Positions 1 to 64,000 of a DNA stretch of 64,000 nt are shown piece by piece. How positions within the stretch are numbered: the first letter of the stretch is position 1; the number at the start of each line of letters is the position of its first letter. The notes beneath the pieces were generated by a model. The model ran no database searches. It saw only the letters and a list, made by a program, of their open reading frames with translations, and was not told where the DNA came from. The stretch is taken from positions 1 to 64,000 of the forward strand of contig JAAYLH010000125.1 in assembly GCA_012521995.1 (NCBI GenBank). The letters are read 5' to 3'. Made by a program: the position numbers and the translations under genes. The DNA is from Bacteroidales bacterium. GTDB lineage: Bacteria; Bacteroidota; Bacteroidia; Bacteroidales; UBA7960.

Positions 1-806
1 AGCATGTCCTGTACTGCGCGCAGGTCGGCCCCGCCTTCCACCAGGTGGGTTGCAAAGCTGTGTCTAAAGCTGTGGGGACTGATGGTTTTTGTGATCCCTG
101 CTTCCTTGCAGAGGTCTTTGATGATGTTGAAGATCATCACGCGGCTCAGCCTGGTCCCGCGTCTGTTGAGGAAAAGATAATCTTCATGGCCTTTCCCGGG
201 CGGGGTCTCTTGGCGGCTCGAGTCAAGGTAAATCCTGATAAACTTCAAAGCTTCGCGCCCAATGGGCACCAGGCGTTGTTTGTTTCCCTTGCCCGTTACC
301 AGCAGGTATTCCTCCCTAAAATTGATGTCGCTGATTTTCAAGTTAACCAGTTCAGATACCCTCAGGCCCGAACCGTAAAGGGTTTCTATGATTGCTTTGT
401 TGCGGGTGCCCCCGGGTTTGCTTAGGTCAATGGCTTCCAGGATGCGCTCTATCTCAATGGTGTTCAACACAGAAGGCAGCTTTCGCTCTATCCTTGGGGT
501 TTCCAGGGTCTTGGCAGGATTCACCGAGATGACATCCTCTATCAGGAGGTATTTAAAAAAGGCCCGCGTGCCTGAGAGGATACGGGCCTGACTGCCGCTG
601 GCTCCATGTTTGCTTCCCACCCAGTTCATAAATCCCGAAAGGTGGTCCATGTCGACATCCTGTGGCTGAAGGGAAGGATGGTGCGTTGCCAGGTATTCGA
701 TGAGCTTTCCAAGATCACGCAAATAGGCGGCCACGCTGTTGGGCGAGAGGGATCGCTCCAGCTGAAGGTAAGACGCAAATCCTTTTTCCCAGGCCTTCCA
801 GTTCAT
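1..806 (-). CDS. xerD: Site-specific tyrosine recombinase XerD-like (3' end outside window)
   Basis: The minus strand reads open from ATG at 806 to the window edge, about 268 codons, so the C-terminus is missing. The N-terminal SAM-like core-binding domain starts MNWKAWEKGFASYLQLERSL. The catalytic domain shows the first Arg in YGSGLRVSEL and the HxxR box in SPHSFRHSFATH. The last His and the nucleophilic Tyr would lie beyond base 1. In this family XerC and XerD resolve chromosome dimers at dif. Length and the absence of phage genes nearby favour a housekeeping Xer protein over an integrase. XerD rather than XerC is a judgement from N-terminal resemblance. The next gene is divergent, with a short AT-rich gap. 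Confidence 0.88.
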   Translation of the reverse strand, partial: MNWKAWEKGFASYLQLERSLSPNSVAAYLRDLGKLIEYLATHHPSLQPQDVDMDHLSGFMNWVGSKHGASGSQARILSGTRAFFKYLLIEDVISVNPAKTLETPRIERKLPSVLNTIEIERILEAIDLSKPGGTRNKAIIETLYGSGLRVSELVNLKISDINFREEYLLVTGKGNKQRLVPIGREALKFIRIYLDSSRQETPPGKGHEDYLFLNRRGTRLSRVMIFNIIKDLCKEAGITKTISPHSFRHSFATHLVEGGADLRAVQDM

Positions 807-867
807 TTCCGCAATATTATTGGTAATTTTGTCCGTTCAATGGAATAACGCTTATTAATATACATTC

Positions 868-1437
868 ATGCATCCTGACACATTTTTTTTGGTCATACCA
901 GGCGTGTTCATTCAACCCGGGCGCGCCTGGGAGGCCATCAAAGAACACCCCATATCTCTTATACGTTTTTTTCTGGTATTTGGTTTACCTTTTATCTTGA
1001 TCGGGTCTTTTGGCAGGGCCCTCAGTGATCAGAGCCTGGATGCTTTTGTGGCCCGTCCCTTCGGCTTGCTGTTTTTGTCGCATCTGCTGGCGAACCTATT
1101 GGTGTTGCTGTTGAGCCCCTGGATGATCGCCCGGCTTTCAGGCACCTATGGCTTGGCCCCCAGCTATGAAAACAGCCTTAAACTTTCGCTGATTTCTTAC
1201 ATCCCCTTTTTGGTGTCGCAGTTTTTAGCCGCCCTGGCTCCTGTCATTTCTTTTATTGCAATGGCAGGAATGGCCTATGCCCTGGTACTTTTCTGGATGG
1301 GAGCCCCCTTGTTGCTCAATATTCCTAAAAACCGGCTGGTGGGCTTTACTTTCATGGCGTTTTTTATCTTTTTGGGTCTTTCCCTGATTGGGCTTTATTT
1401 GCTCAGAATGATTATTTTTGCAACTACTACTTCCTGA
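868..1437 (+). CDS. Yip1-family integral membrane protein
   Basis: This is a 189-residue, very hydrophobic protein with about five predicted membrane segments (roughly residues 28-50, 65-85, 105-130, 135-155 and 165-188). The N-terminus carries the motif FIQPGRAWEAIKEHP, which is typical of bacterial Yip1-domain proteins (family knowledge). It probably sits in the inner membrane. No enzymatic residue is evident, and the function of bacterial Yip1 proteins is unknown. It lies 26 bases before the M23 peptidase gene in the same direction, so the two may be cotranscribed. The ATG at 868 is the only sensible start. Confidence 0.7.
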   Translation: MHPDTFFLVIPGVFIQPGRAWEAIKEHPISLIRFFLVFGLPFILIGSFGRALSDQSLDAFVARPFGLLFLSHLLANLLVLLLSPWMIARLSGTYGLAPSYENSLKLSLISYIPFLVSQFLAALAPVISFIAMAGMAYALVLFWMGAPLLLNIPKNRLVGFTFMAFFIFLGLSLIGLYLLRMIIFATTTS

Positions 1438-1463
1438 AAATCTTAAAATAATTTTGCCTGATA

Positions 1464-2732
1464 ATGACAGACAAAACCCGACCGCGTTTACTCACCTTGG
1501 TTATCGTTATTAGCCTTGCCGTATTGCTGGTTTTTGGCTTCTTGTTGATCCGCCGTTTTTCTAATAATCACCATGAACAGGATGTTGAAGAGGTTCAGGA
1601 AATTGTTTTGGATGATTTTGGTTTCCCCGAAGGGGGATTCCTGATTGAAAGTGAGGTAGTCAGATCCAATCAAACCCTTTCGCACATCCTTTCCTCCTTT
1701 AGTCTGTCGCCAGACGTTATTCATCTGATCGCCGAGCGGATGCAGGAAGTTTTTAATCCAAGGCGTATTAAGGCAGGGCAGAATTATCATGGATACTACA
1801 CCAATGATTCGGTGCCTCAATTGCAGTATTTTATTTATGAGATATCCACGCTGGATTACCTGAAGGTTGGCTTTGGCGACAGTCTGCTTGTGGAGAAAGG
1901 GGAGAAACAGGTGACTACTTTGGAAAAATCAGCCAGTGGGATGATCACCTCTTCGCTTTGGAATACCATGGTGGATAACAACCTGAGTCCTGAGCTGATT
2001 ATCCGTATTGCGGAAGTGCTTGCCTGGGAGGTGGACTTCCACCGTGTTCAAAAAGGCGACCGTTTTAAGGTCATTTTCAAGGAGGATTTTGTAGGTGACA
2101 AGTCGGTAGGCGTCCCCTCGGTCGATGCTGTTTATTTTGTAAACCAGGGGCGTGAGATTTATGGTTTCCATTTTGAATCGGATACCATACAGGGGTTCTT
2201 CAACCCTGAAGGGGAGAGCCTTCGCAAGGTGTTCCTGAAGGCACCTCTTGAATTCGGGCGCATCTCCAGCCGTTTTTCCCACAGCCGCATGCATCCTGTC
2301 CTGAAGCACCGTCGCCCCCATTATGGCACTGACTATGCTGCTCCCCACGGGACGCCAATCCTTTCAGTTGGCGATGGGGTTGTTACCCAGGCTGCCTATA
2401 CCTCAGGTAACGGAAATTATGTCAGGATCAGGCACAACTCTGTGTATGAGACACAGTATCTTCATATGTCGCGATTTGCCTCCGGGATACGCCCGGGGAC
2501 AAAGGTTACCCAGGGGCAGGTCATAGGCTATGTGGGTGCCACAGGCCTGGCCACCGGACCCCACGTATGTTTCCGCTTCTGGAAAAATGGCCAGCAGGTC
2601 GATCACCTGCGCGAAGAGTTTCCATCGGCTGATCCTTTGCCTGCTGAATTACACTCTGCCTTTCTTGTGATCAGGGACAGTCTTGCCCTTGAATTGGATA
2701 AAATTCCTTTTAGGGAAGAAAACCCTGTCTGA
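1464..2732 (+). CDS. Membrane-anchored M23 family metallopeptidase
   Basis: A 422-residue protein with an N-terminal membrane anchor (about residues 9-30), a central region resembling the OapA/LysM-like part of MepM-type proteins, and a C-terminal M23 (LytM) domain at about 270-385. The first zinc motif HxxxD is visible as HYGTDY. The second motif, normally HxH, reads GPHVCFRF, so His367 is followed by Cys369 instead of the usual second His. Family members cut peptidoglycan cross-links in the periplasm. I recall the H-x-C form from other Bacteroidota homologues, so it may be a lineage variant and not a loss of activity. The next gene starts 19 bases after the stop. Confidence 0.88.
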   Translation: MTDKTRPRLLTLVIVISLAVLLVFGFLLIRRFSNNHHEQDVEEVQEIVLDDFGFPEGGFLIESEVVRSNQTLSHILSSFSLSPDVIHLIAERMQEVFNPRRIKAGQNYHGYYTNDSVPQLQYFIYEISTLDYLKVGFGDSLLVEKGEKQVTTLEKSASGMITSSLWNTMVDNNLSPELIIRIAEVLAWEVDFHRVQKGDRFKVIFKEDFVGDKSVGVPSVDAVYFVNQGREIYGFHFESDTIQGFFNPEGESLRKVFLKAPLEFGRISSRFSHSRMHPVLKHRRPHYGTDYAAPHGTPILSVGDGVVTQAAYTSGNGNYVRIRHNSVYETQYLHMSRFASGIRPGTKVTQGQVIGYVGATGLATGPHVCFRFWKNGQQVDHLREEFPSADPLPAELHSAFLVIRDSLALELDKIPFREENPV

Positions 2733-2751
2733 TTATCAATGCTTCTTTTTT

Positions 2752-4143
2752 ATGCAACTGAAAAAGATCCTTGGACTGCTGACCGTTTTGCTGTCGGCAA
2801 GTCTTTATGCCGACGAAGTTACGGTTATTGTTAAATCCATTCCGGTCAACACCCCGGAAGGTACCCAGATATATATTGCAGGGGACTTTTCCGGCTGGAA
2901 CCCCGGCGATGTTGACTACGTGCTTGAGCCTAATGACGATGGGGAGCCTGAAATTGTCCTTGAGGGCGAAGGTACCATCAGTTTTAAGTTTACCCGTGGA
3001 AGTTGGGCGACTGTTGAGGGCAATGAAAACGGGGGGGTTATCCCCAACCGCAGTTTTACCTTTTGTTCCGCTGATACCTTGCTTGTAAACATTCTGAGCT
3101 GGGAAGACACAGGGGGAAGCAATTCCACCGCGGCCGAGAATGTCATTGTCATGGACAATGCCTTTGAGATGCCTCAATTTGGCCGTACGCGCAGGATCTG
3201 GGTATACCTGCCGCCTGAATACGAGACATCTGAACAGCACTACCCTGTGCTGTATATGCACGACGGGCAGAACCTTTTCGATCAGGCCACCTCGTTTGCG
3301 GGAGAGTGGGAAGTGGATGAAACCCTGAATGAAATCTTTGAGCAAGGACAGCCGGTGCCCATAGTGGTAGGAGTGGATAATGGCGGGGTTAACCGCATCG
3401 ATGAGTACACTCCCTGGGCCAACAACCAGTATGGTGGCGGTGAGGGAGAACTCTATGCCGATTTTATTGTGGAAACCCTGAAGCCCTATATTGATGAACA
3501 TTACAGGACCCTTCCCGACAGGGAGTATACAGGAGTTATGGGCAGTTCGCTTGGGGGCCTGATCTCCTTTTATATTGCCCACAGGCATCAGGACGTTTTC
3601 TCAAAGGCCGGTGTTCTTTCTCCCTCCTTCTGGTTCTCCGATTCGGTATACACTTTTGCCAGTGCAACTGGAAGGAACCAACCCTTGAAATATTACATCA
3701 TGGGCGGGAGCAATGAAAGCAGCAGCCTGCCAGGGCAAATGCAGGCAATGGAGGATACCTTGCTGGCAATCGGTTTCCAGGAAGATGAAGTGGAAGTAGT
3801 TGCGGTACCGGGAGGGCAGCACAACGAAGCCTTGTGGCGAGCGCAGTTTGGACCTGCCTATGAATGGCTGTTCATCATTTCCTCTACTGTTATTCCTGAA
3901 GTCCCTCATCATGGCGAAATACGCATTCGCCACCAGGGAAACAGACTATGGCTGGAGTATGACAAGAACTTACCCCAGAGTGTTTTTTTTCTGCAGCTTT
4001 TCAACCTCAGCGGTCAGAAGGTCTATTCAAATCAAATAGATGCCGGTGGTGCAATACACTTGCCCACCCATCTGAAAGGATTCCTGGTTGCAAGGCTTTT
4101 CGGCCCCGATTGTTTGCTTACGCAGAAAATACGGCTTCCCTGA
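2752..4143 (+). CDS. Secreted esterase with starch-binding-like N-domain and T9SS-like tail
   Basis: The start was placed at 2752, where MQLKKILGLLTVLLSASLYA forms a clear signal peptide. The longer frame from 2683 would overlap the M23 gene. Residues about 20-115 look like a CBM20/48-type beta-sandwich (IYIAGDFSGWNPG). Residues about 130-385 are a PF00756-type alpha/beta hydrolase with YMHDGQNLFD, a nucleophile elbow GSSLG and a late GGQHNE that probably supplies the catalytic His. The last 70 residues contain LFNLSGQKVYSNQI and end in IRLP, resembling a type IX secretion sorting domain. Export and surface attachment are inferred. The substrate, perhaps a carbohydrate ester, is unknown. The 3' end overlaps kdsA by 26 bases, tail to tail. 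Confidence 0.83.
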   Translation: MQLKKILGLLTVLLSASLYADEVTVIVKSIPVNTPEGTQIYIAGDFSGWNPGDVDYVLEPNDDGEPEIVLEGEGTISFKFTRGSWATVEGNENGGVIPNRSFTFCSADTLLVNILSWEDTGGSNSTAAENVIVMDNAFEMPQFGRTRRIWVYLPPEYETSEQHYPVLYMHDGQNLFDQATSFAGEWEVDETLNEIFEQGQPVPIVVGVDNGGVNRIDEYTPWANNQYGGGEGELYADFIVETLKPYIDEHYRTLPDREYTGVMGSSLGGLISFYIAHRHQDVFSKAGVLSPSFWFSDSVYTFASATGRNQPLKYYIMGGSNESSSLPGQMQAMEDTLLAIGFQEDEVEVVAVPGGQHNEALWRAQFGPAYEWLFIISSTVIPEVPHHGEIRIRHQGNRLWLEYDKNLPQSVFFLQLFNLSGQKVYSNQIDAGGAIHLPTHLKGFLVARLFGPDCLLTQKIRLP

Positions 4144-4945
4144 TGCGGATCAGTTTCTCGAGCAAGGCCTCCAGCTTGTCGAGATGAAGCATATTGGCTC
4201 CGTCAGATTTAGCATTTTTTGGATCGGGATGGGCTTCTATGAACAGGCCGTCAGCACCTGCCGCAATTCCTGCTCTGGCCATGGTGTCAATTAAATGGGG
4301 AAGGCCTCCAGTTACACCGGTTGCCTGATTGGGTTGCTGGAGGGAATGGGTGACATCGAGCACAACGGGAACCCCCAGTCCTTGCATGATGGGAATCCCA
4401 CGCAGGTCAACCACCAGATCGCCATAGCCGAATGTAGTACCCCGTTCGGTAACAATCACTTTGTTGTTTCCCGTCGACTTGATCTTTTCAATGGCAAATT
4501 CCATTGCTGCTGGCGAAAGGAACTGCCCCTTTTTAATGTTGATGATCTTGCCCGTTTTGCCTGCCGCCACCAGCAGATCGGTTTGTCTGCATAAGAATGC
4601 GGGGATCTGCAACACATCCACGTGGCGGGCGGCCATATATGCCTCTTCATTGGTATGGATGTCGGTGACTATCGGGATATTCAGTTCCTTCCCGATCCGT
4701 TCGAGGATATTGAGGGCTATGGTGTCGCCAATACCTGTGAAGCTTTCCAGTTTTGAACGATTGGCCTTTTTGTAAGAGGCTTTGAAAATATAAGGGATAT
4801 TTAGTTTACGGGTGATGTCAGAGATTTTTCTTGCGATCTCAAACCCCATATCCTCACTTTCGAGCACACAGGGACCGGACATCAGAAAAAAGGGCTTTCC
4901 TTCTAGGGCTTCACGGTTGGTAATGGTTTCAATGACAGCATTCAT
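4118..4945 (-). CDS. kdsA: 3-deoxy-8-phosphooctulonate synthase (KDO-8-P synthase)
   Basis: A 275-residue class I aldolase-fold protein with family motifs SGPCVLES, FKASYKKANRS, TDIHTNEEA, IPAFLCRQTDL, and NIKKGQFLSP. It condenses phosphoenolpyruvate with arabinose 5-phosphate to make KDO-8-phosphate for the LPS inner core (established for the family). The ATG at 4945 was preferred because the longer frame to 4984 would run into the cupin gene, and homologues begin near MNAVIETIT. It is the last gene of a minus-strand run yciO-cupin-kdsA with gaps of about 20 bases. Its 3' end lies inside the converging esterase gene. Confidence 0.95.
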   Translation of the reverse strand: MNAVIETITNREALEGKPFFLMSGPCVLESEDMGFEIARKISDITRKLNIPYIFKASYKKANRSKLESFTGIGDTIALNILERIGKELNIPIVTDIHTNEEAYMAARHVDVLQIPAFLCRQTDLLVAAGKTGKIINIKKGQFLSPAAMEFAIEKIKSTGNNKVIVTERGTTFGYGDLVVDLRGIPIMQGLGVPVVLDVTHSLQQPNQATGVTGGLPHLIDTMARAGIAAGADGLFIEAHPDPKNAKSDGANMLHLDKLEALLEKLIRIREAVFSA

Positions 4946-4964
4946 AGCCAATTGGTTTTTATGT

Positions 4965-5291
4965 TTATTTGAAATGAATGGCAAGCCAGATGCAGGGAGG
5001 GGTTTTGCTGGTGTAGGTCACGCGGTGTTTCAAACGGGCGGGCAGGAAGATATAGTCTCCTGGTCCAAGGTGAAGCATCTCACCCTGTTCGAATTCCATG
5101 CTGGCCTTACCCTGAATGAGCATGACCCATTCATTGTCGTCCTGATCGTACCAAACATCGGGAGGGGTTACCTGCCCTTTGCTGACAATTCTTTCAACAC
5201 GCAGGTTCTGATCGCTGCATAGGGTCTCAAAATACTCCTGGTCGGTGACAAAGGGAACCTGGGCTGTTGAGAGGATGTTTTTGGCCTGCAT
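4965..5291 (-). CDS. Small cupin-domain protein
   Basis: A 108-residue single-domain cupin. The first cupin half is visible as WYDQDDNEWVMLIQGKASME and the second as LGPGDYIFLPARLKHRV, so some of the usual metal-binding histidines are replaced by Asp, Glu and Asn in the first motif. No signal peptide is visible, so it is probably cytoplasmic. It lies between yciO and kdsA with short gaps on both sides, which suggests one transcript. Substrate and role cannot be told from the sequence. Confidence 0.82.
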   Translation of the reverse strand: MQAKNILSTAQVPFVTDQEYFETLCSDQNLRVERIVSKGQVTPPDVWYDQDDNEWVMLIQGKASMEFEQGEMLHLGPGDYIFLPARLKHRVTYTSKTPPCIWLAIHFK

Positions 5292-5311
5292 GACTGATTT
5301 GTTTTGTTTTG

Positions 5312-5932
5312 TTAAAGAATCTCCTCCAGGATGCCTTTTCCCTGGCGCAAGATCTCCATCTCGTCGCGGGTGCAGTCGATGACGGTGGAGGCTTCATTGT
5401 CGCCATACCCGCCGTCGATTACGATGTCCACAAGATCCTTGTATTTCTCGTAGATCAGCTCGGGGTCAGTGGTATATTCCAGGATCTCATCCTCATCGTA
5501 AACTGAGGTGGAAATGATGGGGTTGCCCAGTTCACGCACAATTTCTCGGGTAATGTTATTGTCGGGAACCCGGATACCGACGGTTTTTTTTCGGCTCTGG
5601 AAAATGCGTGGCACCTGGTTGTTGGCATTGAGGATAAAGGTGAAGGGACCCGGCAGGGCTTTTTTCATCACTTTATAAACGGTGGTGCTGAAAGGCTTTG
5701 TGAAGTCGGAAATATGACTGAGGTCCTGACAAATCAGCGAGAAATTGGCTTTCTCAGCCCTGATGCCCTTGATCCGGGCTACCCGTTCGACGGCCCTGAT
5801 CTGGTAGATGTCGCAGCCAATGGCATATACCGTATCGGTGGGGTAGATCACAACCCCACCACTGCGCAGGCAATCGGCAATCATCTGGATGTACCTGTCG
5901 TTCGGGTTCTCAGGGTATATTTTTAATAGCAT
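5312..5932 (-). CDS. YciO-type protein of the Sua5/YciO/YrdC family
   Basis: The protein from ATG 5932 has 206 residues and begins MLLKIYPENPNDRYIQMIAD. YPTDTVYAIGC is the YrdC-fold nucleotide-binding stretch. NFSLICQDLSHIS is closer to YciO than to the t6A enzyme TsaC. PGPFTFILNA and GIRVPDN are further family blocks. TsaC/Sua5 members make threonylcarbamoyl-AMP for t6A modification, while YciO members are related but less well defined. The longer reading from 6148 lacks coding character and covers the divergent promoter region. It heads the yciO-cupin-kdsA run. Confidence 0.87.
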   Translation of the reverse strand: MLLKIYPENPNDRYIQMIADCLRSGGVVIYPTDTVYAIGCDIYQIRAVERVARIKGIRAEKANFSLICQDLSHISDFTKPFSTTVYKVMKKALPGPFTFILNANNQVPRIFQSRKKTVGIRVPDNNITREIVRELGNPIISTSVYDEDEILEYTTDPELIYEKYKDLVDIVIDGGYGDNEASTVIDCTRDEMEILRQGKGILEEIL

Positions 5933-6113
5933 TGGTGTTTGGGTGTGAAAACAGCAATAAATATACACATTTTTCGGGTAACCATGCCTGCAAGCGCTTT
6001 GGTGTGCATTTTTCAGCCTTGCCAGCTTATTGCTAAAAATGCTCAGCCTTGCTTTTGAACATAAGCCAATAGGATTGGTTAATTGTTTGAAAAAAAATAA
6101 ATCGTTTTGCATT

Positions 6114-6764
6114 TTGAAAGCACTCAAGCAATCCACCATAATATCCAACCTGGAGACGGCCCCAGGGGCTTATGTCCTGAGTTTTCCCAGGAGTTTTGCG
6201 TTTGTTCCCGGGCAGGTAATCGGCATTGCCATGAAGCCTGATGAGAAACCCCGTTTGTACAGCATTGCCAGTGGCAACCAGGAGGCCCTGGTTCGCATTC
6301 TTTATACCGTTAAACCCGGAGGAAAACTCACCCCCGGACTGGCCAGGCTTCAGGCAGGTGATGTCATTTATACTTCTGAACCTTTTGGAGGTTTTATCTG
6401 TGGAGCGGAAAAGGCTGTCTGGGTGGCTACGGGAACAGGGATTGCGCCCTTCGCCAGTATGTTCTATTCAGGCCTTTCGGTGAACAAGGTCCTTATCCAT
6501 GGAAACCGTTTTGCAAGCGGGTTGTATTTTTTGGATGACTTTTTACAGGTGATGGGCAATCGCTATGTCCCGTCCTGTACCCGTGAAGCGGTAGAAGGCA
6601 TTTATCACGGGAGGGTGCTAAAATATCTCTCGGAGTTAGAACAGCTTGATCCTTTGGTTAAATATTACCTTTGCGGAAGTGCCGAAATGGTGGTGGATGT
6701 TCGTGACCTGCTCATTGAGCGTGGGGTGCCCTTCGAAAATGTAGTTGCCGAGATATTCTTTTAA
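6114..6764 (+). CDS. FAD/NAD(P)-binding ferredoxin reductase-like oxidoreductase
   Basis: The FAD domain is recognised by PRLYSIASGN (RxYS motif) and the pyridine nucleotide domain by VATGTGIAPFASM. YYLCGSAEMVVDV and the acidic-aromatic end AEIFF complete a ferredoxin-NADP reductase-type fold of about 217 residues. It should move electrons between NAD(P)H and a small redox partner, which is not identified. The start is uncertain. No ATG lies next to the conserved N-terminus, and the TTG at 6114 fits homologue length best, while ATGs at 6030 and 6039 would add 25 to 28 unlikely residues. It lies before rlmN on the same strand. Confidence 0.85.
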   Translation: MKALKQSTIISNLETAPGAYVLSFPRSFAFVPGQVIGIAMKPDEKPRLYSIASGNQEALVRILYTVKPGGKLTPGLARLQAGDVIYTSEPFGGFICGAEKAVWVATGTGIAPFASMFYSGLSVNKVLIHGNRFASGLYFLDDFLQVMGNRYVPSCTREAVEGIYHGRVLKYLSELEQLDPLVKYYLCGSAEMVVDVRDLLIERGVPFENVVAEIFF

Positions 6765-6848
6765 CTTTGATCAAGATATTCGGGAGGCTTCCCCGAAAGG
6801 GGGTTGCCGCGAACCAAGGATGATCTCTGGGTTTTAACGCGCTGGACT

Positions 6849-7880
6849 ATGGAAGAAAAACGGGATGTGCTTTTCGGGAAGACTTTAAAACAGCTTGAAG
6901 AGGTAGTAAAGAAATTGGGGCTCCCCCGTTTTACGGCGGCCCAGATTGCCGACTGGCTTTACAAGAAAGAGGTGACCTCCATAGAGGAAATGAGCAACCT
7001 GTCCAGGGATGCCCGCGGAAAGCTTGCTGCCCGCTTTGATGTGGGGCTTTCCGGGCCGGCGAAGGTGCAGGTTTCTGTGGATGGCACAAAGAAATATCTT
7101 TTTCGCGCGCTGAATGGCAAATTCATTGAGACCGCCTATATCCCCGAAAGGAAGCGTCATACCCTTTGTGTCTCCTCACAGGTGGGTTGCAAAATGGGCT
7201 GCCTGTTCTGCTTCACTGCCAAGCAGGGCTTCCAGGGTAACCTGAGCGCAGGTGAGATATTAAACCAGATACGCAGCCTTCCCGAGAGTGATTTGCTTAC
7301 CAATATCGTCTATATGGGAATGGGCGAGCCTTTCGATAACCTTGATGGGGTGATGCAGAGCCTGGAGATTTTGACGGCTGACTTCGGTTTTGCCATGAGC
7401 CCCAAGCGGATAACAGTCTCTACAATTGGTATTGTCCCCGCCATGAAGGTGTTTCTTGAGCAGAGCACCTGCCATCTTGCCGTCAGTCTGCATTCTCCTT
7501 TCGAGGAAGAGCGCCGCCGCCTGATGCCTATCGAACACGTCTACTCTCTCAACGATGTTTTAGAGGCCATTCGCAGCTTTCCGCTGGGAAAACAGAGGCG
7601 TATCTCCTTTGAGTATATCGTCTTCAAGGATTTGAATCACAGCCCAAAACACGTGAAGGAACTGGCCCGTATCCTCAACGGAATCCGTTGCCGCATCAAT
7701 TTATTGCGCTTCCATCCCGTACCGGGCACTCCCCTGAATGCCCCCGATGAGGAAACCCTTGTAACCTTCAAAACAGCCCTGGAAAGTAAAGGCCTGGTCA
7801 CCACCATCCGTAAGTCGCGCGGACAGGATATTTATGCTGCCTGCGGGCTTCTTTCCACCAAGGAACAGCAGCCAGGGTAA
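6849..7880 (+). CDS. rlmN: 23S rRNA (adenine-2503-C2)-methyltransferase, radical SAM
   Basis: A 343-residue protein with every RlmN hallmark. The radical-SAM cluster motif is CKMGCLFC. The first catalytic Cys sits in TLCVSSQVGC, and the second near the C-terminus in AACGLLS. Other blocks are GMGEPFDN, ISTIGIVP-like TVSTIGIVP, and SFEYIVFKDLNHS. RlmN methylates A2503 of 23S rRNA and A37 of some tRNAs. The ATG at 6849 gives the usual family length, whereas the TTG at 6804 adds 15 residues without similarity. The gene is followed by a promoter-like element and the TPR gene. Confidence 0.96.
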   Translation: MEEKRDVLFGKTLKQLEEVVKKLGLPRFTAAQIADWLYKKEVTSIEEMSNLSRDARGKLAARFDVGLSGPAKVQVSVDGTKKYLFRALNGKFIETAYIPERKRHTLCVSSQVGCKMGCLFCFTAKQGFQGNLSAGEILNQIRSLPESDLLTNIVYMGMGEPFDNLDGVMQSLEILTADFGFAMSPKRITVSTIGIVPAMKVFLEQSTCHLAVSLHSPFEEERRRLMPIEHVYSLNDVLEAIRSFPLGKQRRISFEYIVFKDLNHSPKHVKELARILNGIRCRINLLRFHPVPGTPLNAPDEETLVTFKTALESKGLVTTIRKSRGQDIYAACGLLSTKEQQPG

Positions 7881-7891
7881 GTGGAAAATAC

Positions 7892-7899
7892 TACCTTTG
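7892..7899 (+). promoter_or_regulatory. Bacteroidota -7 element upstream of the TPR gene
   Basis: TACCTTTG matches the TAnnTTTG consensus. It lies 23 bases before the GTG start at 7922, just after rlmN. No convincing -33 TTG box was found at the usual distance. Confidence 0.5.
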
Positions 7900-7921
7900 C
7901 CCTCAATAAATTTGTTGACAC

Positions 7922-10384
7922 GTGCCAACCCGTCTTCCCTTCCTTGCCCTTTTTCTGGGACTTGCGCTCCTTGAAGTGAGCCCTGCCTTTGCACAGGAAA
8001 ACCCTGCTCTTACATTTCCCTTTAAGCAAAACATTGTTTTTGAACCCTATCCTGATTCAGGGCAGAAGATCATCAACGATCTCCTTCAACATATTGCTGA
8101 GGGTAACAACAGGCTTAGGTCATCTGTTGCATATGTCCTGGAAGGTCAGATTTCCCTCCGCTGGGACAAGGGTGAAAATGGCTTGCCAAGGATAAGTCTT
8201 TCCCTGAAGGAGGTAAAAGTAAGCGGCGACACATCCTACCGCGGCTTTAGCCTTGAGAAAGTCCTGCTGCCCGACCTGGTGCAGTTCAGCCTGTTCATCG
8301 CAGAACCCGGCGGCAAGGAGGTAGTCAGAAAAGCCATAAGCGATTTGCCTGTCAATGGCCGGCAGGTCTTCTTCAAACAGGAAATACAAGCAGCGCATAA
8401 TCAAAATGGATTGATTGTCACTCTTGAAAGAATCAAATTTGGCTACAGCGAGGCAGCTTATCATCGCCTGGATGACTGGTTCGGCTACCTGGAAGCTTAC
8501 TATGAAGCAGGCAGGAAACTGGAGGGGATAGGGAAGGAGCTGGCAAAACTTGATTTTTCCGATCCTGCCACACTCATAATGGATGAGTTCTCGCTGTGTG
8601 AAGCAGAGCGGGAGCTTGGGTCTCTGTCTAATAAAGGCTTCTTTAAAAACCTTGGTCCACAGGCAGGGGATCCTGAAAGGGTTTTTGAAACTTACTATAT
8701 TATTGCAGAACGAACGCAATCCCTCAGAAATGAATTTAACACCAGGATGGTCGTTGTTGACAGCCTTCTTGTTGAGAGGGGGCTTGTCTTACTGGCAGAA
8801 GGGCAAACGAAGGCTGCTCGTGAGCGGTTTGAAAGTGCCCTGGTGCTCAATCCCTTTTATGTCCCCGCTCATTTGGCCCTGGCAGGTCTTGACCTCGAGG
8901 GGGAACAGAAAAACAAAGCCATTACACGATTGGGAGAAGTGTTCGCCTTGATGAACCCTCAAGGGGAATGGAGGGCAGCATCAGAAGCCATTACCGACTC
9001 GGTGATGGCCAGGTATTTCAGGGAGGCTTTTAATTTCAACAGGGAAGGCAGGTTTAAGGAAAGTCTCGATTTGCTGGCACCTCTTGAGGCGTTCTGCGAA
9101 ACCGTGGAGGGAGATTATGACTGCCCTTATGAGCTGGAGTTTCGGTTAAAACAAACCCATATGGGAATGTACCGCTCATTTCTGGTAGTGGGTGGGAGGG
9201 CCCTGCGCAACGACAACCTCTCCCTTTGCCGGACTTATGTCTCAAGTGCCCTTGAATATCAGCGGAACAACCAGCGCTTTATTCCCGATGCAGGAGAAGC
9301 ACTGGAGGTCTTGCAGCAATGCGTGTACCGATATATTGAAATAGCTGGTGATCGATTTGCCGTTGGAACCTATCAACAAGCGGCCGAAAGCCTGGAAGCC
9401 GCCCTTGAGTTGTGCAGCCAAAACCCCGGACTGCTTTGCCCCGCCGACCTTCGCCAAAGACAGCAGATGGCACAAGGAATGCAGGAAACAAGGTATCATT
9501 CAAGCGGGACTTCTGTCAGCAGTCGCGCCGAACAGCCTTTTGTTAGTACCAGGAGGACATTTGTCCAGCCTGCAAACGAAATGTTGGAACAAATCAGTCA
9601 GGGACAATTCCTCGCCTGGGCAGGGAAAACGGATGAGGCCAAGGCGGTTGAGGAACAGCTCCTGCTCACCATTGAGCAGCTTTCCCTCAGTAGTGATGAG
9701 CGCATCCTTACAGAAATAGAAAGGCTCGGCATAATGATCCGCGAAAAAGAATGCGAGCTTGCCGACCGCGAAATAAATATCCTGGTAAACAGGGGAATGA
9801 GATACCTTGAGTTTTTAGAATATCGTCTGGCTTACGAAACAGGAAATAAAATCAAAGCGATGATCGACACACACCCTCAATGCCACCTTCCTGCAAATGA
9901 CTCCTTGACCCGTCTGCTTGGCCTTGGGCCTGTTAATAAATATCTCGACCTGATGGAGGCGGCGGCTTCCATTTATGCTGAGGCTGCCCCGCAGCAGTAT
10001 CCCGACTTCCTTTCGAAATACCACGAGGCGGAAATGCTGTACAGGGGCCAAAACCTGGATCAGGAGGGAATGACACACCTGGATTTGCTATCGTTTATTT
10101 CTGCTTCAGGGAATGAAGAACTGGCTAAGGCGGGGGTGCTGTTTATGGCTGAACGGGCAGCGACCTACGCTGAGGAGACCTTATCCCTTCTGTGGTTGCT
10201 GAAAGGACAGGGTTTATCGGCAAATAATACCCGCTCCCTGCAGGAACTGGCAGGTCGAAAGCTTGCCCTATGGTATCACTCCGGGGGCACCGCCACTCAG
10301 CCTGAAGTGTTGGTGTACAGCCTTACCCGCAGAGACAGCTGGTTCCGCTTTTTTGAGCAGGCCTTTATCCGAAACTGGAATTAA
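7922..10384 (+). CDS. Exported TPR-containing protein of unknown function
   Basis: An 820-residue protein that starts with GTG directly after an in-frame stop and opens with a signal peptide ending near SPAFAQ. Residues about 30-200 form an N-terminal domain I do not recognise. From about 290 the sequence is helical with TPR character, clearest at ERGLVLLAEGQTKAARERFE followed by SALVLNPFYVPAHLALAGLD. Several Cys pairs occur between about 385 and 520, which suits an oxidising periplasm. No catalytic motif is visible. It may be a scaffold for an envelope complex (inference only). It converges on the GNAT-nitrilase gene with a 13-base gap. Confidence 0.72.
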   Translation: MPTRLPFLALFLGLALLEVSPAFAQENPALTFPFKQNIVFEPYPDSGQKIINDLLQHIAEGNNRLRSSVAYVLEGQISLRWDKGENGLPRISLSLKEVKVSGDTSYRGFSLEKVLLPDLVQFSLFIAEPGGKEVVRKAISDLPVNGRQVFFKQEIQAAHNQNGLIVTLERIKFGYSEAAYHRLDDWFGYLEAYYEAGRKLEGIGKELAKLDFSDPATLIMDEFSLCEAERELGSLSNKGFFKNLGPQAGDPERVFETYYIIAERTQSLRNEFNTRMVVVDSLLVERGLVLLAEGQTKAARERFESALVLNPFYVPAHLALAGLDLEGEQKNKAITRLGEVFALMNPQGEWRAASEAITDSVMARYFREAFNFNREGRFKESLDLLAPLEAFCETVEGDYDCPYELEFRLKQTHMGMYRSFLVVGGRALRNDNLSLCRTYVSSALEYQRNNQRFIPDAGEALEVLQQCVYRYIEIAGDRFAVGTYQQAAESLEAALELCSQNPGLLCPADLRQRQQMAQGMQETRYHSSGTSVSSRAEQPFVSTRRTFVQPANEMLEQISQGQFLAWAGKTDEAKAVEEQLLLTIEQLSLSSDERILTEIERLGIMIREKECELADREINILVNRGMRYLEFLEYRLAYETGNKIKAMIDTHPQCHLPANDSLTRLLGLGPVNKYLDLMEAAASIYAEAAPQQYPDFLSKYHEAEMLYRGQNLDQEGMTHLDLLSFISASGNEELAKAGVLFMAERAATYAEETLSLLWLLKGQGLSANNTRSLQELAGRKLALWYHSGGTATQPEVLVYSLTRRDSWFRFFEQAFIRNWN

Positions 10385-10397
10385 ATTTAACAGGTTT

Positions 10398-11966
10398 TCA
10401 AAGTTCCTTTTTCCCCTTTTCTTTCTCCCCTGCATCAAGGGCCAAAACCTGATAGAGGTCGGTTCGCCTGTCATTCCAGTTGGTTACCGTTCCCCTGTTA
10501 CGGTGTCGCCTGAGTAATTCCAGGTCAATGTCGTTGATGATAACAGTTTCTACATTGGGGGTGCATTCCCCTGCAATAGCATCCCTGGCAAAGGAAAAGT
10601 CAGAGGGCGTGAAAATTCCTGACTGGGCATACTGGATGTCCATATTGTCCACCTGGGGAAGGTTACCCACCGTGCCCGCAATGGCAACAAAGATTTGGTT
10701 CTCTACACAGCGGGCCTGACTGCAATACCTCACCCTCAGGTAGCCCTGACGGTCATCCGTGCAGAATGGAACAAAAATAATCCGCGCACCCCGCTCCACA
10801 GCTATGCGCGACAGCTCGGGAAACTCCATGTCGTAGCAGATCAGAATGGCTACCTTCCCCTTGTCTGTGTCGAATACCTCCAGCGAATTGCCCGGCTTAA
10901 CCCCCCACCATTTCTTCTCATTAGGGGTAATGTGAAGTTTGTATTGCTTCCCAATCTCACCGTTGCGCTTGAACAGATAAGCAATGTTGTATAGGTTTTC
11001 TTCTTCAGGGGTAAAATGTGAACCTGCAACGATATTGATGTTGTATTTGATGGCTAGTTCACTGAACAGCTCCAGGTATTGCTGGGTGAACTCTCCAATT
11101 TTGCGGGCGGCTGTGCCGGGGTTTTCTTTCGGGAAAAGAGAAAGCAGCTGCAAGGTAAATATCTCAGGAAATAGGATAAAGTCACTTTTGTAGCCCGATG
11201 CAACATCCACGAAATATTCGCATTGAATGGCAAAATCCTCAAAGCCCTTGATGGGACGCATCTGGTATTGTACTACGCAAATCCTTACCGGCGAAGCCGC
11301 AAGGAATTGACGTTCTTTCTCTTCCTTGAACTCAAAATTAGTCCATTCGAGGTAAGTGGCGAAGTTTGAAGATTCCCTGTCATCATCCAGGTATTCCCTG
11401 ATGATTTTCTTGAGGGAGAAACCATTGGATAACTGTGGTGTAAGTACGGGATCAAAAATGGCCCGACTCGTAACCTTGTCTACATATTGGCTGATGCTGA
11501 GCTCTTTACGGTAGTTCTTGTAACCCGGCAGCCTGCCTCCTACAACAATCCGGCGCAGGTTCAGCTTGCGGCATAGCTCTTTTCTGGCTTCATACAAGCG
11601 GGTGGATAGTTTCATGCCCCGAAAGTCGGGGTGTACCATCATTTCCATCCCGTAAAGGGTGTCTCCTTCAATGTCATGGGTGCCAATATCTCCGTTGTCG
11701 GTGATTTCATCCCAGGGCAGGTTCATATCAAAGTCATCTGAATCAATGATCAGGCTGGAACTGGAGGCCACCAGAACTCCATCAATTTCAATGACAATTT
11801 GCCCATCAGGGAAACGGGAAAGTTGATTTCTTATGTTTGAGGTGCTCCACTCCTTCATCCCCGGGAAGGAAAGCTTTTGCATGGCAATGAGCTGATCAAA
11901 GTCCTCAGGCTGAAGTTGACGAATGCGGAGTTTGGATTCGAATTCGTGAAGATCAATTTTTTCCAT
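10398..11966 (-). CDS. GNAT acetyltransferase-nitrilase fusion hydrolase
   Basis: From ATG 11966 the protein has 522 residues. Residues about 1-200 are a GNAT-like domain (LRIRQLQPEDFDQLIAMQK; GMEMMVHPDFRGMKLSTRLY). Residues about 225-515 are a nitrilase-superfamily amidase with the Glu-Lys-Cys triad visible in FILFPEIFT, YKLHITPNEKKWWG and ILICYDMEFPE. This fusion is a known family of carbon-nitrogen hydrolases, but the substrate is not established to my knowledge. The extension up to 12164 would run far into the SDR gene and was dropped. It follows the SDR gene by 7 bases and is probably translated from the same transcript. Confidence 0.9.
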   Translation of the reverse strand: MEKIDLHEFESKLRIRQLQPEDFDQLIAMQKLSFPGMKEWSTSNIRNQLSRFPDGQIVIEIDGVLVASSSSLIIDSDDFDMNLPWDEITDNGDIGTHDIEGDTLYGMEMMVHPDFRGMKLSTRLYEARKELCRKLNLRRIVVGGRLPGYKNYRKELSISQYVDKVTSRAIFDPVLTPQLSNGFSLKKIIREYLDDDRESSNFATYLEWTNFEFKEEKERQFLAASPVRICVVQYQMRPIKGFEDFAIQCEYFVDVASGYKSDFILFPEIFTLQLLSLFPKENPGTAARKIGEFTQQYLELFSELAIKYNINIVAGSHFTPEEENLYNIAYLFKRNGEIGKQYKLHITPNEKKWWGVKPGNSLEVFDTDKGKVAILICYDMEFPELSRIAVERGARIIFVPFCTDDRQGYLRVRYCSQARCVENQIFVAIAGTVGNLPQVDNMDIQYAQSGIFTPSDFSFARDAIAGECTPNVETVIINDIDLELLRRHRNRGTVTNWNDRRTDLYQVLALDAGEKEKGKKEL

Positions 11967-11973
11967 ACAATGA

Positions 11974-12729
11974 TTAATAGCTGTCGCGAATGTCGATGAT
12001 GCCGCCATTGGAGAATTCAGAAGAAAACAGGAGTTTTGCCAGGTGCTTGCCTGCCACCCGGGGAGGCACCAGTTGTCCGCTTTCCTTAAGTTCGACAAAC
12101 TTTTGCCTATGAATGAATTGTTCCTCAGTGGTCGCCCTGATGGCTTCCTGCATTTCTGTGTCAATGATTCCGGGAGCTACGGCCATGATTTCAACGGGGT
12201 ATTCCTGATCCTCCTGCTCAGTGCCTATGCAACGTGTAAACATGTCAATGCCTGCCTTGCTGGTGCTGTAGCTGCTCCAGCCGTGATAGGGATTTTGGGC
12301 TGCCCCTGAGGAAATATTGATCACCCTTTTTTCCATTTTCCAGCCATTGGTATGCCTGATAAAGGCTGAGGTCAGCAGCATGGGAGCGACCAGGTTGATG
12401 CGCATATGCTGTTCCATCTCCCAGGGAGAGCAGTCTTCCGCCCTTCCAACGGGATGTAAGACCCCTGCATTGTTGACAAGGTAAACCCCGCTGGCCTTAT
12501 CCAGGGGAATCTGTTCAAAGATCATGCCGGCCAGTTCGGGGATGTCCTGGGTGACCCCAAAATCAAAAGAGATAAAGGTGATGGGGCAGTTTTTGGCTGC
12601 TGCCAGCTTTTCCAGTTTCTCGCTTTTCCCGCGCGAAATACAAATCAGGTGATGCGACTCGTGCAGCAACTCAAGGGCAATGCCTTCACCGAGACCTTTG
12701 CTGGCTCCTGTTATGATGATATAATTCAT
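11974..12729 (-). CDS. Short-chain dehydrogenase/reductase
   Basis: A 251-residue classical SDR. The cofactor motif TGASKGLG is at the N-terminus, LVNNAG marks the central strand, and the catalytic Ser, Tyr and Lys are in NISSGAA and YSTSK. The C-terminal part VAPGIIDTEMQ fits sepiapterin or benzil reductase-like members, which reduce carbonyls with NADPH. The actual substrate is unknown. It is the middle gene of a tight minus-strand trio, 17 bases after the DUF4831 gene and 7 bases before the GNAT-nitrilase gene. Confidence 0.93.
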   Translation of the reverse strand: MNYIIITGASKGLGEGIALELLHESHHLICISRGKSEKLEKLAAAKNCPITFISFDFGVTQDIPELAGMIFEQIPLDKASGVYLVNNAGVLHPVGRAEDCSPWEMEQHMRINLVAPMLLTSAFIRHTNGWKMEKRVINISSGAAQNPYHGWSSYSTSKAGIDMFTRCIGTEQEDQEYPVEIMAVAPGIIDTEMQEAIRATTEEQFIHRQKFVELKESGQLVPPRVAGKHLAKLLFSSEFSNGGIIDIRDSY

Positions 12730-12746
12730 TGTTTTTCGTTTTTTAT

Positions 12747-13928
12747 CTATTCTTCTTCAATTTTTCCAAAGGTCCTTATGGAACCTGTGTTGGGGTAAAA
12801 CTCCACAGCCTCTACTTGGGAGGGTAAATTGGTGATCACCCCAAACTGGTTGACCAGCAGCCTGGCATTGGCACGTACGGTGTTGCCCGTGCGAATGACC
12901 ACATTGGCGTGCTCAGGGATGCGGTAATAAAAGCCACTGGCAGGCTTATCAGGCGATGAATTGCGGTTCACGAAAGCCCCCAGCTGCCGTGTGGCCTCAT
13001 TCCTTTCGGTGGTGATGGTGATGGGCATGCCATCACGTTTTCCCTCGGGCAATACACCCTCCCGCTCACTGAAATAAAACAGCGTGTGGGCAAGGGTGCT
13101 CCGGTCGGGATCAGGAACAAAGGTGTAGCGGTAGTGGATCTGGCTTTTGGAACGGATTCCCTTGAAAAGCTGCAGGTAATCCTCTTCCATTCGCGTGAGC
13201 TCGGTGAACATGTATTCCAGCGATTCCTTTGAATAGGGCACTTCAGCATAACCATTGATGATCTCAAAACGTTTATCCCTCACTTCAAGGATGAAGTCGG
13301 CCACTTCCTTTGCCCTTACCTCAGGGCTCTTTTCCACCATGCTGCGCCTCAGAGTCTGGCGCTCGACGGTAAGGGTGTCCACCCGGACCCGCTCAAGAAT
13401 GGTGTCGATCTTTTCCTGGAGGTTGGAGTCCATGAAATAGTTAAAGGTGGCATCCGAACCATAATAGCCGAACTCCCTGGTCTCATCAATTCCCCTTAAA
13501 AACTCCTGGCTGTTGAATGGCATGTTGATGCTCTGGATCAGACCCGATTCACTCAGGGAAAGATACAACTGCTTGTCCTTCCCGCTTTGTTCTGGTGTTT
13601 CAACAAAGTAAAACTGGTCGGGATCCGGTTCTGAATAGCTGTTGATGGTGATTTCCGATACTTCATAAGTGGTGGCCGGCTGCCTGATAACATTCTGAAG
13701 CCCAAGATGGCGCATGGCAAATTCCGAATATGGCCCCGGCACCTGCTGAACACGTGTTACCGTGACGTCAACTGTAACCACGGTTCTTGGCAGAACATAA
13801 AACAAGCCCTGGCTGCCTGCCTTGACATCTTGGCTGCGCACGTGCGTTACTGTGAGAGGCTTCTGGCTCTGGCAGGCAGGCGCTATCAGAAAGAAAACAA
13901 TGATCAATAGGGGAAGGATCCGTTTCAT
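12747..13928 (-). CDS. DUF4831 family putative lipoprotein
   Basis: A 393-residue protein with an N-terminal signal MKRILPLLIIVFFLIAPAC, where the Cys after a small-residue stretch suggests a lipoprotein. Residues from about 45 on (FYVLPRTVVTVDVTVTRVQQ; PGPYSEFAMRHLGLQNV) match the DUF4831 family as I know it, which is confined largely to Bacteroidota. The function is unknown, and the secreted beta-rich character suggests a periplasmic or outer-membrane lipoprotein. It is the first gene of the trio with the SDR and the GNAT-nitrilase fusion. Confidence 0.82.
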   Translation of the reverse strand: MKRILPLLIIVFFLIAPACQSQKPLTVTHVRSQDVKAGSQGLFYVLPRTVVTVDVTVTRVQQVPGPYSEFAMRHLGLQNVIRQPATTYEVSEITINSYSEPDPDQFYFVETPEQSGKDKQLYLSLSESGLIQSINMPFNSQEFLRGIDETREFGYYGSDATFNYFMDSNLQEKIDTILERVRVDTLTVERQTLRRSMVEKSPEVRAKEVADFILEVRDKRFEIINGYAEVPYSKESLEYMFTELTRMEEDYLQLFKGIRSKSQIHYRYTFVPDPDRSTLAHTLFYFSEREGVLPEGKRDGMPITITTERNEATRQLGAFVNRNSSPDKPASGFYYRIPEHANVVIRTGNTVRANARLLVNQFGVITNLPSQVEAVEFYPNTGSIRTFGKIEEE

Positions 13929-14001
13929 TTAGAGATGGCTTTTTAGAGATTTTGCGTTAATTATCATCAAAAATAGGAAAAATTATGGGAGAATAATTTT
14001 C

Positions 14002-14009
14002 TAAATTTG
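14002..14009 (+). promoter_or_regulatory. Bacteroidota -7 element upstream of the GroES-like gene
   Basis: TAAATTTG fits TAnnTTTG perfectly and ends 17 bases before the first ATG at 14027. The leader is very short, which makes the second in-frame ATG at 14036 also possible. Confidence 0.55.
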
Positions 14010-14026
14010 TTTACAAATATTTTCCT

Positions 14027-14410
14027 ATGGTGTTGATGATAGAAGACCAGGATATTGGCAGGTTTATTATGGTGGGCGACCGTGTGCTGATCAAGCCCCG
14101 TTCGGGATCAGAAAAAACAAGGGGCGGACTTTTCCTCCCACCGGGCGTAGAGGAAAAGCGGCGCGTGCAGTGGGGCTATGTCATCAAGTGCGGGCCGGGT
14201 TACCCGGTGCCCTCCAGTCCTGAAACCGATGAGCCTTGGAAAGACCAGAAAGACAAAACACAGTACATTCCCCTTCAGGCCCGGGAGGGCGACTTGGCAG
14301 TTTACCTCCAGGAAGGCGGCATTGAAATTGAGTTCAACCGCGAGAAATACTTGATCCTGCCTCATTCGGCCATCCTGATGCTTATTCGCGATGAAGCGCT
14401 TTTTGAATAA
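14027..14410 (+). CDS. Stand-alone GroES-like (Cpn10 fold) protein
   Basis: A 127-residue protein whose middle has Cpn10 features: MVGDRVLIKPRSGSEKTRGG, LPPGVEEKRRVQWGYVIKCG and a late EFNREKYLILPHSAILMLIR. Compared with the 95-residue GroES it carries an insert of about 25 residues rich in charged amino acids (SSPETDEPWKDQKDKTQ). No groEL lies nearby. Bacteroidota often carry such GroES-like paralogues, with unproven function. It could be a co-chaperone variant or merely share the fold. A promoter element lies just upstream, and DUF4301 follows with its own promoter. Confidence 0.8.
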   Translation: MVLMIEDQDIGRFIMVGDRVLIKPRSGSEKTRGGLFLPPGVEEKRRVQWGYVIKCGPGYPVPSSPETDEPWKDQKDKTQYIPLQAREGDLAVYLQEGGIEIEFNREKYLILPHSAILMLIRDEALFE

Positions 14411-14465
14411 CTTTTCGACCCCTTCCGGGGAATGATCCCTGCTTTGAAATCAGCCCCGCTTTCTT

Positions 14466-14473
14466 TATATTTG
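14466..14473 (+). promoter_or_regulatory. Bacteroidota -7 element that sets the DUF4301 start
   Basis: TATATTTG lies inside the longest possible frame of the next gene (open from 14432) and 25 bases before ATG 14498. Transcription from here could only express the shorter protein. Confidence 0.55.
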
Positions 14474-14497
14474 TTTAAACCTAAATCTCAATATGCA

Positions 14498-16033
14498 ATG
14501 CTCAATGATAAAGACCTTCATCAGTTAAAGACCAAAGGCATCAGCCCTGAACAGCTTCGGGTTCAACTCGATCACTTCATCAAAGGCTTTCCTCACGTCA
14601 GGCTTGCCCGCCCTGCTATCCCCGGCGATGGAATCCTTCGCCTGAGAGATGAAGAGGTAGAAGAACTGGTGGGTTTCTTCAGCAAGAATGCCCCCGGTAA
14701 AAAGGTCGTGAAATTCGTTCCTGCAAGTGGAGCCGCTACCCGTATGTTTAAAGACCTTTTCAGCTGGCGAGAAAAGCTTAAGGCAGGGACTCCCCCTGAT
14801 GAATTGATGGAAAAGGAGCCTGCAGCCAGGCAGTTTTTCTCTGAGATGAAATCCTTTGCCTTTTGGGATGACCTGGCCTTGGTGATGCACCGCGACTGCG
14901 TGGATGCCGATCATATGCTGGAGGCCGGCCATTACCTTACCCTGCTCGATTATATCCTGTATGATTATGGCCTCGACTACGCTGCCCTGCCCAAAGGCCT
15001 TCTGATGTTTCATAATTATGGACGGGATGCCAGAACCCCTCTTGAAGAACACCTGGTGGAGGGGGCCGACCATGCAAAAAACAGGGAGGGAAAGGTTTTT
15101 ATCCATTTTACGGTCTCTCCTGAACATCAGAAGAAATTTGAAAACCTGGTGAAGGAAAAGGCCCCGGCTTTTGAAAAGAAATTTGATGTGAATTATGAGA
15201 TATCCTTTTCCATTCAGAAGCCTTCCACCGACACCCTTGCCGTTGATCTGGATAACCAGCCCTTCCGCGAAAGCGATGACAGCCTGCTTTTCCGACCCGC
15301 AGGGCACGGCGCCCTCATCGAAAACCTCAACGACCTCGAGGCCGATGTGGTTTTTATAAAAAACATTGACAATGTGGTTCCCGATCACCTCAAGCACGAT
15401 ACCTTCCTGTATAAAAAAGTACTGGGCGGCCTCTTGTTAAAAACCCAGGAGCAGATTTTTGGATGGCTGAAACAACTTGAAAATGAGCAATTAAGTGACG
15501 AAGCCTGCAGCCATGCCATTGAATATGCTGTGAAAAATCTGAATCTTGAGCCTGAGGCCATTCAAGGAAGCAGGGAGGAATGCCGCAGGCAACTCTTCGC
15601 TTTCCTGAATCGCCCCATCAGGGTCTGTGGCATGGTGAAAAATGAAGGCGAACCCGGCGGAGGCCCGTTCTGGGTTTCCGATCCGCAAACGGGAAAGAAC
15701 GCTTTGCAAATCGTGGAATCCTCGCAAATCAACCTGAAAGAAGCAGCCCAGGAGGTCATCTTCAGGGGCGCAACACACTTTAACCCTGTGGACCTTGTGT
15801 GTGCCCTGAAAAACTATAGGGGTGAGCATTTCAGCCTGCCTGACTTTGTAGATCCGCAAACAGGCTTTATCAGCAGGAAATCAAAAGACGGAAAGGACCT
15901 CAAAGCACTGGAGCTTCCCGGCCTTTGGAATGGGGCGATGGCAAACTGGATCACACTCTTTGTGGAGGTGCCCCTGATTACCTTCAATCCCGTAAAAACT
16001 GTCAACGATTTACTGCGGAAAGAACACCGCTAA
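14498..16033 (+). CDS. DUF4301 family protein
   Basis: A 511-residue cytoplasmic protein. PASGAATRMFKDLF near residue 75 resembles a nucleotide-sugar pyrophosphorylase loop. KGLLMFHNYG, RTPLEEHLVEGADHA, and VCGMVKNEGEPGGGPFWV are conserved DUF4301 blocks as I know them. The activity of the family is not established, and a nucleotidyltransferase-like role is only a guess from the N-terminal loop. The start at 14498 follows a promoter element. Its stop overlaps the stop of the converging thioredoxin-like gene by four bases. Confidence 0.87.
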   Translation: MLNDKDLHQLKTKGISPEQLRVQLDHFIKGFPHVRLARPAIPGDGILRLRDEEVEELVGFFSKNAPGKKVVKFVPASGAATRMFKDLFSWREKLKAGTPPDELMEKEPAARQFFSEMKSFAFWDDLALVMHRDCVDADHMLEAGHYLTLLDYILYDYGLDYAALPKGLLMFHNYGRDARTPLEEHLVEGADHAKNREGKVFIHFTVSPEHQKKFENLVKEKAPAFEKKFDVNYEISFSIQKPSTDTLAVDLDNQPFRESDDSLLFRPAGHGALIENLNDLEADVVFIKNIDNVVPDHLKHDTFLYKKVLGGLLLKTQEQIFGWLKQLENEQLSDEACSHAIEYAVKNLNLEPEAIQGSREECRRQLFAFLNRPIRVCGMVKNEGEPGGGPFWVSDPQTGKNALQIVESSQINLKEAAQEVIFRGATHFNPVDLVCALKNYRGEHFSLPDFVDPQTGFISRKSKDGKDLKALELPGLWNGAMANWITLFVEVPLITFNPVKTVNDLLRKEHR

Positions 16034-17451
16034 TTGACTGAAGGCTCATTTCCTTCGTTGTGATGTATAATCTCTTCTACCTGCTCGGGCGATATCCGCT
16101 TGGCAATGATCTTTTTGTCGGAATCCAGCAAAAAGATCATGGGCGTGGCAAAGATATCGTACTTCTCCCTGAAACCCGACTGGTTGTATGGGTCGAAAAC
16201 ATTCACCCAGCCATTGATCTGGTAACTGTCAATGGATTTCAGCCACGATTCCTTTTCCTGCTCAAGGTTCACCGCAAAAACTTCGACCCCTGAAGACCTC
16301 AGTTCTTCCGTCACCGTCCTCAACTGGGGAGTAACCCGCTTGCAGTGGCTGCAGTCCGAATCCCAGAAATACAATACCGTGTATCTGGCATTCATCTCGT
16401 GCAGTGAATATCTGCTCTGGTCGGGCCTGAACATATTGATATCGGGGGCCACCTTGCCGATCAGCAGGGGCTTGAGTTTCATGGCGCGTTCGCTGATGCG
16501 GGCCAGGTTTTCTGCCTCCACCCAGTGGGCTTCACCGCTCATATAATACTTCTCGATCATGTGAACGAAAACGGCGTCATGCCCCATGATCTGCGAACGT
16601 TCAAAGTGATTGGTAATGAACCAAATGGTGTATTTGAACACTTCATCGTTTATCCTTGTCTTTTCAACCATGCGGTCGGCTTCTGCAATGATGCTGTCCG
16701 GGATCTGCACCACCACATTCGAGAAATATACCCTGAGCTTATTATGGAATACAGGGGTGCGCAGCAGGCGGTCATCCGAGAAGTCGATGTTTTCCCAGTA
16801 GCGGGATTTGTATTGTTCATACAGGGCTTTCTGATCGGGGGTGCCATCCTCGCTGAGCGGCGTTTCGGGTATTTCAGCCTCTCTTTGGGCCAGCAATATC
16901 TTGCTGAACAGCCCCTCAGGGAAACGTTCAATGTAGCTTTCCTGCTTTTGGGTCACCTGTTCGTTGATGTTGTCCATACGCACGGTGATTGCTTCCCGGT
17001 CCCCTTCATCCATGTCCTCCCGGGTCAACTCTTCCCTGATCATGCTGATCTCTTCTCCCATTACCCTGATAAACCTTAAGTACTCATAAAAGACCTCATT
17101 TTCGGGCGAACCTTCAAATTGGGTCTTTTCAGCAAACTCATCCATCTTGGTGGTGATGCCAAAATGTTGGTCATCATCCACGATGATCTCAAAATATTTT
17201 TGCCCGGGAACCACCACCAGGTACATCCCCGGCTCAAGGCGTTCCTCCTTCTCAAATACATAATACCCGGGCCGCTCCATACGGGCAGTGTCCTGCAAAT
17301 ACTGGCGGTCGCCAAAATGATAGGCCAGCATTACATCGCCTTCGCTCAGGCCTTCTACTTCAACAGTGATTCGGTACCCCTTGTCGGCCATGGCACAGCC
17401 CAGGGTGTATGTCATTAGGGCAATCAGAAGGAATATTCTCTTGAAATTCAT
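16030..17451 (-). CDS. Exported TlpA-like thioredoxin-fold protein (DUF5106 type)
   Basis: A 473-residue protein with a signal peptide (MNFKRIFLLIALMTYTLGCAMA). Residues about 25-120 resemble the DUF4369-type beta domain, about 120-320 are a helical DUF5106-like region, and the C-terminal thioredoxin fold (about 330-465) has the active-site motif CSHC in WDSDCSHCKRV and a cis-Pro in ATPMIF. Such proteins reduce disulfides or cytochrome c precursors in the periplasm. The Cys in TLGC could also be lipidated, so lipoprotein anchoring is possible. It overlaps the DUF4301 gene end by four bases. Confidence 0.87.
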   Translation of the reverse strand: MNFKRIFLLIALMTYTLGCAMADKGYRITVEVEGLSEGDVMLAYHFGDRQYLQDTARMERPGYYVFEKEERLEPGMYLVVVPGQKYFEIIVDDDQHFGITTKMDEFAEKTQFEGSPENEVFYEYLRFIRVMGEEISMIREELTREDMDEGDREAITVRMDNINEQVTQKQESYIERFPEGLFSKILLAQREAEIPETPLSEDGTPDQKALYEQYKSRYWENIDFSDDRLLRTPVFHNKLRVYFSNVVVQIPDSIIAEADRMVEKTRINDEVFKYTIWFITNHFERSQIMGHDAVFVHMIEKYYMSGEAHWVEAENLARISERAMKLKPLLIGKVAPDINMFRPDQSRYSLHEMNARYTVLYFWDSDCSHCKRVTPQLRTVTEELRSSGVEVFAVNLEQEKESWLKSIDSYQINGWVNVFDPYNQSGFREKYDIFATPMIFLLDSDKKIIAKRISPEQVEEIIHHNEGNEPSVN

Positions 17452-17525
17452 AACTGTACTGTTTTCCGTTTTCAGGATATTCTACGCAGGTTCTTTTGAA
17501 AAGTAACAAAAACCATGCAAAATTG

Positions 17526-18077
17526 TTAAAAAAACATGGGATTATCGCCTTCAAAAAAGTCGGGGTCTAAGGTTTCTTTGTATAGAACACCATGCACGGC
17601 CCCCAAAGCCTGGAGCACTATGGGCCCCCAATGGCTGGCAAAAAGTCCCCTGATCAGCGCAAGGGCATTTTCCCTGGCTGAAAGGGTGTTTTTCTGATAG
17701 GCCATGACAAAATCTTTCATATCCTGGTAAATGTCAGCCATATTGTCAGCCAGGCTCGCCTCCTTAGTGTCGTAATTGTGATCGTGAACATAATAGCGAT
17801 CCTCCGGGCTCAGTTTATCCCTGAGGGCCTTATAGATCTCCTCCCACTGCTCCTCCGTGACATAGCGCTCAGCAAAATCCTCATCTTCAACCTCAATGCC
17901 GGGGAGTAGGCTGCCTTTTAAATATAACAAAGGGGCCAGTCGCTGAAAATAGGTCAGGATATCTTCAGGCTTAAATTTTTCAACATCCTCAAAGAATAGA
18001 CAATATTCATTGGCAACCGTCAGCATTTCGATTGCGGCTTTCGATAAGGTCAGGTCATCTGAATCAAAGGCTTCCAT
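17526..18077 (-). CDS. DUF5063 family protein
   Basis: From ATG 18077 a 183-residue acidic, helical, soluble protein (MEAFDSDDLTLSKAAIEMLT). EDVEKFKPEDILTYFQRLAP, EEQWEEIYKALRDKL and ASHWGPIVLQALGAVHGVL are conserved blocks of the DUF5063 family as I recall it. No signal peptide or catalytic motif is visible. Function is unknown. The upstream frame to 18134 (19 more residues, very basic) is judged non-coding. It stands alone, 74 bases before the thioredoxin gene on the same strand. Confidence 0.82.
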   Translation of the reverse strand: MEAFDSDDLTLSKAAIEMLTVANEYCLFFEDVEKFKPEDILTYFQRLAPLLYLKGSLLPGIEVEDEDFAERYVTEEQWEEIYKALRDKLSPEDRYYVHDHNYDTKEASLADNMADIYQDMKDFVMAYQKNTLSARENALALIRGLFASHWGPIVLQALGAVHGVLYKETLDPDFFEGDNPMFF

Positions 18078-18353
18078 TTCTTGTGTATGTTTCCGTGGCA
18101 ATTTAACGCTTTGCCCCCGCTTTTTGTTATACAAAGGAAATCAAGTTTTTTTAATAATGCTTACGCGAAAGCGCCCGGAGGTCCAAAAAACCTTGCCGGA
18201 AACCTTTGTTTAAACCTACTGCTTGAAATAATAGGCTGAATTTTATGCTTCCAGTATGTTAATTAATCACAATAAACCACTCATTTTCAATAAGTTTAAT
18301 TTCGTTGAAGTACCTTTATGCCGGATTAAACAAACATTTAAACAAAACATCTG

Positions 18354-19436
18354 ATGAGAGCACTGAAAATAGGTGGGTTAACGATTCCGATTCCGGTAAT
18401 CCAGGGAGGGATGGGCGTAGGTATCTCCATGTCCGGACTCGCTGCAGCTGTGGCAAACCAGGGTGGAGTAGGGGTCATTTCCGCAGCTGGACTTGGTCTG
18501 GTCCACCGCAACCCTGCCCTTGATTTCCTGGAAGCCAACATGGAAGGATTAAAGAAAGAAATAAGGCTGGCAAGGGAAAAAACCAAAGGGATCATTGGGG
18601 TCAACATAATGGTGGCCATGTCGAATTTTGCTGACCTGGTGAGTACCGCCATTTCCGAAAAGGTCGATATCATTTTCTCAGGGGCAGGACTCCCGTTTCA
18701 ACTCCCTTCTTTTTTACAAACCGACAGCATAACCAAGCTGGTGCCCATTGTGTCTTCCGGCAGGGCAGCCAAACTAATCTGCGAGAAATGGAAGGCCTTG
18801 CACGATTACCTGCCCGATGCCATCGTGGTTGAAGGGCCCAAGGCAGGCGGGCATCTGGGGTTTAAAAAAGAACATATTGAGGATTCGCATCACGCACTCG
18901 AAGAGCTTATCCCTGAGGTAGTAAAGGATGTTTCATACTTTGAAGAGAAATATCACAAAGAAATCCCGGTAATAGCGGCCGGTGGAATATACTCCGGCGC
19001 TGACATTTTCAATATCATGGAGTTAGGAGCCAAAGGAGTCCAAATGGGCACCCGCTTTGTTACCACTGAAGAGTGCGATGCTTCCACGGGGTTTAAGCAA
19101 GCCTATATCGATGCCAGGGAAAGTGATATCCAGATCATTCAAAGCCCCGTGGGAATGCCTGGCCGGGCCGTAAGCAACCCCTTTATTGACAAGGTTAGGG
19201 CTGGCTTAAAACGACCCATTAAATGCCCTTTTCATTGCATAAAAACCTGCGACGTTTCAAGCAGTCCCTATTGCATAATACGCGCTTTATTCAATGCTTA
19301 CAAAGGCAATATGAAAAGCGGGTACGCCTTTGCAGGGACCAATGCCTTTCTGGCTACCAAGATTACCACTGTTAAAGAGATTTTTAATGAATTATCGGCA
19401 GACTTCCAGGCAGCATTAAAAAAGGCAGGGGGGTAA
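18354..19436 (+). CDS. Nitronate monooxygenase/FabK-like flavoprotein (NPD family)
   Basis: A 360-residue TIM-barrel FMN protein. The N-terminus has PVIQGGMGVGIS, followed by QGGVGVISAAGLG, VVEGPKAGGHLG, VIAAGGIYSG and MGTRFVTTEE, all typical of the 2-nitropropane dioxygenase/FabK family. Near residue 285-305 a Cys cluster C-x3-C-x3-C followed by YC is present (CPFHCIKTCD and SSPYCI). This could bind a metal centre, though that is inference. The reaction could be nitronate oxidation or enoyl-ACP reduction. The Cys-bearing subfamily is not assigned with certainty. The gene stands alone, converging on the symporter gene. Confidence 0.87.
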   Translation: MRALKIGGLTIPIPVIQGGMGVGISMSGLAAAVANQGGVGVISAAGLGLVHRNPALDFLEANMEGLKKEIRLAREKTKGIIGVNIMVAMSNFADLVSTAISEKVDIIFSGAGLPFQLPSFLQTDSITKLVPIVSSGRAAKLICEKWKALHDYLPDAIVVEGPKAGGHLGFKKEHIEDSHHALEELIPEVVKDVSYFEEKYHKEIPVIAAGGIYSGADIFNIMELGAKGVQMGTRFVTTEECDASTGFKQAYIDARESDIQIIQSPVGMPGRAVSNPFIDKVRAGLKRPIKCPFHCIKTCDVSSSPYCIIRALFNAYKGNMKSGYAFAGTNAFLATKITTVKEIFNELSADFQAALKKAGG

Positions 19437-19462
19437 CCCTGCATTTTTATAAAAATTTCATC

Positions 19463-21103
19463 CTACCAGAATACGGTATAAATCACCGCCAGCAGGAGCA
19501 TAATTATATAAGCCGAAACGTTGAACGACTTCGGGGTCTTGAAGGTCTCCCTGGGCAGAGGAATGCCCTTGGGATCATCATCCCCTTCAGCAGTGGTAAG
19601 GCTTACCATCAGGATTACGGCCATGGTCAGCACACAAGTGTAGAACATCTGGTCGAGAAAAGGCATCTCGATGGGCAGCACCTTCAGCAGGATGGCAATA
19701 GGGATGGAAGCCAGTACCCCCACAATGGCCCCCTTGGCTGAGGTCTTCTTCCAGAACAAACCCATGAGGAACACCGCCAGGATGCCGGGGCTCACCAGCC
19801 CGGTGTACTCCTGGATGTATTGGAACATCTGCGGCATGCTGCTCAGGGCAGGGGCCAGCAAGACAGCGACCACCAGGGCCAGGACCACGGTGATCCGGCC
19901 AACGCTTACCAGGTTGGTCTTGCTTTCCTTTTTGGCAAAATAGGGCTTGTAAATATCCATCGTGAAGATGGTGGCCGTGGAATTGAGCATGGAGGCCAAT
20001 GAAGAAACGATGGCAGCCGCGAGGGCTGCAACCACCAGTCCTTTCAGCCCCACCGGGATAAAGGTGCGGATCAGCCAGGGATAAGCTACGTCATAATTCA
20101 CACCCCCGTCAGGACGCGAGAAAACGGTTTGAACGCCATCAATGATCGTGGTGCCGGCAGGCTGGGTAAACATCACATAGGCAATGATGCCTGGAATAAC
20201 TACGAACACCGGGATCAGCATCTTCAGGAAGGCGGCAAAGGCAAGCCCTTTCTGGGCTTCCTGCAAGGACTTGGCTGCAAGGGCACGCTGAATGATATAC
20301 TGGTTAAAGCCCCAGTAATACAGGTTGGCAACCCACATCCCGCCGATCAGCACCCCGATGCCCGGAAGGTTAATGAACTCGGGGTCCGTTTTTTTCAGGA
20401 TCATATGAAACTTATCGCCCGCCACGTTGTACACATGCGAGAGGCCGTTGAAGATCCCACCCTCAGGGGTCACGTAACCCAGGGCAATGACAGTGGTGAT
20501 CATCCCGCCCGTGACCAGCAACACCACCTGGATCACATCGGTCCAGGCCACCGCCGAAAGGCCGCCCCAAATGGAATAGGCCGCCGCAAAAAATGCTAAT
20601 CCAATAATAAATAACATGATCATCGAGCCATCCCCTGTCCCCAGGATGGTGTCCAGCGCCTTGGCGCCCAGGAATAATACCGAGGTCAGGTTCACGAATA
20701 TAAACAGCGCAATCCAGAATACCGCCAGGATGGTCTTCAGCTGGGTGTTGAAGCGCTTTTCCACAAATTCGGGGATGGTATAAAGCCCCTGCTTGATGAA
20801 GATGGGAAGGAAATATTTCCCTACAATGATCAGCGTCAGGGCTGCCATCCATTCGTAGGTGGCAATGGCCAGACCAATGGCAAATCCCGAGCCCGACATC
20901 CCGATAAACTGTTCGGCCGAGATGTTGGCCGCGATCAGCGAGGCCCCTATGGCCCACCAAGGCAGGCTTTTCCCCGCAAGAAAATAATCCTCCGTGGTTT
21001 TTTTATGACCCTTCTTGGTGCGCGAAACCCAAAGACCTACCGAAAGGATCAGCACGCCATAGGCGGCAAAAACAATGTAATCAAGCGTATGAAATGTGTT
21101 CAT
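19463..21103 (-). CDS. Sodium/solute symporter of the SSS (SLC5) family, probably sugar
   Basis: A 546-residue inner-membrane protein with about 14 hydrophobic segments. MNTFHTLDYIVFAAYGVLI begins the first helix, and GKSLPWWAIGASLIAANISA with EQFIGMSGSGFA is the conserved SSS sodium-site region. GYVTPEGGIFNGL and QYIIQRALAAKS follow. The pattern is nearest to vSGLT-type sodium/galactose carriers. Sugar is a probable substrate but cannot be proved here. No sugar-use genes are adjacent. It runs toward the NPD gene and upstream lie the tRNA-Leu genes on the other strand. Confidence 0.92.
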   Translation of the reverse strand: MNTFHTLDYIVFAAYGVLILSVGLWVSRTKKGHKKTTEDYFLAGKSLPWWAIGASLIAANISAEQFIGMSGSGFAIGLAIATYEWMAALTLIIVGKYFLPIFIKQGLYTIPEFVEKRFNTQLKTILAVFWIALFIFVNLTSVLFLGAKALDTILGTGDGSMIMLFIIGLAFFAAAYSIWGGLSAVAWTDVIQVVLLVTGGMITTVIALGYVTPEGGIFNGLSHVYNVAGDKFHMILKKTDPEFINLPGIGVLIGGMWVANLYYWGFNQYIIQRALAAKSLQEAQKGLAFAAFLKMLIPVFVVIPGIIAYVMFTQPAGTTIIDGVQTVFSRPDGGVNYDVAYPWLIRTFIPVGLKGLVVAALAAAIVSSLASMLNSTATIFTMDIYKPYFAKKESKTNLVSVGRITVVLALVVAVLLAPALSSMPQMFQYIQEYTGLVSPGILAVFLMGLFWKKTSAKGAIVGVLASIPIAILLKVLPIEMPFLDQMFYTCVLTMAVILMVSLTTAEGDDDPKGIPLPRETFKTPKSFNVSAYIIMLLLAVIYTVFW

Positions 21104-21238
21104 TGACAGGATGTTTGGTTGTTTCTCTGAAATAGCGGCCAGGCAAGAATTCCGGTCATTGCCAGCGGCTAATTTACTATATTAATTTCTTTGCATCCAT
21201 GAATTCCTTAAAAAATTCAAAACCCCCTAAACTTTTTG

Positions 21239-21268
21239 TTGGTGTTTGAAAAGATTTTTTTACTTTTG
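21239..21268 (+). promoter_or_regulatory. Bacteroidota promoter of the tRNA-Leu pair
   Basis: A -33 TTG at 21239-21241 and a -7 TACTTTTG at 21261-21268 are separated by 19 bases, a near-ideal spacing. The tRNA body starts 12 bases later. Confidence 0.65.
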
Positions 21269-21279
21269 CCAAACCTTTT

Positions 21280-21366
21280 GCCCAGGTGGTGAAACTGGTA
21301 GACACGCTACTTTGAGGGGGTAGTGACCGCAAGGTCGTGCAAGTTCGAGTCTTGTCCTGGGCACCA
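21280..21366 (+). tRNA. tRNA-Leu (anticodon GAG), CCA encoded
   Basis: The acceptor stem GCCCAGG pairs with CCTGGGC. The anticodon stem CTACT/GGTAG (one G-U type pair) closes a seven-base loop TTGAGGG with anticodon GAG. A long class II variable arm (TGACCGCAAGGTCGTGC) and a T-arm with GTTCGAGTC follow. The discriminator A and CCA are encoded at 21363-21366. It reads CUU and CUC codons. Confidence 0.95.
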
Positions 21367-21400
21367 GTTTTTGACAAAAGGGAACGCTCTGTTTTTTATT

Positions 21401-21487
21401 GCCCAGATGGCGGAATTGGTAGACGCGCTAGTTTCAGGGACTAGTATTGGTAACAATGTGCAGGTTCGAGTCCTGTTCTGGGCACCA
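21401..21487 (+). tRNA. tRNA-Leu (anticodon CAG), CCA encoded
   Basis: The acceptor stem GCCCAGA pairs with TCTGGGC. The anticodon stem CTAGT/ACTAG is perfect and the loop TTCAGGG gives anticodon CAG, reading CUG. It has a class II variable arm and an encoded CCA. Thirty-four bases separate it from the first tRNA-Leu, and no promoter lies between, so both probably come from one precursor. It is similar but not identical to its partner, which suggests an old duplication. Confidence 0.95.
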
Positions 21488-21497
21488 TCCTATTGAA

Positions 21498-21535
21498 AAA
21501 GACTGTTTCAGCAAAAATGAAACAGTCTTTTTTTT
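21498..21535 (+). terminator. Rho-independent terminator of the tRNA operon
   Basis: A perfect 13-base stem (left arm 21498-21510, right arm 21518-21530) with loop GCAAAAA is followed by five more T residues. It begins 11 bases after the second tRNA. Confidence 0.9.
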
Positions 21536-21706
21536 AGCCTGCCTTAAGTCTCTTCCCCCCAAAATCCTTCCTCGCTGAGAGGCATTTGTAATTCCGCTCA
21601 GCAGCGAACCTTGGCCCTTCACTGCGTAAATCATCAATTGTTGATCTGAAATCAAAAAACTTTCCCCCAACCTCAACCTTGAACTTTATACCAGAAACCT
21701 CAAATC

Positions 21707-22342
21707 TCATCCAATGAGCCTGCTGTCCGAAACATTATCCAGGCTCTTGTTGCTTGAGGCCTCAATGGGGTTGTGGAAGGCCATAAATACCAGGATATTT
21801 TCGCCTGCCTTAGCCGGGGGAAGAGCCAGCTCAGCCCGTTTCTCCTTGCGTTGGGCGGCCTGCAGGTTGACGGAACTGTCGAGGCTGGTGTCGTTCATGG
21901 CCAGCAGCATCACCTGGTCGCTCACGCTATAGCGCTTGCCCGGCTCGGGATCGCCCCAGGTAACAACAGCCTTGTTGCCTTCTATGGTCATGGCCACATC
22001 CTGGGCCCAGGACCGCTCGCCCTGGCTGATCACCAGCCAATGCAAATCTTCGGGACTTGCAGCATTGCGATAGTTTACCAGGTTGACCGACATGGCGGCA
22101 TGAAAGGCGCTGCGCCCCTCGGCCTGGGGATTGAAGCCCACACGCACCGCCGACCGGGCCGATTGCATTACCTTCATCACCTTTGAAAAATCGGTCTGCG
22201 CCTGCTTCAGCGCCCCCTGGGCCGGCCGGCGCTTGCCCGAGGGACGGCTGCGCATGATGGTTTTTCCAAACATTTCATAGGCCACTATATTGCCTATCCT
22301 CCCGCTGTAATTGCCCAAGGGGCCCTCTTTTGTCGATGCCAT
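21707..22342 (-). CDS. DUF6266 family protein
   Basis: A 211-residue protein. The N-terminus MASTKEGPLGNYSGRIGNIV, then MFGKTIMRSRPSG and later RVGFNPQAEGRSAFHAAMS match the DUF6266 family as I know it. It is basic at the N-terminus, lacks a signal peptide, and has a beta-rich C-terminal half. Function is unknown. In Bacteroidota the family often occurs in several copies. A well-formed promoter with both boxes lies 45 bases upstream, and behind it sits the phased ACGT array. Confidence 0.82.
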   Translation of the reverse strand: MASTKEGPLGNYSGRIGNIVAYEMFGKTIMRSRPSGKRRPAQGALKQAQTDFSKVMKVMQSARSAVRVGFNPQAEGRSAFHAAMSVNLVNYRNAASPEDLHWLVISQGERSWAQDVAMTIEGNKAVVTWGDPEPGKRYSVSDQVMLLAMNDTSLDSSVNLQAAQRKEKRAELALPPAKAGENILVFMAFHNPIEASSNKSLDNVSDSRLIG

Positions 22343-22386
22343 AACACACTGGTTTTAATGGTTTTTCAATGACTTTGATCCATAAG

Positions 22387-22417
22387 CAAATATAATCAAA
22401 TTTGATAATAAAACAAA
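22387..22417 (-). promoter_or_regulatory. Promoter of the DUF6266 gene
   Basis: On the minus strand the -7 element reads TATATTTG (22387-22394) and the -33 element reads TTTG (22414-22417), 19 bases apart. This is one of the two best promoter matches in the window. Confidence 0.65.
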
Positions 22418-22433
22418 AATAAAACGAATCTGA

Positions 22434-22526
22434 CACGTAATTAAAACGAAGTTTAAACGTGTATGCACGTGTGAACTACGTCTGAACTACGTGTTAACTA
22501 CGTCTGAACTACGTCTGAACTCCGAA
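22434..22526. repeat. Array of ACGT cores at 10-11 base spacing with an 11-base tandem repeat
   Basis: ACGT occurs at 22434, 22457, 22467, 22478, 22489, 22500 and 22511. The last four are exactly 11 bases apart inside a tandem repeat of TGAACTACGTC, with one degenerate fifth unit (22472-22526). Each core is a self-complementary tetramer on the same face of the helix. It lies between the ALDH terminator and the DUF6266 promoter, so a regulatory binding array is possible. Simple slippage is the alternative. Confidence 0.85.
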
Positions 22527-22535
22527 GAGTATATG

Positions 22536-22593
22536 AAGAAAAAAGCAGGAGGCATAGCCCGGCTGTTGAATTTGCCGGGATATGCCTCCTGCT
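22536..22593 (-). terminator. Terminator of the ALDH gene
   Basis: Arms 22544-22563 and 22574-22593 pair over 19 of 20 positions (one G/A mismatch) around a 10-base loop. On the minus strand the stem is followed by a T-rich run (22536-22543), which suits the ALDH gene ending at 22637. Confidence 0.85.
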
Positions 22594-22636
22594 AGGTATG
22601 GACCCTGAAAAAAGGGTAATATTTCCTTAAGGACGG

Positions 22637-24178
22637 TTAGAACCCAAACTTGATGCCCTGCGCCAGGGGCAGGGTCTCGCCATAGTTGATGGTGTTGGTT
22701 TGCCGGCGCATATAGTATTTCCAGGAGTCGGAGCCTGACTCGCGCCCGCCGCCGGTGTCTTTCTCCCCGCCAAAGGCGCCTCCGATCTCTGCGCCCGAGG
22801 TGCCGATGTTCACATTGGCAATGCCGCAATCGGAGCCTGCATCGGAGAGGAACTTCTCGGCTTCAATGAGGTTTTGGGTGAAGATGGCCGACGACAAGCC
22901 CTGGGGAACGTCGTTGTTCAGGCGGATGGCCTCTTCGATGGTGCTGTATCTGATCAGGTAAAGGATGGGGGCGAAGGTCTCTTCCTGGACGATGTGGTAA
23001 TGGTTCTCGGCCTCCACCAGGGCAGGCACCACGTAATGCCCGCAGCAATAAGGCTCGCCGTCGAGGACCTCCCCGCCGAAGATCACCTTCCCGCCTTCCT
23101 GTTTTACCTGTGCAATGGCGTTTTCGAAGGCCGCAACGGCCGTGGTGTCAATCATGGGGCCCACCAGGGTTTCTTCATCCAGCGGGTTTCCGATCTTTTC
23201 CGATATGCTTTGATAAGCCATCAGCAGCTTTTCCTTCACCGTGTCATAGACTTTATCCTGAATGATGAGGCGGCGGGTGGAGGTGCAGCGCTGGCCGGCC
23301 GTGCCCACGGCGCCAAACACTACCGACTTGATGGCCATCTCCAGCTCGGCCTGGTCGGAGATGATCACCGCGTTGTTGCCCCCCAGCTCCATGATGGCCT
23401 TGCCCAGCCGCTGGCCGACGATGCCGTTGATGCGTTTGCCCACTTTCGTGGAACCCGTGACCGAGAACAGGGGGATGCGCCTGTCGGCCGCGAAATTATC
23501 GCCCAGCACCGACGACTGGGCCACGATCATATTGAAAACGCCCTCGGGCACCTTGTTTTCTTTCAGCACGCCTGCAATGATGTTCTGGATAGCCACGGCC
23601 GTCAGCGGGGTCTTGCTGCTGGGCTTCCACACCACCACATCGCCGGCCACGGCGGCGATCATGCTGTTCCAGGCCCATACCGCTGCCGGGAAGTTGAAGG
23701 AGGTGACAAGCCCCACGATGCCCAGGGGAAGGTATTGGTCGTACATCCGGTGGTCGGGCCGTTCAGAGTGCATCGTATAGCCGTTCAGCAGCCTCGATTG
23801 CCCCACGGCGAAGTCGCAGATGTCGATCATTTCCTGCACCTCGCCCAGGCCTTCCTGTATGATCTTGCCCATCTCGATGGTGATCAGGTGGCCCAGGGCT
23901 TCCTTGTTTTCCCGCAGGGCCAGGCCGATCTTGCGGACCACCTCACCGCGCAGGGGAGCCGGCCATTTGCGCCATTCCAGGAAAGCTTCCTGGGCCTTTT
24001 CCATAATCTGCTCATAATCGTCCATCGAGGCATTGGTGACCTTGGCAATCACCTTCCCGTCGATGGGGGAGAGGGATACGGTTTCCTTCCCGTTGGTCTT
24101 TAACCAGGTTGTGCCCGTGCAGGCCCCGGGATTGATCTCCTGGATGCCCAGCGCTGCTAATACTTCTTTCTTTTTCAT
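22637..24178 (-). CDS. ALDH7-type aldehyde dehydrogenase
   Basis: A 513-residue NAD(P)-dependent aldehyde dehydrogenase. TSFNFPAAVWAWN is the cofactor region, MELGGNNAVI contains the general base Glu, and GTAGQRCTSTRR holds the nucleophilic Cys. The ending with GGAFGGEKDTGGGRESGSDS fits the antiquitin (ALDH7) group, which oxidises alpha-aminoadipate semialdehyde in lysine breakdown. The substrate is inferred from family alone, and no lysine degradation genes are adjacent. A strong terminator follows. A long antisense frame across it is only a shadow. Confidence 0.92.
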   Translation of the reverse strand: MKKKEVLAALGIQEINPGACTGTTWLKTNGKETVSLSPIDGKVIAKVTNASMDDYEQIMEKAQEAFLEWRKWPAPLRGEVVRKIGLALRENKEALGHLITIEMGKIIQEGLGEVQEMIDICDFAVGQSRLLNGYTMHSERPDHRMYDQYLPLGIVGLVTSFNFPAAVWAWNSMIAAVAGDVVVWKPSSKTPLTAVAIQNIIAGVLKENKVPEGVFNMIVAQSSVLGDNFAADRRIPLFSVTGSTKVGKRINGIVGQRLGKAIMELGGNNAVIISDQAELEMAIKSVVFGAVGTAGQRCTSTRRLIIQDKVYDTVKEKLLMAYQSISEKIGNPLDEETLVGPMIDTTAVAAFENAIAQVKQEGGKVIFGGEVLDGEPYCCGHYVVPALVEAENHYHIVQEETFAPILYLIRYSTIEEAIRLNNDVPQGLSSAIFTQNLIEAEKFLSDAGSDCGIANVNIGTSGAEIGGAFGGEKDTGGGRESGSDSWKYYMRRQTNTINYGETLPLAQGIKFGF

Positions 24179-24387
24179 TGTTTGAAGAATGTTTTTATTC
24201 TTTTTAATTTGTAAAATGCCTGCCCCTTATACCGATGGTTTTTGGTATGCACTAATTTACGATTTTTAGATGGGTTTTAAAAAAAATAATTACCCTGAAA
24301 TACTGAGATTGTTGACCTCAGACAGGCTTCCCCGGGAATAAGGGCAAATTTTTCGGATCAATTAAGCCTCCCAGGGCAATAAAGGTG

Positions 24388-25029
24388 TTATTCACAAATG
24401 CCTGAGGTGATCGCCATTGTCCCTTTTCCCTGGGGATGGCTTCCGGTCATCTTGATTCCGGCACGATCGAGCAAGGGTTCCAAACCCCCGTTTTTCATAT
24501 ACTGGAGGAAGTTGCGATGGTGCTCGCCCCCGGCCATCCATTCGATGCTCCTGGCCAACCATCCATAGAAATTTCCGGGCATTGGCCAGGCATAATCGGC
24601 AATGATGATGGTTCTGGCCACGCGCTTCATCTCCATCATGACCTTCAAACCTGCTTCCGGGCTGAATTGATGAATGGCCATTGAGGTCAAGGCCACATCA
24701 AAGGCCTTATCCCCGAAAGGGGAGAGGTCGGTGGCATCCATCACCAGGAAATTTAAATTGCTTAAGGTTTTTTTGCGGGCTTCTTCGGTGGCTTTGCTGA
24801 TCTTTGAGGCCTCCAGGTCAATTCCCGTCACCTCGCAACCTTTAACGAGGGCCAGCATCATCGCCAGGGTGCCGTGGCCGCAGGCAATATCGAGGATGCG
24901 CTTACCGGGTGGGGCAAGCGAAACCACCTGCCGGTGCAGGCCTTTCAGCAGGGGGTCGATCAGGGTTTTGTAAATCATTAGGGGACGATTAGCCTTGGGG
25001 ATGATTTTCTGGCACCAAATTTTGCGCAA
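24388..25029 (-). CDS. Class I SAM-dependent methyltransferase
   Basis: A 213-residue protein with the SAM-binding motif ILDIACGHGTLAMML (motif I), VTGIDLEASKIS (acidic residue at the end of strand 2) and VMDATDLSPFGDKAFDVALT (motif II-III). No substrate-specific domain is visible, so a small-molecule methyltransferase is the best call. The start at 25029 lies 6 bases after the stop of the lipoprotein gene, suggesting translational coupling, though ATG 24978 (MIYKTLID) would also give a full SAM fold. Confidence 0.87.
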   Translation of the reverse strand: MRKIWCQKIIPKANRPLMIYKTLIDPLLKGLHRQVVSLAPPGKRILDIACGHGTLAMMLALVKGCEVTGIDLEASKISKATEEARKKTLSNLNFLVMDATDLSPFGDKAFDVALTSMAIHQFSPEAGLKVMMEMKRVARTIIIADYAWPMPGNFYGWLARSIEWMAGGEHHRNFLQYMKNGGLEPLLDRAGIKMTGSHPQGKGTMAITSGICE

Positions 25030-25035
25030 GCGGGT

Positions 25036-26079
25036 TTATTCGACCTTTTGGGATATCCCCGTGTAATACAGGTCATATCCTCCCTTGCCTCCCGGGCGGT
25101 TTGAGGAAAAGATCATCAGGGTGTTCTCGAAATCCCAGTAGTGGAGGGTGATTGGGCGGAACTCATCGTATTCGGTATTGATGCGCTCGCCAAAGTTTTT
25201 GGCTTCGCTCCACTGCCCGTTCCTGAATTCTGAGTAGTACAGGTCAAAGCCCCCGTAGCCTCCCGGGCGGTTGGAGGCGAACACCATCAGCTTGTCATTC
25301 ACAAATGGGCAGGTGTCGTCGTAGTCAGAGCTCAGGGCCATTTTGGTGGGGGTGAGGGAGGCTTCCGCTTCCAGGGCGCTGACCAGCCCGGAGCCTGTCA
25401 GTAATGGGATTTCGAAAATGTCATAGGTGCCGTCGCGGTCGGATGAAAAGATGATCTTCTCGATGGTTTCCGCAAGGTAGGGGCTGTATTCGTCAAAGTA
25501 GAAAAGGTCGCTGCCGAAAAAGGAAGGGTACATATCGTTGGCAGGGGAGTTCAGGAAGGAAACATCCTGTTTCCCGGTAATGCTGGTCACCCCCTCGTAT
25601 TCATATCCCTGACTTTCATTAAAAACAAAACGGATATCGTAATCTCCATTGCAGTCATTGGCAAAAAGCACCACATCTATCCAGGTGGTCTCAGGGTATT
25701 CGGCTTCATCCCGGTAGCGGAACCAGTGAGGGCCCAGCTCATTGCAGGGGGTGTTGATGGAATCGAGGATTGGAGCCAGGTAGGCATAGGCGATCTCACC
25801 CGGATCGGTACCAACGCTCAGGCTTCCTTTATCTTTGTCCCATTCGATGAACATGTTTTTGCCCACCACATCGAATTCCACGCCCCCGCTGTGGCGGTTC
25901 GAGGAGAAATGCAGGCGGTAACGGTAAAAAATGAAAGGGGCCGTTGAGTTGTAATCGTCAAATTCCGAGTTGACCGCTTCAAAGTTTATCACCGATTTAG
26001 GGAAACGCCCTGTTTCGTAGTGATGGCCGGGACAGCCGGTCAGAATAAACAACAGGACAGGAATCAGGATCTTCTTCAT
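25036..26079 (-). CDS. PD40-repeat lipoprotein (TolB-like propeller)
   Basis: From ATG 26079 a 347-residue protein with signal and lipobox MKKILIPVLLFILTGC. Three WD40-like PD40 repeats are visible: IFSSDRDGTYDIFEIP, FASNRPGGYGGFDLYY and FSSNRPGGKGGYDLYYT. Such repeats form beta-propellers, often found fused to OmpA domains or in TolB, but no OmpA domain follows here. It is probably an outer-membrane lipoprotein. It is followed at 6 bases by the methyltransferase gene; the functional link between them is unclear. Confidence 0.85.
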   Translation of the reverse strand: MKKILIPVLLFILTGCPGHHYETGRFPKSVINFEAVNSEFDDYNSTAPFIFYRYRLHFSSNRHSGGVEFDVVGKNMFIEWDKDKGSLSVGTDPGEIAYAYLAPILDSINTPCNELGPHWFRYRDEAEYPETTWIDVVLFANDCNGDYDIRFVFNESQGYEYEGVTSITGKQDVSFLNSPANDMYPSFFGSDLFYFDEYSPYLAETIEKIIFSSDRDGTYDIFEIPLLTGSGLVSALEAEASLTPTKMALSSDYDDTCPFVNDKLMVFASNRPGGYGGFDLYYSEFRNGQWSEAKNFGERINTEYDEFRPITLHYWDFENTLMIFSSNRPGGKGGYDLYYTGISQKVE

Positions 26080-26204
26080 GATGAAAAGCATTTTTTATTC
26101 TTGCAATGGGAAAATGCGGCAAGGATGGACCTGTCGGCTGATTGGTTATTCCTATCCAAAGTTATGTCAATGCTGGCAGTTTTGCAAGTTCTTTCTGCCT
26201 TGTT

Positions 26205-26771
26205 TTAAACCTTCAGCATTGCTCTGAAACCCCTGGCGGCGTAATAGGAATCAGCTCCGTTATGATAAACGAAAACCTGGCCGTAGCGATAATCGCCGAA
26301 GATTGCCCCGCCCAGGTCCCTGATCTTTTCAGGGGTCTTCAGCCAGCTGGATGTTTTGGTGTCGAAGGGCCCGAACTTCTGAAGGAGCCGGTAATGCTCT
26401 TCATCCAGCAGTTCAATGCCCATTTCCTCAGCCATTCCCATTGCACTGCCGGCTGGTTTATGCTCTTTCCGGGCTTCAAGGGCTTCCCGGTCGTAGCACA
26501 AGCTCCTGCGGCCCTTTGGGTTTTGCAGGGAACAATCAATAAAAATGATGGCCCTGGCCTTATTATCAACCCCTACTACATCGGGCTCACCACCGGTGCT
26601 TTCCATTTGTTGAAGGGACCAAAGTTTTTGAGGATTGGCCATTAGCCTTTCTTGCACTTCTGCCCATTTGATTCCCTTATGACGGTTCATATTCTTTTCA
26701 AAGCGGGCTTTCAATATGTCCAGAAGTTTTTCCCCTTGTTTTGCGGGTAATTCTTTTTCTTTGTTTTCCAT
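26205..26771 (-). CDS. DUF4256 family protein
   Basis: A 188-residue soluble protein. GVDNKARAIIFIDCSLQNPK, RRSLCYDREALEARKEHKP, and GGAIFGDYRYGQVFVYHNGA are DUF4256 blocks as I know them. No function is established for the family. It is the most distal gene of the small-gene cluster and stands 193 bases from the TfoX-C gene, so it may have its own promoter, though none was clear. Members occur widely in Firmicutes as well as Bacteroidota, which is compatible with horizontal exchange. Confidence 0.87.
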   Translation of the reverse strand: MENKEKELPAKQGEKLLDILKARFEKNMNRHKGIKWAEVQERLMANPQKLWSLQQMESTGGEPDVVGVDNKARAIIFIDCSLQNPKGRRSLCYDREALEARKEHKPAGSAMGMAEEMGIELLDEEHYRLLQKFGPFDTKTSSWLKTPEKIRDLGGAIFGDYRYGQVFVYHNGADSYYAARGFRAMLKV

Positions 26772-26964
26772 AGGGAATATGCTTTATTTTTTTCCTGGAT
26801 GAATGCAGGGAATTCCTTACAGCAATTTAATAAATTCCGGGGAAAAATAAAAGGGGAAATGACCTTTTGAAGGGGCCGCTTGTGCAGGATTTGCAAAGTG
26901 TAATGGAGGCTGGAAGGCTTTTCACCTTAATCATCAAGGTCGGGGATGACCTTTAAGTTTTCCT

Positions 26965-27249
26965 TCACGCTTTCCCCGGTTGTTTTTCAGCCATCCTGAA
27001 AAACGCCTTGAGTTCTTCCTTTCGGGATGGGTCAAGGTTATGCCACCTGATTCCTTGGATGGCGCCTTCAAGGGCCAACAGCATATTCAGGCAGGCATCA
27101 GGGTCTATGGCCCTGATCCGGAGGAATGCGTTCTCGGCCCCGGCTGACTGAAGCTCAATGGGATTATGAATCCCTGCCTGGATTAATTTCACAGCCAGGG
27201 TCTTGCCCAGGTTGGGCAATTGGGTCAAATAATTCAGCGGGGCGTTCAT
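26965..27249 (-). CDS. TfoX/Sxy C-terminal domain protein
   Basis: A 94-residue protein made of the TfoX C-terminal domain alone: LTQLPNLGKTLAVKLIQAGI is the helix-hairpin-helix-like opening, followed by FLRIRAIDPDACLNMLLALE and GAIQGIRWHNLDPSRKEELK. The N-terminal TfoX domain is absent. In competence regulators this domain sits at the end of the protein, but the stand-alone form has no proven role. Its start overlaps the end of the ASCH-like gene by the four bases ATGA. Confidence 0.82.
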   Translation of the reverse strand: MNAPLNYLTQLPNLGKTLAVKLIQAGIHNPIELQSAGAENAFLRIRAIDPDACLNMLLALEGAIQGIRWHNLDPSRKEELKAFFRMAEKQPGKA

Positions 27250-27674
27250 AGGGCTCTTACCTTTTCAATGTCGCCAACGGGCAGCCAATCATCCATATTG
27301 CCGTAGGCGCTTCTGTCGATTTTAAAGTTTTCGGTTTCCTGGAAATCTTTTATGGTGATCAGGACTAAATAGCGCTTCCCGCCAAACCGCTTGAGGAGCC
27401 CTCCGTTCAAAAGCAGTTTGTCCTGATGCGCCTGGATCAGGGCCATGGATTCCTCACTGCCCAGGGGCCCTGCATTGATCACTGCAGCCACTGTGGCTGA
27501 GGCTTTTATGAGCCCATCCCCCTTGTTTTCGATAAAATACAACTGCTCGCCTGTCTCCACTTTTCCGTAAGGAAATTTCCGTCCCATGGCCCCCCTGATG
27601 AGCATGGTCTTGATCCCCTTTTTAAGGTTTTCAAGCTCTTTGGCTTTGTGATCCAGGTAAACTACGTGGTCCAT
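27246..27674 (-). CDS. ASCH/PUA-like domain protein of unknown function
   Basis: A 142-residue protein with KTMLIRGAMGRKFPYGKVET, GEQLYFIENKGDGLIKASATV and a later GGKRYLVLITIKDFQET. The strand order and the early Lys/Arg-Gly pattern suggest an ASCH or EVE-like PUA fold, which binds RNA or modified bases in other families. That assignment is tentative. The C-terminus GNMDDWLPVGDIEKVRAL is acidic. It couples by ATGA overlap to the TfoX-C gene, so the two small proteins are probably made together. Confidence 0.62.
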   Translation of the reverse strand: MDHVVYLDHKAKELENLKKGIKTMLIRGAMGRKFPYGKVETGEQLYFIENKGDGLIKASATVAAVINAGPLGSEESMALIQAHQDKLLLNGGLLKRFGGKRYLVLITIKDFQETENFKIDRSAYGNMDDWLPVGDIEKVRAL

Positions 27675-27753
27675 CTTTGCTCTAAAAATAAATTATTATC
27701 TTTTGAAAGATTGATTTCGTTTTATCCGAAATAGAATTGTTGTGTTTATTGTC

Positions 27754-28389
27754 TTATTTGTTTTCCAGCCTGATGTTTGAAAAGCCCAGGAAAATTCTTA
27801 TTAACCCGTGGATCAGGGCAAAGGGGAGAAGGAGAAAACCTGCCATGTGCATTCCCAGCTCATAGACCAGGGAACTTTCTTTATAAGGGTTCCCTTTAAG
27901 CCTGGAAACCAATGCACTGAAGGGAATGCCATAAATATTGCCTGCGTGCATGATCTGTGCTGCTGAATAAATGATTCGAGCTTTGGCTTCCCCGTATTCA
28001 TCAACCAGGGTTTCATAGGCCTCAGCCTTTGGGAGCCCTCTGCTGTCAGCATAATGCTGGGCAAAAAGGATGGCTTTGGCCTCTTCTTGTTTGACAAACG
28101 CATCGTCACCGGTAAGGAAACTAGTGATCTCCTCCTGCGGGATTCCTTGTTTTAAAGCCATATAGGTATGGGCGTAGGAACAGGCAGCACATCCATTTAC
28201 CTCCGTTACCGCCAGCTGAACCCGTTCAATCAGGCCCTTGTCTGCGAGCCTTTTTCTTTTGTTTCCTGCCATTTTAGTGATGGCCCCGGGAATCTGGACA
28301 AAGGCCCGGTACATCTCTCCCGGGCTAAACTTTCTTTTGTATTCAGCCCTCGAACCAATGGCTTCCGGTATTTTTATACTGCCTATCAT
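27754..28389 (-). CDS. AhpD-like carboxymuconolactone decarboxylase family protein
   Basis: A 211-residue protein with the redox motif C-x2-C in NGCAACSYAHTYMAL, which matches the AhpD-like branch of the CMD family. AKAILFAQHYADSRG is the next conserved helix. A C-terminal hydrophobic helix (about residues 180-205, LGMHMAGFLLLPFALIHGLI) could anchor it to the membrane. AhpD-type proteins reduce peroxiredoxins or handle peroxides, and the role here is inferred. It lies 34 bases after the cupin gene in the small-gene cluster. Confidence 0.87.
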   Translation of the reverse strand: MIGSIKIPEAIGSRAEYKRKFSPGEMYRAFVQIPGAITKMAGNKRKRLADKGLIERVQLAVTEVNGCAACSYAHTYMALKQGIPQEEITSFLTGDDAFVKQEEAKAILFAQHYADSRGLPKAEAYETLVDEYGEAKARIIYSAAQIMHAGNIYGIPFSALVSRLKGNPYKESSLVYELGMHMAGFLLLPFALIHGLIRIFLGFSNIRLENK

Positions 28390-28423
28390 TTTATCTCTTT
28401 TTTAATGAACCCCATGCGAAAGG

Positions 28424-28792
28424 TTATAATTGTTCTTCAATGCTCCGGGTAATGGCTGTTTTTACTTCTCCCGTATGGGCCGTCGACTTATTTTCGATCA
28501 GCATGATCCTGCTCTCTCCCAAGGAAGAGATCCGGTGTCCCATCCCCCTTTTCACAACATAAATGTCGCCTGCCTTCATCACAAAGCCTGCCTCGCCTTC
28601 CACTTCCATCAACAGTTCTCCCTCCAGGACATAAAACAATTCATCCTCGTCCTTGTGGTTGTGCCACGGGATCTTATCGCCTTTGATCCTGACCAGTTTT
28701 ACAAAAACATCATTGACTTCTGCAATGATCTTAGGCGAGAAGAATTCATTGATCTCCCGGAATTTCTTGTTCACATTCTTCAATTCTTCCAA
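28424..28792 (-). CDS. Metal-binding cupin protein
   Basis: A 122-residue cupin in which all four usual ligands are visible: His, His and Glu in WHNHKDEDELFYVLEGELLM and the last His in VVKRGMGHRISS. A mononuclear metal site is therefore likely. No signal peptide is present. It follows the SMR gene by 21 bases and precedes the AhpD-like gene, so all are probably on one transcript. Substrate unknown; this could be a small dioxygenase, isomerase or sensor. Confidence 0.87.
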   Translation of the reverse strand: MEELKNVNKKFREINEFFSPKIIAEVNDVFVKLVRIKGDKIPWHNHKDEDELFYVLEGELLMEVEGEAGFVMKAGDIYVVKRGMGHRISSLGESRIMLIENKSTAHTGEVKTAITRSIEEQL

Positions 28793-28813
28793 TCTGACTT
28801 CTCCTTTCTTCTT

Positions 28814-29140
28814 TTAGTTAGAAACTGCCTTGAGCCCCACGATAGAACCGATAAGTGTGGCCAGGAAGAAAATCCTCAGGAAGGTGGCGGGCTCCTTAAA
28901 CACCAGGATGCCCAGCAAGGCGGTTCCCACGGCCCCAATGCCTGTCCAAACCGCATAAGCAGTGCCAATGGGCAAAGTTTGGGTGGCTTTGATCAGCAAT
29001 ATCATGCTGATTAAAAGGTTGATACCAAATCCGGCATACCACCAGTACATCTCGCTGCCGGTAGTAATCTTGGCTTTTCCCAGGCAGAAGGCAAAAGCCG
29101 CTTCAAACAAACCCGCTGTGATCAGGATAATCCAGTTCAT
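28814..29140 (-). CDS. SMR-family small multidrug or guanidinium exporter
   Basis: A 108-residue protein of four transmembrane helices. The essential membrane Glu lies in ITAGLFEAAFAFCLGKA. GTAYAVWTGIGAVGTALLGI is the family signature, and GSIVGLKAVSN ends helix four. SMR proteins act as dual-topology dimers that exchange protons for cations. The short length and single gene resemble the SugE/Gdx guanidinium branch more than paired EbrAB types, but this cannot be settled by eye. No guanidine riboswitch was recognised upstream. Confidence 0.9.
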   Translation of the reverse strand: MNWIILITAGLFEAAFAFCLGKAKITTGSEMYWWYAGFGINLLISMILLIKATQTLPIGTAYAVWTGIGAVGTALLGILVFKEPATFLRIFFLATLIGSIVGLKAVSN

Positions 29141-29166
29141 GGTTTTTTTCTGTTGATTTTTATCCC

Positions 29167-29370
29167 TTACTTTCCCTGCTCACGCTTAAACTTTTCTGCC
29201 AGCATTTTGCCTGCACTGGCAATGCTGTCGGCAGGGGTTTCATGGAATACCACCACGATGGGCTCTTTTGGGATTCCCGTGATTTTGCTTAATTCGTCGG
29301 TAAAGACTTTGGCAATGGCGGCCTTCTTTTCATAGTCCTGGGGTGTGATTTCAATGGTAATGATTGGCAT
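29167..29370 (-). CDS. 4-oxalocrotonate tautomerase-like small protein
   Basis: From ATG 29370 the mature protein would begin with Pro (PIITIEITPQDYEKK), the catalytic residue of this superfamily, after Met removal. The 67-residue length is typical of a 4-OT monomer. KAAIAKVFTDELSKITGIP and EPIVVVFHETPADS are the remaining family parts. Members catalyse keto-enol tautomerisation or related reactions on varied substrates. The start at 29424 is excluded because it falls inside the promoter. It is the first gene of the small detoxification-type cluster. Confidence 0.87.
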   Translation of the reverse strand: MPIITIEITPQDYEKKAAIAKVFTDELSKITGIPKEPIVVVFHETPADSIASAGKMLAEKFKREQGK

Positions 29371-29421
29371 TTTTTTGATTTTTAAATATGGCTTTGATCC
29401 TGTTTTAATATTCGTGCAGTG

Positions 29422-29429
29422 CAAAGATA
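29422..29429 (-). promoter_or_regulatory. Bacteroidota -7 element at the head of the small-gene cluster
   Basis: On the minus strand TATCTTTG matches TAnnTTTG, 52 bases upstream of ATG 29370. It sits directly beyond the OmpA-gene terminator, as expected for the start of a new unit. Confidence 0.6.
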
Positions 29430-29441
29430 TTTTTAAAGATA

Positions 29442-29470
29442 AAAAAAGCCGCGAAGGCAGCGGCTTTTTT
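29442..29470 (-). terminator. Terminator of the DUF937-OmpA gene
   Basis: Arms 29442-29452 and 29460-29470 form an 11-base perfect stem with a GC-rich core (GCCGC/GCGGC), loop GAAGGCA. On the minus strand the stem ends in a T run. It stands 20 bases beyond the OmpA gene stop. Confidence 0.85.
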
Positions 29471-29489
29471 CAATGGAAAGGACAGGGTT

Positions 29490-30749
29490 TTATTTAGCAG
29501 TAACCCTGACATCAATTCTTCTGTTCCTGGCCCTGCATTCAGGGGTGTCGTTGGCGGGGCAAACGGGGTGCTCGGGGCCATAGCCTTCAGCTTCCAGTCG
29601 GTTGGCCGCAATGCCCCTGTTTATTAACTGGGCCTTGGCGGCTTCTGCTCTTTCGGACGACAGCGCCATGTTTAAATCATACGAGCCTGTGTTGTCGGTA
29701 TATCCTCCAAGCTTAAGGGTAACACTGGGATAGGCTTTCATGATGGCGGCTATCCTGTCCAGCTGATCTTGTGATTCCGGTTTAAAGGTGCTGCTGCCGG
29801 TCTCGAAAAAAAGACGGTCAAGCGTGAACCAGGTGGTTTTGTCAATGGGCAAGCTTGTGTCTTCAATGAATTCAAGGAGTTTAAATTCAACAGAATTTAC
29901 CCCGATCTCCATTTCATTTCCATCAAGCAACCTCTTTTTTATGGTTGCACCCAGGTCATAAATCCAGTCTCCTGCATCATTCAGGGAGCCTTTGATGGAT
30001 TGTGCCACGTCGGTGGCTGTCTGATCGATATCGGTAACAACCTCAGTGGCTTGTTCTTCAATATCGTCTCTGCTGCGGTTGCATCCTCTGCCAAACAGCA
30101 GCCACAGCAAGATCAGCAAACCAAGAAGCAAAAGCAGCCATGACCAGTTAAATTTGGGCTTGGCGGTTTTTACTTCTTCCACCTTCCTGGTGGTCTCCTT
30201 ATACACCTCTTTGGGCTTGTCAACAAGGCCAAGCATGCCTGATCCCAAGCCTGCAGGAAGCGCACCGAGGATCTCCGATTTATCCTCCGTCAGTTTGCTG
30301 ATCAGCCCGCCGAATGATAGCCCTTTTTTCTTTGTCCAGCGGCTCAGAAAACCGATAACCATTGGAGCAACAGTCGTCAACAGCTTCCCGCTTTTCTCCT
30401 TGCCCAGTGCTGTTGCACCGGCAAGAGAACCGAGGATGGAATCAAGATTGCCCCCAAAAAGGTTGCCAAGCAAACCTTTGCCTGCTTCAGCAAGTTTTGG
30501 GTCGCCAATCAGCCCAAGCTTAAGGTCGTCGTCATCATCCCCGCCAAAGAGGTTGGCAACGGAATTCCACCAGTTGGGTGCTGTGGTGGCATTGGCATTC
30601 TTTCCAAGAATCCCTCCCAGGATGGTGGGGAGCATGGCTGATAGCCCTGATTTGGTTTTTTCAACATCTTCACCAAGATTGCCGCTGATCGCCTGGATCG
30701 CTTTGTCGGTGAAGGCATCCTTCAGTACATGTAAAATACTTTGTGACAT
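29490..30749 (-). CDS. Membrane protein with N-terminal DUF937 domain and C-terminal OmpA domain
   Basis: A 419-residue protein. Residues about 1-180 are Gly- and Leu-rich with repeated ILGSL, LLGNLFGG and ALPAGLGSGM segments, fitting the DUF937 (YidB-like) family. One strong membrane segment lies at about 201-220 (WLLLLLGLLILLWLLFG). Residues about 305-419 are an OmpA-like peptidoglycan-binding domain with LGGYTDNTGSYDLNMALSSE, RAEAAKAQLINRGI and CRARNRRIDV. No signal peptide is present, so DUF937 should be cytoplasmic and OmpA periplasmic across the inner membrane. The role is unknown; linking the cytoplasm to the wall is an inference. Confidence 0.85.
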   Translation of the reverse strand: MSQSILHVLKDAFTDKAIQAISGNLGEDVEKTKSGLSAMLPTILGGILGKNANATTAPNWWNSVANLFGGDDDDDLKLGLIGDPKLAEAGKGLLGNLFGGNLDSILGSLAGATALGKEKSGKLLTTVAPMVIGFLSRWTKKKGLSFGGLISKLTEDKSEILGALPAGLGSGMLGLVDKPKEVYKETTRKVEEVKTAKPKFNWSWLLLLLGLLILLWLLFGRGCNRSRDDIEEQATEVVTDIDQTATDVAQSIKGSLNDAGDWIYDLGATIKKRLLDGNEMEIGVNSVEFKLLEFIEDTSLPIDKTTWFTLDRLFFETGSSTFKPESQDQLDRIAAIMKAYPSVTLKLGGYTDNTGSYDLNMALSSERAEAAKAQLINRGIAANRLEAEGYGPEHPVCPANDTPECRARNRRIDVRVTAK

Positions 30750-31319
30750 GATTTTTTTGTGTTTAGTAAAACATAGCGGAAAAGGAACATATTATTTAAA
30801 ATAATATGCCTCTTATCGAAAAGAAATTTATGACCCACTAAAATTAAGACATTTTTTTTTGAAATCAAAGGTTATCAAAATATATTCTATGTGTTTATTA
30901 TGTCAGGACTTCTGCCTTTAGCCTGGCAGGGTTCTTGACTGGTTGTATAAGTGCGTCAGGAGGGCTTTCAGAAAAGGCATTCCAATATTATTTTTATTCT
31001 TTTTGCGCACTTCCATTTTATTATCCCAATACATGCTCCACATTAGCCTGTTAAAGGATACTGCCGGATAAGACGCTGCCAGGCCTTGAATTGGTTTTTT
31101 AAGGGAACCGCTTCCTTTTGGGCCCTTTTTTGTTCTCAGGAAAACGCCCAGATAAGGACCGAGGATTGAGACGGGGAGGACCCGGCTTGACTTTCAGTGC
31201 TGCTGCACCCCAGGGATCTGCAATCAGCATGGGAAGCCAGGATCTGAATTTTATTAATCCTACCGAATGATTTTTTCCCATCGTTGCCATAAGGGTTTTT
31301 TATCAACACTTAAAAATTC
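30750..31319. other. Long intergenic region without a supported gene
   Basis: Between two diverging genes lie about 570 bases. A 63-codon minus frame at 31099-31290 is basic and Pro-rich with no recognisable domain, and it lacks a clear ribosome binding site, so it is not called. Poly-A/T runs occur near 30840-30860. No hairpin terminator or RNA gene was recognised. The right end carries the promoter of the phosphohexomutase gene. Confidence 0.5.
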
Positions 31320-31327
31320 TATCTTTG
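31320..31327 (+). promoter_or_regulatory. Bacteroidota -7 element of the phosphohexomutase gene
   Basis: TATCTTTG matches the consensus and lies 39 bases before ATG 31367. Confidence 0.55.
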
Positions 31328-31366
31328 AGGTAAACAAGGCAGGCGTCCGGCCTGCCCAAAAACCCG

Positions 31367-33112
31367 ATGGTTATGAATAAAGTGGATGCAGCAGTGCTGG
31401 AGCGTGCCCAAAAGTGGTTGGGCACATCGTTTGACGAGGATACCCGCAACCAGGTGAAGACCCTGATGGACAATGACCCCATTGGCCTAACCGATGCCTT
31501 TTACCGCGACCTGGAGTTTGGTACCGGGGGCTTACGTGGCATCATGGGTGTGGGTACCAACAGGATGAACAAATATACCGTGGGAATGGCTACCCAGGGA
31601 CTTGCCAATTACCTGAAGCAGTGTTTTCCCGATGTGCCTCAGATCCGTGTGGCCATCGCCTACGACTGCCGCAACAACAGCCCCTATTTTGCCGAAATCT
31701 CGGCTGAGATCCTTTCGGCCAACGGGATGAAGGTGTTTCTCTTCAAGGGGCTTCGTCCCACTCCCGAACTAAGCTTTGCCGTAAGGGAGAAAGGCTGCCA
31801 GAGCGGCATCGTCATCACGGCTTCCCACAACCCCAAAGAGTACAATGGTTATAAGGTTTACTGGGACGATGGGGGCCAGCTGGTGGCACCCCACGATAAA
31901 AACGTGATCCGTGAGGTGAAGAAGATCACCTCGGTCGACCAGGTGCGCTTTGAGCGCGTGGAAGAGAATATTGAGATGCTGGATGAAGCCATGGACAAGC
32001 TGTACCTTGAGCGTATGAAGGCTTATTCCCTGGCCCCTGAGAACAACCTGAAACACCGCGACCTGAAGATCGTCTTTACGCCCATTCACGGCACGGCAGT
32101 GAAGCTTGCCCCTGCCGCTCTGAAGGCCTTTGGCTTTGAGCAGGTGTTCCCCGTGCCTGAACAGGACGTGACCAGCGGCGACTTCCCTACAGTGCATTCG
32201 CCCAATCCCGAAGAGCCTGCAGCCCTGAAGATGGCCCTCGACAAAGCCCGCGAGGTGGATGCCGAACTGGTGATGGCCACCGACCCCGACGCCGACCGGG
32301 TGGGGATTGCCGTGAAAGACCTCATGGGAGAATATGTTTTGCTGAACGGCAACCAGACTGCCTCCCTGCTCATCAGCTACATCCTGAAACAATGGAAGGC
32401 CAATGGCAAGCTTACGGGAAAGGAATACATCGTGAAGACCATCGTCACCAGCGAGCTGTTGAAAAAAATAGCCGAAAAGCAGGGCGTTGAATGCTTCGAC
32501 GTGCTGACGGGCTTTAAATACATTGCCGAGATCATCCGCAACCTGGAAGGGAAGAAGACCTTCATTGCAGGTGGTGAGGAGAGCTATGGCTACCTGGTAG
32601 GCGATTATGTGCGCGACAAGGATGCCATCATCTCGTGTTGCTTTGTGGCCGAGGCCGCTGCCTGGGCCCGCCAGCAGGGTAAGACCCTGTATGAGACTCT
32701 TGTTGACCTTTATGTGGAATATGGATTCTACCTTGAGAAGCTAATTTCAATCACCAAGAAGGGAAAAGCCGGACTTGAAGAGATCCAGGCCATGATGGAG
32801 GGCTTCCGCAACAATCCTCCCCTTGAGATAGACGGGATGAAAGTGGCCGCCTTGAAAGACTTCCAGACCTCGGTGAGCCATGACTTCCTGAATCGCAGGG
32901 AACAGCCCATTGACTTACCCAAATCGAACGTGTTGCAGTTCTTCCTTGAAGATGGCAGCAAGATCACCATGCGGCCGTCGGGTACCGAGCCCAAGATCAA
33001 ATTTTATTTCGGCGCCAAAGGCAAGCTGGAAAGTGCCGGGGATTTTGAGCAGGTCAACGCTCAGCTTGAGGAAAAGATCAAAGGCATGATCGCCTCACTG
33101 AAGCTTGAGTAA
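31367..33112 (+). CDS. Alpha-D-phosphohexomutase (phosphoglucomutase/phosphomannomutase)
   Basis: A 581-residue four-domain phosphohexomutase. The catalytic phosphoserine loop is TASHNPKEYNGYKVY, the magnesium-binding loop DPDADRVG, the sugar-binding loop GGEESYGYLVGDY, and the phosphate-binding loop RPSGTEPKIKFYF. These enzymes interconvert hexose 1- and 6-phosphates through a bisphosphate intermediate. The length near 580 and early FGTGGLRGIMGVG fit the PGM2/PgcA-like group common in Bacteroidota. An in-frame ATG at 31373 is an equal choice for the start. It stands alone, with its own promoter. Confidence 0.94.
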   Translation: MVMNKVDAAVLERAQKWLGTSFDEDTRNQVKTLMDNDPIGLTDAFYRDLEFGTGGLRGIMGVGTNRMNKYTVGMATQGLANYLKQCFPDVPQIRVAIAYDCRNNSPYFAEISAEILSANGMKVFLFKGLRPTPELSFAVREKGCQSGIVITASHNPKEYNGYKVYWDDGGQLVAPHDKNVIREVKKITSVDQVRFERVEENIEMLDEAMDKLYLERMKAYSLAPENNLKHRDLKIVFTPIHGTAVKLAPAALKAFGFEQVFPVPEQDVTSGDFPTVHSPNPEEPAALKMALDKAREVDAELVMATDPDADRVGIAVKDLMGEYVLLNGNQTASLLISYILKQWKANGKLTGKEYIVKTIVTSELLKKIAEKQGVECFDVLTGFKYIAEIIRNLEGKKTFIAGGEESYGYLVGDYVRDKDAIISCCFVAEAAAWARQQGKTLYETLVDLYVEYGFYLEKLISITKKGKAGLEEIQAMMEGFRNNPPLEIDGMKVAALKDFQTSVSHDFLNRREQPIDLPKSNVLQFFLEDGSKITMRPSGTEPKIKFYFGAKGKLESAGDFEQVNAQLEEKIKGMIASLKLE

Positions 33113-33226
33113 AACAACTGGCTTTCATCAAAATATGACAAAATCCTGCTGCTTCTCCATCACTTTCAAGTGGAAATCATCGCAAGGGATAACCTTCCTT
33201 TTGGAAGGGGCTTTTAAGGATAAGGC

Positions 33227-33832
33227 TTAGCGGAAAAAACTCCTGGCTCTGCGCAGGGCCTCTTCAGCCTGATTGTCCTCTGGATTTTCCCTGAAATCCT
33301 TATAGGCTTCTATGAAGTCGGGATGTTTTCTGAAGAGCACCTCCAGACGGGTGTTTACGGGGGTAAGCCACATTATCAGGCAAAACAGGCCAAGGAAGGC
33401 AGAGCGGCGGTAGAACTGCTTTAAATAAGGGCCGTCCTCCGGGTTCAGTTTATGGTATACCAAGGTAAAGCTTGTGGCCAGGAAGGTCAGGAAAAAGGCA
33501 AAGGCCAGCATGAAGTTCATGGAGTCATAAAAAAACACCCCATGCAAAATGGCGATGGTGCAGAACGAATAGACCAGTCCCATTAAGATACTTGAGGCAA
33601 TCCGGAAAGGTTTAAACGAACGGCGCGATTGAGGGGTGGCCAGATCACGCAAGGTGCGCCCCGTAAAAATAAAGAAGCCAAACCCCATGTAAAAAATGGC
33701 CATGACCACCAGGGCCGTGATCAGCAGGCCATTGAGGCCGGTGCCAAAGATCAGGCGGAAAAGGAGGAGCGCCAGGGTCACCAGGCTCCCATAAAGTTCA
33801 ATTTTCTTAAAAACAGTATTTTTTGCTTTCAT
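33227..33832 (-). CDS. Integral membrane protein of unknown function
   Basis: A 201-residue protein with about five hydrophobic segments (near residues 13-30, 34-55, 80-100, 106-126 and 145-162) and a charged cytoplasmic C-terminus rich in Arg and Glu (EEALRRARSFFR). I do not recognise the family. The membrane segments and N-terminal Lys residues (MKAKNTVFKKIELYG) make a real gene very likely. It lies between the phosphohexomutase and murB with modest gaps and no obvious partner. Confidence 0.68.
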   Translation of the reverse strand: MKAKNTVFKKIELYGSLVTLALLLFRLIFGTGLNGLLITALVVMAIFYMGFGFFIFTGRTLRDLATPQSRRSFKPFRIASSILMGLVYSFCTIAILHGVFFYDSMNFMLAFAFFLTFLATSFTLVYHKLNPEDGPYLKQFYRRSAFLGLFCLIMWLTPVNTRLEVLFRKHPDFIEAYKDFRENPEDNQAEEALRRARSFFR

Positions 33833-33922
33833 TAAACGATGTTGTTTGACAGTTGCAGTTTGTCAAGGTACAAAAAAAAGAAATGACAAGGGAGTCTGCC
33901 CTTATTTTTTAATGTTTTTCCC

Positions 33923-34939
33923 TTAGATGATGTTGACTTCGGTCTCAAGCCTGACTCCAAATCGCTGCTTAACCGAGGCCTTGACTTTCTCTGAAAGTTC
34001 GATCAGTTGACTTCCGCTTGCCTTGCCATAATTGACCAGCACCAGTGCCTGGAGGGGGTGTATGCCCGCATCGCCCTCACGGTATCCCTTCCAGCCCGTT
34101 TGTTCGATAAGCCAGCCTGCGGCCAGCTTCATTCCATTGGGATCGGGATAAGCCACGATGGCTGGATATTTAATTTTCAGGCGTTCATACCGGTCGAGGC
34201 TTATCACAGGGTTTTTGAAGAAGCTGCCCGCATTGCCCGTGATGGCAGGGTCGGGAAGTTTGCTGCGGCGTATGTCGCAAACCACCTCACGCACATCGGC
34301 AATAGTGGGTTCCGTAATCCCCTTTTGTTCCATGGCAGCAAGGATGGCCCCATATCCCAGCGAAAGCCGGTGGTTCCTTTTTGATAAGCGGAAACGCACC
34401 GAGAGGATCACATAGCGACCACGCCCCTCACCCTTGAAGAGGCTGTCGCGGTAACCAAAACGGCAGGCGTCTTTGTCCAGGATGAGGATAGCCCCCGTTT
34501 TTTTGTCCAGGGCCTCCAGCTGAACGAAATGGTCTTTAAGCTCTACTCCATAGGCCCCGATGTTCTGGATGGGGCTGCTGCCTACCTGACCCGGGATCAG
34601 CGAGAGGTTCTCCAGCCCACCCCAGCCACGTTCGACACATTGTCCCACGAAGGCATCCCAGTCTTCCCCAGCCGCAGCGGTGACCTCTACACAGTCTTCA
34701 GTTTCTTCAGTGACATCCAATCCCTTGAGACTAATCTTGATTACAAGGCCCCGGTAATCGCCGGTGAAAAGCAGGTTGCTTCCCCCGCCCAGAATCAAAT
34801 GAGGGACACTTGCCGGGGGAAAACGTTCGAATAATTGCAGAAGTTCTTCAATGGTGCGCACTTCGGCAAAATAACGAGCACGAACATCCAGTCCGAAAGT
34901 GTTCAAAGGTTCTAGAGAATGATTTTCAAGTATCTCCAT
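33923..34939 (-). CDS. murB: UDP-N-acetylenolpyruvoylglucosamine reductase
   Basis: From ATG 34939 a 338-residue type I MurB, FAD-binding. LILGGGSNLLFTGDY is the FAD pyrophosphate loop, GWGGLENLSLIPGQVGSSPI with QNIGAYGVELKDHF the signature, and YRDSLFKGEGRGRYV the substrate region. The catalytic Ser is in AGSFFKNPV. It reduces the enolpyruvyl group of UDP-GlcNAc-enolpyruvate to UDP-MurNAc in peptidoglycan synthesis. The start at 34939 lies 26 bases downstream of a perfect -7 element that is inside the longer frame, so the extension to 34987 is excluded. Confidence 0.95.
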   Translation of the reverse strand: MEILENHSLEPLNTFGLDVRARYFAEVRTIEELLQLFERFPPASVPHLILGGGSNLLFTGDYRGLVIKISLKGLDVTEETEDCVEVTAAAGEDWDAFVGQCVERGWGGLENLSLIPGQVGSSPIQNIGAYGVELKDHFVQLEALDKKTGAILILDKDACRFGYRDSLFKGEGRGRYVILSVRFRLSKRNHRLSLGYGAILAAMEQKGITEPTIADVREVVCDIRRSKLPDPAITGNAGSFFKNPVISLDRYERLKIKYPAIVAYPDPNGMKLAAGWLIEQTGWKGYREGDAGIHPLQALVLVNYGKASGSQLIELSEKVKASVKQRFGVRLETEVNII

Positions 34940-34965
34940 CAGGAAGGGTGTTTTTAGGCAAGGCA

Positions 34966-34973
34966 CAAAGGTA
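34966..34973 (-). promoter_or_regulatory. Bacteroidota -7 element of murB
   Basis: On the minus strand TACCTTTG fits TAnnTTTG. It places the transcript start between the two candidate start codons of murB and decides for the downstream one at 34939. Confidence 0.6.
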
Positions 34974-35203
34974 GGTTTTTTGCCCAAAAGGAAGGGGGGG
35001 AATCTGATTATTCCTGATTCAGGGAAGTTTTGGCTTTGGGAAATGAGTTGATTTCAAAAAAAAAGAAGACGAATGCCCTATCACCGGGGTATTTTAAATT
35101 CTGTTTTTTCCAATGGAGAATAGTTCAATAAGGGGCAAAAGAAGGATGCCCCTTATTGGTTAGGAATTATTACAGTCTGTTTTTTGATAAAAAATATCAA
35201 GCA

Positions 35204-35791
35204 TTAACGGGTCAGGATAATCTCCTTTTCGTTGACCATTTTCCTGAGGTTGATCAGGGCATAACGCATACGGCCCAGGGCTGTGTTGATGCTGACATTG
35301 GTCTGCTCGGCGATTTCCTTGAAGCTCATGTCTTTGTAATGGCGCATCTTTAGCACTTCCTTTTGCTCTTCGGGGAGGTATTCCACAAGGCGTTGTACAT
35401 CCTTGTGAATCTGCTCGATGATGAGCTTGTCCTCTATGGTGTCCTCAAAAACCATGAGGGTCTCAAACAGATCGTATTCCTCGCTGTTTTCAACATAGGG
35501 CATACGTTTCGACTTGCGGAAAAAGTCGATGATGAGGTTATGGGCGATGCGCATCACCCAGGGCAAAAACTTGCCTTCTTCGTTGTAGGAGCCTGCACGC
35601 AAGGTGTTGATAACCTTAATAAAGGTGTCCTGGAAAATGTCCTCCGCCAGGTGCTTATCCTTTATTATCAGCAGAATGTAAGAGAAGACTTTGCGCTGAT
35701 GCCGTTTGATGAGTTCTTCTAATGAAGCGTGATCACCGTTAATGAACTGACGTATTAACTCTTGATCGCAAACTACGCGGTCATGATTCAT
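35204..35791 (-). CDS. ECF-type sigma-70 family RNA polymerase sigma factor
   Basis: A 195-residue sigma factor with region 2 (HRKV-like RHQRKVFSYILLIIKDKHLA, EDIFQDTFIKV, FLPWVMRIAHNLIIDFFRK) and region 4 (LPEEQKEVLKMRHYKDMSFK, EIAEQTNVSINTALGRMRYA). It directs RNA polymerase to a subset of promoters. No anti-sigma factor gene or extracellular partner is adjacent, unlike FecI- or SigE-type units. A -7/-33 promoter lies about 100 bases upstream. The target regulon is unknown. Confidence 0.95.
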   Translation of the reverse strand: MNHDRVVCDQELIRQFINGDHASLEELIKRHQRKVFSYILLIIKDKHLAEDIFQDTFIKVINTLRAGSYNEEGKFLPWVMRIAHNLIIDFFRKSKRMPYVENSEEYDLFETLMVFEDTIEDKLIIEQIHKDVQRLVEYLPEEQKEVLKMRHYKDMSFKEIAEQTNVSINTALGRMRYALINLRKMVNEKEIILTR

Positions 35792-35886
35792 AAATGCCTC
35801 CGGTATTTAAGAAATAGAGTATACGTCTAGCCGATAATCAGTCCTCCAGGTTTAGTGCAACATCAGGTTATTTGTAAAAGGCAAAG

Positions 35887-35917
35887 CAAATTTAGACTAT
35901 TTTTTTATTTCGATCAA
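35887..35917 (-). promoter_or_regulatory. Promoter of the sigma factor gene
   Basis: On the minus strand the -7 element TAAATTTG is at 35887-35894 and a TTG box at 35915-35917, 20 bases away. The resulting leader is close to 90 bases long, enough to hold a regulatory structure, although none was recognised. Confidence 0.55.
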
Positions 35918-36021
35918 GAAAAATATTCATTTGTGTTTTTTTAACGTTGTTCTATATGTCGATAAAGATAAATTTAACTTCAACCAGAAAACCAATTGTA
36001 ATTACTAGAAATGAACAGGTA

Positions 36022-36070
36022 TTTTCCGCAAAGGGATTTGCACGGTTTTGCAAATTCCCTTTGCGGAAAA
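36022..36070. terminator. Long imperfect hairpin downstream of the acyl-CoA ligase gene
   Basis: Arms 36022-36042 and 36049-36070 pair over about 21 positions with one bulged base, including the core CCGCAAAGGGA with TCCCTTTGCGG. It follows the ligase stop (36090) on the minus strand by 20 bases. The T tail is short, so a terminator or an RNA-stabilising 3' structure are both possible. Confidence 0.6.
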
Positions 36071-36089
36071 CACCCTTGAATTGACAGTA

Positions 36090-37751
36090 TTATTCCTCGA
36101 TGGTGTAAAGGAAGCGTTTGATGCTTTTCTTAGGGGTCTTTTCAAATTCCTCGGGGACGATCTTGAAGCGCGAAACGTTCATGTAGTTGGGCAGTTCGTG
36201 GTTGATGGCCTTGCGGTGGTCTTCAAAGATCTTATTAAGATCTGACTCATGGATGCCTTCTTTATTAGCGGCTTCTAAGTCGGGATAAATGAGGGCCACC
36301 AGCTGATGTTCCTTATCCACCACCAGGGCTTCCATGATATAAGGCTTATTGTTGTACTTGGCTTCGATTTCTTCGGGGTAGATGTTTTGCCCTGAAGCTC
36401 CCAGGATCATGCTCTTGCTTCGGCCTTTGATGTATATGAAGTTGTCCTTGTCGATGACGCCCAGGTCTCCTGTGTGGAGCCAGCCCTCTGCGTCGAGTGC
36501 TGCCTGGGTGGCTTCCTCGTTTTTATAATATCCAATCATGACATTCTCACCCCGCACCAGGATCTCGCCAACTTCATTATAGGGGTCGGAGCTGTCGATG
36601 GTGACCTCCATATTGTCCACGATCTTTCCTGCAGAACCCAGACGGGTCTTGTCCCAGTTAGCATAGCTGATCAGGGGTCCGCATTCTGTCATCCCGTACC
36701 CAATGGAAAATGGAAAGCCGATTTTGTTGAAGAAAATTTCCACATCCTTGTTGAGGGCAGCACCTCCGATGACTACTTCATGGAAGTTGGCCCCGAATGC
36801 CTGGTTGAGCTTCTCGCGGATCTTCTTCTTGATCACCTTGTTGAGGACAGGAGCTTTGAGCAACACCTTCATGGAGGGCTTGCTGATGACGGGCAACAAT
36901 TGTTTCTTGTAGATCTTCTCAATGACCAGGGGCACAGAGAGCACCAAGCGGGGCCTGATCTCCTTAAAGGCTTGCAGGATGATGGCGGGACTTGGCGTTT
37001 TGGTCAGGAAGGTGATATGGCAGCCAAGGGTGAATGGCCACAGGAATTCGAAAGCACAGCCGTAGGTGTGCGCCAGGGGAAGAAAGGATACAATCTTATC
37101 ACCGGGGTCGAGCGGCATGTTTTTGTTGGCATACACCACGTTGGCCGCCAGGTTGTTGTGTAATATCATCACGCCCTTTGTAAATCCTGTGGTACCCGAG
37201 GTATAGCTGATCTCAGCCATGTCTGAGTTGGGGATCGAAGGATAAGCGGCGTCTTGGGGTTTTAATCCCTGGGGGTATTTGTCCAGGAAAAGCTTTTCAG
37301 CCCTGGCCGTAAGCTCAGCGCATTTTTGTTGCTTGCCGCAGGACAATAAGGAAAAATCCTTTAGCGAAAAGGCCCCGAGAAGCCTGGGCATTTCGCTGAC
37401 CTCAAGGTTTTCAAAAATATTGTCGGCAGCAAACATCAGGATCGAATCGGAATGGTGGGTGATGTGGTGCACATCATTGGCCTTGAAATCGGGGAGTATG
37501 GGTACGATCACTGCCCCATAGGTGACGGTCCCCAGGAAAGTTACCCCCCAGTTCGCCGAGTTCTTCCCGATAAGGGCTACCTTGTCCCCCTTTTTTATCC
37601 CAAAGGATTCAAAAAGGCAATGAAGCCTGGCAATACGCGTGGCAACATCCTTAAAAGTCAGGCTTTCTCCCTTGTAATCTGTCATGGATTCCAGCTCCCA
37701 GTTCTTGCGGATACTGTTGCTGATAAATTCGGTCAAATTCTCCTTCATCAT
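36090..37751 (-). CDS. AMP-forming long-chain acyl-CoA synthetase-like protein
   Basis: A 553-residue adenylate-forming enzyme. The P-loop A3 motif is SYTSGTTGFTKGVM, A5 is GYGMTECGPLISY, A8 begins with WLHTGDLGVIDKDNF, and the C-terminal hinge is IKGRSKSMILGASGQNIYPE. A Lys near the end (FEKTPKKSIKR) fits the catalytic A10 position. The family activates long-chain fatty acids to acyl-CoA through an acyl-AMP. A membrane or lipid substrate is likely but chain length cannot be judged. A hairpin follows the gene. Confidence 0.93.
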   Translation of the reverse strand: MMKENLTEFISNSIRKNWELESMTDYKGESLTFKDVATRIARLHCLFESFGIKKGDKVALIGKNSANWGVTFLGTVTYGAVIVPILPDFKANDVHHITHHSDSILMFAADNIFENLEVSEMPRLLGAFSLKDFSLLSCGKQQKCAELTARAEKLFLDKYPQGLKPQDAAYPSIPNSDMAEISYTSGTTGFTKGVMILHNNLAANVVYANKNMPLDPGDKIVSFLPLAHTYGCAFEFLWPFTLGCHITFLTKTPSPAIILQAFKEIRPRLVLSVPLVIEKIYKKQLLPVISKPSMKVLLKAPVLNKVIKKKIREKLNQAFGANFHEVVIGGAALNKDVEIFFNKIGFPFSIGYGMTECGPLISYANWDKTRLGSAGKIVDNMEVTIDSSDPYNEVGEILVRGENVMIGYYKNEEATQAALDAEGWLHTGDLGVIDKDNFIYIKGRSKSMILGASGQNIYPEEIEAKYNNKPYIMEALVVDKEHQLVALIYPDLEAANKEGIHESDLNKIFEDHRKAINHELPNYMNVSRFKIVPEEFEKTPKKSIKRFLYTIEE

Positions 37752-37916
37752 AGCTTCTCAAAATTTTGTAGTTATTAAAGGAATTCCTTCCCCGGGGAAA
37801 AAACAGTGCAAGGTACAAAGAAAAATTTATTGCAAAGGCTAATTTAATGGCAGCTGCAGCAAATTAAATACGGGATTCCATTGTTGCGGGGGCGTGGGGC
37901 AGAAGGATTAAAATGG

Positions 37917-37924
37917 TAACTTTG
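37917..37924 (+). promoter_or_regulatory. Bacteroidota -7 element of uvrA
   Basis: TAACTTTG matches TAnnTTTG and lies 19 bases before ATG 37944. It favours that start over the TTG at 37929. Confidence 0.6.
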
Positions 37925-37943
37925 CAGGTTGTTTTTCAAGATT

Positions 37944-40772
37944 ATGGAAGCCATTGCTGATTTAAAAACCTACGATCCCAGGCAATACATCATTATCAAG
38001 GGGGCCCGGGTGCACAACCTCAAGAATGTGGATGTGGTGCTCAGGCGCAATAGCCTGGTGGTCATTACGGGCTTGTCGGGTTCAGGCAAGTCTTCACTGG
38101 CCTTCGATACCTTGTATTCGGAGGGACAGCGCCGCTACGTGGAAAGTTTGAGCGCCTATGCCAGGCAATTCCTTGGGCGAATGCATAAACCTGAAGTGGA
38201 TTATATCAAGGGCATATCTCCCGCTATTGCCATTGAACAAAAGGTGAATACCCGCAACCCCAGATCCACCGTAGGCACCTCCACCGAGATCTATGAATAC
38301 CTGAAATTGTTGTTCGCCCGCATTGGGAAGACCTACTCACCCGTTTCGGGAAACCTGGTGATGCGCCATTCGGTTTCCGATGTGGTGGATCATATCCTCA
38401 GATTGACCGATGGCACCATGGTGATGACCCTGGCTCCCATCACCCTGAAGCCCGGCCGAAACCTCGAACAGCAGCTTTCGGTGCTGTTGCAGCAGGGCTT
38501 CTCCAGGGTGATGGTCAATGATGAGATCCACAGGATTGAAGAAATCTATCCTCACATCCACCAGATCGCCGTCAGGAAAAGGCCCTGCGTCATTGTTGAC
38601 CGCTTTGAGGTGAACCACAGCGATGGTGACCTGAAGGCCAGGATTGCCGATTCGGTGCAGACTGCCTTTTATGAAGGCGGGGGCGAATGTATGCTTGAAT
38701 ATGAACTGGACGGGGAGAAAAGGCAAGTTCACTTTTCAAGTCGTTTTGAACTGGATGGCATCACCTTTGAAGAGCCCAGCGTGAACCTGTTCGCTTTTAA
38801 CAACCCCTATGGCGCCTGCAAGCTCTGTGAAGGCTTTGGAAGCGTCATTGGCATTGACCCCGACCTGGTGATTCCCAACAAGAGCCTCAGCATTTTTGAG
38901 GGTGCCATTGTCTGCTGGAAAGGCGAAAAGATGAGCCTGTGGAATGAAGAACTGATAAAGAACGCCTATAAATTCGACTTTCCCATTCATAAACCTTACT
39001 ACCGGCTCAGTGATGAGCAGAAAGAGCTGCTGTGGACAGGAAACAAGCATTTCCACGGGCTGAACGACTTCTTTAAGATGGTGGAGGAAAACACCTATAA
39101 GATACAGTACCGCGTGATGCTTTCGCGCTACCGCGGAAAGACTGGCTGCCCCGAATGCCAGGGCACACGTCTGCGCAAGGATGCAGGCTATGTTAAGGTG
39201 GCAGGCAAATCCATCTCCGAACTGGTGCTGATGCCCATTGAAAGGCTGGCACACTTTTTCCGCACCATCACGCTGGACCCCTATGAGCGCGACCTCTCCC
39301 GAAGGTTGCTGGTGGAAATTAACCAGCGTCTCTCCTTCCTCAATGATGTCGGCCTGGGTTACCTTACCCTGAACCGCCTGTCGAATACCCTCTCAGGCGG
39401 TGAATCGCAACGCATCAACCTGGCCACTTCGCTGGGCAGCAGCCTGGTGGGGTCGATGTACATCCTCGACGAGCCCAGTATTGGCTTGCACCAGCGCGAC
39501 ACCCACAGGCTGATCGGGGTGTTGAAGAAACTGCGTGACCTGGGCAATACAGTTATTGTGGTGGAACACGACGAGGATATTATGCGTGCCTCCGACCAGA
39601 TTGTCGATATTGGACCTATGGCAGGCACCCAGGGCGGGGAGATCGTGTTCCAGGGCCCCTTCAGGAAACTGATAGACCAAAAGGACAGCCTCACTGCACT
39701 ATACCTTAACGGTATACTCGAGATCCCCCTGCCTGAAAAACGCCGCCGCTGGAAGGAGTTTGTTGAGCTGAAAGGGGCCAGGCAGCATAACCTCAAGGGT
39801 TTTGATGTGAAATTCCCGCTGAAGGTCATGACGGTGGTGACCGGGGTCAGTGGCTCGGGCAAGACCTCCCTGGTGAAGTCCATTTTGTATCCTGCCCTCA
39901 AAAAAATGCATGGCGGGTATGGCGAACGTACGGGCCGCTTCGATGCCCTCGATGGAGACTATAAGGGCATCACGGACGTGGAATACATTGACCAGAACCC
40001 TATTGGAAAATCATCGCGATCCAACCCCGTTACTTATTTAAAGGCTTACGACGATATCCGTAATCTCTTTGCCGATCAGCCCCTGGCGAAGACCCGGGGC
40101 TTTACCCCGGGATTCTTCTCATTCAACATTGAAGGCGGACGTTGCCCCGAATGTGAAGGCGACGGCCAGGTGAAGATAGAAATGCAGTTTATGGCCGACA
40201 TCACCCTGGTTTGCGAGAGTTGCAAGGGAAAGCGCTTCCGCGAAGAAATCCTGGACGTGGCTTTCGAGGGTAAGACAATCAGCGATATCCTGGAAATGAC
40301 GGTGGACGATGCCATCGAGTTCTTTGGAAATGCCAAAAAACAATGCACCGCATGCAAACGCATCGCTTCGCGCATTCAGCCCCTGGCCGATGTAGGCCTG
40401 GGTTATGTCAGGCTGGGGCAGCCAAGCAGCACCCTCAGCGGAGGAGAGGCCCAGCGCATTAAACTGGCTTCTTTCCTCACCAAGGGCTTCAACAGCGGGA
40501 AGACCCTGTTTATATTCGACGAGCCGACCACTGGACTCCATTTCCACGACATCAGTAAACTGCTGATTGCCTTTAATGCCCTGATCGAAAATGGCCATTC
40601 TCTGGTAGTGATCGAACACAATCCCGAGGTCATCAAAAGCGCTGACTGGATCATAGATCTTGGCCCGGAAGGCGGTGACGAGGGAGGACACCTGGTGTTC
40701 GAAGGCACTCCAGAAGATCTTGTGAATTGCGAAAACTCCTACACAGGAAAATTCCTTAAAGGAAAGGTGTAA
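37944..40772 (+). CDS. uvrA: Excinuclease ABC subunit A
   Basis: A 942-residue full-length UvrA. The two Walker A loops are GLSGSGKSS near the N-terminus and GVSGSGKTS near residue 635, and the signature motifs are [14 protein letters not shown] and [14 protein letters not shown]. Cys pairs of the zinc modules are visible as CKLC/CPEC in the first half and CPEC/CESC in the second ([24 protein letters not shown]). UvrA dimers find bulky DNA damage and load UvrB in nucleotide excision repair. It stands alone between converging terminators and a divergent ligase gene, with no uvrB nearby. Confidence 0.96.
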
Positions 40773-40784
40773 TCCAAAAAAAAA

Positions 40785-40827
40785 CAGGGGCTCCCGCATC
40801 TGCCAAAGGCAGTTAGGGGAACCCCTG
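40785..40827. terminator. Hairpin between uvrA and the aminotransferase gene
   Basis: An outer stem CAGGGG/CCCCTG encloses a second stem CTGCC/GGCAG with loop AAA, preceded by a run of A residues (40776-40784). Read on the minus strand the A run becomes a T tail, so it can end the aminotransferase transcript, and it may also stop uvrA. Confidence 0.7.
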
Positions 40828-40880
40828 AATATTTCCGGTCGAAAGCCAGTGCTTCGGGCTTTCTATGCCATAGCTTATCT

Positions 40881-42080
40881 TTAGATGGTACGGCCCGGAT
40901 ATACCTTGAGGGCCTCGCCAAGCACCTTGATCGACTGCTCAAGATCACCAACATTAAGCACATAGCTGATACGCACTTCATTGGTGCCTGCACCGGGAGT
41001 GGAATAGAATCCCGTTGCAGGAGCCAGCATTACCGTTTGCTTCTCGTAATCAAACGATTCCAGCAACCATTGGCAGAACTTGTCGCTGTTGTCGATGGGC
41101 AGGCGGGCTGTCACATAGAAGGCACCCTTAGGGTTGGGGCACAATACCCCAGGGATCTGGTTCATCGCCTTCACCACGGTGTCGCGGCGGGCCTTGTATT
41201 CTTCTATCACCTCGGTGAAGTAGCTGTCCGGGGTTGCCATGGCCGCCTGGGAAGCGATCTGACCCAGTGAGGGCGGGCTCAGTCGGGCCTGAGCAAATTT
41301 CATGGCGGTTTGCATTACCTCCTTGTTGCGCGAGATCATGGCTCCCACACGGACCCCACACGCGCTGTAACGCTTGGAAACAGAGTCGAACAATACAACG
41401 TGGTTTTCCAGCCCTTCTAAGTTCAGCACAGAGAAGTGGGTGGTCCCGTCATAGCAGAACTCGCGGTAAACCTCATCGGCAAACAGGAACAGGTCGTGTT
41501 TAAGGACGATCTCACGAAGGGTCTCCAGTTCTTCTTTTGTATACAGATATCCTGTCGGGTTGTTGGGGTTGCACACCATGATGGCCTTGGTGGAAGGGGT
41601 GATGGCCTTCTCGAATTCGGCAATGGGAGGCAGCGCAAATCCGCTGTCGATGTCGGAGATGATGGGTTTTACCTTTACCCCGGCACTGGTGGCAAAACCA
41701 TTGTAATTGGCATAAAATGGCTCAGGGATAATAATCTCATCCCCTGGGTTCAGGCAGCTCTGTACGGCAAACAAAATGGCCTCGGAGGCGCCGGCAGTGA
41801 CGATGATCTCATCGGGGTGGACTTCAATCCCGTGTTTCGCATAATATTTGCACATGCTTTCGCGGTATGAAAGAATCCCGGCCGAGTGGCTGTACTCTAT
41901 CACCTTGATGTCGAGCTTGTGCATGGCATCGATCATGCTCTGGGGCGTGGGAATGTCGGGCTGGCCAATGTTCAGGTGATACACCTTGACGCCCCGCTTT
42001 TTGGCCTGGTCGGCATAGGGGACAAGTTTCCTGATGGGGCTTGCGGGCATCTGACGTCCCTTGTCTGAAATCTTGGGCAT
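40881..42080 (-). CDS. Class I/II PLP-dependent aminotransferase
   Basis: A 399-residue fold-type I aminotransferase. The PLP Lys is in LFDSVSKRYSACGVRVG, and NIGQPDIPTP, VTAGASEAILFAV, CNPNNPTGYLYTKEE, and EVRISYVLN mark the domains with the substrate Arg in the last. Members of this group exchange amino groups between aspartate, aromatic or other amino acids and keto acids. The exact substrate is not evident. It stands alone, converging on uvrA. Confidence 0.95.
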   Translation of the reverse strand: MPKISDKGRQMPASPIRKLVPYADQAKKRGVKVYHLNIGQPDIPTPQSMIDAMHKLDIKVIEYSHSAGILSYRESMCKYYAKHGIEVHPDEIIVTAGASEAILFAVQSCLNPGDEIIIPEPFYANYNGFATSAGVKVKPIISDIDSGFALPPIAEFEKAITPSTKAIMVCNPNNPTGYLYTKEELETLREIVLKHDLFLFADEVYREFCYDGTTHFSVLNLEGLENHVVLFDSVSKRYSACGVRVGAMISRNKEVMQTAMKFAQARLSPPSLGQIASQAAMATPDSYFTEVIEEYKARRDTVVKAMNQIPGVLCPNPKGAFYVTARLPIDNSDKFCQWLLESFDYEKQTVMLAPATGFYSTPGAGTNEVRISYVLNVGDLEQSIKVLGEALKVYPGRTI

Positions 42081-42202
42081 AAACGTTGAATTTTATAGGG
42101 TTGATATTTAAGGATTCAGCCTTATTTCGCTGGCAAAGTTCCCAAATTTTTTACTGATAACCTAGGAATATTCAAAAGACTTTAATCTGTCTGTTCTCCC
42201 TG

Positions 42203-42646
42203 TTAGTCGGAGGTTTTTGGGGTAAGGGATGCCACTTCCCCTGTTATCTTTACCACCAGGGTCCCCTGACGGGCATTGGTGTGGATCACGATATTCCTGC
42301 GGAAGGGCCCTGGCCTGCTCGTATCATAACGAAAGGAGATGGTGGCTTGTTCTCCCGGTTTTAGGGCTTCCCTTGGCCACGAGGTTATGAGCAACCCACA
42401 GGAACTGCGCACCCTGGCAACTACCATTGATCTGTTGCCTCCATTGGTCAGGGTGAAACTCCCCATCCCGTTCCCTCCGGCTTGAAGCAGCCCCAAGTCC
42501 AGGCTGTCGGACGAAAGAATGGCATAAGCCTGATTGCCGGTAGCTTCAGGCGGAGCCATGCCTTCGGCATTCAAATTGAACAGCACCAGCACCCACACAA
42601 GGATCCAGGAAAGAAAAAATGCAGGCACCTTATTATTCTTTTTCAC
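42203..42646 (-). CDS. DUF1573 domain protein, exported
   Basis: A 147-residue protein with an N-terminal signal or anchor (about residues 9-27, FFLSWILVWVLVLFNLNAEG) and one DUF1573 Ig-like domain: LDLGLLQAGGNGMGSFTLTN, GGNRSMVVARVRSSCGLL and PFRRNIVIHTNARQGTLVV. The family is common in Bacteroidota and its function is unknown; a periplasmic adhesion or assembly role is only a guess. It lies 65 bases beyond the outer-membrane protein gene on the same strand and may share its transcript. Confidence 0.82.
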   Translation of the reverse strand: MKKNNKVPAFFLSWILVWVLVLFNLNAEGMAPPEATGNQAYAILSSDSLDLGLLQAGGNGMGSFTLTNGGNRSMVVARVRSSCGLLITSWPREALKPGEQATISFRYDTSRPGPFRRNIVIHTNARQGTLVVKITGEVASLTPKTSD

Positions 42647-42711
42647 GGCAATAAATTTGGATGTTTGGCCGGCTAAATTAGAAAAGTTTCTTCACACTTG
42701 GCCCGGAGATC

Positions 42712-43587
42712 TCAACGATTTCCGAATGGCACAGCCACCCCTAACCAAGGTAAGGCCACAATCGTATTCATGCCTTGAAACATCGGAATGATTAGTCCAT
42801 AGTCGAGGGCAAGGCCCCTGAAATCAAAACGCCCGCCCAGGAAGGAAAGCAAGTTGAACTCTTCCACTCCGCTTACAAAATAATGCTCCGTAAGCAGGTA
42901 ATGCCTCTGACCTGTCCGTATCATCCCGCTGATCGATACCAGGGGGCTCCTGGCCCAATTGTCTTTTATGAATCCATATCCCAACCCAAGCGAAAGGTTA
43001 TGGTTGCGATTGCCAAGGGTGCCTGTAAAGGTGATAAAACCCGCCGTTCCTTCATTGTTTCCCCCTGCAATGGCAGCGATAAGGGCATTGGCGCCCAGGG
43101 AAAAATTATCCCTTGAAACAGGGATGTTTACTGAAGGTATGATCCAAATGGGGGTAGCTGTCCCTGCAAACAGGAACAGGGGCACAAGCCCGGCCCCAAG
43201 GGCAATGTTATTGGTAATGCCATAGTGGGCCTGGTTGAAAAATACCCAGCTGTTTTGGTAGTATCCCGTTCCTTTCGGGATGCCCAGGCTGTTCGACAGA
43301 ACAAAATATCGGTTGCCGTGGATGTTAAAACTTTGCAGGCTTCCATCCCTTTCTTCCATCAGGGTTTTTCTTTTTATGGAAGTTTTCTGTATGGTTATGT
43401 CCCCCAGATTCTCGGTGCGAAGAACAATATCCCTATCGGTCTCAGAGACGATTTGCCCCGTGAAGATATTTCGGTCGCTGGTCTCAATGCGGTATATATG
43501 TGGCTTTTCACCTTCGGTTTGGGCAAACACATTTTGCCCCACAAACACCATCAAAAGGAGGCTGGCTATAAACAGGGTGGCTTTCAT
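42712..43587 (-). CDS. Outer-membrane beta-barrel protein with an N-terminal beta domain
   Basis: A 291-residue protein with a signal peptide ending near VGQNVFAQ. Residues about 35-75 (FTGQIVSETDRDIVLRTENL) look like a small SH3/Sm-like beta domain, with alternating charged and hydrophobic residues. From about 95 to the end alternating strands with Gly and aromatic residues (GAGLVPLFLF, LGLGYGFIKD, FDFRGLALDYGLIIPMF) fit a transmembrane barrel. I do not recognise a named family. The combination suggests an exported envelope protein of unknown role. It precedes the DUF1573 gene. Confidence 0.65.
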   Translation of the reverse strand: MKATLFIASLLLMVFVGQNVFAQTEGEKPHIYRIETSDRNIFTGQIVSETDRDIVLRTENLGDITIQKTSIKRKTLMEERDGSLQSFNIHGNRYFVLSNSLGIPKGTGYYQNSWVFFNQAHYGITNNIALGAGLVPLFLFAGTATPIWIIPSVNIPVSRDNFSLGANALIAAIAGGNNEGTAGFITFTGTLGNRNHNLSLGLGYGFIKDNWARSPLVSISGMIRTGQRHYLLTEHYFVSGVEEFNLLSFLGGRFDFRGLALDYGLIIPMFQGMNTIVALPWLGVAVPFGNR

Positions 43588-43755
43588 ATGTCGCTGTTTA
43601 GTTAAGTTAATTGCCGGTGTTTTTTTATCCTTTTACCGGCTATTTTTACTGCTTGATCAAATATATTATATTTTCTCAAAAAATTTGGGTAAATAACGTA
43701 AAAGGACTGCTTCTTTAAAAAAAATTGCCTCCTTAACAGAGCGCTAAAAAAAGCG

Positions 43756-43763
43756 TATTTTTG
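43756..43763 (+). promoter_or_regulatory. Bacteroidota -7 element of the pullulanase gene
   Basis: TATTTTTG matches TAnnTTTG. With transcription starting a few bases later, ATG 43771 would have almost no leader, while ATG 43789 has a 20-base leader with a purine-rich AGGGGAT. Confidence 0.55.
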
Positions 43764-43788
43764 CTTGCCAATGAAAAACGCAGGGGAT

Positions 43789-45801
43789 ATGAAAACACGT
43801 ATTTTTTTCTTAACTATTTTTTTTACAATGGTATTTGTTAGCTGCGAGCCCAGGACGGGTAAGGATACTTTTCCCGTTTACGAGGGCACTGACCTGGGTG
43901 TCAACTGGGCTCCCGAACAAACTTCTTTCAGGATTTGGGCCCCCACAGCCCGCCAGGTGATGCTCAGGATTTACGATCAGGGCCAGGATGGAGAATTGCT
44001 TTCCTCCCACGAAATGAAAAAGGACCGTAAGGGTACCTGGTCCCTGGAATTGAAAGGCGATTGGAAAAACCGCTATTATACCTTCCAGGCACGCATTGAT
44101 GATACCTGGAAGAATGAAGTGCCCGACCCGACGGCCAAAGCCGTAGGCGTTAATGGTAACCGTGGAATGATCGTCGATTTCAGTGAAACCAACCCCGAAG
44201 GCTGGGAGGTGGATCAACGCCCACACCTGGCAAGCCATGCCGACATAGTGATCTGGGAAATCCATGTGCGTGACTTCAGCATCCACCCTAGCGCTGGATC
44301 AGAATACCCCGGAAAATTCCTCGCCTTTACCGAAAGGGGAACCCTAAGCCCCGATGGCTTGCCTACTATGGTCGACCACCTGGTGGAACTGGGCGTTACC
44401 CACGTGCATCTCTTGCCCTCCTATGACTTTTATACCGTGGATGAGACCCGCCTCGACGAGCCTCAGTTCAACTGGGGATACGATCCCAAGAATTATAATG
44501 TGCCTGAAGGCTCTTATTCGACCGACCCCTATGATGGACGGGTGCGCATCAATGAATTCAAACAAATGGTGCAGGCTCTGCATAAGGCCGGCATCAGGGT
44601 AATCATGGATGTGGTCTATAACCATATGTATGATGCCGATGGCTCCGCCTTTGAACAACTGGTTCCAGGATATTATTTCCGCCGCTGGGATGACGGCAGC
44701 TACTCCGACGGCGCCTACTGCGGAAATGAGACTGCCTCAGAAAAACCCATGATGCGCAAATTCATGATCGAGTCGCTGAAACACTGGGCCAACGAATACC
44801 GCATCGATGGCTTCCGCTTCGACCTGATGGGCCTGCACGACATTGAGACCATGAACCTGATCCGCAAGGAAATGGACAGGATCGACCCCTCCATCTTCCT
44901 CTACGGCGAAGGCTGGACCGCCAACGAAACCCCGCTGCCACTGGAAGACAGAGCCATTAAAGCCCACGCCGCTCAACTCGAAGGGGTGGCCGTGTTCAGT
45001 GACGATATCCGCGATGGCATCCGTGGGCACTGGTACGACGAAAAAGACCAGGGCTTCATGGTGGGCAGGGAAGGCGTGAAGGAAAGTATCAAGTTTGGCG
45101 TGGTGGCTTCAACCAAACATCCCCAGGTCGACTATGCCGCTGTCAACTATTCCGATGCCCCCTATGCCGACAATCCCCTCAAAACAATTACCTATGTCAC
45201 CTGCCACGACAACCCCGTATTGCTGGATAAGACCAAAGCAACCTGCCCCGGCTGCAGCGAACAGGACATGCTCGATATTCAGAAATTTGCCAATGCCATT
45301 GTGCTGACCTCTCAGGGCGTGTCATTCCTCCATGCAGGCGAAGAACTGGTGCGCACAAAGTTTGGCGAACATAACAGCTATAACCTTCCCGACAGCATCA
45401 ATCAACTGGTGTGGACAAATAAGGCTAAGTATTACGAGGTCTTTGCCTTTTACAGGGATTTGATCGCCCTGCGCAAAAATCACCCCGCCTTCCGAATGCC
45501 CTCTACCGACCTGGTCCAGAAGCATCTGAGCTTCCTCGACATTGATCACCCCCTGGTGGTGGGGTTCCACATCGGCAACAATGCCAATGGCGACAGCTGG
45601 AAAAACATCCTGGTGTTTTACAACGCCGATGCCGCTCAGGTTAGCATGGAGTTGCCCGAAGGCGTATGGCGCGTGGTGGCTTCCAAACATGAAGTCAATG
45701 AACAGGGCGTCACCACACCGGGCCTTGATCAGCCCATGAAGGCTGAGGTGAAAATCCCCGAACGCTCCATCCTGATCCTGGTGGACTCTGAGAGCATCTG
45801 A
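43789..45801 (+). CDS. pulA: Type I pullulanase, surface or periplasmic lipoprotein
   Basis: From ATG 43789 a 670-residue protein with lipobox signal MKTRIFFLTIFFTMVFVSC. A CBM48-like domain (NWAPEQTSFRIWAPTARQVM) precedes a GH13 barrel. The pullulanase motif is FNWGYDPKNYNVPEGSYS. The nucleophile Asp is in GFRFDLMG, the acid Glu in LYGEGWT, and the transition-state Asp in TCHDN. It hydrolyses alpha-1,6 bonds of pullulan, starch or glycogen branches (established for the family). ATG 43771 is an alternative start. No SusCD genes are adjacent, so this is a lone enzyme and not a polysaccharide locus. A terminator follows. Confidence 0.94.
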   Translation: MKTRIFFLTIFFTMVFVSCEPRTGKDTFPVYEGTDLGVNWAPEQTSFRIWAPTARQVMLRIYDQGQDGELLSSHEMKKDRKGTWSLELKGDWKNRYYTFQARIDDTWKNEVPDPTAKAVGVNGNRGMIVDFSETNPEGWEVDQRPHLASHADIVIWEIHVRDFSIHPSAGSEYPGKFLAFTERGTLSPDGLPTMVDHLVELGVTHVHLLPSYDFYTVDETRLDEPQFNWGYDPKNYNVPEGSYSTDPYDGRVRINEFKQMVQALHKAGIRVIMDVVYNHMYDADGSAFEQLVPGYYFRRWDDGSYSDGAYCGNETASEKPMMRKFMIESLKHWANEYRIDGFRFDLMGLHDIETMNLIRKEMDRIDPSIFLYGEGWTANETPLPLEDRAIKAHAAQLEGVAVFSDDIRDGIRGHWYDEKDQGFMVGREGVKESIKFGVVASTKHPQVDYAAVNYSDAPYADNPLKTITYVTCHDNPVLLDKTKATCPGCSEQDMLDIQKFANAIVLTSQGVSFLHAGEELVRTKFGEHNSYNLPDSINQLVWTNKAKYYEVFAFYRDLIALRKNHPAFRMPSTDLVQKHLSFLDIDHPLVVGFHIGNNANGDSWKNILVFYNADAAQVSMELPEGVWRVVASKHEVNEQGVTTPGLDQPMKAEVKIPERSILILVDSESI

Positions 45802-45839
45802 TCCGGTCCTTTTCAGGAAATTTGCCAAATAAAAGAATT

Positions 45840-45870
45840 AGCAGCACTCCTTTTGGGAGAGGCTGCTTTT
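45840..45870 (+). terminator. Terminator of the pullulanase gene
   Basis: Arms 45840-45850 and 45855-45867 pair with one bulge around loop TTTT, followed by TTT. It begins 38 bases after the pullulanase stop, before the converging asparaginase gene. Confidence 0.7.
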
Positions 45871-45897
45871 CTTGCTTGTGTTGATTGAAGGGAAAGA

Positions 45898-46884
45898 TCA
45901 GCTGCCCTGAAGCAAACTGGGCGCATCGATCAGTTCGGTGTTTCCCCGGCGGGTGAGGGCATAGTCAAAGCCCGGGTGCAGGCAATAGGCCCCAACCGCC
46001 CCGCTCTTATTGATGGCTATGTAGCCAATCTGGAAGTCCTTGTAGTCCGGGGTCTTCTTTACGATCCGCATGACGGCTTCCTCACAGGCCTCCTGGGGGC
46101 TCATGCCGTTGCGCATCAGTTCCACGATCAGGAAGCTGCCCAGGGTCCTCATCACCAGCTCGCCTTGCCCTGTGGCGGCGGCTCCTCCTACCTCATCATC
46201 GCAATAAAGCCCTGCCCCAATGATGGGCGAGTCACCTACACGCCCGTGCATCTTATAGGCTGCCCCGCTGGTCGTGCAGGCTCCCGAGATGCGGCCTTCG
46301 GCATCGATGGCGATCATGCTGATGGTGTCGTGGTTCTCGATGTTGATAACGGGCTTGTATTCCGCATTGTTTAGCCATTCCTCCCACTGCTCCCTGGCCT
46401 TTTCCGTGAGCAGGTTCTCCTTTTCAAAGCCCTGGGCGAGGGCAAATTCAAGGGCGCCCGCTCCTGCCAGCATTACGTGAGGGGTCTTTTCCATTACCAG
46501 CCTTGCAACAGAAATGGGATGCTTGATATGCTCCAGAAAACAAACCGATCCGGCCCTGCCTTTTTCGTCCATAATGCAGGCATCAAGGCTTACCCGCCCA
46601 TCGCGGTCAGGATGACCACCATAGCCAACACTCATCACTTCGGGATCGGCTTCCGAAACGCGTACCCCAGCCTCCACTGCATCCAGGGAATAGCCGCCAT
46701 CGCTCAGAATACGCCAGGCCGCCCCATTGGCATCCAGCCCGTGACGCCAGGTGCTGATCACAGTGGGTTCACCCTTTACGGTGGGTGACGGGACTTTGGC
46801 CCTGCTGCACGACGACAGCCCCAGTAAACCAAGCCCTGCACCTGCCGTCAGCGATTGAAAAATGAATTGCCTGCGTGCGATCAT
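45898..46884 (-). CDS. Exported glycosylasparaginase-like Ntn hydrolase (asparaginase family)
   Basis: A 328-residue protein with a twin-arginine signal (MIARRQFIFQSLTAGAG) followed by GLSSC, so a Tat-exported lipoprotein is likely (Cys26). The chain contains the autocleavage site HDTIS, with Thr187 as the new N-terminal nucleophile after processing, then MHGRVGDSPIIGAGLYCDD and VGGAAATGQGE, all typical of N4-(beta-N-acetylglucosaminyl)-L-asparaginases and isoaspartyl peptidases. The enzyme would cleave the GlcNAc-Asn bond of glycopeptides or isoaspartyl dipeptides. The Ser after HDTI is less usual than Gly. It converges on the pullulanase gene. Confidence 0.92.
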   Translation of the reverse strand: MIARRQFIFQSLTAGAGLGLLGLSSCSRAKVPSPTVKGEPTVISTWRHGLDANGAAWRILSDGGYSLDAVEAGVRVSEADPEVMSVGYGGHPDRDGRVSLDACIMDEKGRAGSVCFLEHIKHPISVARLVMEKTPHVMLAGAGALEFALAQGFEKENLLTEKAREQWEEWLNNAEYKPVINIENHDTISMIAIDAEGRISGACTTSGAAYKMHGRVGDSPIIGAGLYCDDEVGGAAATGQGELVMRTLGSFLIVELMRNGMSPQEACEEAVMRIVKKTPDYKDFQIGYIAINKSGAVGAYCLHPGFDYALTRRGNTELIDAPSLLQGS

Positions 46885-46888
46885 AATT

Positions 46889-46920
46889 TTGTATTTATTG
46901 AAATGAATAAGTTACTTTTG
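46889..46920 (+). promoter_or_regulatory. Promoter of cutC
   Basis: A TTG box at 46889-46891 and TACTTTTG at 46913-46920 are 21 bases apart. The -7 element lies 35 bases before the cutC ATG at 46956. Confidence 0.6.
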
Positions 46921-46955
46921 AAATGTCCATCCGAAAGTAGAAAAAATTGTCAAAC

Positions 46956-47585
46956 ATGACAAATATCATCCTGGAGGCTTGTGTCGAAACTTTTCAACAA
47001 GCCGCGACAGCAGAAGCAAACGGGGCCTCACGCATTGAGCTGTGCGACCGCCTCGACCTGGGTGGCCTGACTCCCCCCATGGAATTGACCGGGCGATTGC
47101 TTCGTACCCTCCGGATTCCCATTATGGCTATGGTCAGACCCCGGGGAGGCGACTTCGTCTTCAGCAAGGAGGAGTTTGAAGGAATGAAAACTGAAATTGA
47201 CAAGCTCAAAGATTTGGGCTGCCGGGGGGTGGTCATTGGCCTGCTTACGCCCGAAGGACGTATCGACATCAAACGTACCCGCAGCCTCGTGGAACTGGCC
47301 CGCCCGCTTCAGGTGACCTTTCATAAAGCCTTTGACGAATGTGCTGATCTGTCGCTTGCCCTGGCCGACCTGAAAGAAACAGGGGTCGACCGCCTGCTGA
47401 CCTCCGGTGGAATGAAAACCGCTCAGGAAGCCGTGCTCGTTCTGAACCGGCTTATTGAAGAAGCTGGCGAAATGATTCAACTGATCGTGGCAGGCAAGGT
47501 GACCCACGAAAATATCAATGTCCTTAGCAGGCAAATCCCTTTAGCCTGTGAGTTTCATGGAAAGAAAATCGTAAGGGGTATCTGA
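46956..47585 (+). CDS. cutC: CutC family protein
   Basis: A 209-residue TIM-barrel protein of the CutC family. LEACVETFQQAATAEANGA opens the barrel, RIELCDRLDLGGLTPP and MVRPRGGDFVFS follow, and VTFHKAFDECADL and LLTSGGMKTAQEA are the conserved strands. The family was linked to copper tolerance in E. coli, but that role is disputed and its enzymatic activity is not settled. It is shorter than the 248-residue E. coli protein, ending at FHGKKIVRGI. It is followed at 44 bases by the GNAT-like gene in the same direction. Confidence 0.93.
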   Translation: MTNIILEACVETFQQAATAEANGASRIELCDRLDLGGLTPPMELTGRLLRTLRIPIMAMVRPRGGDFVFSKEEFEGMKTEIDKLKDLGCRGVVIGLLTPEGRIDIKRTRSLVELARPLQVTFHKAFDECADLSLALADLKETGVDRLLTSGGMKTAQEAVLVLNRLIEEAGEMIQLIVAGKVTHENINVLSRQIPLACEFHGKKIVRGI

Positions 47586-47629
47586 TGCGGTTTTGAAATA
47601 ATAAAGATTTTCATTATTAAATTTTAATT

Positions 47630-48751
47630 ATGGCTTTTGTAGTGCGTGAGCTGGCAGGGAAGATGGACCTGAAGACCTTTATTTATCTTCCCGAAAAGAT
47701 CCATAAGAACCATGAGCAATGGGTGCCACCCCTGTATATGGATGAGTGGTCGTATTTTAACCCCTTGAAAAACAAGGCATTCTCTAATTGCCTGACTACC
47801 ATGGCCCTGGCCTGGAACGGGGATACACCCGTTGGCCGGATCATGGGCATCATCAATCCGCATTACAATGAAGTTCACCTTGAACGTAACGCACGTTTCT
47901 GTTTCCTGGAATGTTACAAAGACATAGAAATTGCGCGGGCCTTGCTCGATTATATTGGCTCCTGGGCGAAAGCTAAGGGGATGATCAAGCTTGTAGGCCC
48001 CCTGGGATTCTCCGATAAAGACCCGCAGGGGTGTAAAATAGATGGGCACGATGAGCCCGTGGCCATCACAACCAATACCAACTTCCCCTGGATGAAGGAT
48101 TTCTATGAGGAGCTGGGCTTTCAAAAGGAGGTAGACCTGGTGTCCTATAAAATCATTATGCCCGAAAAGATCCCCGAGTATATTGAAAGGATCTCAAAAA
48201 GAGTCATCCAAAGCAACGGCTATACCTTACATCAGTTCACCGGCCGAAGGAAGCTCTATCCCTGGATTGTGCCGGTTTTCCGCCTGGTTAATGAAACCTT
48301 TGTAAATATTTATGGTTTTGCCCCTCTCGATGAAAAGGAAATGGAAGAACTGGCTAAACGCTATATCCCCATCCTCGATCCGCGCTTTGTTAAGGTGGTT
48401 ACAAATGTCGATGGCGAAGTGATTGCTTTTGTGGTCAGCATCCCTGAGTTAAGCCCCGGCATTAAGCGGGCCAGGGGGCGGATGATGCCCTTTGGCTGGG
48501 TTCATATCCTGCGCGCGAGCCGCAAAACCAAAATGCTGACCCTGCTGCTGGGCGCCATCAAGGAACCCTATCGCGGGCTTGGCCTCGACTCCCTCTTGGG
48601 CCTGCGCCTGCTCGAATCGGCAAAAAAAGCAGAAATGGAGTTTATCGACAGCCACCTCATCCTCGAAAACAACACCCGCATGCGGGCCGAAGTAGAAAGA
48701 ATAGACGGAAAAGTGTATAAGAAATTCCGCATCTTCTTTAAGGAGCTGTAA
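47630..48751 (+). CDS. GNAT-like N-acetyltransferase (YghO-type) protein
   Basis: A 373-residue soluble protein. An N-terminal GNAT-like half is indicated by NGDTPVGRIMGIINPHYNEV and RFCFLECYKDIEIARALLDY with IGSWAKAKGMIKLVGPLGFS. The C-terminal half (YIPILDPRFVKVVTNVDGEV, IAFVVSIPELSPGIKRARGR, EPYRGLGLDSLLGLRLLESA) repeats the fold, so it is probably a tandem GNAT protein. YghO-like proteins of this length are known in Bacteroidota without an assigned substrate. Acetyl-CoA binding is inferred from the fold, not shown. Confidence 0.77.
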   Translation: MAFVVRELAGKMDLKTFIYLPEKIHKNHEQWVPPLYMDEWSYFNPLKNKAFSNCLTTMALAWNGDTPVGRIMGIINPHYNEVHLERNARFCFLECYKDIEIARALLDYIGSWAKAKGMIKLVGPLGFSDKDPQGCKIDGHDEPVAITTNTNFPWMKDFYEELGFQKEVDLVSYKIIMPEKIPEYIERISKRVIQSNGYTLHQFTGRRKLYPWIVPVFRLVNETFVNIYGFAPLDEKEMEELAKRYIPILDPRFVKVVTNVDGEVIAFVVSIPELSPGIKRARGRMMPFGWVHILRASRKTKMLTLLLGAIKEPYRGLGLDSLLGLRLLESAKKAEMEFIDSHLILENNTRMRAEVERIDGKVYKKFRIFFKEL

Positions 48752-48810
48752 CCCCTTCTTTTTACCCGCTTATTTTTTTGTTTTTTATACGGAAATATCG
48801 GCTTTTGGTA

Positions 48811-48841
48811 TTGCAGAAGATGCAAAATTGCCTTAGGTTTG
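48811..48841 (+). promoter_or_regulatory. Promoter of the alpha-2-macroglobulin gene
   Basis: TTG at 48811-48813 and TAGGTTTG at 48834-48841 are 20 bases apart, both matching the Bacteroidota consensus. The gene starts 31 bases further on at 48873. Confidence 0.6.
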
Positions 48842-48872
48842 CCATTTAACCATCAACCCAAAAGTCATCCCC

Positions 48873-51800
48873 ATGCGTTTCAAAAAGTTTTTGCTGTTGG
48901 CCTTGCTGGGCCTGGCCGTATCTCTTTTGTTTTTTCAGTGTAAAGGACGCCGCAGCCCGGCCGAAAGGATCGAGCCCACCTATAATCCCCACATCGCTGC
49001 ATTCACCTCAGGGGTGATAACAGGCTCTTCTGGCATCACTATCGTCCTTAGCGAGGATCACCGGGGAGAAATTGACTTTCAGCAAGCCATCCCTGAAAAA
49101 CTGTTCGACTTCTCGCCGGCCATCAAGGGCGATGCCTTCTGGACCGACAGCCGTACCATAGAGTTCAGACCCTCCGGCCGCCTGCCCAACGGACAAATCT
49201 ACAATGCCCGTTTTTCCCTTGCAAAAATCAAACAGGTGGAAAAGGAACATGCCACCTTTGCGTTCTCCTTTCAAACCATAACCCAGTCCTTTCATGTCGA
49301 TGTGAGCCGATTTGAATCCCTCGATCCCGTGAAAAGCGATTGGAACCGCCTGGGAGGTATGCTGGCTGTCGCCGATAGGATGGATCCTGAGCTGGCCTCC
49401 GGAATCCTTAGGGCCAGCCAGGGGAGGAGGGAGCTGAAAATCATCTGGGATCAGCAAACCGCAGGAACACAGCTCTCCTTCCTGATCGACAGCGTCCAAC
49501 GTATGGATGAGAAAAGCCAGGTGAAGCTCAGCTGGGATGGCAAATCTGCAGGTATAGACCAAAAAGGGGAGTTGCTCATCGACATCCCCGCCATTGGCGA
49601 GTTCACCGTGATGGAGGTAAAAGCCCATCAGCAGCCCGAGCAGTTTGCTCAGATCCGCTTCTCCGACCCCCTCAGCCCGGAACAGGACCTCAATGGCCTC
49701 ATCAGGCTGGAAGGCAATGAAGGGTTGCGCTTCCTGGTGGACGGCAGGGAAGTCAGGGTTTATCCTGAAGCGCGGGTTACGGGAAGAAAAACCCTCAGCC
49801 TTTCTGAGGGCATCCAAAGCAGGGAAGGATATCGCCTGGACTCAGCTCAGGATTTCGTGCTGGATTTTGAAGATATCAAACCTGCTGTGAAACTGGTGGG
49901 CAAGGGGGTCATCATCCCCAACAGCGACGGCCTGATATTCCCTTTCGAGGCCGTTAACCTTAGGGCCGTGGAGCTGCGCATCATCAAGATATTCGAAAAC
50001 AATGTGGCTCATTTCCTCCAGGTAAACCAAATCGATGGTGAGAGCCAGCTGAAAAGGGCCGGTCGCCTGATCCTCAAACGGACAATCCCGCTCTCCTCCG
50101 ACAGACCCATTGATTATGGCACCTGGAATACCTTCTCCTTCGACCTCTCAAAACTAATCAGCACTGAGCCCGGGGCCATCTACCGCGTGGAGATCGGTTT
50201 CAGACGCGAACATTCAACCTATCAGTGCCCGGGCGCATCGGACCCGGGCACGCTCTCTTCTATGGATGCCCGGGCTCAGGATGACATTGGCCTGGAAACC
50301 GACTACTGGGACGCTCCCATGGGCTATTGGGACGATTATTCCTATGTGGATTACTATGCCTTTGGCGATTATGACTGGGAAGATCGCGACAACCCCTGCA
50401 GCGATTCTTATTTTGGGCGCCGACGATCGGTGAGCCGCAATGTGCTGGCTTCCGACCTCGCCATCATTGCCAAGGGGGGTACAGACCGGGCCATGCTGTT
50501 TGCCGTGACTGACCTGAGAACAGCCAAGCCCATTCCGGATGTCGTCCTGGAATTATACAACTACCAGAATCAACTCATCACTACCCTTACCACCGACAGG
50601 GATGGCCTTGCCAAAGTGAGCCCTGAACACAAGCCCTTCCTGCTTGTCGCCAGGCAAGACCGGCAAAGAGGCTACCTGCGCCTCGACGATGGCTCGGCAC
50701 TTTCACTGAGCCGCTTCGACGTCTCAGGCAATGTGGTGCAGCGCGGACTTAAGGGCTTCCTGTATGGGGAGCGCGGCGTGTGGCGCCCCGGCGATTCCCT
50801 CTTCGTGGTGTTTATCCTCGAAGACCGCCAGAAACTCCTGCCTCAGGGACACCCCGTCTCTTTTGAATTGTATAACCCCCTCGGCCAACTGGTGCAAAAG
50901 ATATCACGTACCGCAGGAGAAAATGGATTTTATAATTTCAGCACGGCAACAACACCTGATGCCCCTACTGGCAACTGGTCGGGACGCGTCAGCGTTGGAG
51001 GCAACACCTTCTCGCGTATCTTTAAAATAGAATCCATCAAACCAAACCGCCTGAAAATAAACCTCGATTTCGGGCTGCCGCGGCTTACTGAAGCAAGCCC
51101 TGAGGCCGGCGGCAAACTGAAGGTGAACTGGCTCCACGGTGCCCCCGCCCGTAACCTCCAGGCCCGGGTCACCGTGACCATGAACCCCCTTACCACCCGC
51201 TTTGACCGATACCCAGGTTTTACCTTCGATGATCCTTCACGGAGTTTTGAAACGGAAGAACTTACCATTTTCGATGCCCGGCTCAGCGAAGGCGGAGAGG
51301 CCACCGTAATACCTTCTTTGCCCGTGAAAGGCCTTGCACCCGGCATGCTCAATGCAGGCTTTGTGGTCCGCGTCTTTGAGGAAAGCGGCGATTTCAGCAT
51401 CGACCGCTTCAGCATCCCCTATGCCCCCTATAAACATTACGTGGGGATGAAAGTGCCTAAGGGTGACCCCAACAGCGGCATGCTTGTAAACAATACCGAC
51501 CATAAGATTGACATCGCTACCGTGGATGCCAATGGCAATCCTGTCTCACGGCGCGACCTCGAAGTCAGCGTCTATAAAGTGGAATGGCGCTGGTGGTGGG
51601 ATGCCTCCGAAGAGAATCTGGCTTCCTTTATGGCCGGCTCACACCAGAGACCCGTACAGTCATTGAAGGTTTCAACCACTAAGGGTGAAGGGAGCTTTAA
51701 CTTCCGCATCCCCCATCCTGAATGGGGCCGTTACCTGATCCGTATCACCGATCCCGAAAGTGGCCACAGTGTAGGGAAAACTGTGTATGTCGACTGGCCG

Positions 51801-54476
51801 GGATGGTCTTCACGCGCCGCAGCATCCGATCCTCAGGCAGCTGCCATGCTCGCATTCTCAGCCCATAAGGAGAAATACAAGGCAGGTGAGGAGGTTCAGA
51901 TCACCATTCCCGCTGCTGCACAGGGTCGTGCCCTGGTGAGTGTTGAGTCGGGCTCCAGGGTCATTGACGCCTATTGGGTAGAGACACACGGCCGGGAAAG
52001 CAGGTTCAGCTTTACTGCCACTGGCGAGATGGCTCCCAATGTCTATGTGCATGTAAGCCTGGTGCAGCCCCACCGCAGAAACACAAACGACCTCCCCATT
52101 CGCCTCTATGGGGTGATCCCCGTAGAAGTGGAAGACCCCGCCACACGCCTGGAACCTAAAATAGAAATGGCCGCCATCCTTAAACCCGAAGAACCCGCCG
52201 CCATCAAAGTCAGTGAGGCCTCAGGCAAACCGATGACGTATACCCTTGCTCTGGTCGATGAGGGCTTGCTCGACCTGACCCGCTTTGCCACGCCCAACCC
52301 CTGGCAATCGTTTTACGCCCGCGAAGCCCTGGGCGTGAAAACCTGGGATATGTACGATTATGTCATGGGAGCCTATGGCGGCCGCATTGAGCGGATCTTC
52401 AGCATCGGCGGCGACGAACAGATCGTCAGTCGCCCCGAGTCGCAAGCCAACCGCTTCAAACCTATGGTGAAATTCCTCGGGCCCTTTACCCTTCAGCGAA
52501 ACCGCACCAACACCCACTCCTTCATGATGCCTCAATACGTCGGCTCGCTGAGGGTGATGCTTATCGCAGGCAACCAGGGCGCCTATGGCAATGCCGAAAA
52601 AACCGTCCCTGTCCGAAAGCCTCTGATGGTGCTGGCTACCCTGCCCAGGGTCCTTACCCCGGGGGAAAGCGTCAAACTGCCCGTGACCGTTTTTGCCATG
52701 GAGGCAGACGTGAAAAACGTCAGCGTGGAAATTCAGACCAATGCCCTGCTTCCCGTTAAGGGCAGCACCTCCCGGCAGATCAGCTTCAGCCAACCCGGCG
52801 ACCAGGTCGTTAATTTCGACCTGGAGGTGGCCAATGCCATTGGAAAAGGCACCGTTAAAGTGGTCGTCAGCAGTGGGGCCGAACGGGCCGCCTACGACAT
52901 TGAAATCGATGTCCGGAACCCCAATCAGCGCATCACCGGCTTCGTGGATGCCGTCATTGACCCCGCTAAGGAATGGCAAACGGAATACACCCCCCCGGGC
53001 ATTCCCGGAACCAATACCGCAATGCTTGAGATCTCTTCCATCCCGCCGGTGGACTTCGGGAGACGCCTGAAATACCTGATCGATTACCCCCATGGATGCG
53101 TGGAACAGGTGACCTCTGCAGCATTCCCCCAGTTGTTTCTCTCGACGGTGATGGAAACCGATGCTGCCTTGCGCAGCAAAACCGAACAAAACATCCGCGA
53201 AGCCTTGCGCCTGCTGGGACGCTACCAACTGCCCTCAGGCGCGATGGGCTACTGGCCAGGGGCCTCCGAAGCCAGCGACTGGGGCACCTCCTATGCTGGC
53301 CATTTCATCCTTGAAGCCGAAGCCAAAGGTTATTCACTGCCCCTTGGCCTCAAAGATTCGTGGATTCGCTATCAACGCAATGCCGCACGCAATTTTAATC
53401 CTTCTGCCGCCAACACGAGGTATGGGGAAAACGCGCAAAACGACCTGCTCCAGGCTTACCGCCTCTACACCCTCGCCCTGTCCAAAGCCCCCGAAATGGG
53501 CGCCATGAACCGCTTGCGCGAATCGGGCAGTCTCTCCCTTCAGGCACGATGGCGCCTCGCAGCAGCCTATGCCCTGGCTGGACAAGCCGAAGCGGCCAAC
53601 AGGCTCATCGAACAGGCAGGAACAGCGTTTGGCCAATATTCGCCTTTCAATAGGTCGTATGGCTCGCCCGAAAGGGACCAGGCCATGATCGTCGAGACCC
53701 TGGTGTTGCTCAACCGCAGAAACGATGCCGTGCCCCTGATCCGGAGGCTGTCGGAGGTGCTCACAAGCCAGCGCTGGCTCAGCACCCAAACCACCGCCTA
53801 CTGCCTGATGGCCATCTCGAAGTTCGCAGGCGAACAGGCGGCCGGCAAAGACCTCAGCTATGCCTTTCAGATCAACAACGCCAGAGAAGAAAAGAAAACA
53901 TCACAACTGCCTGTCAATCAGATCGATGTAGAGGTGCGCAATGCAGCCAAAGGCCAAATAATGGTGAGGAATACCGGAACCTCCCTTTTGTTTGCCAGGC
54001 TGCTGCTCTCGGGAATTCCCGCGGTGACCGAAATGACCGCTGCTCGCAGCAACCTTGAAGTTTCTGTCGCCTACCGCAATATGGACGGCAAAACCCTGGA
54101 TGTCGCCCGCCTGACACAAGGCTCCGATTTCCTGGCCGAGGTGACTGTTTCTAACCCGGGCAGGCTGGGAAATTATACCGATATGGTCCTTACCCAGGTG
54201 TTCCCCTCAGGCTGGGAGATCCATAACACCCGCCTGGACGAGTTCCCCTCAGCACATCAGGCCAGCATTCCCACCTACCAGGATATCCGCGACGACCGCG
54301 TCCACAGCTTCTTCGACCTCCAGGCCGGACAGACCAAAAAGTTTGTCGTGGTCCTCAATGCGGCTTACCTCGGGAAATTCTTCCTGCCCGGTGTCTTTGC
54401 CGAAGCCATGTACAACCACCAGGTCCACGCCCGCATCCCCGGACAGTGGGTCGAGGTGGTTCAGGCAGGAAACTAA
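48873..54476 (+). CDS. Bacterial alpha-2-macroglobulin, lipoprotein, thioester type
   Basis: A 1867-residue lipoprotein (signal ending in LLFFQC, lipidated Cys23). MG-type beta domains run through the first two thirds (for example FLYGERGVWRPGDSLFVVFI in the MG2/MG3 area). The thioester motif PHGCVEQV is present, with Cys1409, so it can form the reactive thiol ester that traps proteases. The C-terminal helical thioester domain and receptor-like domain follow. Such bacterial macroglobulins are usually paired with PbpC and are thought to guard the cell wall when the outer membrane is breached. pbpC lies 386 bases downstream. Length is at the long end for the YfaS type. Confidence 0.94.
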   Translation: MRFKKFLLLALLGLAVSLLFFQCKGRRSPAERIEPTYNPHIAAFTSGVITGSSGITIVLSEDHRGEIDFQQAIPEKLFDFSPAIKGDAFWTDSRTIEFRPSGRLPNGQIYNARFSLAKIKQVEKEHATFAFSFQTITQSFHVDVSRFESLDPVKSDWNRLGGMLAVADRMDPELASGILRASQGRRELKIIWDQQTAGTQLSFLIDSVQRMDEKSQVKLSWDGKSAGIDQKGELLIDIPAIGEFTVMEVKAHQQPEQFAQIRFSDPLSPEQDLNGLIRLEGNEGLRFLVDGREVRVYPEARVTGRKTLSLSEGIQSREGYRLDSAQDFVLDFEDIKPAVKLVGKGVIIPNSDGLIFPFEAVNLRAVELRIIKIFENNVAHFLQVNQIDGESQLKRAGRLILKRTIPLSSDRPIDYGTWNTFSFDLSKLISTEPGAIYRVEIGFRREHSTYQCPGASDPGTLSSMDARAQDDIGLETDYWDAPMGYWDDYSYVDYYAFGDYDWEDRDNPCSDSYFGRRRSVSRNVLASDLAIIAKGGTDRAMLFAVTDLRTAKPIPDVVLELYNYQNQLITTLTTDRDGLAKVSPEHKPFLLVARQDRQRGYLRLDDGSALSLSRFDVSGNVVQRGLKGFLYGERGVWRPGDSLFVVFILEDRQKLLPQGHPVSFELYNPLGQLVQKISRTAGENGFYNFSTATTPDAPTGNWSGRVSVGGNTFSRIFKIESIKPNRLKINLDFGLPRLTEASPEAGGKLKVNWLHGAPARNLQARVTVTMNPLTTRFDRYPGFTFDDPSRSFETEELTIFDARLSEGGEATVIPSLPVKGLAPGMLNAGFVVRVFEESGDFSIDRFSIPYAPYKHYVGMKVPKGDPNSGMLVNNTDHKIDIATVDANGNPVSRRDLEVSVYKVEWRWWWDASEENLASFMAGSHQRPVQSLKVSTTKGEGSFNFRIPHPEWGRYLIRITDPESGHSVGKTVYVDWPGWSSRAAASDPQAAAMLAFSAHKEKYKAGEEVQITIPAAAQGRALVSVESGSRVIDAYWVETHGRESRFSFTATGEMAPNVYVHVSLVQPHRRNTNDLPIRLYGVIPVEVEDPATRLEPKIEMAAILKPEEPAAIKVSEASGKPMTYTLALVDEGLLDLTRFATPNPWQSFYAREALGVKTWDMYDYVMGAYGGRIERIFSIGGDEQIVSRPESQANRFKPMVKFLGPFTLQRNRTNTHSFMMPQYVGSLRVMLIAGNQGAYGNAEKTVPVRKPLMVLATLPRVLTPGESVKLPVTVFAMEADVKNVSVEIQTNALLPVKGSTSRQISFSQPGDQVVNFDLEVANAIGKGTVKVVVSSGAERAAYDIEIDVRNPNQRITGFVDAVIDPAKEWQTEYTPPGIPGTNTAMLEISSIPPVDFGRRLKYLIDYPHGCVEQVTSAAFPQLFLSTVMETDAALRSKTEQNIREALRLLGRYQLPSGAMGYWPGASEASDWGTSYAGHFILEAEAKGYSLPLGLKDSWIRYQRNAARNFNPSAANTRYGENAQNDLLQAYRLYTLALSKAPEMGAMNRLRESGSLSLQARWRLAAAYALAGQAEAANRLIEQAGTAFGQYSPFNRSYGSPERDQAMIVETLVLLNRRNDAVPLIRRLSEVLTSQRWLSTQTTAYCLMAISKFAGEQAAGKDLSYAFQINNAREEKKTSQLPVNQIDVEVRNAAKGQIMVRNTGTSLLFARLLLSGIPAVTEMTAARSNLEVSVAYRNMDGKTLDVARLTQGSDFLAEVTVSNPGRLGNYTDMVLTQVFPSGWEIHNTRLDEFPSAHQASIPTYQDIRDDRVHSFFDLQAGQTKKFVVVLNAAYLGKFFLPGVFAEAMYNHQVHARIPGQWVEVVQAGN

Positions 54477-54525
54477 AGAAAATTAAATAACGAACAATGA
54501 AAAATGAAAAATGAAAAAAGGCCTT

Positions 54526-54618
54526 ATTCGGGGCGCGACTTCCAAGGAAATTTAATAAAGGAATAAAGTAAAGAAAAAGGGCTCCATTCGGGGCGCGACT
54601 TCCAGTCGCACCCCGAAT
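54526..54618. repeat. Palindromic repeat with a second half copy
   Basis: ATTCGGGGCGCGACTTCC occurs at 54526-54543 and again at 54586-54603. The second copy forms a hairpin with 54604-54618: two 15-base arms (54586-54600 and 54604-54618) that pair with a single mismatch around the loop TCC. The first copy lacks its right arm. This resembles small REP-like palindromes scattered in Bacteroidota intergenic DNA. It could form a stem in the transcript between the macroglobulin gene and pbpC. Confidence 0.75.
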
Positions 54619-54647
54619 AAATAATAAAGGTTGCCACCTTGCTCGTA

Positions 54648-54706
54648 CCATGTCCGTATGAAGTCCGTACAAGCCTCTGTTAACCACCGTGCAGGCTCGG
54701 ACATGG
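54648..54706. other. Nested inverted repeat upstream of pbpC
   Basis: The 9-base arms CCATGTCCG (54648-54656) and CGGACATGG (54698-54706) are perfect complements. Inside them AGCCT (54672-54676) pairs with AGGCT (54693-54697), the second inner arm touching the outer one. GTCCGTA occurs twice in the left half. The remaining gap to pbpC (to 54862) is AT-rich and shows nothing else. Confidence 0.5.
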
Positions 54707-54862
54707 AAGGCCGGGGACAGGCCTTTGAAAGGAAAAAGGAAGAATAATAAATTGAATTATTTAATTGATAAATAAAATGTTATAGACTTGATGCCAGGTT
54801 TCTGGTTCTTTTTAAAAAGCGTTATGAATTGTTTTTAAATCCTTAAATATTTTTTTTAAAAT

Positions 54863-57253
54863 ATGTCCCGGCTAGCACTCAGGCAATTCTTTCTTAAATA
54901 CCCTTACTGGTTTTTGGCCCTGGGCGTGGTGTTCCTGGTTTGGCTATTCAGTTTGCCAAAGGAAATTTTTCCTGATCCGACCAGCACGGTTATTGAAGAC
55001 AGGGACGGGGAATTGCTGGGAGCGCGCATTGCCGGGGACGGGCAATGGCGCTTTCCTGCCATAGGGGAGGTGCCTGATCGCTTTGGGGAAGCGCTGGTGG
55101 CTTTTGAAGACCGTTATTTTTATTTTCACCCGGGGGTGAATCCCCTGGCCACAGGCAGGGCTTTGTTGCAAAACATCAGGGCAGGGAAGCGGGTGAGCGG
55201 GGGCAGTACCCTGAGTATGCAGGTGATCCGTCTTTCCCGAAAGGGGAAACCAAGGACAATAACAGAGAAACTGCTTGAGATGTGGCTGGCTAGCCGTCTG
55301 GAAGCCCGCTATTCGAAAAAGGCAATCCTGGGCCTGTATGCTTCCCATGCCCCTTTCGGGGGGAATGTGGTGGGGCTTGATGCGGCTGCATGGCGTTATT
55401 TCGGGCGCGCCCCTGATGAGCTGAGCTGGGCCGAGGCTGCCACCCTGGCGGTCCTGCCCAATGCCCCTGCGCTGATCTTTCCGGGAAAGAACCAGGAGGC
55501 CCTGCTGGCCAAGCGCAACAGGCTGCTTGATGTGCTTGCAGGGCGGGGACGCCTGGATTCGCTCGACTGTGCCCTGGCAAAACTCGAGCCCCTGCCGGGC
55601 AAGCCATACCCCTTGCCCCAATCGGCTTCTCATTTGCTCGAACGCGTGCATAAGACCCAAAGGGGCAGGCGGGTCAGGACCACCCTGGACCCGCATCTGC
55701 AGCAAAGGGCAAGCGATATTTTGCAGGAACATCAAAGGGTTTTGCAAGCCAACCACATTCACAATGCCGCTGCGATTGTCCTGGAGGTGGAGACAGGAAG
55801 GGTGCTTGCCTATGTGGGAAACACCCGGGGTCAAGCCGCTGCAGGGCAAGGGCATATGGTGGATGTAATCACTGCCCCGAGAAGTACGGGCAGCATTCTG
55901 AAGCCTTTTCTGTATGCTGCCATGATGCAGGAGGGGCTGTTGTTGCCCAATACCCTGGTTCCCGATATCCCCACCCAGATTGCAGGCTATTCGCCGAAAA
56001 ACTACTTCCTGACCTACGACGGCGCTGTGCCTGCCAAACGCTCGCTGGCTCGTTCGCTCAACGTGCCTTCCGTTAGGTTGCTGCGCGAATACGGGGTGGA
56101 GAAGTTCCACTTTTTCCTGAAGCGCCTGGGGATGAATACCCTGGTTTATCCTCCGGGTCATTACGGCTTGTCGATCATCCTGGGCGGGGCAGAAGGCAGC
56201 CTGTGGGACATCAGTGGCATTTTTGCAAGCTGCTCGAGGGTGTTGAACCATCACGGGGATTATTACGGGAAGTATGACCCTGAAGATATTCATCCGCCTG
56301 TTTTTGCGTATGATCCTGAGGATGAAGGATCGGGTTATGAAAAAAAGACAAGGAAATTGACGGATCACGGCCCCGTAAGTGCAGCGGCAGTGTGGCTCAC
56401 CTGGGAGGCGCTGGTAGAGGTAAACCGCCCTGATGCGGAGGCCGGCTGGCAGACGATGGCCTCAAAAGGGAAGGTGGCCTGGAAGACGGGTACCAGTTTC
56501 GGGGGGCGTGATGCCTGGGCTGTAGGCACCACCCGCGACTTCGTAGTCGGGGTATGGGTGGGCAATGCCACGGGAACAGGACGCCCCGAGCTCACAGGGC
56601 TGGGTGCCGCTGCGCCAATTATGTTTCAGTTGTTCGACCTGTTGCCTGCCTCGCCCTGGTTTGATCCCCCTTACGGGGAAATGGAACAGGTGGCAGTATG
56701 CCGCGAAAGCGGCCATAGGGCTGGGATGCACTGCCCCACCTCCGACACGGTGTGGGTCCATGCAAGGGGCTTGAATACCGCCCCTTGTCCCTACCATGAG
56801 CTGGTGCACCTGGATCCTTCAGGACAATACCGTGTGAACAGCGATTGCGAGTCGGTCTCTCTGATGACCACCACCTCCTGGTTTGTCTTGCCCCCTGCCA
56901 TGGAGTGGTTTTACCGCTCGCGTCATCCTGGCTACCGGCCTTTGCCCCCCTGGCGCGATGACTGCGGGCCGCAGGAACGCATTGCCATGATGGAAATGAT
57001 CTATCCGCGCGAAGGCATGGCCATTTATGTGCCGCGTGAACTGGACGGCTCCCTGGGAAGGACTGTTTTTGAGCTTGCCCACAGGGACCCCCCGGCACGG
57101 GTCTTTTGGCACCTCGATGGCGATTATCTTGGTGAGACCAGCGGAAACCACCAAATGGCACTGGCCCCTGAGCAGGGCTTCCATACCCTCACCCTGGTGG
57201 ATGAAGCAGGCAACACCCTGAGCAGGGTGTTTGAAATTGTTGGAAAACAATAA
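54863..57253 (+). CDS. pbpC: Penicillin-binding protein 1C (bifunctional murein synthase)
   Basis: A 796-residue protein with a short cytoplasmic N-terminus and one membrane anchor (about 14-32). The glycosyltransferase GT51 domain carries the catalytic Glu in FEDRYFYFHPGVNPLATGRA and the motif GGSTLSMQVIRLSR. The transpeptidase domain has the active-site Ser344 in STGSILKPF, and a later KTGTSFGGRD serves as the KTG box. The final 90 residues fit the BiPBP_C domain. It polymerises and cross-links peptidoglycan. It is the standard partner of the macroglobulin upstream. A transcript shared with it is likely unless the intervening repeats act as a terminator. Confidence 0.95.
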   Translation: MSRLALRQFFLKYPYWFLALGVVFLVWLFSLPKEIFPDPTSTVIEDRDGELLGARIAGDGQWRFPAIGEVPDRFGEALVAFEDRYFYFHPGVNPLATGRALLQNIRAGKRVSGGSTLSMQVIRLSRKGKPRTITEKLLEMWLASRLEARYSKKAILGLYASHAPFGGNVVGLDAAAWRYFGRAPDELSWAEAATLAVLPNAPALIFPGKNQEALLAKRNRLLDVLAGRGRLDSLDCALAKLEPLPGKPYPLPQSASHLLERVHKTQRGRRVRTTLDPHLQQRASDILQEHQRVLQANHIHNAAAIVLEVETGRVLAYVGNTRGQAAAGQGHMVDVITAPRSTGSILKPFLYAAMMQEGLLLPNTLVPDIPTQIAGYSPKNYFLTYDGAVPAKRSLARSLNVPSVRLLREYGVEKFHFFLKRLGMNTLVYPPGHYGLSIILGGAEGSLWDISGIFASCSRVLNHHGDYYGKYDPEDIHPPVFAYDPEDEGSGYEKKTRKLTDHGPVSAAAVWLTWEALVEVNRPDAEAGWQTMASKGKVAWKTGTSFGGRDAWAVGTTRDFVVGVWVGNATGTGRPELTGLGAAAPIMFQLFDLLPASPWFDPPYGEMEQVAVCRESGHRAGMHCPTSDTVWVHARGLNTAPCPYHELVHLDPSGQYRVNSDCESVSLMTTTSWFVLPPAMEWFYRSRHPGYRPLPPWRDDCGPQERIAMMEMIYPREGMAIYVPRELDGSLGRTVFELAHRDPPARVFWHLDGDYLGETSGNHQMALAPEQGFHTLTLVDEAGNTLSRVFEIVGKQ

Positions 57254-57258
57254 GTTAA

Positions 57259-58248
57259 TTACAAATCGAGCACAGCCTTAAGGCCTTCTTCCGAAAGATT
57301 CAGTAATCCTGAAGGGGGCAGCCTGCGGGTGAGTTCTTTCCAGTTGGGGTCTTTCCGGAAGACCTCCCTGAAGACGGGCAGGGCTTCATTGATCTTGCCA
57401 CTGTTTGCCAGGCCGATGGCTTTCCAGAACTTCATTTCCAGGTTGTCGGGAAACATGTGTTCAGCCTTGGCATATTCATCCATTGCTTTTTGCATATCAC
57501 CGAGCTCCATAGCCAGATCGCCCTTGTTCATATGGGTGTATGCCCGATGGACCTTAAGCAGCCGCTCAAGCTCTTCCAGGGGGGCTGTGTGGTCATCCAC
57601 CCTGAGGTCGACCAGTTTGTCCTGGGAAGGGTGGGCTGCGCGTTTTCCGCTTACTACAAGCAGGGCAGCCGATTGCCTGCCGCGAATATCACCGCCTGCA
57701 GCCTCAGCCGCTTTCAAGGCCTCCACTACCCGTTCGGCCAGGGGCAGGTGAGCATTTCCTTCAAAGGCCTCACGCATGGCGGGGATGACCCGGTCGCTGA
57801 GCATCATATTGGCCTGCACCGAGAAGTTTGCGCCCACGTAATGTCCTGCCCATTCAATGCATTTGTTGCCAGTAAAGGCATCGACATTTCCGTTTACATC
57901 CAGGAAAGCCACCTGGCGGAAGTCGCGCCCCTCATCCTCCTCCATTAGATTATTCAAGGCCGCAGGAGCCTCCATACCTTCCTCCATGAGGGCCAGACCG
58001 TCGGGCCCCAGGGCCGGGTTGGAGAAGGATTGCGTGGCCACTACGCCTACCCCTGACTTGGCCCAGCTTACCACCGTGCCTACCGAGAACCAGTGGCTTT
58101 GAACCCCTACCGCCATTTCACCGGTCTCAGCATCGCGGGCTACGATGGAATAGGTATGCGCTAAAGGCTCTTCCGTTCTGAATGCCTGCCCTGATGAAAG
58201 GAAACCGCCGAATGTCATTAGAACCATTGTGATTGCTGCTTTTTTCAT
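57259..58248 (-). CDS. DUF1028 Ntn-hydrolase-like protein with a C-terminal TPR-like part
   Basis: From ATG 58248 a 329-residue protein with an N-terminal signal (MKKAAITMVLMTFGGFLSSG). THTYSIVARD-like AHTYSIVARDAETGEMAVGV and GVGVVATQSFSNPALGPDGL are DUF1028 signatures, followed by GNKCIEWAGHYVGANFSVQA and GDIRGRQSAALLVV. The C-terminal 90 residues show TPR-like helices (MNKGDLAMELGDMQKAMDEY). The family has an Ntn-hydrolase fold with unproven substrates. Frames above 58248 reach into the divergent gene and were not used. It converges on pbpC at 5 bases. Confidence 0.83.
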   Translation of the reverse strand: MKKAAITMVLMTFGGFLSSGQAFRTEEPLAHTYSIVARDAETGEMAVGVQSHWFSVGTVVSWAKSGVGVVATQSFSNPALGPDGLALMEEGMEAPAALNNLMEEDEGRDFRQVAFLDVNGNVDAFTGNKCIEWAGHYVGANFSVQANMMLSDRVIPAMREAFEGNAHLPLAERVVEALKAAEAAGGDIRGRQSAALLVVSGKRAAHPSQDKLVDLRVDDHTAPLEELERLLKVHRAYTHMNKGDLAMELGDMQKAMDEYAKAEHMFPDNLEMKFWKAIGLANSGKINEALPVFREVFRKDPNWKELTRRLPPSGLLNLSEEGLKAVLDL

Positions 58249-58456
58249 GTCTTTGGGATTGATACCTTTCAAAGCTAGGGAAAATTGTGTTCTCCGTAAT
58301 AAAAAATTGTTCCCGGGTTTTGCATTGGAATTTTCTCCTATGAGATTCATTGGGGCCAAAACAGAATTTTATAAAAATTTGTCGGTTAAACATAGAGATA
58401 TGATCTTATTTTCAATTGCTTTCGCTAAATTCGCCTGCAAGATAATCAAGCGACTT

Positions 58457-59767
58457 ATGGTGCTGCCCGGTCAAAGAAGCGTTTTGCCCATGGTTTTTTT
58501 AAGCAGGTGGATCTTGCTGGTATTGATGATTTTACAGGGATTGCCGGCATATTCGGGTGATTCCTTTCGCTTAAGGTATTATCCTCAGCGCCTGGATGAG
58601 TTCAAAGACTTCTCCTTTTTGCCCGATGGCCTGACCCCTGAGATGCTTTCCAGTGTCCCGTCGGATGAGCGTGTAAAAAATCATTTAGTGACCATCCTGC
58701 CCTTCCGGGAAAATATTTATGCGTTTCGTGATTGCTTTTTTGATGTCTTTTTATGGACCGGGGAAAGCTGGGAGAACCAATACCCCGGAACGGTGCATGG
58801 TTATAACTGCTTCAGCTGGAAATTCATCTACCATGGGGATATTTATTCCCTGGGCAGGTATGGCTTTTATAAGATGCACAGCGAAATAATCCGATGGAGC
58901 CTGCGTGATAAGCGATGGAATATGGTTCCTGTAAAAGACCTTCCGCAAAATTATTCTTCTTCTGTGCTGGGCTTGCAGGGTGACAGCCTGATTAGCCTGT
59001 TTGGGAACTACCTGAATGAGAGTGTTTCACTTTTTAAACCCGAGTTTCATGGCTATATGCTGGATTTGAAGGAACAACGATGGCTTCCCCTGCTTATCCA
59101 ATCCAAAATTCTGAAGAAGGGCTCAGGAGAAAATTCCCTGAACATTGATCTGGATGATTTCCTGGTGTTCAAACACGGAAAGGAATCCATTTCCGGTTTT
59201 TTTATCCTGGATAAAAAGGGGTTTATAATATATTTCTGGGATCGGCCCAATACCTTGGGATCTTCACCCTTTTTTCTCGATTTCGGCAACAAATTCATTT
59301 ACCAGGAAATGACAGCAGGGATTGTTTATGTGGATTTTGATGAGGGGAGGGATGAGTTTGTGCCGGTCGGTAAGCTTAAGGTGAAGCGTAATAACTATGG
59401 AGCAGGGGGTTACGGCTTGCTTGTACTGGGCTTGCTTTTCCTGATTTCCATTGTTGTTTATTATAGGGTATGGAAGAAAGCCAGGCAAAAAGTAGTTCCG
59501 TCCAATGGAATGGGGGAGCCGGATGTTGATTTGATCGAACGTTATATGGCCATGTTGATGAAGTATTCTGGGCAAAGCTTGCAGGTAGAAGAGCTGGATA
59601 GGGTTTTGGAAATTGATCATTTACCCAATCCCGACTATAAACGGGTGCGCCGTTCCAGATTGGTGAGCGAAATAAACGCTAGGCATCATGCCCTCAACCA
59701 AAATGAACTGATCAAAAGACGCAGGAATAATTATGACAAGAGGCTGGTTGAATATGTAATCCTTTAA
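58457..59767 (+). CDS. Orphan single-pass membrane sensor-like protein
   Basis: From ATG 58457 a 436-residue protein. A signal or first membrane helix spans about residues 11-28, ending at LPAYSG. The extracytoplasmic part (about 30-335) has repeated aromatic and Gly-rich stretches (SWKFIYHGDIYSLGRYGFYK, HGYMLDLKEQRWLPLL), which suggest a beta-propeller. A second helix at about 338-356 (YGLLVLGLLFLISIVVYY) leads to a basic cytoplasmic end of about 90 residues with DRVLEIDHLPNPDYKRVRRS and KRRRNNYDKRL. The end resembles small winged-helix domains, so a one-component membrane regulator is possible but unproven. ATGs at 58400 and 58490 are alternatives. Confidence 0.6.
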   Translation: MVLPGQRSVLPMVFLSRWILLVLMILQGLPAYSGDSFRLRYYPQRLDEFKDFSFLPDGLTPEMLSSVPSDERVKNHLVTILPFRENIYAFRDCFFDVFLWTGESWENQYPGTVHGYNCFSWKFIYHGDIYSLGRYGFYKMHSEIIRWSLRDKRWNMVPVKDLPQNYSSSVLGLQGDSLISLFGNYLNESVSLFKPEFHGYMLDLKEQRWLPLLIQSKILKKGSGENSLNIDLDDFLVFKHGKESISGFFILDKKGFIIYFWDRPNTLGSSPFFLDFGNKFIYQEMTAGIVYVDFDEGRDEFVPVGKLKVKRNNYGAGGYGLLVLGLLFLISIVVYYRVWKKARQKVVPSNGMGEPDVDLIERYMAMLMKYSGQSLQVEELDRVLEIDHLPNPDYKRVRRSRLVSEINARHHALNQNELIKRRRNNYDKRLVEYVIL

Positions 59768-60148
59768 GACTATTGCCCGTTTCCCTTTTCTGCTTTCTGT
59801 TTCCCTTTTCTTACAAGATTTCTCTTGGTCTTTAATTATATAAAGCTTGTAGGATAATCACCTTGTTCAGGGGTGGATTGGTTTTGTTGACCCGGGTTTT
59901 TATGTTTCTGAACAATCTGTATCATCTGTATTTACATAAAAGATACATGTTTTTCAAAAACACCTGGTTACATTTGAGCCAAAGAGAATGGAACAATTTC
60001 TTAAGGGGATTTTTTAAAGACCGATTGTTGTTATTCCGGATAAAACGGCCCCTGGATTTATACGTCCGGACAACAACCTTCATTTGTCTCTTGGAATTGT
60101 TCAGGGAATAAGGGATCGTTTACAACCTCAAATAACTGAACATGGAAT
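59768..60148. other. Gene-free stretch with a polypyrimidine direct repeat
   Basis: No convincing gene lies here. A 13-base pyrimidine-rich sequence GTTTCCCTTTTCT occurs at 59779-59791 and 59799-59811, 20 bases apart. An 82-codon frame at 59863-60111 starts at TTG and has no recognisable domain. No promoter with both boxes was found for the next gene. Confidence 0.45.
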
Positions 60149-60607
60149 ATGGGAAACGGAAAGCCATTTTTTGTTTTGAAGTCGTTTGCCAATGAGGTAC
60201 GGCTTTATGAAGATCACCTGGAAGGGGAGTTCTTCGGACAAGACCTTGTGGAAGCCTTTGGCAAGCGCTTTTATAGCCTGAAATATTCAGCAGTTGAAAG
60301 GGTGGTTATTACAGAAACCGCTGATCGTCAGGTAGTTATTCTCGAGATTGATTTTGACGGCAAACCTGAGTTCGAAAAAAAACACCTGCATCCCTCCAAT
60401 TTGTTTTTCAGGAAGTCGCGTAAGGATAAAGTACAAGAATGCCTGGGGGTGAAGGCGCTGATTGAATATCTGAAGGAAAATCCTTTTGATGAAGCGAAGG
60501 CCATGCAGGTCCTTTATCCCGGAAAGGACAATGAATCAAAGTCAAAAGCCATTCCCCGCCGTATTTCCAAGCTCAAAAGCAAACTCCTTTTTTTCTTTAA
60601 CTTCTAA
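60149..60607 (+). CDS. Hypothetical protein, possible PH-like fold
   Basis: A 152-residue soluble protein. Residues about 5-70 contain alternating strands (FFVLKSFANEVRLYEDHLEG, VVITETADRQVVILEIDFDG) that could form a PH or beta-barrel fold. Residues about 95-115 look helical (VQECLGVKALIEYLKENPFD), and the end is very basic (RRISKLKSKLLFFF). No family is recognised. ATG 60149 is the first usable start. It lies after the orphan sensor gene with a 381-base gap, so a functional link is uncertain. Confidence 0.5.
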   Translation: MGNGKPFFVLKSFANEVRLYEDHLEGEFFGQDLVEAFGKRFYSLKYSAVERVVITETADRQVVILEIDFDGKPEFEKKHLHPSNLFFRKSRKDKVQECLGVKALIEYLKENPFDEAKAMQVLYPGKDNESKSKAIPRRISKLKSKLLFFFNF

Positions 60608-61020
60608 ACGGGTCGTGCAAAAGCCCTTCAGGGGCAGCAGGCCGGGCTCAATGGTCTTGATTGGATTCGCTGGAGGGATTCATCAAGGAATTATTCCCTT
60701 TACAACTTGAAGGAATTAACCGTAACCCATTGAATTACATGCCCGCGTTTGGGCCCGTTCCATTTTTTTATTCGGTGCTGCAGTTGCAACCGGAATTCTT
60801 GCTTCCGGGCCAATAACCATCCTATGTCTGCATCAAATCGCTTATCCGGGTTTATCCGATCATCTGTGGGCGCGGCAAGCCAAAACAGGAGGAGCGCAAA
60901 AACAACAGGAGTGATCTTTGATGCATGGCGGATTGATTTTTTAAATTTACCGGGGATATTCGTTTTTGTTGATTTGTGATGAATAATTTTTTATCCCGCA
61001 AAAGAAAGGGAAAAAAGACG
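60608..61020. other. Intergenic region before the zinc operon
   Basis: About 410 bases without a supported gene. A 76-codon plus frame at 60749-60979 and a short minus frame at 60852-61034 have no recognisable domain. AT content rises toward 61000, as expected for the promoter region of the zur-znu operon. Confidence 0.45.
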
Positions 61021-61043
61021 TAAATTTGCAACATGGTTGCAAA
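61021..61043 (+). promoter_or_regulatory. Promoter element overlapped by a Zur/Fur-like operator palindrome
   Basis: TAAATTTG at 61021-61028 is a perfect -7 element. Overlapping it at 61025-61043 is TTTGCAACATGGTTGCAAA, a perfect 7-5-7 inverted repeat. A repressor bound here would block transcription of the downstream regulator and transporter genes, so autoregulation by the encoded Fur-family protein is the simplest reading. No other copy of this palindrome was noticed in the window. Confidence 0.6.
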
Positions 61044-61056
61044 AAATCAGATCCCC

Positions 61057-61467
61057 ATGAAAGAGATCTATGCCTTGCTTGAGGGAAACAGGCTTTCGCG
61101 GACGCCCTGCCGTATCGAGATACTCAAGGCACTAAGACAGGCTGATTCGGCGCTGTCTGAGCCTGAAATCAGGGAAAAGATCGGTGAGCATTTCGACCGC
61201 ACTACCGTGTACCGTTCGCTCAGGAGCTTTTTAAAGTTGGATGTGATTCACAGCATTGCCCTGGATGGGGGCGAGCTGCGTTATGCCCTTTCCCCCGAAA
61301 AAGAGCTCGCTGACAGCAGCCATCACGTTCACTTTTTCTGTAACGATTGCAGCGGGGTGTTCTGCATCTCGCACCAGGCCTTTGAAACACCTGTGCTGCC
61401 GGATGGTTTTGAAGCAACAAACTTCGATCTCCTTGTACATGGCAGGTGCAAGAACTGCAAAGGTTAA
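61057..61467 (+). CDS. zur: Fur-family metal regulator, probably Zur
   Basis: From ATG 61057 a 136-residue protein starting MKEIYALLEGNRLSRTPCRI. The winged helix with DRTTVYRSLRSFLKLDVIHS is typical of Fur proteins. The metal region has HHVHFFCNDCSGVFC, with further Cys at CKNC at the end, giving two CxxC pairs for structural zinc. The neighbouring znuACB points to zinc sensing (inference). The ATG at 61033 lies inside the palindrome and near the predicted transcript start, so I prefer 61057 though a leaderless start cannot be excluded. Confidence 0.87.
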   Translation: MKEIYALLEGNRLSRTPCRIEILKALRQADSALSEPEIREKIGEHFDRTTVYRSLRSFLKLDVIHSIALDGGELRYALSPEKELADSSHHVHFFCNDCSGVFCISHQAFETPVLPDGFEATNFDLLVHGRCKNCKG

Positions 61468-61547
61468 ACAAAAGACAGGGCATAAATGTATGTTTATAAT
61501 CAGCGTTTTTTAATTAGAGAAATTGATTTTTTTACACTAAAAGAACC

Positions 61548-62429
61548 ATGAAGAAAATGAATTGGATTAAGGTCAGCGCCCTCACTTTTTTTCTTGCCGT
61601 GTTCATGGCAGCTTGCTCAAACAGGGAGCCCCGGGCAGAGGTGGTATCGGTGAGCATTATGCCCCTGCAATATTTTGTAGACCGTTTGACGGGTGAAGCC
61701 CTGGAGGTGAATGTAATGGTTCCCGAGGGTGCCAGCCACGGCACCTATTCGCCCACGGCAAGGCAGATGCAAAAGTTGTCGGACTCAGGGATCTATTTCC
61801 GGTTTGGATACCTGGGTTACGAGCAGGCCTTTATACGACGCCTGGGTGAACTGAACCCGGAGCTTGTGGAGGTGGACCTTTCTTCACAAGTGGAATTGAT
61901 TCGCGGGGAAGCCGTTGTTCATGGCGACCATGTGCATGAGGGTGGGATTGATCCCCATGTATGGATGTCGCCAAAAGCGGTGCTCAGCCTGATGCCTGCC
62001 ATCAGGGAGTCCCTGGCAGAAGTGTTTCCTCAACACCGTGAGGCCATCCATAAAAACTATCCCGCTTTTGTCGGGGAAATAGAAATGCTGCATCAGGAAA
62101 TGCTCAAGGTGACTCAACAAATGCAGCAGAAGCGCTTCCTGATCTTTCACCCTGCTTTGTCCTATCTTGCCAGGGACTATGGACTGGAACAGGTCTCCAT
62201 TGAGCATGAAGGGAAAGAGCCCTCCCCGGCCCAGCTGAGCCGCCTTATTGCCGATGCCAGGGCGGAAGAGATCCCTGTGATCTTCATCCAGGAGGAATAT
62301 GACAAGCGCAATGCAGAACTGGTGGCCTCAGAGACCGGGGCCGCATTGGTGGGCATCAACCCCCTCTCCTATGATTGGATGCAGGAAATGAATCGACTGA
62401 TGGAAGCTTTCAAACGCTATTTTCAATGA
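61548..62429 (+). CDS. znuA: Zinc ABC transporter substrate-binding lipoprotein
   Basis: A 293-residue lipoprotein with signal ending in FMAAC. It belongs to the TroA/ZnuA cluster: VVSVSIMPLQYFVDRLTGEA at the start, VMVPEGASHGTYSPTARQMQ with the first His ligand, a short His-rich loop (HGDHVHEGG), DPHVWMSP with the second, and FLIFHPALSYLARDYG with the third. It would capture zinc (or manganese) in the periplasm for the ABC importer. The short acidic-His loop and the upstream Zur-like gene favour zinc. It overlaps znuC by the four bases ATGA. Confidence 0.92.
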   Translation: MKKMNWIKVSALTFFLAVFMAACSNREPRAEVVSVSIMPLQYFVDRLTGEALEVNVMVPEGASHGTYSPTARQMQKLSDSGIYFRFGYLGYEQAFIRRLGELNPELVEVDLSSQVELIRGEAVVHGDHVHEGGIDPHVWMSPKAVLSLMPAIRESLAEVFPQHREAIHKNYPAFVGEIEMLHQEMLKVTQQMQQKRFLIFHPALSYLARDYGLEQVSIEHEGKEPSPAQLSRLIADARAEEIPVIFIQEEYDKRNAELVASETGAALVGINPLSYDWMQEMNRLMEAFKRYFQ

Positions 62430-63169
62430 ACAAGCCCCTTTTAAAACTTAAAGACGTCACCACCGGGTATTTCTCAGAGACCGTCCTGAGAAATGTAAAC
62501 CTGGATGTTTTTCCCAATGATTTCGTTGGGGTCATTGGGCCCAACGGGGGCGGGAAAACCACCATGGTGAAAGCCATCCTGGGCATTCTTCCCTTGTTTA
62601 AGGGAAGCATCACCTTCCCCCTGGGAAAGCCCCGGATGGGATACCTCCCACAGGTGTCCTCCATCGATAAAAGCTTTCCCATTACCGTGAAGGACCTGAT
62701 CGGACAGGGGCTGAAATCAAAAAGTGTGCTGATGCCCCGCTTGAACAGGGAACAGAAGGACCGGGTTTATCAACTGATGGCTGAAGCAGGGCTGAATAAG
62801 TTTGCCCAAAAACCCATTGGTGAGCTTTCGGGTGGACAACTGCAGAAAGCGCTCCTGAGCAGAGCCATCATCAACGAGCCCCAGTTACTGATCCTCGATG
62901 AGCCCAATACCTTTGTGGATAAGGGTTTTGAAAAGGAACTCTATCAGTGGCTTCAGTTTCTGAACAAGAAAATGGCCATTCTGCTGGTTTCGCATGATAT
63001 CGGTACCATTTCCCCCATCGTAAAAACCATCGCTTGCGTGAACGGCGACTTGCATTACCATCCTTCAAACCAGCTTACCGAAGAAATCCTGAAAGTATAT
63101 AATTGTCCGGTTGACATCATAGCCCACGGGCCCGTGCCCCACAGGGTGCTTAAAGAGCATAACTTATGA
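62426..63169 (+). CDS. znuC: Zinc ABC transporter ATP-binding protein
   Basis: A 247-residue ABC ATPase. Walker A is GPNGGGKTT, the signature is LSGGQLQKALLSR, Walker B is LLILDEPNTFVD, and the switch His is in LLVSHDIG. It energises the ZnuB permease. The ATG at 62426 overlaps the znuA stop (ATGA), and its own stop overlaps the znuB start the same way, which implies coupled translation. The frame further upstream (to 62375) is not used. Confidence 0.94.
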   Translation: MNKPLLKLKDVTTGYFSETVLRNVNLDVFPNDFVGVIGPNGGGKTTMVKAILGILPLFKGSITFPLGKPRMGYLPQVSSIDKSFPITVKDLIGQGLKSKSVLMPRLNREQKDRVYQLMAEAGLNKFAQKPIGELSGGQLQKALLSRAIINEPQLLILDEPNTFVDKGFEKELYQWLQFLNKKMAILLVSHDIGTISPIVKTIACVNGDLHYHPSNQLTEEILKVYNCPVDIIAHGPVPHRVLKEHNL

Positions 63170-63999
63170 GCGAAGTTTTCTCCATCCTGGAGTATGCGTT
63201 TTTCCGAAACGCCCTGGCAGCTGCATTGCTGACCAGCATCCTGTCGGCAATGGTGGGCACCTATATCGTCTCCCGCAAGATCGTGTTCATCAGTGGGGGC
63301 ATCACTCATGCCTCTTTTGGCGGCATTGGGATGGCCTACTACTTTGGGTTGAATCCCTTGCTGGGTGCCGCAGTGTTTGCCATCCTCTCCGCTACCGGAA
63401 TCGAGTGGGTGTCGCAAAAAGGAAAGGTCCGCGAAGACAGCGCCATCGCCATCCTGTGGTCACTGGGCATGGCCCTGGGGATTATATTCGTGTTTATGAC
63501 CCCAGGCTATACTCCCAACCTGATGAGCTTCCTTTTTGGAAGTATCCTTTCCGTGGGGAAAACGGAGCTTTACCTCTTGCTGGCATTCAGTGTGGTGGTG
63601 GCCTTATTCTTCAGACTGTACCTGCGTCCGGTCGTCTATTCTGCCTTCGATCCTGAGTTCTCAAAAATCATGGGCCTACCCGTCGGATTCTTCCGCTACA
63701 CAATGTCAGTGATCATTGCCCTGGCCATCGTCATCAGCATCCGCTCGGTGGGCATCATCCTGGTGCTGAGCTTGTTCACTATCCCACAGATCACCGCAAT
63801 GCTTTTTACCCGTAATTTCGCTAACATCATTCCCCTGTCTGCCCTTTGGGGGGTTACGGGTTCCCTTGCAGGCCTGTTTGTTTCCTACTTTTTCAACATC
63901 CCTTCCGGTGCCGCCATTATCTTCTTCCTGACCCTGCAATTCTTTGTCGTGAAGGCCATTGTGGTGTTGCTGGAAAAGATCCGCAGACGAGCAGATTAA
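63166..63999 (+). CDS. znuB: Zinc ABC transporter permease
   Basis: A 277-residue integral membrane protein with about eight helices. SILSAMVGTYIVSRKIVFIS with GGITHASFGGIGMAYYFGLN is the ABC-3 family opening, and EFSKIMGLPVGFFRYTMSVI contains the EAA-like coupling region. It forms the membrane channel of the zinc importer. The stop codon TAA ends one base before the window end. ATGA overlap with znuC supports a single operon zur-znuA-znuC-znuB. Confidence 0.94.
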   Translation: MSEVFSILEYAFFRNALAAALLTSILSAMVGTYIVSRKIVFISGGITHASFGGIGMAYYFGLNPLLGAAVFAILSATGIEWVSQKGKVREDSAIAILWSLGMALGIIFVFMTPGYTPNLMSFLFGSILSVGKTELYLLLAFSVVVALFFRLYLRPVVYSAFDPEFSKIMGLPVGFFRYTMSVIIALAIVISIRSVGIILVLSLFTIPQITAMLFTRNFANIIPLSALWGVTGSLAGLFVSYFFNIPSGAAIIFFLTLQFFVVKAIVVLLEKIRRRAD

Positions 64000-64000
64000 A

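Follow-up and report, generated by a model that had tools for sequence, protein, structure and literature searches.

Upstream of a DUF6266 gene in the window, by which we mean the whole 64,000-nucleotide stretch analyzed here, ACGT recurs at a pitch of about one helical turn. Is this block a site for cooperative protein binding or a product of replication slippage, the two origins suggested by a sequence-only reading, or does it belong to something larger than the locus?

A mirror array upstream of the DUF6266 gene

The seven ACGT cores start at 22435, 22457, 22467, 22478, 22489, 22500 and 22511 (motif positions in the window), with core-to-core steps of 22, 10, 11, 11, 11 and 11. Six of these positions stand as first read and the remaining one, previously given as 22434, was off by one; the mostly 11-base spacing is seen in four of the six steps. 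The 11-base tandem of four to five units that had been described is returned by Tandem Repeats Finder as five copies of period 11 at 22467–22521, and its score of 89 is the top of 14 rows in the window. The same program reports a 7-bp tandem repeat, AAAATGA, in 5.6 copies at 54479–54518. ACGT is not enriched across the whole window (81 occurrences versus 92.5 expected from shuffling), hence the clustering itself is the noteworthy point. The array is indeed single in the window; genome-wide, though, there are dozens of comparable sites.

The window array forms half of a larger palindrome, in which a strong arm of five units and a decayed mirror arm flank a centre. The features of the locus are as follows.

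21707–22342, minus strand: DUF6266 gene (PF19781, E 7.6e-18; Pfam profile match)
22387–22417, minus strand: Bacteroidetes-type promoter of the DUF6266 gene, TTTG-N19-TATATTTG, with TTTG at 22414–22417, a 19-bp spacer and TATATTTG at 22387–22394 (read by eye)
22424–22460, minus strand: weak mirror arm, with ACGT at 22457, ACGA at 22446, ACGT at 22435 and ACGA at 22424 (sequence)
22457–22470, no strand: dyad centre ACGTGTATGCACGT, cores 10 bp apart (sequence)
22467–22514, plus strand: strong arm, five ACGT cores at an exact 11-bp pitch (sequence, repeat finder and class-A comparison), with the linkers GTGAACT, CTGAACT, GTTAACT and CTGAACT in that order (sequence)
22515–22525, plus strand: terminal unit of the strong arm, CTGAACTCCGA, in which CCGA replaces ACGT (sequence; end point of class-A copies)
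22535–22592, minus strand: hairpin and T-run after the aldehyde dehydrogenase gene (by eye)

The weak arm keeps the phase of the strong arm with drifted linkers, and the ACGA at 22446 and 22424 are decayed cores. The DUF6266 protein scored 65.2 bits against PF19781 (Pfam cut-off 23.4), which places it in the family. Its promoter, a match to what we take to be the Bacteroidetes-type consensus, begins with TTTG at 22417, 17 bases from the array, the distance reported before. Since the array lies upstream of this promoter, it is outside the transcript of the DUF6266 gene. A terminator scan gave no listing for the hairpin and T-run at 22535–22592.

Five array families are scattered through the genome

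The genome of the window (G000) is a 3.26-Mb draft of 140 contigs, in which we called ORFs by length. Four ACGT at an 11-bp pitch occur 157 times genome-wide and the reversed pattern, with TGCA cores, 0 times; likewise, two class-A units (TGAACTACGTCTGAACTACGT, up to three mismatches) gave 109 matches and their reversed-pattern control 0. The window array is thus one member of a repeat family, class A, scattered through the genome. Class B (unit CTAAGGTACGT, centre ACGTATTTTGTACGT) is scattered as widely. Sites number at least 28 for class A, 25 for class B, 20 for the C122 family, 19 for C93 and 6 for C51. Together these five families occupy at least 91 distinct loci, seven sites being common to A and B; three matches (C4:15822, C4:32662 and C93:81882) were excluded from the C93 family as having a different word. 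All 46 class A/B elements (the window and 45 more) sit in gaps between long ORFs, a short ORF (up to 99 aa) crossing the array at a few of them, and 62 of 66 G000 array loci are flanked by called ORFs on both sides. The dispersal is therefore extragenic.

After leaving out L009 and class-B-like loci, 21 class-A copies could be compared. In the strong arm, ACGT is present at units 0–4 in 18, 21, 21, 21 and 21 copies, and the copies stop at the terminal unit, with ACGT at unit 5 in 1 of 21. The strong arm has five units in 20 of 21 copies, which argues against local slippage. The third linker is mostly GTTAACT, and the recurrence of a position-specific linker order argues for copies made from a master sequence, not for arrays that evolved separately at each site. 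In the weak arm, cores of units 1–3 are conserved at 0.95, 0.95 and 0.90, and linkers at 0.72, 0.65 and 0.67. As this arm was little used in finding copies (though it was scored in the choice of centre), its conservation is an indication, almost free of bias, that both the core and the pitch are important.

In the C122 and C93 families (nine copies each), array boundaries are sharp: conservation exceeds 0.9 inside the ~70-bp array and is near chance shortly outside. In these two best-preserved families the copies are alike in the array and unlike in the flanks, therefore arrays have spread as discrete units, probably by insertion. In some subfamilies, flank similarity extends from about −160 to +200 bp. 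The two arms are complementary, yet they do not match better within a copy than between copies (0.93 versus 0.95, and likewise 0.92 versus 0.94). Hairpin-type covariation is not seen, and selection for an RNA or DNA hairpin was set aside as unsupported.

Array words are paired with DUF6266 genes

Class A has partner genes at C31 and C78 (the DUF6266 gene of the window and its paralogue on contig C78) and class B at C25, and the C122, C93 and C51 families have one gene-bearing site each. For all six of these array-bearing DUF6266 genes, the array word has gene-less copies elsewhere in G000. As in REPIN/RAYT systems, each repeat family has a copy with a cognate gene next to it, for six of six G000 arrays and in Niastella; here that gene is DUF6266. 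An N-domain gene was found at three of the 66 fetched G000 loci (the window, L020 and L058), the gene-bearing C122, C93 and C51 loci having been fetched apart from these. Another DUF6266 gene, on C127, is preceded by a palindrome of its own, and a DUF6266 fragment sits at the edge of C111, where the upstream region is unreadable.

The pairing extends well beyond this genome. Of 59 genomes, PF19781 is present in nine, counting the window's own, and all 4 genomes that have four exact ACGT units at an 11-bp pitch belong to these nine; by our own arithmetic the chance of this overlap is 126/455,126, with three of the four genomes belonging to one genus. Most other DUF6266 genes also have an 11-bp array upstream, often mirror-symmetric and each with a different word. 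We measured upstream periodicity as lag-11 autocorrelation against dinucleotide shuffles. Among relatives, 21 of 29 DUF6266 genes were significant at lag 11 (p ≤ 0.017), L248 and L248b sharing one array. Among further DUF6266 genes across the phylum, 22 of 43 testable genes (of 45) were significant (p ≤ 0.01); lag 11 was the best lag in 16 of these further genes and lag 10 in several others. The phylum total is 43 significant genes of 72 tested. Only one of 46 window genes scored at least 23 of 33, DUF6266 itself. The control set of 62 'other' genes was partly contaminated, its eight high rows being seven DUF6266 genes and one divergent neighbor that shares an array.

At L249, L251, L276, L279 and L289 the upstream repeats score best at a period of 10 bp, not 11, so a 10-bp pitch may serve some DUF6266 genes. 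The consensus-like DUF6266 genes L222–L225 and L231 are preceded by short direct repeats (AAGTCCGTATC / CGTACCAAGTC type), and a similar word occurs in G000 at C4:32662 and C93:81882; perhaps these constitute another small array family. The DUF6266 match of L222 (G003:C22) has a single in-frame TAG.

Across 20 genes, array words track the partner proteins: array similarity correlates with protein identity (Mantel r 0.54, p 0.0002; r 0.52 without pairs above 80 per cent). This correlation could reflect shared descent alone, without recognition. The link between array and DUF6266 gene is real and phylum-wide rather than peculiar to the window, but most copies have no adjoining DUF6266 gene.

Arrays in other genomes and short N-domain proteins

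In Niastella caeni (G094), the word ACAGGGACCTG is found at a DUF6266 gene and at three gene-less sites; it is absent from G000, G062 and G376 and has one 3-mismatch match in G217. G039 comes from a different family of the order. Of its five places with an ACGT array, one is flanked by two divergent DUF6266 genes, and no N-domain gene is present at the three others that were fetched.

A scan of 84,980 genomes gave at least 111 stretches with five ACGT at an 11-bp pitch; those among the matches listed are mostly from Bacteroidales by title. Array words are genome-specific. In MAG RGIG9891, for example, ACGTAGGATAC is present in 10 of 10 fetched arrays, one of which precedes an N-domain gene. 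Of the 37 genomes with such arrays among the matches listed, 30 have no PF19781 gene. Among the same matches, 5 of 111 fetched stretches (L073, L091, L132, L162 and L172) encode an N-domain protein of ~100–130 aa, with an ACGT array upstream of each gene, for instance:

L073:5946–6284: short N-domain gene beside an ACGT array

In MAG CAMJDT, one of three arrays has an N-domain gene. The four short proteins that were scanned (L172 being outside that scan) reached no Pfam family cut-off; nevertheless, a profile of L091, L132, L162 and L172 aligns to the N-terminal 60 residues of DUF6266 with a probability of 91 per cent. Because the short proteins share this domain, it is the N-terminal domain, not the C-terminal part, that goes with arrays. 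Unlike the window, L162 and L172 have a TACCTTTG box upstream of the array, which therefore may be transcribed there as a 5′ leader. A scan of viral contigs gave 41 matches, by eye mostly plain tandem repeats, with an N-domain gene in none. One viral contig ends in a long array (L216:12501–12603) of the word ACGTCCAAGGT, as found in MAG RGIG8161 and strain KHT7.

The DUF6266 protein has no recognizable transposase or DNA-binding identity

For the window protein, PF19781 was the sole Pfam match, and PHROGs, NCBIfam and PADLOC gave none. Nine aligned DUF6266 members have no invariant histidine or tyrosine; on both counts, the partner lacks the identity of a Y1 (HUH) tyrosine transposase. Pfam, NCBIfam and a Foldseek search with a short N-domain model assigned DUF6266-type proteins to no known DNA-binding family. 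That model reached pLDDT 71 (best VIA-align Z 3.4) and had no Foldseek match at E ≤ 0.001 (best 1.3); the single-sequence model of DUF6266 was poor (pLDDT 43). A sequence search of the PDB gave no match, and a literature search found no paper naming DUF6266. A phage or plasmid origin of DUF6266 was considered and rejected, the G049 protein having no match in 50,697 phage and 72,556 plasmid records.

Gap orientation and age of the arrays

G000 arrays (n = 62) lie in 24 convergent, 32 tandem and 6 divergent gaps, versus 14, 49 and 23 for control gaps (n = 86), a convergent excess (p 0.004) and a divergent deficit (p 0.012); with the control restricted to gaps of at least 250 bp, the convergent excess is weak (p 0.07) and the divergent deficit disappears (p 0.70). 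In orientation, the G000 gaps are unlike a set of operators. Outside G000, 80 loci were chosen by record title, with two of three Ignavibacteriales loci included and one Balneolales locus left out. The array is within a called ORF at 16 of the 80, and 46 loci of other Bacteroidota lie in 15 divergent, 24 tandem and 7 convergent gaps; divergent gaps are not avoided there.

Four G000 array loci have counterparts beside orthologous genes in G002 or G003, with flanking proteins 76–93 per cent identical. At these orthologous loci, from three species, the array aligns and much of the intergenic flank does not; L300 is one exact 11-bp unit shorter than its orthologue L310. Some arrays are therefore old and have been kept at orthologous sites, as operators would be. 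Together with the conserved pitch and drifting linkers of the 21 class-A copies, this survival fits the arrangement for cooperative binding proposed from the window alone, the binding itself being putative.

Weighing the explanations

Replication slippage, the other suggestion made for the window site, is disfavored by the five units in 20 of 21 copies, the position-specific third linker and the copies elsewhere. A functionless slippage minisatellite would account for near-identical units, for the orthologue pair that differs by exactly one unit and for long pure arrays in some MAGs. However, unit number in the class-A strong arms does not vary freely, and mirror-image arms, a position-specific third linker and dozens of copies with a control of 0 make this reading very improbable. 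As a sufficient cause for the class-A family, slippage is refuted by unit constancy and dispersed copies. The main rival sees in the DUF6266-type protein a DNA-binding regulator (or nucleoid protein) that controls its own gene, with the arrays as regulon operators under selection rather than selfish DNA. Arrays directly upstream of DUF6266 promoters, core phase kept while linkers drift, orthologous arrays that outlast their flanks in three species, and 15 of 46 arrays in divergent gaps at other Bacteroidota loci all fit such a regulator. On the other hand, only 6 of 62 G000 arrays are in divergent gaps and 24 are in convergent ones, near-identical copies stand in unrelated flanks, and a position-specific linker order recurs across copies; we consider the regulator unlikely, though it deserves serious attention.

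Ordinary MITEs or REPs moved by a RAYT or IS transposase encoded elsewhere, with DUF6266 adjacency incidental, would also be intergenic, palindromic and multi-copy, and CGTC-tagged REPs without a dedicated transposase are described in Bacteroidetes in the part of the source available to us (PMC3733652). This does not account for a separate word, with scattered copies, at every DUF6266 gene tested, or for the phylum-wide association, and we regard it as improbable. We give slightly less credence still to the arrays as targets of a general host factor, one for nucleoid folding, segregation or topology, that acts independently of the neighboring protein. Helical-turn spacing and the 30 of 37 array-bearing genomes, among the matches listed, without PF19781 speak for such a factor; yet several array words coexist in one genome with a DUF6266 gene for each, some PF19781-free genomes have a short N-domain gene beside an array, and the arrays are patchy among relatives (4 of 59 genomes).

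Comparison with known systems

Autoregulated operators of tandem short repeats, spaced by about one helical turn and upstream of the gene, are known from parC/ParR and the met boxes of MetJ. The tandem layout suits cooperative binding, and the position of the window array upstream of the promoter fits. Those systems have one or few sites for one regulator, whereas here there are several families and dozens of copies, and the DUF6266 protein matched no known DNA-binding family in the searches above.

REPIN/RAYT systems consist, in the passages available, of extragenic inverted-repeat units in dozens of copies, with several families per genome and, for each family, a copy beside a single or low-number cognate gene (PMC3116915; PMC8049555). 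The likeness lies in dispersed extragenic inverted repeats, several families, and a cognate gene beside a copy. REPINs, however, are two REP stems and not 11-bp phased arrays; the partner here is PF19781 or in no Pfam family, without a conserved histidine or tyrosine, and hairpin covariation is unsupported in the present arrays. BrickBuilt of Porphyromonas gingivalis, a MITE holding a minisatellite, is another Bacteroidales element that is always intergenic and has a direct-repeat array inside a dispersed unit; as far as its description goes in the accessible text, it has a leader, a tail and IS-like terminal inverted repeats, and the text mentions no cognate gene (PMC4596501), in contrast to the mirror symmetry and DUF6266-type gene of the present arrays. 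CGTC-tagged REPs occur in Bacteroidetes without a dedicated transposase, and they and GTAG-tagged REPs are dispersed extragenic palindromes; the excerpt describes 20–40 bp stem-loops in fixed sequence families (PMC3733652), unlike 11-bp-pitch arrays with genome-specific words. Literature searches on 11-bp arrays in Bacteroidetes gave no paper, and the titles and opening lines of abstracts on REPIN-like and REP repeats in Bacteroidetes and on BrickBuilt describe no such system.

A putative partnership of arrays and DUF6266-type proteins

Gene-less mirror arrays, several populations per genome and a low-copy partner gene for each point to a REPIN/RAYT-like organization. We lean towards a REPIN/RAYT-like population of mirror arrays whose partner has no recognizable transposase identity. 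Array families with their own word, and often their own DUF6266-type gene, occur in many Bacteroidota, and this looks like an undescribed counterpart of REPIN/RAYT.

Each population in a genome has its own unit sequence and, wherever this could be traced, a partner gene for either DUF6266 or the shorter N-domain protein, and the promoter region of that gene carries an array of the population. In the proposed system, the N-terminal domain would bind the units with mirror symmetry, at roughly one unit for each helical turn; binding of the array by DUF6266 is common to the REPIN-like and regulator readings, and we infer it in both. The array at the partner gene would set the partner's expression, and the partner might maintain or copy gene-less arrays in trans, by analogy with what RAYTs are thought to do for REPINs. 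No histidine or tyrosine is conserved in the DUF6266 alignment, so DNA cleavage may fall to replication or recombination enzymes of the host.

We tentatively propose, with somewhat less confidence, that Bacteroidota have a second, independently evolved kind of repeat population, in which protein–word pairs co-diversify, several of them non-interacting in one genome, and in which a protein other than a known transposase recognizes the word and keeps or copies the population. If this is true, a second such partnership, found in a different phylum and built on an unrelated protein, would mean that such partnerships arise repeatedly, and it would give a function to DUF6266, a protein family named in no paper of the literature searched. 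If DUF6266 is instead a family of regulators, its coexisting protein–word pairs would be a natural series for the DNA-recognition code of an uncharacterized domain.
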